28,282 nt of DNA from Candidatus Hydrogenedentota bacterium (GTDB taxonomy: Bacteria > Hydrogenedentota > Hydrogenedentia > Hydrogenedentales > JAGMZX01). The notes under the pieces are model-generated. The model had not been told where the DNA came from, made no database searches, and saw only the letters and a program-made list of their open reading frames with translations. Shown here one piece after another: positions 1-28,282 of the stretch; position 1 is the stretch's first letter; each line of letters begins with the position of its first letter. The DNA is taken from positions 1 through 28,282 of the forward strand of contig JAKQEQ010000002.1 of NCBI GenBank assembly GCA_029556545.1, in the 5' to 3' direction. The translations under genes were made by a program, and so were the position numbers.

Positions 1-135
1 ACCGTCGAGCGCACCATTGGCTGGATTCAAAACTTCCGACGCCTGTGCATTCGCTGGGAAAAATCCACGCAACTTTTTCAAGGATACCTGCACCTCGGAT
101 GCGCCCTCTTGTTACTCAACCAGGTTTTGGGATAG
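1..135 (+). pseudogene. IS5-type transposase, C-terminal fragment
   Basis: Reading from base 1, the frame encodes 44 residues ending in TAG at 133-135. It opens with TVERTIGWIQNFRRL and continues with CIRWEK, then a helical tail ending LLLLNQVLG. The VER-T-x-W-x-x-NFRRL...R-x-E pattern is the conserved C-terminal end of IS5-family DDE transposases, containing the catalytic glutamate of the DDE triad. The rest of the gene lies outside the window, so whether the element is intact cannot be judged. IS5-group transposases normally stop very near the element end, so the IS boundary should lie a few tens of bases after 135. The family call is fairly secure and the subgroup is not. Confidence 0.75.
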
Positions 136-341
136 CTTCTATCCTGATTATCACGTTCCTCAAATTCGTCGTAAACATCGAGTTCAAGGAGCCGCTCGAT
201 TTGCTTTGGCTGGGCGCGGGCATCTTTCTGGTCGCGTTCGCTCTGGCGTTTCACACGAAGAAGAGCGCATTGAACTCCCGCAAGCGACGGCCCGTTCCCG
301 ATGCGGATGGGGACGACGCGGCGCGGACGCCTCGTCCGTAG
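126..341 (+). pseudogene. Possible remnant of a membrane protein next to the IS end
   Basis: In a different frame from the transposase, an open stretch of about 70 codons runs to a stop at 339-341. It holds two hydrophobic segments, one around IASILIITFLKFVV and one around LLWLGAGIFLVAFALAF, followed by a basic tail containing HTKK and RKRRP. No ATG or convincing ribosome binding site opens this frame after the transposase stop. It therefore reads like the 3' end of a gene whose front was displaced by the insertion sequence. I recognise no family. It could also be chance coding potential in GC-rich DNA. Confidence 0.3.
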
Positions 342-448
342 AATGACGGCGCACGCGGCATGCCGATGCCGGGGGGAGGTAGTCATAGGGCCATCGCTCT
401 TGGTAGACTCTCCCCGTTTGTTGCGCACTGGACTATGAGGAGGGTTAT

Positions 449-2047
449 ATGCCCGCGCGTTTATTGGCCGTCCTGACCCTGCTGTGTGTCCCCTGCATCG
501 GCGTGGCGACGCCGCTCGATGATTATGTGGCCGCGCCGGACGACACGTATCAATTCACCATCGAGAACGCGGTGCGCGGCGAGGGGCACGGCGTCGCGTA
601 CACGATATACCAGGTCAAGATGTACTCCCAGCGGTGGCGGACCATCGCCGAGGTGGACCGGCCGGTGTGGTGGCACTGGCTTCAAATCGTCGTGCCGGAC
701 ACCGTGACCAACGACGTGGCGCTGCTCGTTATCGAAGGCGGGAGCAATCGAGGCAATCCCGCGAACGTCGAGCCTTTCGCCGGCATACTCGCGGGCGCGA
801 CCGGCGCGGTGTTGGCCCTGCTCCAGCAAGTGCCGAACCAGCCGCTGCGGTTCTCCGACGAGTCCATCGATCGCAGGGAAGACGCGATTATCGCTTACAG
901 TTACGACAAGTTCCTCGATACGGGGGATCCCACGTGGCCCGTGCTGCTGCCCATGGTGAAGAGCGCCTTGCGCGCCATGGACACAGTCCAGGCTGTCCTG
1001 CGCGAGAAGAGCGTGAACGTCGAGCGCTTTGTCGTGGGCGGCGGATCGAAACGGGGCTGGACCACGTGGCTCACCGCCGCCGTGGATAAGCGGGTCATGG
1101 CGTGCGTGCCCATCGTTATTGACGTGCTGAACATGCGCGTGCAAATGGACCATCACCACAAAGCCTACGGAACGTACTCGGATGCGGTGCGGGACTACGT
1201 GGACATGAACGTCTTCGGCCGCTTCGGCACGCCGCGCGCCGAGGAACTGCTCAAGATTGTCGACCCCTATGAGTATCGCCAGCGCTTTACGATGCCGAAA
1301 TTCGTGATCAACGCCACCGGGGACGAGTTCTTCGTGCTGGATTCGTCGCGCTTCTACTACGACAGCCTGCCGGAACCCAAGGTGCTGCGGTACTTCCCTA
1401 ACTCGGGGCACGGCATCAACGCCGACATCTCCGCGGCCATGAGCCTGGTCCAGTTCTATAAGGCCGTCACGAAAGGTGAGCCGCTCCCGCGCGTCTCGTG
1501 GACTTTCGAGCCGGGAAACGCCATACGGGTGCAAACGGACGGATCGGAAGCGGCCGCCACGCTTTGGCAGGCCACAAATCCCAATGAGCGCGATTTTCGA
1601 TGGTATGACGGCAAGGGACCGCAGTGGACGTCCTCCGCCTTGCTGCCCATCGCCGAGCGCACCTACGAGGCGCGTGTCCCACGACCGGCCCAAGGGTGGA
1701 CAGCCTTCCTCGTCGAGTTGAGCTACCCGTCCGGCTTGGTGCTTTCGACCGAGGTCTACGTGGTGCCCGATTGCCTTCCGTACGACGACACCGACAGCGA
1801 TGGGGGCCTCAACCGCCACGATGATGACGATGACGGTGACGGCATTCGCGACACGAAGGACACGTACCCCTGCGATCGGGACAACAACGCCATCCCCGAT
1901 GCCTATGAGAACACCACGGTTGGCCGCCGAGTCGCGGTGGCCGCGCAGCCTGCGGCCAACCGATGGGCCGGCTTGATCGTGCTCGCGGGCATCCTCGGCG
2001 GGCTATTGCTCATTGCGGGCATGGTGCTGCGCCGACTCACGCGCTGA
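449..2047 (+). CDS. PhoPQ-activated pathogenicity-related family hydrolase with C-terminal anchor
   Basis: A 532-residue exported protein starting at ATG 449, with AGGAGG at 438-443. Residues 1-20 are a Sec signal peptide. The body matches the PhoPQ-related family (PqaA-like, alpha/beta-hydrolase fold). The nucleophile-elbow motif GGSKRGW lies near residue 200, an acidic residue in GDEFF near 292, and a histidine in NSGHGIN near 325. Near residue 450 there is an aspartate-rich stretch (DTDSDGG, DDDDDGDGIRD, DRDNNAIPD) like calcium-binding thrombospondin type-3 or dockerin-like repeats. A final hydrophobic helix and RRLTR follow, as in cell-surface anchoring tails. The fold and family are clear. 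The substrate is unknown. The gene converges on the next one with only 5 bp between stops. Confidence 0.88.
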   Translation: MPARLLAVLTLLCVPCIGVATPLDDYVAAPDDTYQFTIENAVRGEGHGVAYTIYQVKMYSQRWRTIAEVDRPVWWHWLQIVVPDTVTNDVALLVIEGGSNRGNPANVEPFAGILAGATGAVLALLQQVPNQPLRFSDESIDRREDAIIAYSYDKFLDTGDPTWPVLLPMVKSALRAMDTVQAVLREKSVNVERFVVGGGSKRGWTTWLTAAVDKRVMACVPIVIDVLNMRVQMDHHHKAYGTYSDAVRDYVDMNVFGRFGTPRAEELLKIVDPYEYRQRFTMPKFVINATGDEFFVLDSSRFYYDSLPEPKVLRYFPNSGHGINADISAAMSLVQFYKAVTKGEPLPRVSWTFEPGNAIRVQTDGSEAAATLWQATNPNERDFRWYDGKGPQWTSSALLPIAERTYEARVPRPAQGWTAFLVELSYPSGLVLSTEVYVVPDCLPYDDTDSDGGLNRHDDDDDGDGIRDTKDTYPCDRDNNAIPDAYENTTVGRRVAVAAQPAANRWAGLIVLAGILGGLLLIAGMVLRRLTR

Positions 2048-2052
2048 GACTC

Positions 2053-3252
2053 TCACCATGCGTACTGGGGGACTTTCATCAGTTCGCCGTCTTTCAACGC
2101 CGATGCATGCGCCACGATGCCCGGGACCGTCATGTTGATCGACCACACAACGTCAATGAGCGGCTTGCGTTCTTCGAGGATCGAGGTGACGAACTCCTCA
2201 CAGAGGTAGCCGTGCGAGCCGCCGTGGCCGCCGGCGGCGACGCCTGGGGGCAACGGGGGCTTCGCAAGGTCGAGGGCCGACACGTCGGCGACGCCTTCGT
2301 ATTGCATGCCGAGCATCGAGCCCTGCTCGCCTCGGACGCGCCCCATCTCGCCGCCGTGGCCCGGCGTGTCCTTGCTCATGGTCATGCGGGACATGCCGCC
2401 CTCACTCGTGCGCAGGAGGGCGACCTCGGTCCCGAAATGGTTCTTGTACGAGTTATTCTCGGGTTGGAGGTGGAGAATCTTGCTGGGCATACCAAGACAG
2501 GACACCTCCGTGAAGCTGCCCCCGGCGACGCACACGTAGTAGGCCGTCGAGTGGGTGGGATACCACAAGGGCGGACAGCCGATGCGCCAGCCCTTGTAGG
2601 AATCGAGGGGCTTGTCTTTGTAATGGTAATATTCGCCCTCGCTGTACACCAGCTTGCCGAAGCCGCCCGCGTTGTAGATTTGCCGCATGGCGTAGCAATC
2701 ATTGTGGTACGCGCTGGTCTCGAACATCATGTAGTTGAGCCCTGACGACTTGACCGCCCCGAAGAGCCTGTCCGCGTCTTCGAGAGACCCGAACACGGCG
2801 GGCACGGCCACGGCCACGTGCTTGCCGTGTTCGAGAACGTCGATACAATGGCGGCAATGGCTCGGCGCGTCGGTGGCGACGAAGACCGCCTCGATCGCCG
2901 GGTCCTTCACCAGTTCTTCGAGGGAGGGATAAGTCTTCTCGCATCGGGTGACCCGCGCGAGTTCGGCGCAACGGTCGGGGAAAAGGTCGCTGACGGCGAC
3001 CACCTCGACATTAGGATGGTCCTGGAATCCGAAGGCGGCGCTGAATTTGCACAGGCCGTAGCCCACGAGGCCGACCCGAACCTTGCGGTCGGACACGGGC
3101 GTCCAGGCTCGGTCGGATGCGGTATTGCTGGCGGTGTCTTCAAAGCCTTGAATGGGCTTTTCCGCGGCGTTCGCTTGGGTTGCAAGGGTGAGCAGCCCCG
3201 CGCCGAGGGCCGTGTCTTTGATGAAGGTTCTGCGGGATAGGGGTTGTCTCAT
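2053..3252 (-). CDS. Tat-exported Gfo/Idh/MocA-family oxidoreductase (possibly GH109-like)
   Basis: A 399-residue protein. The N-terminus has a twin-arginine signal (SRRTFIKD followed by a hydrophobic stretch and AQANA), so it is probably exported folded with NAD(P) bound. The Rossmann motif is at VRVGLVGYG (about residue 58). The usual Gfo/Idh/MocA EKP motif is replaced by AVP in GKHVAVAVPAV, losing the lysine. The tail contains YPTHSTAY and a YHYKD segment, reminiscent of the NAD-dependent GH109 glycosidases and relatives, in which the EKP site is also altered. AAGGAG precedes the ATG by 8 nt. It lies 72 bp downstream of eda on the same strand, so the two may be cotranscribed. Family is secure; whether it is a dehydrogenase or glycosidase is open. 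Confidence 0.85.
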   Translation of the reverse strand: MRQPLSRRTFIKDTALGAGLLTLATQANAAEKPIQGFEDTASNTASDRAWTPVSDRKVRVGLVGYGLCKFSAAFGFQDHPNVEVVAVSDLFPDRCAELARVTRCEKTYPSLEELVKDPAIEAVFVATDAPSHCRHCIDVLEHGKHVAVAVPAVFGSLEDADRLFGAVKSSGLNYMMFETSAYHNDCYAMRQIYNAGGFGKLVYSEGEYYHYKDKPLDSYKGWRIGCPPLWYPTHSTAYYVCVAGGSFTEVSCLGMPSKILHLQPENNSYKNHFGTEVALLRTSEGGMSRMTMSKDTPGHGGEMGRVRGEQGSMLGMQYEGVADVSALDLAKPPLPPGVAAGGHGGSHGYLCEEFVTSILEERKPLIDVVWSINMTVPGIVAHASALKDGELMKVPQYAW

Positions 3253-3324
3253 GGCGAGGACTCCTTCTCTGTAAGCCGATCCATATTGTCTATATCGTCC
3301 ACCGCGCGTGGAAGGCCCCGTCGT

Positions 3325-3978
3325 TCAGCCCTGCCGCGCGGCCTTGAGCGCGTCCGCGAATCGCCGCGCGTTCTCGGTCAGGCCCTTGAAGTCCCGGTTG
3401 ACAACGAGCTTCTTGCTGACGAGATTGCCGCCGACGCCGAGGGCCATCGCGCCGGCCGCGATGAAATCCTTGACATTGTCCACGTTCACGCCGCCCGTCG
3501 GCACCAGCGGTATCTGCGGGATCGGCGCACGGACCGCCTTAATGTATTCGGGGCCGCCGACACTTGACGGGAAGACCTTGATGAGATCGCCGCCGTGCTG
3601 CCATGCATTCACGATCTCGGTGGGTGTGAACGCGCCGGGCAAAGCAGGCTTTCCGTAGCGGTGCGCGGTGCGGATGATCGGATCGGAGGTGATGGGGGAG
3701 ACGACGTACTCCGCGCCGGCCATAATTGCGAGCCGGCACGTCTCGGTATCGAGCACGCTGCCGACACCGATGAGCACGTCCGCGCCTGCGAGCTTTTCCG
3801 AGGCCGTCTCGATACAGGCGAGCGCGCCGGGCGTCGTCATCGTGACCTCGATGCAATTCACGCCGCCCTCGGCCACGGCCTCGACGACACGCACCAGGTC
3901 GTCCCCGCCCGTGTCCGCCCGCACGATGGCGATGATGCCGTGTTCCACCAGGTAGTTGAGAATTTTGAGCTTGTCCAT
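3325..3978 (-). CDS. eda: 2-dehydro-3-deoxy-phosphogluconate (KDPG/KHG) aldolase
   Basis: A 217-residue class I aldolase of normal family length. It cleaves KDPG (or 4-hydroxy-2-oxoglutarate) to pyruvate plus an aldehyde, in the Entner-Doudoroff and uronate pathways. The general-base glutamate is in CIEVTMTTPGA near residue 41. The Schiff-base lysine is in DLIKVFPSS near residue 136, preceded by the substrate loop PGAFTPTEI. The phosphate-binding GGVN segment follows near residue 163. The gene is transcribed toward the Gfo/Idh/MocA gene 72 bp downstream, suggesting a small sugar-acid catabolic unit. It is divergent from the PIG-L gene, with 130 bp between them. A weak GGAG lies 12 nt before the ATG. 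This is a confident call. Confidence 0.93.
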   Translation of the reverse strand: MDKLKILNYLVEHGIIAIVRADTGGDDLVRVVEAVAEGGVNCIEVTMTTPGALACIETASEKLAGADVLIGVGSVLDTETCRLAIMAGAEYVVSPITSDPIIRTAHRYGKPALPGAFTPTEIVNAWQHGGDLIKVFPSSVGGPEYIKAVRAPIPQIPLVPTGGVNVDNVKDFIAAGAMALGVGGNLVSKKLVVNRDFKGLTENARRFADALKAARQG

Positions 3979-4013
3979 GAGTCGTTGTTACTCCCCGTTA
4001 CGCATTACCCCGT

Positions 4014-4046
4014 TCCCTCTCCTCGAGGGAGAGGGCAGGGTGAGGG
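4014..4046. repeat. Recurrent palindromic intergenic repeat
   Basis: The arms CCCTCTC (4015-4021) and GAGAGGG (4029-4035) flank a short loop and are followed by CAGGGTGAGGG. In reverse translation it reads LTLPSPSRRG, a signature of a dispersed intergenic palindrome I recall from many bacterial genomes. It sits between two divergent genes, so it is not a terminator for either. Confidence 0.5.
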
Positions 4047-4092
4047 CTTCCTGTTCATGAATCATCACCCAAAGGTCTCCACCGCGCGGCCA

Positions 4093-4101
4093 TGCTATAC
4101 T
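4093..4101 (+). promoter_or_regulatory. Extended -10 promoter, probably giving a leaderless mRNA
   Basis: TGCTATACT is an extended -10 element (TGn plus TATACT). The -10 ends seven bases before the ATG at 4109, so transcription would begin at or next to the A of the start codon. No Shine-Dalgarno sequence precedes this ATG. The identical nonamer occurs upstream of the BLUF gene on the other strand. Confidence 0.5.
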
Positions 4102-4108
4102 ACGCCGC

Positions 4109-6415
4109 ATGCGGAAATCGACTTGTCTTGTGCTTCTGGGCTTCTTCGCGTTTGCGCCCTTCAGTCCCGGCCAAGACCTCAGCGAAACGGCGTTTCGCCA
4201 GGCGTTGCTCGACCTCGGCAACAATCTGCGGCTCCTGTGCGTGGCCGCGCACCCGGACGACGAGGATGGGGCTACGCTGGCGCTGCACCGCTACAAGTAT
4301 GGGGTCAAGACCTATGCCCTCATCGCAACGCGCGGCGAGGGCGGCCAGAATGAAATCGGCCCGGAACTCTATGAGGACCTCGCCGCCCTTCGCACGCGCG
4401 AGATGCAGGCCGCCGCCGCCATCACGGGCGCGGAACTCCGCTTCCTCGACCTCCCTGACTTCGGATACTCGAAGACCATCGAGGAAACGCACGCAATCTG
4501 GGGCGAAACCGAGACGCTGCGGCGCGTGGTCCGCAAGATCCGCGAGATTCGGCCCCACGTCATCATCACGCACCACGGCCGCGAGAAAGACCACGGTCAT
4601 CATCAAGCCATTGGCAAAGCGGTCATCGACGGTTTCGACCTTGCCGGAGACGCGACGGCGTTTCCCGAGCAATTCGCGGAGGGACTCGAGACGTGGCGGC
4701 CGTCGCGCCTCTATATACGCGCGTGGACGCCGGGACCCGACTCCGTAACGCTCGATCTCGCGAAACTCGAATCGTTGCGCGGCATGACCTATGCCGAAAT
4801 TACGGCGAAGGCCCTCGAAGCGCACGCTTCACAAGGGATGAGCTTCTTTATCGAGCGCTACCTGTCCGGCCGCCCGAAGGCGCATTATGACCTCGTGAGA
4901 CAGGTCAGGGACGCGGCGACGGGCAATGAGGATGTCGCCGGGCCGCTGTTTGCCGGGCTCCCCGCCGGGGTGCACCCCGCGCACCGACGTCTTGCCGAGT
5001 CGCGCGCGAGTCGCCCCGAGGCGCTGGACGCACTCCTGCCGCTGGTCGCGTCGGATTCCGACGAGACATTCGCGAAAAAGGCGGCTCGCGCGGCAGTCTG
5101 CGCGGCGGAACTGCGCATCGAGGCCCACGCGGAAGACCCGGTCGTAATTCCTGGACAGGCAGTGCGTATTCAGGCGGACCTACGGGACTTCGGACGGCAC
5201 GACGCCACTTCCGTTACGTTCGCGTGTGCGTGGGGCGGTGCGGAGGAAATACCCGATCCGTTCACGGTTTCCGTGCAGGAGGGCGCCGCCGCCTGGGAGT
5301 GCATGCTTTCGACGCCCCGCGATATGGGGACGGGTGAAGCCGAAGCGCGCGTCGTTGCGCATGTCATGTGCGCCGGCGGGGCGGTTCCGATGGAAAGCAC
5401 CGTCCGCGTCGAGGTAGCTCCAGCGACGCGCATCGAATTCGCGGGCGCGCCGTATCTGGCGCGGAAGGACGGCGACCGGGTCGTTCGCTGCGACCTCCTC
5501 TGCACGAACCATGCGTCGGCGGCCCGCGAGGACGTGGTGCGTATCGAGGCGCCCGAGGGTTGGTCCGCCGACGTTGCCGAGCATCCGCTGCGTTTCGATC
5601 ACGAGGACCAACAATGGGCGTTCACTGTAACGCTGCGCCTCCCGGAATCGGTCGCGGAGGGCGTCTACGAGGTGCGCGCCCGCGCGCGGGACGGCGTGGA
5701 TGCGGTCGCGGCGCGGGTGTCCGTCGTTGACGTGGCCCTCCCGAAAACGCGCGGGATCGGCCTGATCGAGAATCGTGGCACGGGCGTCTCGCCCGTGTCT
5801 CAACATGGGCAGGATGCCCATGCCACTCCCGATGTGACGCTGCGCGCAACGCTCGAACGGCTCGGGCTGCCCTACACGCTGATCACGCGCCGGGACTTCC
5901 ATCCCGAAACCCTCGACCGGTACGACACGATCATCGTCGACATGCGCGCCTACCAATACAGGCCGGACCTGATTGCGAACAACAATGCAGTGCTCGAATA
6001 CGTCCGGCGCGGCGGGGCGCTGATCGTGATGTACCAGAAGACCTTCGAATGGCGGCCCACGTTCTCGCCCTATCCGATTCACGTGTCCCGCAACCGTGTC
6101 ACCCGCGAAGACGCGCCCATAACGCATCTAGCGCCCGAGCATCCGTTATTTCACGCGCCGAACGCCATTCGTCCCGATGACTGGGACGGTTGGGTCCACG
6201 AGCGCGGCTTGTATTTCCCGGACCGCTGGGACGCCGCCTATACGCCGCTCATCGCGTGCAGCGACCCGGAGGAGGATATCCCGCCAGGAAGTTGCCTCGT
6301 CGCGCGCCACGGCGACGGCCTTTATGTCTATACCGCCCTCGCGTGGTATCGCCAGCTTCGCGAACTGCACCCCGGCGCGCTGTGCCTCTTCGCAAATCTC
6401 CTTGCCCTGCGATAA
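4109..6415 (+). CDS. Secreted PIG-L/LmbE-family deacetylase with C-terminal beta and GATase-like domains
   Basis: A 768-residue protein with a Sec signal peptide (residues 1-22). The PIG-L N-acetylglucosaminyl deacetylase domain follows. Its zinc/catalytic motif AHPDD is at 47-51, RGEGGQNE is near 75, and a second metal motif (HHG...HGHHQ) is near 155-165. Residues about 330-550 look like beta-sandwich modules. The last 190 residues resemble the ThuA/GATase-like trehalose-utilisation fold (YDTIIVDMRAY, YVRRGGALIVMYQ). Such multidomain PIG-L proteins probably deacetylate N-acetylated sugars outside the cytoplasm; the substrate is unknown. A palindromic repeat is inserted in frame between the last two domains. 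A second PIG-L gene follows 151 bp downstream. Confidence 0.85.
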   Translation: MRKSTCLVLLGFFAFAPFSPGQDLSETAFRQALLDLGNNLRLLCVAAHPDDEDGATLALHRYKYGVKTYALIATRGEGGQNEIGPELYEDLAALRTREMQAAAAITGAELRFLDLPDFGYSKTIEETHAIWGETETLRRVVRKIREIRPHVIITHHGREKDHGHHQAIGKAVIDGFDLAGDATAFPEQFAEGLETWRPSRLYIRAWTPGPDSVTLDLAKLESLRGMTYAEITAKALEAHASQGMSFFIERYLSGRPKAHYDLVRQVRDAATGNEDVAGPLFAGLPAGVHPAHRRLAESRASRPEALDALLPLVASDSDETFAKKAARAAVCAAELRIEAHAEDPVVIPGQAVRIQADLRDFGRHDATSVTFACAWGGAEEIPDPFTVSVQEGAAAWECMLSTPRDMGTGEAEARVVAHVMCAGGAVPMESTVRVEVAPATRIEFAGAPYLARKDGDRVVRCDLLCTNHASAAREDVVRIEAPEGWSADVAEHPLRFDHEDQQWAFTVTLRLPESVAEGVYEVRARARDGVDAVAARVSVVDVALPKTRGIGLIENRGTGVSPVSQHGQDAHATPDVTLRATLERLGLPYTLITRRDFHPETLDRYDTIIVDMRAYQYRPDLIANNNAVLEYVRRGGALIVMYQKTFEWRPTFSPYPIHVSRNRVTREDAPITHLAPEHPLFHAPNAIRPDDWDGWVHERGLYFPDRWDAAYTPLIACSDPEEDIPPGSCLVARHGDGLYVYTALAWYRQLRELHPGALCLFANLLALR
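5776..5826 (+). repeat. Double-hairpin palindromic element inserted in frame in the PIG-L gene
   Basis: Two hairpins lie side by side: CACGGGCG/CGCCCGTG (5779-5786 and 5790-5797) and CATGGGCA/TGCCCATG (5804-5811 and 5815-5822). Outer arms TGGCA (5776-5780) and TGCCA (5821-5825) can also pair. The element is 51 bp and encodes GTGVSPVSQHGQDAHAT without a stop. I recall this peptide string, and its reverse reading GMGILPM...HGRDARAT, recurring in unrelated proteins of planctomycete-like genomes, as expected of a mobile palindrome. Confidence 0.75.
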
Positions 6416-6421
6416 CGGCCT

Positions 6422-6430
6422 TGCTATGCT
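6422..6430 (+). promoter_or_regulatory. Candidate extended -10 upstream of the second PIG-L gene
   Basis: TGCTATGCT differs in one base from the TGCTATACT element at 4093 and lies just after the upstream gene's stop. It would give a leader of about 130 nt before the ATG at 6567. There is no clear -35. Confidence 0.3.
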
Positions 6431-6487
6431 GAAGGCGGTTGTTTGCAGACTTGGCAACGGGTACGCGGGCCACGACTGGATCTCGAA

Positions 6488-6523
6488 CTCGTGCTCGTGC
6501 TCGTACTCGTAATCGTACTCGCT
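6488..6523 (+). repeat. Hexamer tandem repeat (CTCGTG/CTCGTA)n
   Basis: Six consecutive 6-bp units, CTCGTG twice then CTCGTA-type units with two substitutions in the last ones. The repeat lies in the intergenic region before the second PIG-L gene. On the reverse strand it reads as alternating acidic and tyrosine codons. It is a low-complexity array with no evident coding role. Confidence 0.6.
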
Positions 6524-6566
6524 GCTCCGGTCCCGATCCGGCGGCACACAACGCGGAAGAAAAGGC

Positions 6567-7382
6567 ATGTCGAAACCCCTTGCGCTCGCGATAAGCGCGC
6601 ATCCCGACGATATCGAGTTCATGATGGCGGGCACAATGCTCTTGTTGAAGCAGGCCGGCTATGAACTGCACATGATGAACATCGCGAACGGCTCGTGCGG
6701 CACGGCGACCCACACGCGCGAGGCGATCGTCGCGCGACGGCTCGAAGAGGCCCGTGCCGCCGCGCGAACGCTCGGCGCCCACCTCCACGATCCGATCGCG
6801 GACGATCTGGAAATCGTCTATACAAGACCGCTGCTGAAACAGGTCTGCGCCGTGGTGCGCGATGTGCGGCCAACCCTTATGCTCGTTCCCTCGCCCCAGG
6901 ACTACATGGAAGACCATATCTGCGCCTGCCGGATCGCCGTTAGCGCCGCCTTTTTCCGCGGCATGCGCAACTTCTCCACCACGCCGCCCCGTGAACCGAT
7001 CAGCGAGGAAGTGACGCTCTACCACGCCCTGCCCTACGGCCTGACCGACGGCCTGCGACGCGTGATCAAGCCGGGCCAGTACGTGAATATCACGCCGGTG
7101 CTCGCGTGCAAGCGCGAGGCGCTTGCCTGCCACCGAAGCCAGAAGGAGTGGCTCGATACCAGCCAGGGATTGGACAGCTATCTCCACGCGATGGAGGACA
7201 TGGCGCGCACGGTGGGCGCGTGGTCCGTCGTTTTCGAGTACGCCGAGGGGTGGCGGCGCCATGCCCACCTGGGCTTCTGCGCTGAAGGCGCCGATCCGCT
7301 GACCGAGGCGCTGGGCGACAAGTGTATCGTTTCGGAGGAATACGAACGGGCGGTGAAGGCAGGCCGGTTGCTTGAGGAGTGA
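6567..7382 (+). CDS. PIG-L/LmbE-family deacetylase, single domain
   Basis: A 271-residue cytoplasmic protein without a signal peptide, preceded by GGAAGAAAAGG. It has the PIG-L/LmbE fold signature. SAHPDDIEF at residues 10-18 supplies the metal-binding His/Asp and the catalytic Asp. The third metal histidine is expected in DYMEDH near 113-118. The family includes BshB (bacillithiol biosynthesis), MshB (mycothiol) and N-acetyl-sugar deacetylases. The length and the NGSCGTATHTREAI segment fit the general deacetylase group. I cannot assign it to a thiol pathway because no glycosyltransferase or ligase partner lies nearby. It follows a secreted PIG-L gene on the same strand, so the two may act successively on one glycan. 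Confidence 0.85.
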   Translation: MSKPLALAISAHPDDIEFMMAGTMLLLKQAGYELHMMNIANGSCGTATHTREAIVARRLEEARAAARTLGAHLHDPIADDLEIVYTRPLLKQVCAVVRDVRPTLMLVPSPQDYMEDHICACRIAVSAAFFRGMRNFSTTPPREPISEEVTLYHALPYGLTDGLRRVIKPGQYVNITPVLACKREALACHRSQKEWLDTSQGLDSYLHAMEDMARTVGAWSVVFEYAEGWRRHAHLGFCAEGADPLTEALGDKCIVSEEYERAVKAGRLLEE

Positions 7383-7400
7383 CGCGATTGCGGCCGTGAA

Positions 7401-7417
7401 TGTTCCAATATGGAACA
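7401..7417. promoter_or_regulatory. Perfect 17-bp palindrome, operator candidate
   Basis: TGTTCCA (7401-7407), the 3-base spacer ATA, then TGGAACA (7411-7417) form a perfect 7-3-7 inverted repeat. It lies 18 bp after the PIG-L stop and about 105 bp before the sigma-factor start, a typical operator position. The GTTCC/GGAAC half-sites resemble those bound by several helix-turn-helix dimers. No cognate regulator is visible. Confidence 0.45.
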
Positions 7418-7521
7418 TAACGCGATCGACGTCGCGGATAAGGCCACAATAGAAGTGCATACGGCGAGGCACATATGATGACGCCTTGGGATACATGCCC
7501 GAGGCCGGGGAAGGAGCGCCG

Positions 7522-8115
7522 ATGCAACTGAAGGACGGCGACGTGGTGTGTCGTTGTCTTCAGGGTGACGCGGAAGCGTTTCGGACGCTGGTCCAGCGTT
7601 ACCAAGCAGCGGTGTATGCCACGGCCTTTTACTACGTCGGCCGCTACGGTGCGTCCGAGGATGTCGCTCAGGAAGCGTTCTGGGCGGCGTATCGGAGTCT
7701 ACCGCACCTGCGGGAGCCGGACCGGTTTGGGGCCTGGTTGCGCGAGATAACGTGCCGCACCGCGGCCAACTGGCTGCGGCGGCAGGGAAGGCGGCTGGCC
7801 AGCGAGACGCCGCTTCCCCATCGGCGCACCGTTTCAATTGAAGACGCGAGACAGGGGCCGCGGGGACGCGCCCAGGGCCGGGAACGCTTCGAGCGGGTGC
7901 AGCAAGCCATAGACTCGCTCCCGGAGCGCTACAGGCTTCCGGTCGTGCTCCGCTACCTCCAGGAACTCAGCTACGAGGAAATCAGCCGGTTTACCGGCGA
8001 GTCGCGGGATGAAATCCGCGGCATCCTTCATCGGGCGGGCCGCCAGCTTCGGGACTTGCTGGCGGACATCGACCAGAGTGAAGGGGAGATACAGTGGCCA
8101 CGTGCAGACAGATAG
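7522..8115 (+). CDS. ECF-type RNA polymerase sigma factor
   Basis: A sigma-70-family extracytoplasmic-function factor of 197 residues from ATG 7522. I prefer this start to the upstream in-frame ATG at 7486 because GGGGAAGGAG sits at the right distance. Region 2 runs from AFRTLVQRYQ through SEDVAQEAFWAAY to REITCRTAANWLRR. Region 4 is QAIDSLPERYRLPVVLRYLQE followed by the DNA-recognition helix around YEEISRFTGESRDEIRGILHRA. It directs RNA polymerase to its own regulon. The anti-sigma gene starts inside its 3' end (8094), so the two are translationally coupled and presumably autoregulated. The palindrome at 7401 may control the pair. Confidence 0.9.
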   Translation: MQLKDGDVVCRCLQGDAEAFRTLVQRYQAAVYATAFYYVGRYGASEDVAQEAFWAAYRSLPHLREPDRFGAWLREITCRTAANWLRRQGRRLASETPLPHRRTVSIEDARQGPRGRAQGRERFERVQQAIDSLPERYRLPVVLRYLQELSYEEISRFTGESRDEIRGILHRAGRQLRDLLADIDQSEGEIQWPRADR

Positions 8116-9380
8116 AGAGCCTGACCCAAGGCTATATCGACGGAGAAGTCAGCGACTCCGAGCGGCTCATTCTTGAAGAGCACGTCTCGGGGTGTCGTGT
8201 CTGCGACCGTGTACTCAAGCGACACAAGCAGAGCACCGCGCTGCTGTACGAGACTTTCGAGGCATACCGCCTTATCCAGGACCTGAGCGCGCCCGTGATG
8301 GCGCACCTGCCCGAAATGGACCGGGCGCCCTTGACGGCGCGGACGGTCCGGGAGGTGAACTGGCGCGCGAAGCATGAGACGGTCGGCATGAGCCGGCTGC
8401 TGCGCCTGCTTCCGGCACTGGCGCCCGTGCTCATCGTCGGGCTGGCCCTCGCCATCTTCTACTCCTGGCCCCAGAACGGCCACGCGCCGACCGAATCCAT
8501 CGGTATGGTCATGTTTTGCCAAGGCGAGGTGTCGCGCAGCAGCGAAGCCGGTCTGGACCCGCAAGGTGTGGACCTGAGCAGCCCCGTCGCGGCGGGGGAC
8601 CGTTTCGAGACCGGCAATGAGGCGGCCATGATGCTGTCGTTGGCGGGACCGACCGCGATCAAGGTCGCGGCGAATACGCGCGTCAAAATCCATAATGAAC
8701 GGCGCATCAGCGTCGAGCGCGGCCGCGCCTGGTTGCACGTCGGCAAGGACGTGCGGCTTTTCCGCGTGAATACCGCCATGGGCGACGCCGTGGTCTTCGG
8801 AACGACCTTCGACGTGCGGGTCGAGCAGGGTATGACGGTGGTTACCGTCGCCGATGGCTGTGTGCAGGTGGAAACCGACGTGGCCTTCCGGGAACTCAAC
8901 GCCGGAGAGCAGGCGACCCTCCGCATCGGCAAGCGCCCGCTGGACGTCCTCGCGGTGGACGCGCTTGCCGAATTGGCGTGGGCCGAGGCTATCGTGCCCG
9001 ACGGCAACGCGCAACTCGCCTTCGCCGATACGGTTGCGCCCAAATCGCCTGCGCCCATGGCGGCGGAACAGTTCTTTGTCGTACAGACGAACGGTCGCGC
9101 GGTCCAATCGCTCACGTTCGAGTGGAAACCGGCCGGGGATGTCGCCAATACGGGCGGCTATTACGTTTACGTCTATGACGACCAGATGAGCCAGTTGTTC
9201 AGTGACCATGTTCGGGCGGAGGTCTTTCAAATCCCGGACCGGCGGTCCGTGGATGTGGTGGTGCCGGGCGATCCCTTGCGTGACGTTCGGGTCCTGCACA
9301 TCAAGGTCGTGCCCGACGGGGACGCCGGAGAATCCGAGACCGTGTTTACGAAGGTCTCGGCATGGGGCATATACCCATGA
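8094..9380 (+). CDS. Transmembrane anti-sigma factor with FecR-like domain
   Basis: A 428-residue protein from GTG 8094, with GGGGAG at 8082-8087; it overlaps the sigma gene by 22 bp. Residues 1-45 contain a zinc-finger anti-sigma motif, H-x3-C-x2-C, in EEHVSGCRVCDRV. A transmembrane helix (PALAPVLIVGLALAIFY) follows near 108-124. The periplasmic part holds a FecR-like domain (GDRFETGNEAAMML, VKIHNERRISVERGRAWLHV, GTTFDVRVEQG) and a C-terminal beta-rich region. By family, the N-terminus holds the ECF sigma at the membrane and the periplasmic FecR domain senses a signal. The ligand is unknown and no TonB receptor lies nearby. Confidence 0.87.
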   Translation: MATCRQIESLTQGYIDGEVSDSERLILEEHVSGCRVCDRVLKRHKQSTALLYETFEAYRLIQDLSAPVMAHLPEMDRAPLTARTVREVNWRAKHETVGMSRLLRLLPALAPVLIVGLALAIFYSWPQNGHAPTESIGMVMFCQGEVSRSSEAGLDPQGVDLSSPVAAGDRFETGNEAAMMLSLAGPTAIKVAANTRVKIHNERRISVERGRAWLHVGKDVRLFRVNTAMGDAVVFGTTFDVRVEQGMTVVTVADGCVQVETDVAFRELNAGEQATLRIGKRPLDVLAVDALAELAWAEAIVPDGNAQLAFADTVAPKSPAPMAAEQFFVVQTNGRAVQSLTFEWKPAGDVANTGGYYVYVYDDQMSQLFSDHVRAEVFQIPDRRSVDVVVPGDPLRDVRVLHIKVVPDGDAGESETVFTKVSAWGIYP

Positions 9381-9400
9381 TATCGTGGAAATCCATAGTG

Positions 9401-9439
9401 GACGCCGCACGCGCCGTGTTGAAACGGCACGGGGGCGTC
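9401..9439 (+). terminator. Hairpin after the anti-sigma gene, weak terminator candidate
   Basis: GACGCC (9401-9406) pairs with GGCGTC (9434-9439), and inner GCCGT (9413-9417) pairs with ACGGC (9424-9428). It lies 21 bp after the stop codon at 9380. No T-run follows, so it is at best a non-canonical terminator. Confidence 0.25.
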
Positions 9440-9465
9440 GTGCATAATGAAGATGCCCTTCTACA

Positions 9466-9562
9466 GGGAGACGGGTCTGCGGAGCGCACGGTTAGAATTC
9501 TGCCTCACGTCACTCCTTCCCCAAGAGTACCTGCAGCCAGTAAGCGAAGCAGGTCCGTCTCC
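9466..9562. repeat. Structured repeat unit 1
   Basis: The outer stem pairs 9467-9480 with 9549-9562 over 14 positions without mismatch if two G-U wobbles are allowed. The invariant core (9500-9538) starts CTGCCTCACG and ends CCTGCAGCC. Inside the core, CTGC can pair with GCAG, and GT(C)ACTC can pair with GAGTAC around a CTTCCCCAA loop. A 34-nt tail separates it from the spacer motif of unit 2. No known RNA family is recognised. Confidence 0.65.
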
Positions 9563-9596
9563 TTTATTTGTGAATCATTCCCTGGACAAGGGATTT

Positions 9597-9713
9597 CGGC
9601 CTCATACCCAAGCAACGGGAGACGGGTGAGCGACGCACACGGCTCGATTTCTGCCTCACGTCACTCCTTCCCCAAGAGTACCTGCAGCCGGCCGGCGCCG
9701 TTCACCCGTCTCC
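9597..9713. repeat. Structured repeat unit 2
   Basis: The unit begins with the spacer motif CGGCCTCATACCCAAGCAAC at 9597. The outer stem GGAGACGGGTGA (9618-9629) pairs perfectly with TCACCCGTCTCC (9702-9713), and ACGGC (9639-9643) pairs with GCCGT (9697-9701). The 39-base core at 9651-9689 is identical to that of unit 1. Confidence 0.7.
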
Positions 9714-9716
9714 ACC

Positions 9717-9831
9717 CGGCCTCATACCCAAGCAACGGGAGAGGCGCCTGCGTTCGGCGCCACGAGCAATCTGCCTCACGTCACTGCTCCCCCCAAGTAC
9801 CTGCAGCCTATCTGCCGCGCAGGGCCTCTCC
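9717..9831. repeat. Structured repeat unit 3
   Basis: The spacer motif is repeated exactly at 9717, a 120-bp period from unit 2. The outer stem has different sequence but still pairs: GGAGAGGC(G)CCTGCG at 9738-9752 with CGCAGGGCCTCTCC at 9818-9831, allowing one bulged G. The core at 9771-9808 has changes in the inner hairpin (GTCACT...AGTAC) that keep its pairing. Confidence 0.7.
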
Positions 9832-9886
9832 TGGGACTCATCCCGACGTTTCTCGAAAACCGCGACTTCAACCAATCCAGAGCATC

Positions 9887-10015
9887 AAAAAAAGGGAGAC
9901 GGGTTTGCCAAGGTCTACGGCGCCGCGCCTGACGCCATCGTGTTCCATCTGACGCGTCCGTGGCGGCCAAGCGCCTGACTCAGCCCAAGCAACGGAAGAC
10001 CGGCAAACCCGTCTC
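9887..10015 (-). ncRNA. Divergent unit 4: long-loop hairpin with minus-strand T-run
   Basis: GAGACGGGTTTGCC (9896-9909) and GGCAAACCCGTCTC (10002-10015) form a perfect 14-bp inverted repeat around a 92-nt loop. The loop lacks the conserved core but holds CCCAAGCAACGGAAGAC at 9984-10000, a copy of the spacer motif. On the minus strand the stem is followed by CC and seven T (9887-9893), the layout of an intrinsic terminator. This suggests a short minus-strand transcript ending here. A possible minus-strand -10 (TAGAAT, 10161-10156) has no good -35. Confidence 0.4.
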
Positions 10016-10360
10016 GTGGATCGCTCCTGAACTCCGGGAGCGCAATCCAAAGTACGACCAACCTCTCGCGACGCGATCGGCTCACGTCGGCCTCTCTTAT
10101 TCACCACAGCCCTCCACGCGGTCACGACGACCGCGTCGCCGTCGTACTTGTAATAATTCTACCATCCGCCAGCGAGAAACGCGTAATCGGTACGGTATTT
10201 ATCAGTATTCGTAGATGTCGCGTATGGCCGCCGCCCGGGAACATTCGCAGCCTGATCCGTGTTCGGTATTACGAACTTTCTGCGCCGACTCCAACTCCGG
10301 CGCTCTGAGCGCCTGCGAGTCTCTGGTCCCGTGAGATCGCGCGGATTGGGAGAAAAGGAA
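10016..10360. other. Non-coding stretch upstream of the metal operon
   Basis: I see no convincing gene. The region holds a CGCTCC/GGAGCG hairpin (10022-10042), a 7-bp hairpin CGCGGTC/GACCGCG (10117-10135), GTTCG/CGAAC arms (10261-10276) and a perfect palindrome at 10299-10313. It presumably contains the promoter and operators of the downstream operon. Confidence 0.4.
10299..10313. promoter_or_regulatory. Palindrome upstream of the DtxR-type regulator
   Basis: GGCGCTC (10299-10305), a single T, then GAGCGCC (10307-10313) form a perfect 7-1-7 inverted repeat. It lies 48 bp before the preferred start of the regulator. It could be an autoregulatory operator or a leader hairpin. It does not resemble the AT-rich MntR or IdeR consensus. 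Confidence 0.3.
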
Positions 10361-10816
10361 GTGTCCCGGACGCTGACGCACACCGGCGTATCGCCGCATC
10401 AGGAAGATTATCTCGAAGCCATCTTCTGGCTGACCCAGGAGGATCGCGTCGCCCGCTCTCGGGATATCACGCGCCGTATGGGAGTCACCAAATCCACCGT
10501 GACCGGCGCGTTGCGTCAATTACGTGCGGACGGCTTGGTGAACTACGCCCCGTACAGTTACGTGACATTGACCCGCGAGGGACTCGCCATCGCCCGCAAC
10601 GTGGCGCGGCGGCACGCGGTCCTGCGCGAGTTCCTCTGTCGCATACTCGGCATGGACTACGACGCGGCGGATGCGCTGGCGTGCGCGTTCGAGCACAGCA
10701 TCGACGCCGCCGCGCTGGATCGCTTCGAGGCGTTCCTCGAATTCGCCGCGTCGGACGCGCCGGACCTCCGGCAGTGGATCGAGCGGCAGCAGGCCCGCCG
10801 CAAGGAGGAGAATTGA
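10361..10816 (+). CDS. DtxR/MntR-family metal-dependent transcriptional regulator
   Basis: A 151-residue protein when started at GTG 10361, which places SPHQEDYLEAIFWL at the N-terminus as in DtxR/MntR proteins; an in-frame GTG at 10259 would add 34 untypical residues. A winged helix (SRDITRRMGVTKSTVTGALRQLRADGLV) is followed by the dimerisation/metal domain (RRHAVLREFLCRILGMD). Primary-site ligands C, E and H appear in ACAFEH, the pattern of iron-type DtxR (ACRWEH) rather than manganese-type MntR. It is the first gene of the metal-uptake operon and probably represses it when metal is plentiful. The C-terminal SH3-like domain of DtxR is absent, as in MntR. Confidence 0.85.
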   Translation: MSRTLTHTGVSPHQEDYLEAIFWLTQEDRVARSRDITRRMGVTKSTVTGALRQLRADGLVNYAPYSYVTLTREGLAIARNVARRHAVLREFLCRILGMDYDAADALACAFEHSIDAAALDRFEAFLEFAASDAPDLRQWIERQQARRKEEN

Positions 10817-10821
10817 CTCGA

Positions 10822-11745
10822 ATGAGCCGAATACTCCTAGTTGTGCCGGTCCTGATCGCGGCCGCATGCATAGCCTCGTGCGGCGGCGCGCCCGGCGCGG
10901 CGGATACCGGACGCCCGCGGATAACCACCACGACGGGCATGATCGCGGACGCGGCCCGAAACGTCGGGGGCGACCTGGTCGAAGTCCGGGAACTCATGGG
11001 CCCGGGGGTTGATCCGCACCTTTACAAGGCGACCCAGGGCGACTTGCGGCGGCTGCGCGAATCGGACCTGATCCTGTACAACGGTCTGCATCTCGAGGGG
11101 CGCATGGGCGAGACGCTCGAACAGATGGCGCGCCGCACGCGCGTTGTCCAGGTGACGGACACCATCCCCGAAGCGCGGCTGCGCCGCCCGCTGGACATGG
11201 AGGGTCAGTACGACCCGCACGTCTGGTTCGACGTGTCGCTGTGGCGCCTGGTCGTCGAGCGCATCCGAGACGCCCTGATCGAAATGGACCCGGCCCATCG
11301 CGAGGTCTATGCGCGGAACGCTACGGCCTATCTCGATGATCTCGACGAACTGCACGCCTATTGCCTGCGACGGATCGCGGAAATCCCCGAGGGCCGGCGC
11401 GTGCTCATCACGGCGCATGACGCCTTCGGCTACTTCGGGCGCGCATACGGCATCGAAATCCTCGGCGTTCAGGGCGTCAGCACGGCGGCGGAGTACGGGC
11501 TTCAGGACATTACGCGGCTCGTTGACCTCATCGTGTCCCGACGCGTCAAGGCGGTCTTCGTCGAGTCTTCCGTCCCGCCGCGATCCATCCATGCCCTTAT
11601 CGAGGGCGCGCGCGCGAAGGGTCACGAGGTGCGGCTGGGCGGCGAACTCTACTCGGACGCGCTGGGACCGGCGGGCGCGCCGGAAGGCACATACGCGGGC
11701 ATGGTGCGCCATAACGTGGACACGATTGTGGAGGCGCTGACGTAA
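10822..11745 (+). CDS. Metal ABC transporter substrate-binding lipoprotein (TroA/ZnuA-like)
   Basis: A 307-residue lipoprotein. ATG 10822 follows AAGGAGGAG at 10802-10810; a TTG at 10813 is an alternative start. The signal ends in a lipobox, CIASC, so the protein should be tethered to a membrane facing the periplasm. It belongs to the cluster A-I zinc/manganese-binding family. Candidate ligands are His in DPHLYK, His in DPHVWFD, His in TAHDAFGYFGRAYG and Asp in LYSDALG. The third ligand is His, as in TroA and ZnuA, not Glu as in PsaA. The segment GVQGVSTAAEYG and the end EGTYAGMVRHNVDTI are very TroA-like. The selected metal (Zn, Mn or Fe) cannot be fixed from sequence. Confidence 0.9.
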   Translation: MSRILLVVPVLIAAACIASCGGAPGAADTGRPRITTTTGMIADAARNVGGDLVEVRELMGPGVDPHLYKATQGDLRRLRESDLILYNGLHLEGRMGETLEQMARRTRVVQVTDTIPEARLRRPLDMEGQYDPHVWFDVSLWRLVVERIRDALIEMDPAHREVYARNATAYLDDLDELHAYCLRRIAEIPEGRRVLITAHDAFGYFGRAYGIEILGVQGVSTAAEYGLQDITRLVDLIVSRRVKAVFVESSVPPRSIHALIEGARAKGHEVRLGGELYSDALGPAGAPEGTYAGMVRHNVDTIVEALT

Positions 11746-12540
11746 ATGGACTCGTCGGTTGCGGCGCCGCCGGTCGAAGTGCATGACCTGACCGTGGCCT
11801 ATCATCACCGTCCGGCATTGTGGGACATAGACCTGGCTTTCCCGGCGGGAAAACTGATTGCCATCGTGGGGCCGAACGGCGCGGGCAAGAGCACGCTCAT
11901 CAAGGCGATTATGGGCCTGACGCCCCTGGCGTCCGGGTACGTGCGCATCTTCGGCCAGCCGCCCGAACGCGCGCGAAACGCGGCCGCCTACGTCCCGCAG
12001 CGCGAGTCCGTGGATTGGGACTTTCCGACCAACGCGCTCGACGTCGTGCTTATGGGCCGCTACGGCCAATTGCCGCTGTTCGCGCGTCCGCGCCGCCGCG
12101 ATCGCGAGATCGCGATGCAGTGCCTCGAAAAGGTGGGCATGGCGGATTATGCCCGCCGCCAGATCAGCCAGTTGTCCGGCGGCCAGCAGCAGCGGGTCTT
12201 CCTCGCGCGGGCATTGGCGCAACAGACGCGGCTGTACCTGATGGACGAGCCGTTCGCGGGCGTGGACGCGGCCACGGAGCAGGCAATCGTGACGCTGTTG
12301 CGCGACTTGCGCGGGCAAGGCTGCACCGTGATCGTCGTTCACCACGACTTGCAGTCCGTGCCTGAGTATTTTGACTGGGCGCTCCTGCTCAACCTTCGCG
12401 CCGTCGCGTTCGGGCCCGTGGAAGAGGCGTTCTCTCCGGAGAACCTTCAGAATGCTTACGGCGGGCGGCTTAATCTGCTGTCCGACGTCCACGAGCGGTT
12501 GCGGCGCGCCGAGTGGAGTTCGCGGCATGGCGATGGATGA
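11746..12540 (+). CDS. Metal ABC transporter ATP-binding protein
   Basis: A 264-residue ATPase starting at the base immediately after the lipoprotein stop. Walker A is GPNGAGKST near residue 45, the Q-loop is in AYVPQRESVDWDFP, the signature is LSGGQQQR near 145, Walker B is LYLMDEPFAGVD near 165, and the switch histidine is in VVHHDLQSV. The QRESVDWDFP sequence after the Q-loop is typical of manganese/zinc (MntB/TroB/ZnuC-like) ATPases. It powers import through the two permeases encoded downstream. Its last 14 bases overlap the next gene, so translation is coupled. Confidence 0.93.
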   Translation: MDSSVAAPPVEVHDLTVAYHHRPALWDIDLAFPAGKLIAIVGPNGAGKSTLIKAIMGLTPLASGYVRIFGQPPERARNAAAYVPQRESVDWDFPTNALDVVLMGRYGQLPLFARPRRRDREIAMQCLEKVGMADYARRQISQLSGGQQQRVFLARALAQQTRLYLMDEPFAGVDAATEQAIVTLLRDLRGQGCTVIVVHHDLQSVPEYFDWALLLNLRAVAFGPVEEAFSPENLQNAYGGRLNLLSDVHERLRRAEWSSRHGDG

Positions 12541-13864
12541 CGTGGCCGCTTCCTGGGTGCGCTTCTTCACGTTTTCGAGCGTGAACGTCGCCTACGTGGC
12601 AATCGGGTGCGTCCTGCTGGGCGCGGCCGCCGGCATGGTCGGCTGTTTCGCCTTTCTGCGTAAGCGTTCCCTGCTGGGCGACGCGCTCGCCCATGCGGCG
12701 CTGCCCGGCATCTGCGTCGCCTTCCTCCTCACCGGGTCGAAGGACCCTGTCGTCATCCTGCTCGGCGCGGTGGCATCCTGTTGGATTGGCGCACTTACCG
12801 TGGACTGGATTACGCGTTGCACGCGCTGCAAGGAAGACAGCGCCCTTGGTATCGTCCTGTCCGTCTTCTTCGGCGTCGGCATCCTCCTGCTCACGCATAT
12901 TCAGCACTCCGGCAATGCGGCGCAGGCGGGCCTCGACCGTTTTCTCTTCGGACAGGCCGCCGGGCTTGTGGCGCGGGACGTCAAAATCCTCGCGGGAACC
13001 GCGGTGCTTCTGTGTTGCGTTGTGGCGCTGTTGTACAAGGAATTCAAGGTCATTTTATTCGATCCCGACTTCGCTCGCGCGGCGGGCCTCCCGGTGCGCC
13101 GCCTCGAAATCGCGCTCGCGACGGTCATCGTCCTCGCGGTCGGCATCGGCCTGCAGGCTGTTGGCGTCGTACTCATGGCGGCCATGCTCGTGACGCCCGC
13201 CGCCGCGGCGCGGTACTGGACCGATCGCCTGAGCGCCATGCTTGCGCTCGCCGCCGTCTTAGGCGGCGTCAGCGGCGCGCTCGGCGCTTGGGCGAGTTAC
13301 GTCGCCGCCCGCATGCCGACCGGGCCGTGGATGGTCGTGTGCGTCACGGGCCTGTTCTTCGCCTCCTTCCTTCTTGCGCCGGGCCGCGGTCTCGCGGCGC
13401 GGCTGCTCCGCCTGCGCCGGTTCCGGCGCAAAACCGCCGTCGAGAACCTGCTGCGTACGCTCTACCAGTTCGGGGAAGCCGGCCAAGATTGGAATACCCC
13501 GCGCTCGCTGCCGGAACTCCTCGAACGACGCGGCGCCTCGATGCGGGAATTGCGGCGTACGCTCGCCCGGCTCGGACGCGCGGGGCTCGTATCCGAAGCC
13601 GCGCCCGGCATGTTCACCCTCACGGCGGACGGCGCGGCGCGCGGCGCCCGAGTAACGCGCGTGCATCGGCTCTGGGAGGTGTACCTGACGCGCAAGCTCG
13701 AGATAGCGCCGGACCGCGTGCACGACGACGCGGAGGAAATCGAGCACGTGCTGACGCCGGAGCTCGAGCGGCGGCTCGCCGAGACCCTCGAATACCCCGA
13801 GCGCGATCCGCACGGCAGCCGCATTCCACGCGCGGGGCGAATCTCGATATCGCAAGGAACATGA
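12527..13864 (+). CDS. Metal ABC transporter permease fused to a C-terminal DtxR-type regulator domain
   Basis: A 445-residue protein from ATG 12527 (ATG 12533 also possible). Residues 1-290 are an ABC-3 family permease with about eight transmembrane helices and typical segments such as RKRSLLGDALAHAALPG and AVGVVLMAAMLVTPAA. From about residue 300 a cytoplasmic winged helix (ENLLRTLYQF, then SMRELRRTLARLGRAGLV) leads into a DtxR-type dimerisation/metal domain. HRLWE and VHDDAEEIEH supply H, E, H, E, E, H, aligning with DtxR H79, E83, H98, residue 102, E105 and H106. Residue 102 is Glu as in MntR. The ending DPHGSRIP is also typical of the family. The domain probably senses imported metal on the cytoplasmic face; regulation of transport or DNA binding are both possible. 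Confidence 0.9.
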   Translation: MAMDDVAASWVRFFTFSSVNVAYVAIGCVLLGAAAGMVGCFAFLRKRSLLGDALAHAALPGICVAFLLTGSKDPVVILLGAVASCWIGALTVDWITRCTRCKEDSALGIVLSVFFGVGILLLTHIQHSGNAAQAGLDRFLFGQAAGLVARDVKILAGTAVLLCCVVALLYKEFKVILFDPDFARAAGLPVRRLEIALATVIVLAVGIGLQAVGVVLMAAMLVTPAAAARYWTDRLSAMLALAAVLGGVSGALGAWASYVAARMPTGPWMVVCVTGLFFASFLLAPGRGLAARLLRLRRFRRKTAVENLLRTLYQFGEAGQDWNTPRSLPELLERRGASMRELRRTLARLGRAGLVSEAAPGMFTLTADGAARGARVTRVHRLWEVYLTRKLEIAPDRVHDDAEEIEHVLTPELERRLAETLEYPERDPHGSRIPRAGRISISQGT

Positions 13865-14754
13865 CGGTCATGGCGGATGCCTTCTGGATCATTTTGGTCG
13901 GCGCGCTGGCGGCAAGCGCCTGCGGCGTGATCGGCTGCTTCCTGGTGCTGCGGCGTCAGGCCATGATGGGCGACGCCATCAGCCACGGCGTCCTGCCCGG
14001 AATCGTGATCGCGTTCGTTATGACCGGATCGCGCAATATTGCGCCCATGTTCCTGGCCGCGGGCGCGATGGGGCTGCTTACAGCGTTTCTGACCGACGTG
14101 CTGGCGCGGCGGGGCCGCCTGCAATCGGACGCGGCGATGGGCGTTACGTTCACGTGGTTGTTCGCCGTCGGCGTTATTCTCGTTACGCGCTACGCCGACG
14201 CGGTAGATCTGGACGTCGAGTGCGTTCTCTACGGCGAGATTCTGTTCACCCCCTTCAATCGCTTCGAATGGGGGGGCTTCGACTTGGGGCCGAAGGCCGT
14301 TTGGACCACCGGCGCCGCCTTGGCCGCGAACGCGGTATTCCTGACGCTCGGCTACCCGAAACTCAAGCTATGCACCTTCGATCCCGGACTGGCCGCCGCG
14401 CTCGGCGTGCGCGTCGCCCTCTGGCATTACCTGCTCATGGCCTTCACGTCGATGACGACCGTGGCATGCTTCGAAAGCGTGGGCGCGGTGCTCGTGGTGG
14501 CCATGTTGATCGCGCCCGCGAATACGGCTTACCTACTGACGGACCGACTCTCGATCATGCTGGCGATCGCGGCGGTTGTCGGCGTGATCAGCGCGGTCTC
14601 GGGCTATCTGCTGGCCTACCAACTCGATGGCGCGATCGCCGCCGGAATGACGGTGACGAGCGGCGCGCTGTTTGCCTTGGCCGCCCTCTTCTCGCCGCGT
14701 CACGGCGTCGTGACCCGCGCGTGGCGACGGGTCCGGGTGAAGACGCCGGGATGA
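13861..14754 (+). CDS. Metal ABC transporter permease (second subunit)
   Basis: A 297-residue ABC-3 family integral membrane protein with about eight hydrophobic helices, overlapping the previous gene by ATGA. It shows the family pattern RRQAMMGDAISHGVLPGIVIAF near residue 35 and VGAVLVVAMLIAPANTAYLLTDRL near 215. It has no regulatory tail, unlike its paired permease. The two permeases presumably form a heterodimeric channel with the ATPase and TroA-like lipoprotein. It is the last gene of the five-gene operon. A palindrome (14766-14785) lies 12 bp after its stop, without a T-run. Confidence 0.92.
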   Translation: MTVMADAFWIILVGALAASACGVIGCFLVLRRQAMMGDAISHGVLPGIVIAFVMTGSRNIAPMFLAAGAMGLLTAFLTDVLARRGRLQSDAAMGVTFTWLFAVGVILVTRYADAVDLDVECVLYGEILFTPFNRFEWGGFDLGPKAVWTTGAALAANAVFLTLGYPKLKLCTFDPGLAAALGVRVALWHYLLMAFTSMTTVACFESVGAVLVVAMLIAPANTAYLLTDRLSIMLAIAAVVGVISAVSGYLLAYQLDGAIAAGMTVTSGALFALAALFSPRHGVVTRAWRRVRVKTPG

Positions 14755-14765
14755 AGGAACGTGAC

Positions 14766-14785
14766 TTATGTTCCGGGCAACATAA
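14766..14785. repeat. Palindrome TTATGTT-N6-AACATAA
   Basis: Seven-base arms surround CCGGGC. A related palindrome, ATTATG-N4-CATAAT, lies at 14860-14875. The two share TTATG/CATAA arms and flank a 75-bp segment just upstream of an integrase remnant, so they may be recombination sites or element ends. The first could also act as a transcript end for the metal operon. Confidence 0.35.
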
Positions 14786-14893
14786 CCAAGGTTCTGTGCC
14801 TGATCGCAATATGTGACCTCTTCTGGTGAAGGCGAATGAGCACCCGGGGCGCTTGACCGATTATGGGCACATAATTTGATGGTCCCCAAGCGC

Positions 14894-14931
14894 GACAATA
14901 CTCCTTTCTATCAAGCAGAAAGGAGATTGTC
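14894..14931. repeat. Long inverted repeat beside the integrase remnant
   Basis: GACAAT (14894-14899) plus CTCCTTTCT (14901-14909) pair with AGAAAGGAG (14917-14925) plus ATTGTC (14926-14931), giving 15 pairs with one bulged A and the loop ATCAAGC. The stem is too strong to be chance. There is no T-run, so a transposon or integron-like end is more likely than a terminator. Confidence 0.45.
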
Positions 14932-14935
14932 ATGG

Positions 14936-15118
14936 TGGAACGCCTGGCTAGGCCATGTGAGCATCGAGACAACCAACCGCTACGCGGAAGTAACCCTTCG
15001 TATGAAGGAAGAAGCGATCCGAACCTGTGAGCCTCCCATTACACCTTCGGCGTGGTTCCCTCGGGGTCCGGTCTGGCGTGACGACCCATCACTACTCAAG
15101 TGGATCGAGTCCCTCTAG
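14936..15118 (+). pseudogene. Tyrosine recombinase/integrase C-terminal remnant
   Basis: The frame contains WLGHVSIETTNRYAEVTLR followed by MKEEAIRTCEPP and ends DDPSLLKWIESL with a natural stop at 15116-15118. The LGH-x3-ET-x2-RYAE pattern is the last conserved box of tyrosine recombinases. The tyrosine of NRYAEV is the expected catalytic nucleophile. Only about 60 codons survive; the rest of the catalytic domain (R, K, H-x-x-R) and the N-terminal domain are missing. The upstream DNA is palindromic instead of coding. It is a scar of a lost mobile element. Confidence 0.65.
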
Positions 15119-15303
15119 CCAAGATTTCCTGTGGCCACCACTGGGCCGTGAACGGCGTCAAAGAGCCACCATGGCAGCAAAGTCAGCATTGACGGAATCA
15201 GAAAAGGTCAATACAATAACCGGAGACGGGCCTGTGGTGGTCCCGGGCGTTTCCATATGGGAAATCACTGATAATCACAGGTACCGCGCACGAGGGTTTG
15301 CCC

Positions 15304-15819
15304 GTGATCAAGCCGATGGGCGTACTACTGGTTCTCGGGCTTGTATTGGCCTTGGTCCTCTGCCTGGTTCCTGTACTTTTGGGGATCGTACACTGCATCC
15401 GAAGTCGCGCGCGGAAGACGGCGGTGGTGCTGGGTATCGCGGTGGTAGGGATTGTCGTGTTTGACGCGTGGGCGATTTGCGCGGTGGCGCCGAAGGGAGC
15501 CCGGACGATTGCGCAACTGGAGTTCCCCGACGGACGCGCGTTCGTCGTTCGCCACTACCGTTCCGGGTGGTTCGAGTACCCGAAGGTTCGCTTCTATGCG
15601 CGCAACACGGAGGGCGTCTGGACGAGTTTCGTGGTCATTTCCGAGTTGGTCAATCCGAATTCCGCGTGGCTTGTGCTGGACGCGTCGGCGCAGGAGGTCC
15701 AGGCGCCCGGAGGCTGGTATCGGATCCAAGACAACGAATTCGTGAACCCTGACGGCTCCAGGGGTGCCACGCGTCAGCTCACGCCGGGTATCGAACCGGG
15801 GGAGGAAGACATCTACTGA
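15304..15819 (+). CDS. Small predicted membrane-anchored protein of unknown function
   Basis: About 171 residues from GTG 15304, chosen because GAGGG lies 7 nt upstream; a TTG at 15298 and ATG at 15316 are in frame. Two hydrophobic segments (GVLLVLGLVLALVLCLVPVLL and TAVVLGIAVVGIVVFDAWAI) cover residues 5-60, with basic residues RSRARK between them. A soluble beta-rich domain of about 110 residues follows (AQLEFPDGRAFVVRHY, GGWYRIQDNEFVNPDG). The topology places both ends on the same side of the membrane. I recognise no family. It stands alone between an integrase scar and a decayed region, which fits a cargo or orphan gene. Confidence 0.55.
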   Translation: MIKPMGVLLVLGLVLALVLCLVPVLLGIVHCIRSRARKTAVVLGIAVVGIVVFDAWAICAVAPKGARTIAQLEFPDGRAFVVRHYRSGWFEYPKVRFYARNTEGVWTSFVVISELVNPNSAWLVLDASAQEVQAPGGWYRIQDNEFVNPDGSRGATRQLTPGIEPGEEDIY

Positions 15820-15865
15820 GGTACGATGCATTCACCGCAATAGGTTACGTGTCAGAGGAGAGTGC

Positions 15866-16009
15866 TCAGCAGGCGACGTTTAGGTGCGGCGTGCTCGTCA
15901 AGCCTTCAGCGAAGGCCACCCACATCTCGTTGCCGCGATTGTGGTAGACGATGCTAACAAGCCTGCCGTCCACGCACGCGGCTTGGGCGATTCCGATCTG
16001 ATTACATTC
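15866..16009 (-). pseudogene. Decayed minus-strand ORF
   Basis: About 47 codons are open to a stop at 15866. The sequence looks protein-like, with CVDGRLVSIVYHNRGNEMWV and AFAEGL. It has no start codon or ribosome binding site, and an in-frame stop precedes it. I cannot name the family. It is probably the tail of a decayed gene. Confidence 0.25.
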
Positions 16010-16279
16010 TCATTGACTGCCCGCCGACCGTGGGGCTTCTGACTTTGCATCAACCTCCCGTGATCTTGGCCGCCAATGTGTTCGGGCAGAACTGGTCCAG
16101 ATGTTATGTTGCCAGCTGCACGAACCCCTCCCGTCAACAACGGGCTTAGCGATGCCTTAGGCACATATTGAGGCCCGGCACAGAACGAACAGAACCGAAA
16201 GGTTCCGAGCGAGCCGACTCATAGGACGAGCGAAGAACAGCAACCGCGGGGGGCGCGAATGTCTTTACAAAGCCTGCTT

Positions 16280-16306
16280 GTCCGTGCCTGTCCGTGTTCG
16301 TCCGTG
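16280..16306 (+). repeat. GTCCGTG short tandem repeat
   Basis: GTCCGTG occurs three times at an exact 10-bp period (16280, 16290, 16300). The reverse strand reads NTDRHGQ, a string I recall as a recurrent intergenic repeat in related genomes. Confidence 0.5.
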
Positions 16307-16318
16307 TTGTCGGCGCGT

Positions 16319-17677
16319 TCAGTGCTGCTTCGCCACCGGCGTGTCCGCGAGGGTCGCGGCATCCGTCTTGCTCGTCTCGGCGGGGCGGCCCCGGACCTCG
16401 GACAGCGTCATGAATTCCCGGAACGACCGGCGGGCGTCGTCGTGGCAGCCGGTGCAACTCGCCGGTTTCCCGAGTCCCTCGACGTGACAGTCCGTGCAAT
16501 CGAGCGTGAGATGGTCTTCATCCAGGGGCTCGCCGGTACGGCGGTGGTCGAACTCGCCGGGTTCCCACTCGAGTTCGTGGCAGGACCCGCAGCGCACTTG
16601 CCGCTCGAATCCCTCGACGTGGCAGTCCATGCAGCTTGCCTCGGCGTGCACGGCGTCCAGCGCGACGCCGACCCGGTCATGCGCGAAGTCTTTGGGCGGC
16701 CAGTTATCCCCGTGACACGCGGCGCATTCCTTGGGGAGACTGGTAAATCGCCGCTCATCGCGGGCGTGGCAGGCGCGGCATTGGAGCGTCGCGTGATAAG
16801 GCTTGAGCAGGAATTCGGCGTCGCGCGCGTGGTTGAAGCGTTTGTGCGGCGCTACGGTGTGGCAATACGCGCACTCGTTCTTGACTTCCGCCGCGTGACA
16901 GGTGCCGCACAGTTCCTCGTGCGGGTCGGCCCGGAGTTCTTGCCGACCCGACGCGGCGCGCGCGGTGTCGTGGCAATTGCCGCAATTCTCGCGCTGATGA
17001 CAGTCCACGCAGCGCAGTCCGAACGCATCCACGTGGTCGTGGTGGTTGAACGTGACGATCGGCCCCTCTTCCAGTCCTTCGACGGTGTACACCGTCGCCG
17101 TAGGCGCGTGGACGCGCGGGTGCGGCGCGCCGGTCACGTCGTCCACCATCGGCGCGTCTTCTTGGGGCGCGGCGTCCGGTTCTCGCTTCGCGTGGCAGTG
17201 GATGCAGCCCGTCTCATGGCTCCACTCGCGGTGACAAGACAGGCACTGGCGGTGGTACGCGCCCTTGAGACTGGGACGCCGCAGGTTGACCGGCGCGTCG
17301 GGCCCGCCGTGGCACGTGCCGCAGCGTGTGATACGTCCTTCCTGTGTATGGTGGTGACAGGTCGCGCAGCCGTCGGTTCCCATGCCCGCCATGAAAGCGT
17401 GCAGCTTGTGCGGAAACACCACAGGCACGTAAACCTCGGACAGCGAATCCAGGATGAAGACATCGGGCGCGTCGTCCGCTTCGCCTCGCGCCCGATCTTC
17501 GGTGCTTTCCGGGTGCGGGCAGGACCGCAGCGGCGCCTGTCCCGGCTCGGGCCGCTCGACGGCGTGACAATGCCGACACTCGACTCCCGGCGGAAGCTCC
17601 ATACCCGGATGCTGGGAGGACGCGGCCGCCGAGATGGTCACCAGCACGACGCTCAATACGGCTACGCGTGCGCGCAT
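16319..17677 (-). CDS. Periplasmic 15-heme cytochrome c (HmcA-like)
   Basis: A 452-residue protein from the ATG at 17677, with GGAAGGAG close upstream. A Sec signal (residues 1-21) is followed by 15 CxxCH heme-binding motifs, the first CRHCH at 34-38 and the last CTGCH near the C-terminus. Many other histidines could be distal ligands. Spacing resembles class III/HmcA-type cytochromes (for example FNHHDHVDAFGLRCVDCH and CGNCHDTAR). It is the last gene of a three-gene operon and overlaps the membrane-subunit gene by 16 bp. It presumably receives electrons from, or passes them to, the iron-sulfur/NrfD module on the periplasmic side. The redox partner is unknown. Confidence 0.88.
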   Translation of the reverse strand: MRARVAVLSVVLVTISAAASSQHPGMELPPGVECRHCHAVERPEPGQAPLRSCPHPESTEDRARGEADDAPDVFILDSLSEVYVPVVFPHKLHAFMAGMGTDGCATCHHHTQEGRITRCGTCHGGPDAPVNLRRPSLKGAYHRQCLSCHREWSHETGCIHCHAKREPDAAPQEDAPMVDDVTGAPHPRVHAPTATVYTVEGLEEGPIVTFNHHDHVDAFGLRCVDCHQRENCGNCHDTARAASGRQELRADPHEELCGTCHAAEVKNECAYCHTVAPHKRFNHARDAEFLLKPYHATLQCRACHARDERRFTSLPKECAACHGDNWPPKDFAHDRVGVALDAVHAEASCMDCHVEGFERQVRCGSCHELEWEPGEFDHRRTGEPLDEDHLTLDCTDCHVEGLGKPASCTGCHDDARRSFREFMTLSEVRGRPAETSKTDAATLADTPVAKQH

Positions 17678-18957
17678 TCCCGAACTCCTTCCGGCGCCGC
17701 GTCGCCCGGTTCTCCGGCGCCCTCGTCCGCTGTATCCGACACCATGGAAAGCGTCTCGGCGGTCTTGGGCAGTATCGGCAGCGTCGCGACCGCGTACCGG
17801 AACGCTATCGTGAAGATCGCCAGCATGCCCGCGATGGTGAGCAGCTCGAAGACGCCCGGCGTATAGCGCGTCGCGGCATAGGCGGATCGATACGCCACCA
17901 CAAACACGTTGACGCGATTCATCAGCACCCCGAACCCCACCAGCCCGCATGCCCATCCCAGGAGCGCCGGCGTGTTGCGTACCCGCGCCGAACCCAGCAG
18001 CAGCAACGGCAGCAGGCCGCCGGGCAGCAACTCGATCAGCAGCCACAGCGGCTCGACGCCGCCCGCCGTCAGATGCAGGTGCACCTCGCGAATCAACAGG
18101 TCGCTGATGCGCGCCACCAAGTAGACGGCTAGAAACACAAGGACATACAGACTCAACGAAGACAAGGCGGGCAGGTCCGGTCGGCGGCCCGCGCCACGCG
18201 CCGTGAGAATCGATACGAGGATTACCACGGCAAACCCGGCGGCCAGCACCGACAGCAGGAAGAGCAGCGGCAGCACGGGCGTGTACCAGAAGGGATGCAT
18301 CTTGTGTGGCGCCACCAGCATCAGCGCCCCGAGCGACGAGTGGTGCATGCACGAGAGTACGATGCCCACCAACAGCAATACCGACAACACGCGGCCCGTG
18401 AGGCGCTCGGCCGCGCGCAGCAGCGCCTCGACCGCGCCGTTCCACCGGGCCAGCCCGCCCGGCAGCGCCACGCGCCCGGCGTAGCGCTCGCAGATGACCG
18501 GCGTGAACTCGACGTAGAGGATCATGAGGTACGACATGATGCACATGGCGACCTCGAAGAGTACCGAATTTCCCTGCCACATGGTCGGCCACGCCGGATG
18601 CCAGATGTTGTAGTACCGCCCGATGTCCACCGCCAGACTCGCCGCGCCGAAGGTGTAGCCCAGCACGCCGATGAGCAATGCCAGCCGCGCCAGGGGCTCA
18701 TAGGCGCGCCGGTGGAAGACGTGCACCAGCGCCGCCATCGTGAAGCCGCCCGTGGCCAGCGCGACCGCCGCCGCCACGCTGATCGCCTTCCAGACGCCCC
18801 ACGGGTACTGATTCGAGAGGTTCGTCGCCGCCCCGAGCCCGAACAGGAAGCGATACAGAATCGCCACGACGCCGACGGCGCCGATGACCAGCAGGACCCG
18901 GTTCGTGGTTCGTGACATGCCCCGTTCGAGGGGCGCGAATTCCAGGTGCGTGGTCAT
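17662..18957 (-). CDS. NrfD/HybB/HmcC-like membrane subunit
   Basis: A 431-residue polytopic protein with about ten transmembrane helices and a polar C-terminal tail. Typical family segments include YPWGVWKAI near residue 50, CMHHSSLGALMLVAPHK near 205 and NRVNVFVVAYR near 350. NrfD/HybB proteins bind menaquinone and exchange electrons with an attached ferredoxin-like subunit. Its start overlaps the stop of the iron-sulfur gene by ATGA, and its end overlaps the cytochrome start. This gives the order iron-sulfur, NrfD-like, multiheme c, the same component set as HmcB, HmcC and HmcA of sulfate reducers. Direction of electron flow cannot be told from sequence. Confidence 0.88.
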   Translation of the reverse strand: MTTHLEFAPLERGMSRTTNRVLLVIGAVGVVAILYRFLFGLGAATNLSNQYPWGVWKAISVAAAVALATGGFTMAALVHVFHRRAYEPLARLALLIGVLGYTFGAASLAVDIGRYYNIWHPAWPTMWQGNSVLFEVAMCIMSYLMILYVEFTPVICERYAGRVALPGGLARWNGAVEALLRAAERLTGRVLSVLLLVGIVLSCMHHSSLGALMLVAPHKMHPFWYTPVLPLLFLLSVLAAGFAVVILVSILTARGAGRRPDLPALSSLSLYVLVFLAVYLVARISDLLIREVHLHLTAGGVEPLWLLIELLPGGLLPLLLLGSARVRNTPALLGWACGLVGFGVLMNRVNVFVVAYRSAYAATRYTPGVFELLTIAGMLAIFTIAFRYAVATLPILPKTAETLSMVSDTADEGAGEPGDAAPEGVRECAHA

Positions 18958-19877
18958 ACCGCGGATTCCTCCCCCGAGGCGGCCGGTTTCCTGACCGCGT
19001 CTTTCCCGGCTTCGTCAAAGGCCTTCATGAACAACCCGAGCGCGCCCAAGACCATAAGGGGCGGCAGCCCGAATTTGAAGACGCTGTGTTGGATGGTCTC
19101 CGCAAGCTCCTGCACCGGCGCGTCGCCGATCGTCGGGAACCCGAGCGTCGCGAAGGACCGCTCCGCGAGATACAGCCACGAAGTCCCGCCCGCCTCGTGC
19201 TCGCCGTAAACGTGATCGATATAGCGATCGGGATGGGCCGCGATCTTCTCGCGCGCCAAGGCAAGCAGGTCCGATCGTCGCCCGAACGTCAGGGCCATGG
19301 GCGGGCACATCGCGACGCAGGCCGGGGACTCGCCCTCGCGTTGCGTCCGCTCGAAACACAGCGAACACTTCCGCACCAGCGGCGTCAGGGCGTTGTCATA
19401 CTCGTAGGCCGGGACCTCGAAGGGGCACGCCACCATGCAGTACCGGCAGCCGATGCACTTCCAGCCCTCATACGTCACCGCGCCCGCGTCTTGCTTGCGT
19501 AGCGCGCCGACCAGACACGCGGAGACGCACGCGGGCTTCACGCAGTGCATGCATTGCACTTTCATGAAAATGGGCCGCTCGGGATTGCGCGCGTTGTCGA
19601 AACGATTCACCACCGTGTACGCCGCGGTGTCCATGCGCCGCGCCTGCTCGAAGACGCTCGTGTCCTCATACGACTCGAGCGGTTCGTCGGTCAGATGATG
19701 CTCCCGATTGCACGCCCACTCGCACTTCCGGCAGCCGACGCATTCGGTGGTGTCCACCAGCACGCCCCGCGCATTGTCGGAAGCCGCCCCCGATGCCTCA
19801 CTCGCCGCCGCCCGACCGCCCGCCAGCGGAGCCGCCGCCCCGAGGCAGCCCCATCCGAGAAACTGTCGCCTATTCAT
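18954..19877 (-). CDS. Tat-exported four-cluster ferredoxin subunit (HmcB/DmsB-like)
   Basis: A 307-residue protein from ATG 19877, chosen because MNRRQFLGWGCLG is a twin-arginine signal; the longer frame to 19970 would bury it. Four cysteine groups bind 4Fe-4S clusters: CVGCRKCEWAC near 46, CMHCVKPACVSAC near 120, CIGCRYCMVACP near 150, and CSLCF with CVAMCP near 180-205. A single transmembrane helix near 270-290 (GLPPLMVLGALGLFM) anchors the C-terminus, as reported for HmcB-type subunits. It is the first gene of the operon and should wire the quinone-reactive membrane subunit to the multiheme cytochrome. Confidence 0.9.
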   Translation of the reverse strand: MNRRQFLGWGCLGAAAPLAGGRAAASEASGAASDNARGVLVDTTECVGCRKCEWACNREHHLTDEPLESYEDTSVFEQARRMDTAAYTVVNRFDNARNPERPIFMKVQCMHCVKPACVSACLVGALRKQDAGAVTYEGWKCIGCRYCMVACPFEVPAYEYDNALTPLVRKCSLCFERTQREGESPACVAMCPPMALTFGRRSDLLALAREKIAAHPDRYIDHVYGEHEAGGTSWLYLAERSFATLGFPTIGDAPVQELAETIQHSVFKFGLPPLMVLGALGLFMKAFDEAGKDAVRKPAASGEESAV

Positions 19878-20157
19878 TGCATAGGTACTCCCACGGTTCC
19901 GGCGCATCTCATGGAACCGCCGCCAGGCACGGTAATCCACTTGCGCCGCCCCATACATCCGTGAAAGCAAGAAAACCTCTTGGTCTTATCCGGGAAAACT
20001 ACGGAAACGCAACGCATTTCCCCCTTGGACGCTCGCATATGAAATCTGAAATCTGAAATCTCAAATTCAGCCTCAAAGCCGCAGCCCGTGAATCGCAGCC
20101 CTTCGGCGTGTCTTAAGAACCAGCCTGAAGACCGCACTACAGGCCCGCGCCGGTAGA
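19878..20157. other. Intergenic region between divergent operons
   Basis: No gene is supported. It should carry the minus-strand promoter of the redox operon. It contains three perfect tandem copies of GAAATCT at 20041-20061, a short low-complexity repeat. Confidence 0.45.
20041..20061 (+). repeat. GAAATCT tandem repeat (three copies)
   Basis: Three exact 7-bp units at 20041, 20048 and 20055, followed by CAAATTC. It is AT-rich against a GC-rich background and intergenic. Confidence 0.6.
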
Positions 20158-20187
20158 TTGGTGGGAGCGGATGAATTGGGGTAGTAT
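20158..20187 (+). promoter_or_regulatory. Candidate promoter of the glycosyltransferase operon
   Basis: TTGGTG (20158-20163) and TAGTAT (20182-20187) are separated by 18 bp. The expected start is near 20194, about 35 nt before the ATG at 20229. Confidence 0.4.
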
Positions 20188-20228
20188 GCGCGGCGCAAGG
20201 GTATGTCCTTGGGATGATGGGTGGTTCA

Positions 20229-21473
20229 ATGCGCCTGGCAGTAGTGGATTTGCTGTTTTGCTGGCCGCCGCACGGCGGGGCGGACGTGCACTTGTATCAC
20301 GTGATGCGCGGGCTGCAGGCGATGGGCCAGGATGTGCGTCTTTTTGTCACGGCGGATGCAAGCTCCTGGGAGCGCGGCGCTTTTAACCCGGATGCGCTGC
20401 CCTTTCCGGCCACGCGGCTGGATTTTTCGGCGCGGACCTTTACCAGGCGGCGCGTTTGCAAGCGCGTTCGCGAAGCGGTGGACGCCTGGGCGGCGGACGC
20501 GGTCATCGTGGCGGATGGTTTCTTTCTGAAGCCTTGGGTGTGCGATGCGCTTTCGGATTACCCGCTCGTCGCGCAATACTACGCCTATGAGGCGGTGTGC
20601 CACCGCGACATTCTCCGCTTCAAGGACGGGGCCCCCTGCCCGAATCACTTCTTGTACACCCCCGACGCGTGTCGCGCTTGCGCCCTTGCCCGTCTCGCGC
20701 CGGACATTCGTTCCGGTCTGAAAGGCGCGTGGCTGCAGGAGTATCTCGCCGCGCGGGCCTATGCGCCCGAGTATCACGCCATGGCCGCGCAGTCCTTGGC
20801 GCGTCTCGATGCGGCTATCGTGTTCAACCGCAACATGCGCGACGCCTTGAGCGGATTCTGCCCGACGGTGTTTCTCGCGCCCGGCGGCGTGGCGCTCGAA
20901 GCGTTTCCGTATTCTCCGCCGGCCCCGGAGTCCGCGGTGAAGCCCAAGACGGTCCTCATGCCGGGGCGCGCGGAAGACGCGGCCAAAGGTCTCGCCGTCT
21001 TCCAGGCCGCCGGCGAAGTCCTTTGGCGCGAGCGGCGCGATTTTGTCCTGCACGCCACCGTGCCCGAGGACACGCCGGCCACGGAATGGTTTCGCCCGTT
21101 GCCCTGGCGCGAGCATCGGGACGTCGCGCGCCTCTATGCCGAGGCCGATATTGTCGTTGTCCCATCGCTGTGGGACGAGCCCTTCGGTCTCGTTGCGGTC
21201 GAAGCGATGGCCGTGGGGAGGCCGGTCTGCGCGAGTCGCGTCGGCGGCTTGCAGGACATCGTGGCCCATCTCGATACGGGCTTTCTCTTCGACCGCGGCG
21301 ACGCCCGCGAACTGGCCAAGCAACTTGCCGTGTTGCTCGACAATCCGGACCTGCGCCGGCGTATGGGCGAGGCGGGTAGACGCCGTGTCGAGACCGAATA
21401 TGCGTGGGACCGCGTTCTGGCGCGGCACTTCACGCCCATCCTGGCGTTTCTCGCCGCGTGTGAGAAGGGCTAG
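20229..21473 (+). CDS. GT4-family glycosyltransferase (copy 1)
   Basis: About 414 residues from ATG 20229. This start is chosen because it gives MRLAVVDLLFCWPPHGGAD, aligning with the MRVAFVDLIFSWPPNGGAD start of the adjacent paralogue; ATGs at 20214 and 20217 are alternatives. It has a GT-B fold: the N-terminal acceptor-side domain contains HGGADVHLYHVMRGL, and the C-terminal donor-binding domain has PGRAEDAAKGL and EPFGLVAVEAMAVGRPV, the retaining E-x7-E motif. Three cysteines in CPNHFLYTPDACRAC near residue 140 are conserved in the paralogue and might bind a metal. It probably transfers a nucleotide-activated sugar to a surface glycan; donor and acceptor are unknown. Confidence 0.87.
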   Translation: MRLAVVDLLFCWPPHGGADVHLYHVMRGLQAMGQDVRLFVTADASSWERGAFNPDALPFPATRLDFSARTFTRRRVCKRVREAVDAWAADAVIVADGFFLKPWVCDALSDYPLVAQYYAYEAVCHRDILRFKDGAPCPNHFLYTPDACRACALARLAPDIRSGLKGAWLQEYLAARAYAPEYHAMAAQSLARLDAAIVFNRNMRDALSGFCPTVFLAPGGVALEAFPYSPPAPESAVKPKTVLMPGRAEDAAKGLAVFQAAGEVLWRERRDFVLHATVPEDTPATEWFRPLPWREHRDVARLYAEADIVVVPSLWDEPFGLVAVEAMAVGRPVCASRVGGLQDIVAHLDTGFLFDRGDARELAKQLAVLLDNPDLRRRMGEAGRRRVETEYAWDRVLARHFTPILAFLAACEKG

Positions 21474-21476
21474 CCC

Positions 21477-22709
21477 ATGCGCGTGGCGTTCGTGGACCTC
21501 ATCTTCTCGTGGCCGCCCAACGGCGGGGCCGACGTGGACCTCTACCACGTTGCGCAAGGCTTGCAGGCCGTCGGTCATGACGTGCGCGTGTTCGTCGTCC
21601 ACGAGGCGGATTCCTACGAGCGGGGCCGTGTGACGCCGGATGCGTTGCCCTTTCCCACGACGCGCCTCGATTGCTCGCGTCGCGATCTGCGCCCCGATCG
21701 GCTGTGCCGGCGACTGGCCGCGGCCGTGGATGCCTGGCGGCCCGATGTGGTCTTCATACAGCATGGTTTCGCGCTGAAGCCCTATGTGTGCGAGGCGTTG
21801 GCGCACCACCGCACCGTGGCGCGGTACTACGCGCACGAACTGACCTGCGCGCGCGACGCTCGCCGTTTTCGCGAGGGAAAACCCTGCCCGAAGGACTACC
21901 TGCGCACCCCGGACTTCTGCCGCGCCTGCGCGCTCGAGGGGCAGCGCCGCGCGATGTGTTCGTGGCGGCTCAATACGTGGAACGCGGATTACCTTGCCGC
22001 GCGCGCCTACCGGCCCAAGTACCACGCGCGCCTGCTCGCGTCGTTGCGCACGGTCGACGCGGTGGTCGTGTATAACAGCATGCTCAAGGATGATCTCACG
22101 GGATTTCATTACCGCGTGAAGGTCATTCCCAGCGGCGTGCGTGTAGCGGACTACGAGGACCTTCCACCGCCGCGTGGTCTCGCCTCCGATCGCGCCGTGA
22201 TTCTCATGAGCGGGCGCGCGGAGGACCCGCTGAAGGGACTTGACGTGCTGCTCGAAGCGGGAAGACGGCTGCGCGAGCACCGCCGCGACTTCGAGGTCCG
22301 CGCCACGCATTGCGACCCCGCGGTAAGCGCCGACTGGTTTACGGCCCTCGGCTGGAGCGATCACGCCGAAGCGTTGCGCCTGTACGCCGCGGCGGACATG
22401 GTCGTCGTGCCGTCCCTCTGGGCCGAACCCTTCGGTATCGTCGCCGTCGAGGCGATGGCGGCGGGCAAACCCGTCTGTGCCGGCCGCATCGGCGGTCTGC
22501 GCGATATTGTTCGCGACGGCGAAACCGGGTTCCTCTTCGAGCCCGGCGACGCGACGGCGCTGGCCCGGTGCATCGAGCGTCTGCTCGACGACGCGCCCTT
22601 GCGCGAACGCTTGGGGGCGGAAGCTCGGCGTGTTGCGCGCGACTATGACTGGGATCGTATCATCGAGCGGCACTATCTGCCGCTGCTGGAGGAACTTGTC
22701 CGTGCCTGA
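21477..22709 (+). CDS. GT4-family glycosyltransferase (copy 2)
   Basis: A 410-residue paralogue of the preceding gene, starting 3 bp after its stop. The two share the N-terminus, the WPPxGGAD loop, the C-x10-C-x2-C cluster (CPKDYLRTPDFCRAC) and the donor site (MSGRAEDPLKGLDVLLEAG, EPFGIVAVEAMAAGKPV). They look like a tandem duplication that has since diverged, especially in the middle third. Successive transferases in one operon usually add consecutive sugars to one glycan. The 3' end overlaps the next gene by 8 bp, indicating translational coupling. Confidence 0.88.
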   Translation: MRVAFVDLIFSWPPNGGADVDLYHVAQGLQAVGHDVRVFVVHEADSYERGRVTPDALPFPTTRLDCSRRDLRPDRLCRRLAAAVDAWRPDVVFIQHGFALKPYVCEALAHHRTVARYYAHELTCARDARRFREGKPCPKDYLRTPDFCRACALEGQRRAMCSWRLNTWNADYLAARAYRPKYHARLLASLRTVDAVVVYNSMLKDDLTGFHYRVKVIPSGVRVADYEDLPPPRGLASDRAVILMSGRAEDPLKGLDVLLEAGRRLREHRRDFEVRATHCDPAVSADWFTALGWSDHAEALRLYAAADMVVVPSLWAEPFGIVAVEAMAAGKPVCAGRIGGLRDIVRDGETGFLFEPGDATALARCIERLLDDAPLRERLGAEARRVARDYDWDRIIERHYLPLLEELVRA

Positions 22710-23169
22710 TCCCAAGCGTATCTGCGCGTTCTATAGCCGGGGGCCGCATTTCATGCGCCTCCTGGCGTTCCTGCGCGAGCGCGAGCCGCAAGCGCACATC
22801 ACCGCGGTCGTGCCGCCGGGATACCCCAAGGCCCTGTTGGGCAATCGCGCCGACGCCGTCATCGAAACCGCCAAAGCACAGTACGCGGCGCGTGATCTTG
22901 CCGGGATTCGAGACCTGCTGCGGACGATTCGCGCGGGGCGTTTCGACGAGTTCGTCGTCATGTTCGACAGCCCCCGCCTGCGCCTCTTGGCGGCGTTCAC
23001 CGGCGCGGCTCGGCGTTCCGTCTTCACCGTGGATGGCCGCTGCCTGCCCCTGACCGTTTCGCCGGTAGCCGTGCTGGTGTCCTGGCTATACCGCAGCCTG
23101 CGCGGCCGGCTGACCTTCGCCTACATCTACTGCGTGGTCCACGGCCGACCCGTCGAGCGCCGCAAGTAG
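22702..23169 (+). CDS. Small protein in the glycosyltransferase operon, unknown function
   Basis: 155 residues from GTG 22702, with GGAGGAA 8 nt upstream, overlapping the glycosyltransferase stop. The pattern of strands and helices (FYSRGPHFMRLLAFLRER, HITAVVPPGYPKALLG, FDEFVVMFDSPRLRLLAAFTGA) resembles the first Rossmann-like half of a GT-B glycosyltransferase such as the heptosyltransferase group. There is no donor-binding domain. It may be a partner subunit or a degenerate glycosyltransferase. There is no signal peptide; a hydrophobic stretch (SPVAVLVSWLYRSL) near residue 117 could associate with the membrane. Confidence 0.6.
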   Translation: MPDPKRICAFYSRGPHFMRLLAFLREREPQAHITAVVPPGYPKALLGNRADAVIETAKAQYAARDLAGIRDLLRTIRAGRFDEFVVMFDSPRLRLLAAFTGAARRSVFTVDGRCLPLTVSPVAVLVSWLYRSLRGRLTFAYIYCVVHGRPVERRK

Positions 23170-23194
23170 TCCCGTCCGCCGCTTCGGAAGGCGC

Positions 23195-23455
23195 TCAATT
23201 CTCAAGCTGATCGAGCGGCGCCGCCTCATCTATCAGCATGATCGGAATGTCGTCGCGGATCAGGTACGCATACGCGCCGTCTTCCCGCACCAGCGCGCCG
23301 TCGATCCGCCCCTCGATCACGCCGCCCGCGCGGGTCTTCAACGCCCCCGCGTCGATGGCCGCGTTCAGCCGCGCCACCAGCGCCTCGTCCGCCAGACGCA
23401 CGGGCGTCTTATTCTCGGGACACACCAGGATTTCCAGCAGTTCCGGGTCCACCAT
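23195..23455 (-). CDS. Trm112-like (UPF0434) protein
   Basis: An 86-residue protein from ATG 23455 with AAGGAGG 10 nt upstream. The N-terminus DPELLEILVCPENKTPV and the C-terminus IRDDIPIMLIDEA are the hallmarks of the Trm112/UPF0434 family. These small proteins act as activators or partners of methyltransferases, or as short stand-alone proteins. Many members bind zinc through cysteines. Here only one cysteine (CPEN) is seen, so a zinc site is doubtful. It converges with the glycosyltransferase operon. Confidence 0.8.
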   Translation of the reverse strand: MVDPELLEILVCPENKTPVRLADEALVARLNAAIDAGALKTRAGGVIEGRIDGALVREDGAYAYLIRDDIPIMLIDEAAPLDQLEN

Positions 23456-23489
23456 GGGCTGAGCGCCTCCTTCCTTCACCATGCGCGCC

Positions 23490-23518
23490 ATTCTACCCCG
23501 CCCGCGCCGGCCTCGCAA
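23490..23518 (-). promoter_or_regulatory. Sigma-70-like promoter of the Trm112-like gene
   Basis: On the minus strand, TTGCGA (23518-23513) and TAGAAT (23495-23490) are separated by exactly 17 bp. The predicted start is near 23483, giving a leader of about 28 nt that includes the ribosome binding site. Confidence 0.5.
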
Positions 23519-23626
23519 GAGCCGATGACCTCAATCGCGGCGTGCTCGGGAAATGCGATGACGAAAACGAACTTCCGCTCACGTGGCCGCTTTCTCGGTC
23601 GGCGTCTTGGCAGTCAATGCGGACGG

Positions 23627-24076
23627 TTACCGATCGCGGGATTCGATCTGGTCTTTTAACTGCTCACGTTTCTGATTCACAATGTCGATGACCAACTCTC
23701 GCGCCTGGCCGGGGCTCAACATGAACGGGTCGAACTTGCCGCGCCCGCCGAACTTGCGCAGCAATCCAGTGTCCAGGTCGTCGCCGCGGAGAAAGGCCAT
23801 GGACCATTGGCCAAAGGCGCGTTCCTCTATCTCCTGATAATCCAATAGCGTCACCTGGGTGTGGCGGATATCTCGGGCGATGTCTCGATATAGATCGTTG
23901 ACGGCGTTATTCGGTCCTTCCAGACACTGCATGAAGTACTTGGGGTCATAGCAAAGCATGCCGGTGATATCCCGCGCGGGATTATTCCTTCGCGAGACCT
24001 TCAAGATGTCCTGAATGGCGGCCGTGTCGCACGCCTCGGTCATTCGGCTCACGTAAATCAATCGCACCAGACTCAT
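23627..24076 (-). CDS. BLUF-domain blue-light sensor (FAD-binding), stand-alone
   Basis: A 149-residue protein, essentially one BLUF domain plus a short helical tail, like PixD/Slr1694. The photocycle residues are all present, with numbering matching PixD: Tyr8 (LIYVS), Asn32, Gln50 (FMQCLEG), Trp91 and Met93 (GQWSM). BLUF proteins bind FAD non-covalently and rearrange the Gln-Tyr hydrogen bonds on blue-light excitation. There is no GGDEF, EAL or other output domain, so it should signal through a protein partner. It is transcribed alone. Its leader contains a strong hairpin (24126-24147), and a good promoter lies upstream (24169-24177). Confidence 0.92.
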   Translation of the reverse strand: MSLVRLIYVSRMTEACDTAAIQDILKVSRRNNPARDITGMLCYDPKYFMQCLEGPNNAVNDLYRDIARDIRHTQVTLLDYQEIEERAFGQWSMAFLRGDDLDTGLLRKFGGRGKFDPFMLSPGQARELVIDIVNQKREQLKDQIESRDR

Positions 24077-24125
24077 GTTCGTTGCCTTTCCGTTCGCTTA
24101 TCGTCCAGAAAAGTGGAAACACTTG

Positions 24126-24147
24126 GAGCGAAGGCCTGCCTTCGCTC
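24126..24147. repeat. Perfect 10-2-10 inverted repeat in the BLUF leader
   Basis: GAGCGAAGGC (24126-24135), CT, then GCCTTCGCTC (24138-24147). It falls between the predicted minus-strand transcription start and the BLUF start codon, so it would fold in the mRNA leader. It may also be one copy of a dispersed palindromic repeat. Confidence 0.55.
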
Positions 24148-24168
24148 TCCGGCGTCCTTATAGAGGCA

Positions 24169-24177
24169 AGTATAGCA
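24169..24177 (-). promoter_or_regulatory. Extended -10 promoter of the BLUF gene
   Basis: The minus strand reads TGCTATACT, identical to the element at 4093-4101. A possible -35, TTGCGT, lies 16 bp upstream (24196-24191). The predicted start is near 24162, giving a leader of about 85 nt. Confidence 0.5.
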
Positions 24178-24330
24178 AGACGGGGCCGCGACGCAAAGAA
24201 CGAAGGCAGGGAAAGCGCCTGAGAGTTCGTGATCCGGCCCCGCGCGCACGGCACGGGGGAATGTTCGCGCCAGACGCCTTGTTATCTAGCCCAGAACTCA
24301 GCGCATCACCGCGCGGAAAGGTGGGAAAAC

Positions 24331-24879
24331 ATGAAACACGCCATGCGGATGGGGGGAGTTGTGGGATTCTGGCTGCTGCTGACGCTTGCTCTCGCGGGGT
24401 GTCAGTGCAATGCGCCCGAGACGGTCGCGTTCGTCGATATTCAACGCTACGCGGGAACCTGGTACGAGATTGCGAAGTACCCGGTATTCTTCGAGCGGGG
24501 TCTGGTCGGCGTAACCGCCGAATACACGCTGCTTGAAGACGGTTCGGTGCGCGTCGTCAACCGAGGTTTCCGAGGGACATTCGACGGCGACGAGGCGCGG
24601 GTAGTGGGGAAGGCCACTGTCGCCGATCCGGTGACCAATGCCAAACTCAAGGTGCAGTTCGGACCGATCCCATTCGCGATCTTCGGCCCGAACTACTGGA
24701 TCATTGGGCTCGGCGAGGAATATGAGTACGCCTTGGTGTCCGACAGGTGTCGGCGTACCCTGTGGATACTGAGCCGCACCCCCCAGATGGATGCACAACG
24801 CTACAATGACATCGTAGCGTGGCTCGCCGAGTCCGGTTTCGACACGGATCGCCTCGAACTGATGCCGCAACCGGAATAA
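24331..24879 (+). CDS. blc: Outer-membrane lipocalin lipoprotein
   Basis: 182 residues from ATG 24331; a longer in-frame start at 24229 lacks a signal peptide at its N-terminus. The signal peptide ends in the lipobox LALAGC. Lipocalin motifs appear in order: YAGTWYEIAKYPVFFE (the GxW motif), YALVSD, then WILSRTPQMD with the arginine typical of the third structurally conserved region. This is the pattern of bacterial Blc lipocalins, which bind fatty acids or lysophospholipids and are thought to act in envelope maintenance. Length is normal for the family. It stands alone, divergent from the BLUF gene. Confidence 0.92.
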   Translation: MKHAMRMGGVVGFWLLLTLALAGCQCNAPETVAFVDIQRYAGTWYEIAKYPVFFERGLVGVTAEYTLLEDGSVRVVNRGFRGTFDGDEARVVGKATVADPVTNAKLKVQFGPIPFAIFGPNYWIIGLGEEYEYALVSDRCRRTLWILSRTPQMDAQRYNDIVAWLAESGFDTDRLELMPQPE

Positions 24880-25325
24880 CCGGCGCGTGACACGGTTTCT
24901 TGCTTCCCGGGCCTGGCCGCGGCAATGACGCTTTGCCCGGGCGCGGCTCTTCCGCGTGAACGGCATTCCCGCGGCCGGTGTCGTATCCGCGATATTCGTG
25001 AACGCTTCAGGTCGGGAGATTCGCTTACGTCTCATGACGGCGGGCGTGCGACGGGTTGAACGCGGCGGACGCGGCGGCGCGTGATGCAACGGCGTCGGTT
25101 GCTTGACTTTGACTTCGCGCTCTCGTTAGCCTTGTGAAGACGTGCAGTTGAGTTGTTCCGCGGGAGCGTGTCAGGCGTTCGTGCGCCGACGCTTCTTGTG
25201 GGTTGCGGGAAGGACACGGGGCGGCACGGGATGGGTTGTGCGCGCACGGACGCCTCCGCGGGCCCGCTCAGTGGAACGCGGGGCTGCACAGGGAACAGGT
25301 ACTGTGCGCAGGAGACCTCGCCGGC
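24880..25325. other. Intergenic region before the GH4 gene
   Basis: I see no convincing gene. A possible promoter is TTGACT at 25103-25108 with TAGCCT at 25127-25132 (18 bp apart), which would give a leader of about 190 nt for the GH4 gene. The open frame that extends upstream of 25326 has no recognisable protein features. Confidence 0.35.
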
Positions 25326-26573
25326 ATGATTGACCGCATCACGATTTTGGGCGGGAGCAGCGTATACATCCCGGAATTCGTCATGGCGGCCGTTTCCCAC
25401 AACTTGCTCGTGCGGGAGATCGTGCTTCAGGGGGCGTCGGGGCGCAAACTCGAAATAGTGGCCGCCTTCTGTCAGCGTCTGGTGGACAAGAGCGGCTATC
25501 CGATTCGCGTGATACCCATGGACGACGTGTGCAAGGCTGTGGCGGGCGCGAAGTACGTCTTGAATCACGTCCGGGTCGGCGGCATGCAGGCGCGCACCCG
25601 TGACGAGCGCCTGCCTCCGAAGTTCGGGATGATCGGTCATGAAACCCTGGGCGCGGGCGGCTTCGCCAACGCGATGCGCACGATCCCCGTCGTACTCGAA
25701 CTCGCGGAGCAAATCGAGGAGGTCAATCCCCGCTGCCTCTTCATCAACTTGACGAACCCTATGGGTATCGTGGTCGAGGCCCTGATCAAGTACTCGCGCC
25801 TGCACGTGATCGGGGTGACAGACCTGCCCAATCAATACATCCACAAGGTCGCCCTACTGCTTCATGAGGAACCGGACAAGGTCCAGGTCGAGTACCTTGG
25901 GTTGAACCACCTCGGTTGGATACAGGATGTCAAGATCGGCGGACGGAGCCGGATGAGCTACCTCCTCGAAGCCCTGGAACAGCACGAAGAGGACGGATTC
26001 GACTATGAATTGATTGATCTGTTCCGGATGATCCCGACGCGCCACACGGCGACGTACTTTCGGCAGGGCGAAATCCTGAAGCAGCAGCGGGCCGCGTCCC
26101 GGTTTCGCGCAGAGGTCCTGCACGAGGCGGAGCGCCAGATTCTGAAGCTTTACGAGGACGAGAGCCTCCTCGACATCCCGGAACTGACGCGCGAGCGCAA
26201 CGCCGTCTGGTACGAACAGTCCATTGTCCCGCTGCTCCAGGCTCTCGAGGACGTCAACGAGCACAACATCATCCTTTGTATGAAAAACGGCCAAAGCATT
26301 CGCGACCTTCCTGAGGACAGCAGCGTCGAGATTCCCGCGGTCATCTGCGACGGTAACATCGTGGCGCGGAAAGTGGGGAGCAGCCCGCGCTTCCTCAAGG
26401 GGTTGTACCTGGCGGCCAAGGAAAGCGACCGGCTTACGGTCGAGGCGGCGCGCCACAAGTCATATGAGTATGCGTTACAGGCGCTGACGATCAACCCCTT
26501 CGTGCCGTCTTTCGAAGTGGCCAAGGCGTTCCTTGATCGCATTATTAAGGACGAGAAACTGTCATTGCATTAG
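25326..26573 (+). CDS. Glycoside hydrolase family 4 protein, atypical metal site
   Basis: 415 residues from ATG 25326, with AGGAG upstream. GH4 enzymes use NAD and a divalent metal to cleave alpha- or beta-glycosides by an oxidation-elimination mechanism. Family signatures are the Rossmann start ITILGGSSVYIPEF, the loop VGGMQARTRDERLPPKFG, HETLGAGGFANAMRTIP, FINLTNPMGIVVEAL and GLNHLGW with His195. The usual metal-ligand cysteine (as in GLCNVP or NICDMPIG) is Thr165 here, in VIGVTDLPN. The overall fold is certain. Activity on phosphoglucosides, galactosides or other substrates cannot be assigned, and the Thr may mean altered metal dependence. It precedes the HEAT-repeat gene by 85 bp. Confidence 0.87.
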   Translation: MIDRITILGGSSVYIPEFVMAAVSHNLLVREIVLQGASGRKLEIVAAFCQRLVDKSGYPIRVIPMDDVCKAVAGAKYVLNHVRVGGMQARTRDERLPPKFGMIGHETLGAGGFANAMRTIPVVLELAEQIEEVNPRCLFINLTNPMGIVVEALIKYSRLHVIGVTDLPNQYIHKVALLLHEEPDKVQVEYLGLNHLGWIQDVKIGGRSRMSYLLEALEQHEEDGFDYELIDLFRMIPTRHTATYFRQGEILKQQRAASRFRAEVLHEAERQILKLYEDESLLDIPELTRERNAVWYEQSIVPLLQALEDVNEHNIILCMKNGQSIRDLPEDSSVEIPAVICDGNIVARKVGSSPRFLKGLYLAAKESDRLTVEAARHKSYEYALQALTINPFVPSFEVAKAFLDRIIKDEKLSLH

Positions 26574-26658
26574 CGGCGCGAGGCGGGATGCCGCGCGGTA
26601 TCCTTCCGGCGCCCAGGGAAAATGTTCACGGGGACAGCAGCTTGAAAGGGCGTTTAGT

Positions 26659-28059
26659 ATGCGGACCATGACAATCGTCGGAATTCTGGTGCTGGCGGCG
26701 GCCGCCGCACTTGGACAACAGGTCAGAATAACCCCCGCCGGCGCTACCCTCGAGACCCTCGCCGGCTCCGGCACTTTGGTGACGGTCGTAATCGAGGGAC
26801 TCGGCGCCGAGGACCCCAACCTCCGCATCGTTGAACTGTTCCCGGATTTCCTTGTGGCGCTCGACGAGAACAATGAACGGACGCCGTATCTCTACTCGTC
26901 GATCCAGGAGATTCGTGTTCAGGGCGGCCAAGTCGAGAAGAAGACGTTTGAACTCGCCCATACCCGCATGCTGCGCGGACCGGAACTCGAAATTGTACAA
27001 CGAGCGGGCGCCCGCGCGCGCGCAATCTTCCACGAGTCCGCCGCCGACCAGACTCTGCGCATCAACGCCGCCGCGCTCCTGCTCCTTGCCGGCGACGCCG
27101 AAGCGCGGGAATACCTCCTCCGTCTCGCGCGCAGCGGCGACTCGGCGACGGAGATCGAGGCGGCCATCGCGTTGTATCTCGCCGGCGACCCGGCGGTCCG
27201 GCCAGGAACCCCCTATCCGCTGGCGGCGTCCGGCGCGGGCGGCAAAGCCGGAGACCCCCTCATACCCGATATCACCCGGCGCGGGCTGGAACACAGCCGC
27301 CGCGACGTGCGCGGGCGCGCCGCCGCGTTGGCGGGTCTGGTGAATGATGAAGCGTCCCTCCTTACGCTGCGGCGCATGGCGAGCGACCGTCTGGCGGAAC
27401 TGTGCGCGCCCGCCGCGCGCGCCCTGGTTCACATGGAGCAGCGCGACGTGATTCCTCGGTTGCTCGAATTGATTATGGAACGGGATAAGGCGAAGGGAGA
27501 AGCGGCAATCTACGGCCTCACGAAGTTCGGCGACGCCGACATTGTCTCGCGCGTCAAGGCGCAGTTGCCGCTTGGGACCGGCGAAGTTCAATTCCGGCTG
27601 GTGCGCGTCTTGTTTGCCTTGGGCGACCCCGAAGGGCGAACGCTGATGGTGCAGACCCTGCAGGATATCCCCACCCTGGCCCATCTTGCGGCGTTGTACC
27701 TCGCCGAACAGGGGGACATGGACGCGAAGGTCTATTTGCAGCGACGCCTCGACAAGCGCGAGGACCTTACGGAGGAAAACATGGAATACCGGGCAAACGC
27801 GGCCAGCGCCCTTATCCTCGGCGGCGACCATACCGGCGCCACCGTGCTCGCGGAACTCCTGCGGCAAGACAACGAAACCATTACCTCCAAGGTATGCGCC
27901 GCTATCGTGGACTTGGGCCGTGTCAGTCTCCTGACCTTGACCCAGCCGCCGCTCGAAAGCGGGAAGCAGAAAGTCGCCATCGAGGCCGCCGCCGCGGCGA
28001 TTTCCCTCGCCGACCAGGACTTCCGAGAGCGGCTGCTGCGTTATCGCGCCGCCCTATGA
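26659..28059 (+). CDS. Exported HEAT-repeat protein
   Basis: 466 residues from ATG 26659, chosen because it starts a signal peptide (MRTMTIVGILVLAAAAALGQ) and has AAAGGG upstream. After an N-terminal beta-rich domain of about 110 residues (TLVTVVIEGLG, YLYSSIQEIRVQGG), the protein consists of helical pairs typical of HEAT/PBS-lyase repeats. Examples are INAAALLLLAGDAEAREYLL, VRGRAAALAGLVNDEASLLTL and NAASALILGGDHTGATVLAEL. Such proteins serve as periplasmic scaffolds; no partner is evident. Its stop overlaps the acylphosphatase start (ATGA), so the two are probably cotranslated. Confidence 0.75.
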   Translation: MRTMTIVGILVLAAAAALGQQVRITPAGATLETLAGSGTLVTVVIEGLGAEDPNLRIVELFPDFLVALDENNERTPYLYSSIQEIRVQGGQVEKKTFELAHTRMLRGPELEIVQRAGARARAIFHESAADQTLRINAAALLLLAGDAEAREYLLRLARSGDSATEIEAAIALYLAGDPAVRPGTPYPLAASGAGGKAGDPLIPDITRRGLEHSRRDVRGRAAALAGLVNDEASLLTLRRMASDRLAELCAPAARALVHMEQRDVIPRLLELIMERDKAKGEAAIYGLTKFGDADIVSRVKAQLPLGTGEVQFRLVRVLFALGDPEGRTLMVQTLQDIPTLAHLAALYLAEQGDMDAKVYLQRRLDKREDLTEENMEYRANAASALILGGDHTGATVLAELLRQDNETITSKVCAAIVDLGRVSLLTLTQPPLESGKQKVAIEAAAAAISLADQDFRERLLRYRAAL

Positions 28060-28282
28060 CCCACCGCCTGCACGTCCGCATCGAAGGCCGCGTGCAGGGC
28101 GTCGGATTTCGATACGCCGCCTGCGCGAAGGCCGAGGCTCTGGGACTCGCCGGATGGGTGCGTAATCTATATGACGGCGGGGTCGAGGCGGAGTTTGAAG
28201 GGCCGAAAGCGGACCTCGATGCCATGCTGGCGTGGTGCCGGCACGGTCCCGCGTTTGCGGCGGTTACCCATCTCGAAGCCGC
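28056..28282 (+). CDS. acyP: Acylphosphatase, cut by the window end
   Basis: 75 codons are visible from ATG 28056, which overlaps the previous stop. RVQGVGFRY near residues 12-20 is the acylphosphatase signature that binds the phosphate with its arginine. GLAGWVRNLYDGGVEAEFEG follows, containing the catalytic asparagine. The family is about 90 residues, so only the last 15 or so are missing. It hydrolyses acyl phosphates such as carbamoyl and acetyl phosphate. Confidence 0.92.
   Translation, partial: MTHRLHVRIEGRVQGVGFRYAACAKAEALGLAGWVRNLYDGGVEAEFEGPKADLDAMLAWCRHGPAFAAVTHLEA

Follow-up and report, generated by a model that had tools for sequence, protein, structure and literature searches.

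A tandem array of structured RNA units behind an ECF sigma/anti-sigma operon in Candidatus Hydrogenedentota, with complementarity to the sigma leader

The locus

The stretch of DNA analysed here (the window, 28,282 nt) carries on its forward strand an ECF sigma factor gene (7486..8115; Pfam Sigma70_r2, r4 and r4_2; TIGR02937) and an anti-sigma gene with zf-HC2 and FecR domains (8094..9380; PF13490, PF04773), followed on the same strand by an array of three hairpin units. Comparison with orthologues indicates that the true start of the sigma gene is likely the ATG at 7522, after GGGGAAGGAGCGCCG. The Shine-Dalgarno region of this gene, GGGGAAGGAG (7507..7516), is complementary to the array-core segment CUCCUUCCCC, and 119 nt before the ATG starts the forward-strand palindrome TTCCAATATGGAAC (7403..7416), a putative operator or promoter-upstream element, with CCAC 27 nt past its end.

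Unit 1 is a 97-nt hairpin (9466..9562) with the outer stem GGAGACGGGTCTGC/GCAGGTCCGTCTCC and a core at 9500-9538, and scores 103 bits against our covariance model R1, which was built from 47 units. Unit 2 (9617..9713) has the outer stem GGAGACGGGTGAGCG/CGTTCACCCGTCTCC and the same core, with a fold z of -5.7, and unit 3 (9737..9831), with the outer stem GGAGAGGC../..GCCTCTCC and a diverged core (ACTGCTCCCCCCAAGT), scores 64.7 bits. The sequence bears out the preliminary description of this DNA, which had reported three units with a near-identical core and an exact spacer repeat: the unit-to-unit spacings are 151 (units 1-2) and 120 (units 2-3), and the 26-nt spacer motif CGGCCTCATACCCAAGCAACGGGAGA, read on the forward strand at 9597..9622, recurs exactly at 9717-9742. 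A partial third copy of this motif (CTCAGCCCAAGCAACGG, about 9979-9995) lies within a fourth forward-strand hairpin (9896..10015), which that description does not list and which has perfect 14-bp arms (GAGACGGGTTTGCC/GGCAAACCCGTCTC) without the core and gives no match to R1; its arms covary, with compensated changes, between the window and a congener (G001). No other locus in the window's own genome carries the array.

A weak candidate sigma70-like promoter, TTGAAA-18-CATAAT, can be read in the forward strand at 9419..9448, preceding unit 1; in a comparison of 3' UTRs neither its position nor its sequence was kept across loci. The units were also considered as intrinsic terminators. Runs of at least four T follow 12 of 76 units and precede 14 of 76; as they are not commoner after units than before, most units are not intrinsic terminators.

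Synteny with the sigma/anti-sigma operon

In all 40 loci inspected first, which represent 10 of 11 families, the array immediately follows the ECF sigma/zf-HC2-FecR operon on the same strand, with the first core 32-222 nt past the anti-sigma stop codon; in one locus (L054) the array begins at the stop codon itself. Later loci show the same synteny except where the contig ends there. This partner operon, like the match of the conserved loops to the ribosome-binding site of its sigma gene, had escaped the preliminary description. The anti-sigma gene is found in 57 of 68 genomes, and its co-occurrence with the array is strong (the two are found together in 51 genomes, both are absent from 9, 2 carry the array only and 6 the anti-sigma gene only; Fisher p 5e-6). 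Both array-only genomes have their array at a contig end with the operon off the contig. Among the anti-sigma-only genomes, the array of one (G022) is truncated where a contig starts, and another (G052) is a contig-edge fragment. The remaining four (L117-L120, g13) belong to a single genus, counted as one loss event, in which the array has truly been lost while operon and promoter are kept.

The palindrome, TTCCANNNTGGAAC, is conserved upstream of the sigma gene, often with GTG 5 nt past it. The distance to the CCAC that follows is 27 nt in 36 of 55 genomes and 28 nt in 4. Among the 68 genomes the full spaced pattern occurs at this operon only. Palindrome and CCAC together (7403-7447 in the window; 55 loci) probably serve autoregulation as an operator/promoter. 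A further motif, (A)CAGTTGAATC or CAGTTTAA, is seen about 42 nt past the palindrome in many sigma leaders (families f7, f9, f10 and others), and in f3, f4 and f10 (for example L045, L049, L069 and L070) also in the stretch from the FecR stop codon to unit 1.

On the other side of the array, positions 10259-14754 of the window contain an ordinary metal-uptake operon: a gene for an MntR/DtxR-type regulator, then ZnuA, ZnuC and two ZnuB-like genes. We considered the array as a cis-regulator of these genes and rejected this, as they adjoin the array in only some relatives, whereas sigma and FecR genes stand upstream in 40 of 40 loci.

Distribution

Model R1 finds the element in 53 of 68 Candidatus Hydrogenedentota genomes, in each carrier as a single array at a single locus, with one unit in 23 genomes, two in 19, three in 10 and four in one. 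With unit 2 as the blastn query, most genomes of the same order match and nothing outside the order is convincing. An exact-pattern scan of 84,980 species gave Candidatus Hydrogenedentota as the hosts of the element. Additional matches to the exact pattern in Pseudomonas, Akkermansia, Zavarzinella, Brasilonema, Synechococcaceae and a proteobacterial MAG receive no support from the covariance model and are attributed to chance, and contigs labelled Rhodothermaeota and Nitrospiraceae that do carry the element appear to correspond to two Hydrogenedentota genomes of families f3 and f4. A search of 318 genomes outside the phylum with R1 returned no match.

Rfam (release 15) gave nothing at gathering threshold for the window, with only chance-level matches to miRNAs and leaders (E 1.7-6.8), in agreement with the initial reading that no known RNA family was recognisable. 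A search of the literature on small RNAs or riboswitches in Hydrogenedentes found nothing relevant. The array appears to be a phylum-wide structured RNA family that is so far undescribed.

Structure and strand

Across the phylum, all 12 pairs of the outer stem show changes on both sides, and 88% of structure cells are paired, against at most 54% in slid controls. This upholds, on the scale of the phylum, the earlier proposals that the stems differ yet stay paired and that the structure is under selection, homologues with retained pairing having been recovered by the covariance model. With scoring symmetric for G-U and A-C, stems contain 171 G-U wobbles and 41 A-C mismatches, and 39 arrays lean towards G-U against 3 towards A-C. 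This excess identifies the folded molecule as RNA of the operon strand, not a DNA hairpin nor an RNA of the opposite strand, and an array of DNA hairpins is not supported. Tandem non-coding RNA is the best of the three options originally offered.

The core, in contrast to the stem, is conserved as sequence and without covariation. Its inner hairpin (CUGC/GCAG and GUcACUC/GAGUAC) had been described as varying while keeping its pairing. The pairing is indeed mostly kept, mainly through conservation of sequence, while covariation is nearly absent: both-sided change, even a single instance, is confined to 1 of 10 pairs, one of two pairs is broken in 13-16 of 47 units, and in family f4 two pairs are disrupted. 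The core has two stretches that are predicted to be unpaired, the apical loop CUUCCCCAA (within CUCCUUCCCCAAG) and the internal loop GCCUCAC. In the predicted folds the unpaired share is 83% for CUUCCCC of the apical loop and 72% for CUCAC of the internal loop, compared with 36% for the whole unit. Another feature of the core is that the stretch GUCACUCCUU (9508-9517 in the window) resembles the 16S rRNA 3' tail AUCACCUCCUU, minus one C.

Complementarity to the sigma leader

The apical loop CUUCCCCAA is complementary to the Shine-Dalgarno region of the sigma gene, (C)UUGGGGAAGG(AG), and the internal loop GCCUCAC to GUGAGGCA, which lies some tens of nucleotides further upstream in the sigma leader. 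The reverse complements of both exposed segments stand in the leader, as the ribosome-binding site (CUU)GGGGAAGG(AG) and as GUGAGGCA. We scored contiguous complementarity instead of ranking whole-duplex energies; RNAduplex bridges long loops. The controls were the starts of 387 other genes in these loci, after removal of two 14-nt matches that proved to be antisense starts within the array. Of 51 sigma leaders, 22 have a contiguous complement to the loop over at least 8 nt, against 1 of 387 controls, and 19 have one of at least 9 nt, against 0 of 387. For the internal loop, complements of at least 7 nt are found in 18 of 51 leaders versus 8 of 387 controls, and both complements together (loop at least 7, internal loop at least 6) in 16 leaders versus a single control.

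The match is unevenly spread over the families. A loop complement of at least 7 nt is found in f1 (2/2), f2 (1/1), f3 (4/5), f7 (1/1), f8 (1/1), f9 (3/3), f10 (8/16) and f11 (2/2), while in f4 (2/16), f5 (0/1) and f6 (0/3) the array is kept and the sigma leader is mostly or wholly without the match. In the genus that has lost the array, none of the four sigma leaders contains GGGGAAGG. When leaders and cores were exchanged between families, no overall signal of coevolution emerged (24 better, 22 worse), as expected because the core hardly varies.

The complementary segment GGGGAAGG is itself Shine-Dalgarno-like, so that the match could be partly generic; the controls argue otherwise. In addition, the anti-SD end of the 16S rRNA is canonical in the window's genome (G000), which makes the match to GGGGAAGG more specific than generic SD pairing. 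The order of the two leader sites precludes a single unit from pairing with both in one collinear duplex, so simultaneous pairing needs two units or two molecules.

A related pattern is seen at a second place in both species of the window's genus (L195, ~922, G000:C192:156922; L196, ~934, G001:C111:12434), downstream of a gene that we take to be lgt-like from its translated sequence. Here, a sigma70-like promoter is followed by GAGGCAGA..GGGGAAGG, complementary to the array core, and this site may possibly encode a sponge or target RNA.

Proposed mechanism and alternatives

On the most economical reading, to which we give somewhat better than even weight, the array may be a tandem small-RNA array in the 3' UTR that represses its own sigma operon by pairing with the Shine-Dalgarno region. 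Behind this reading stand conservation, synteny, strand, stem covariation, predicted exposure of the loops and complementarity. In each unit, a long, freely varying, GC-rich stem would present the invariant core with its two unpaired stretches. Transcription of the operon would co-produce the array, which could then be released or used as small RNAs; these would base-pair with the sigma mRNA at its Shine-Dalgarno region, limiting sigma translation. The outcome would be a dosage-dependent negative feedback on sigma, beside that of the protein anti-sigma factor. Multiple units may provide more small RNA per transcript, or two of them may occupy both leader sites together. It is probable that the array also acts on mRNAs other than that of sigma, since f4 and f6 keep the core without a match in the sigma leader.

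This last point bears on a wider alternative, in which the array would be a trans-acting anti-Shine-Dalgarno small-RNA array of the CcsR/AbcR type, its invariant loops repressing many mRNAs, with the sigma mRNA as one target or none and the sigma operon as the transcriptional driver. The near-invariance of the core loop in f4 and f6, despite an unmatched sigma leader, is what would be expected of a seed with many targets, and both CcsR1-4 and AbcR are tandem small RNAs, the latter with exposed CU-rich anti-SD motifs. However, searching the 68 genomes for the double motif or an extended loop complement before an ATG revealed no recurrent gene family, and once the sigma leaders are set aside the matches are few and near the backward-pattern control. 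We regard this alternative as unlikely, though worth keeping in mind.

The complementarity to the sigma leader would also fit a cis element that would stay in the operon mRNA and set its translation or lifetime, by pairing with the 5' leader or by shielding the 3' end, without any free small RNA. The fixed position right after the operon (at the stop codon in L054) and the long stable stems are consistent with this. However, 3'-end protection needs neither tandem copies nor invariant loops, and in the OppZ precedent autoregulation proceeds without long-distance intramolecular pairing (PMC7398697); we give a cis element a low probability.

A protein-binding RNA array, in which a phylum-specific RNA-binding protein would read the core and be titrated or recruited in a CsrB-like manner, would account for a sequence-conserved core on a freely varying stem and for the tandem multiplicity. 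The core also resembles the 16S rRNA 3' tail (UCACUCCUU versus UCACCUCCUU), and a protein that recognises the anti-SD end could find a mimic of it here. Such an array would nevertheless leave the complementarity of both exposed segments to the sigma leader unexplained, and no candidate protein was found, which makes it an improbable account. Finally, the tandem arrangement of inverted repeats, together with their variable arms and repeated spacers, might suggest a DNA-level element (a mobile palindrome, as raised in the preliminary description, a MITE, an attC-like site or recombination/binding hairpins), but this can be set aside almost entirely, mainly through the G-U excess, a mark of strand-specific RNA pairing, and the synteny, and also through the single locus at a fixed position in each genome and ends that are not conserved.

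More broadly, and with a little less than even confidence, we propose that the array represents a phylum-defining RNA class, in which an ECF sigma/anti-sigma operon has built into its 3' end a tandem small-RNA array that would read the operon's own Shine-Dalgarno sequence via two exposed loops, forming a copy-number-graded RNA brake atop the anti-sigma brake. If the pairing is functional, one transcript would encode an ECF sigma factor, its membrane anti-sigma factor and an RNA silencing that very message, with two independent layers of negative feedback hard-wired in a single operon. How many units an array has (1-4), and which families have lost the match in the leader, amount to natural experiments on the evolution of such feedback, and the structured RNA family comes with a ready, testable hypothesis.

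Comparison with known systems

Integron attC sites have conserved R'/R'' ends and a variable centre, whereas the array has a conserved centre and variable ends, as had been pointed out at the outset. Copies of REP elements and MITEs are dispersed, in contrast to an array confined to one locus per genome.

Among small RNAs, four systems resemble the array, and none of them joins a tandem array to a sigma/anti-sigma operon, sequence kinship being judged through Rfam alone. The exposed loops of the CcsR/CIN1 RNAs are C-rich, with the loop motif CCUCCUCCC. The array likewise consists of 1-4 tandem homologous stem-loops with a C-rich loop, CUUCCCCAA; this loop, however, reads CUCCUUCCCCAAGAG rather than CCUCCUCCC. 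In layout, CcsR1-4/CIN1 (the 'cuckoo' RNAs of Alphaproteobacteria) are by analogy the nearest to the array: they are tandem homologous small RNAs behind a protein gene, share one transcript from an alternative-sigma promoter and undergo RNase E processing (PMC10253847). They differ in that their partner gene encodes a DUF1127 RNA-binding protein, where the array follows a zf-HC2-FecR anti-sigma gene, and in belonging to another phylum with a different core; the array is without an Rfam match.

In logic, the closest analogues are OppZ and CarZ of Vibrio cholerae, where the 3' UTR of an operon encodes a small RNA inhibiting the translation of the very transcript that contains it (PMC7398697). 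The array shares with them its place in the 3' UTR on the operon strand (40/40 loci) and, save largely for f4 and wholly for f5 and f6, loops complementary to a translation start of the same operon. OppZ and CarZ are, however, single small RNAs of metabolic operons and experimentally proven, whereas for the array the case is one of complementarity and synteny.

In its anti-SD loops the array compares best with AbcR1/AbcR2 (alpha-r15), tandem small RNAs whose two exposed CU-rich anti-SD motifs are thought to bind ribosome-binding sites (PMC7143759). In contrast to the array, these are stand-alone intergenic genes that bind Hfq and have many ABC-transporter targets, without a link to a sigma operon. 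For feedback by a small RNA on an ECF sigma factor, the nearest analogy is StsR of Rhodobacter sphaeroides, which is under alternative sigma factors, pairs with the mRNA of the ECF sigma factor gene rpoE and lowers its level (PMC8307010). StsR is a single-copy RNA encoded elsewhere, and it pairs at a site beyond the start codon, whereas the array lies at the 3' end of the sigma operon itself and its loops match the leader ahead of the start.
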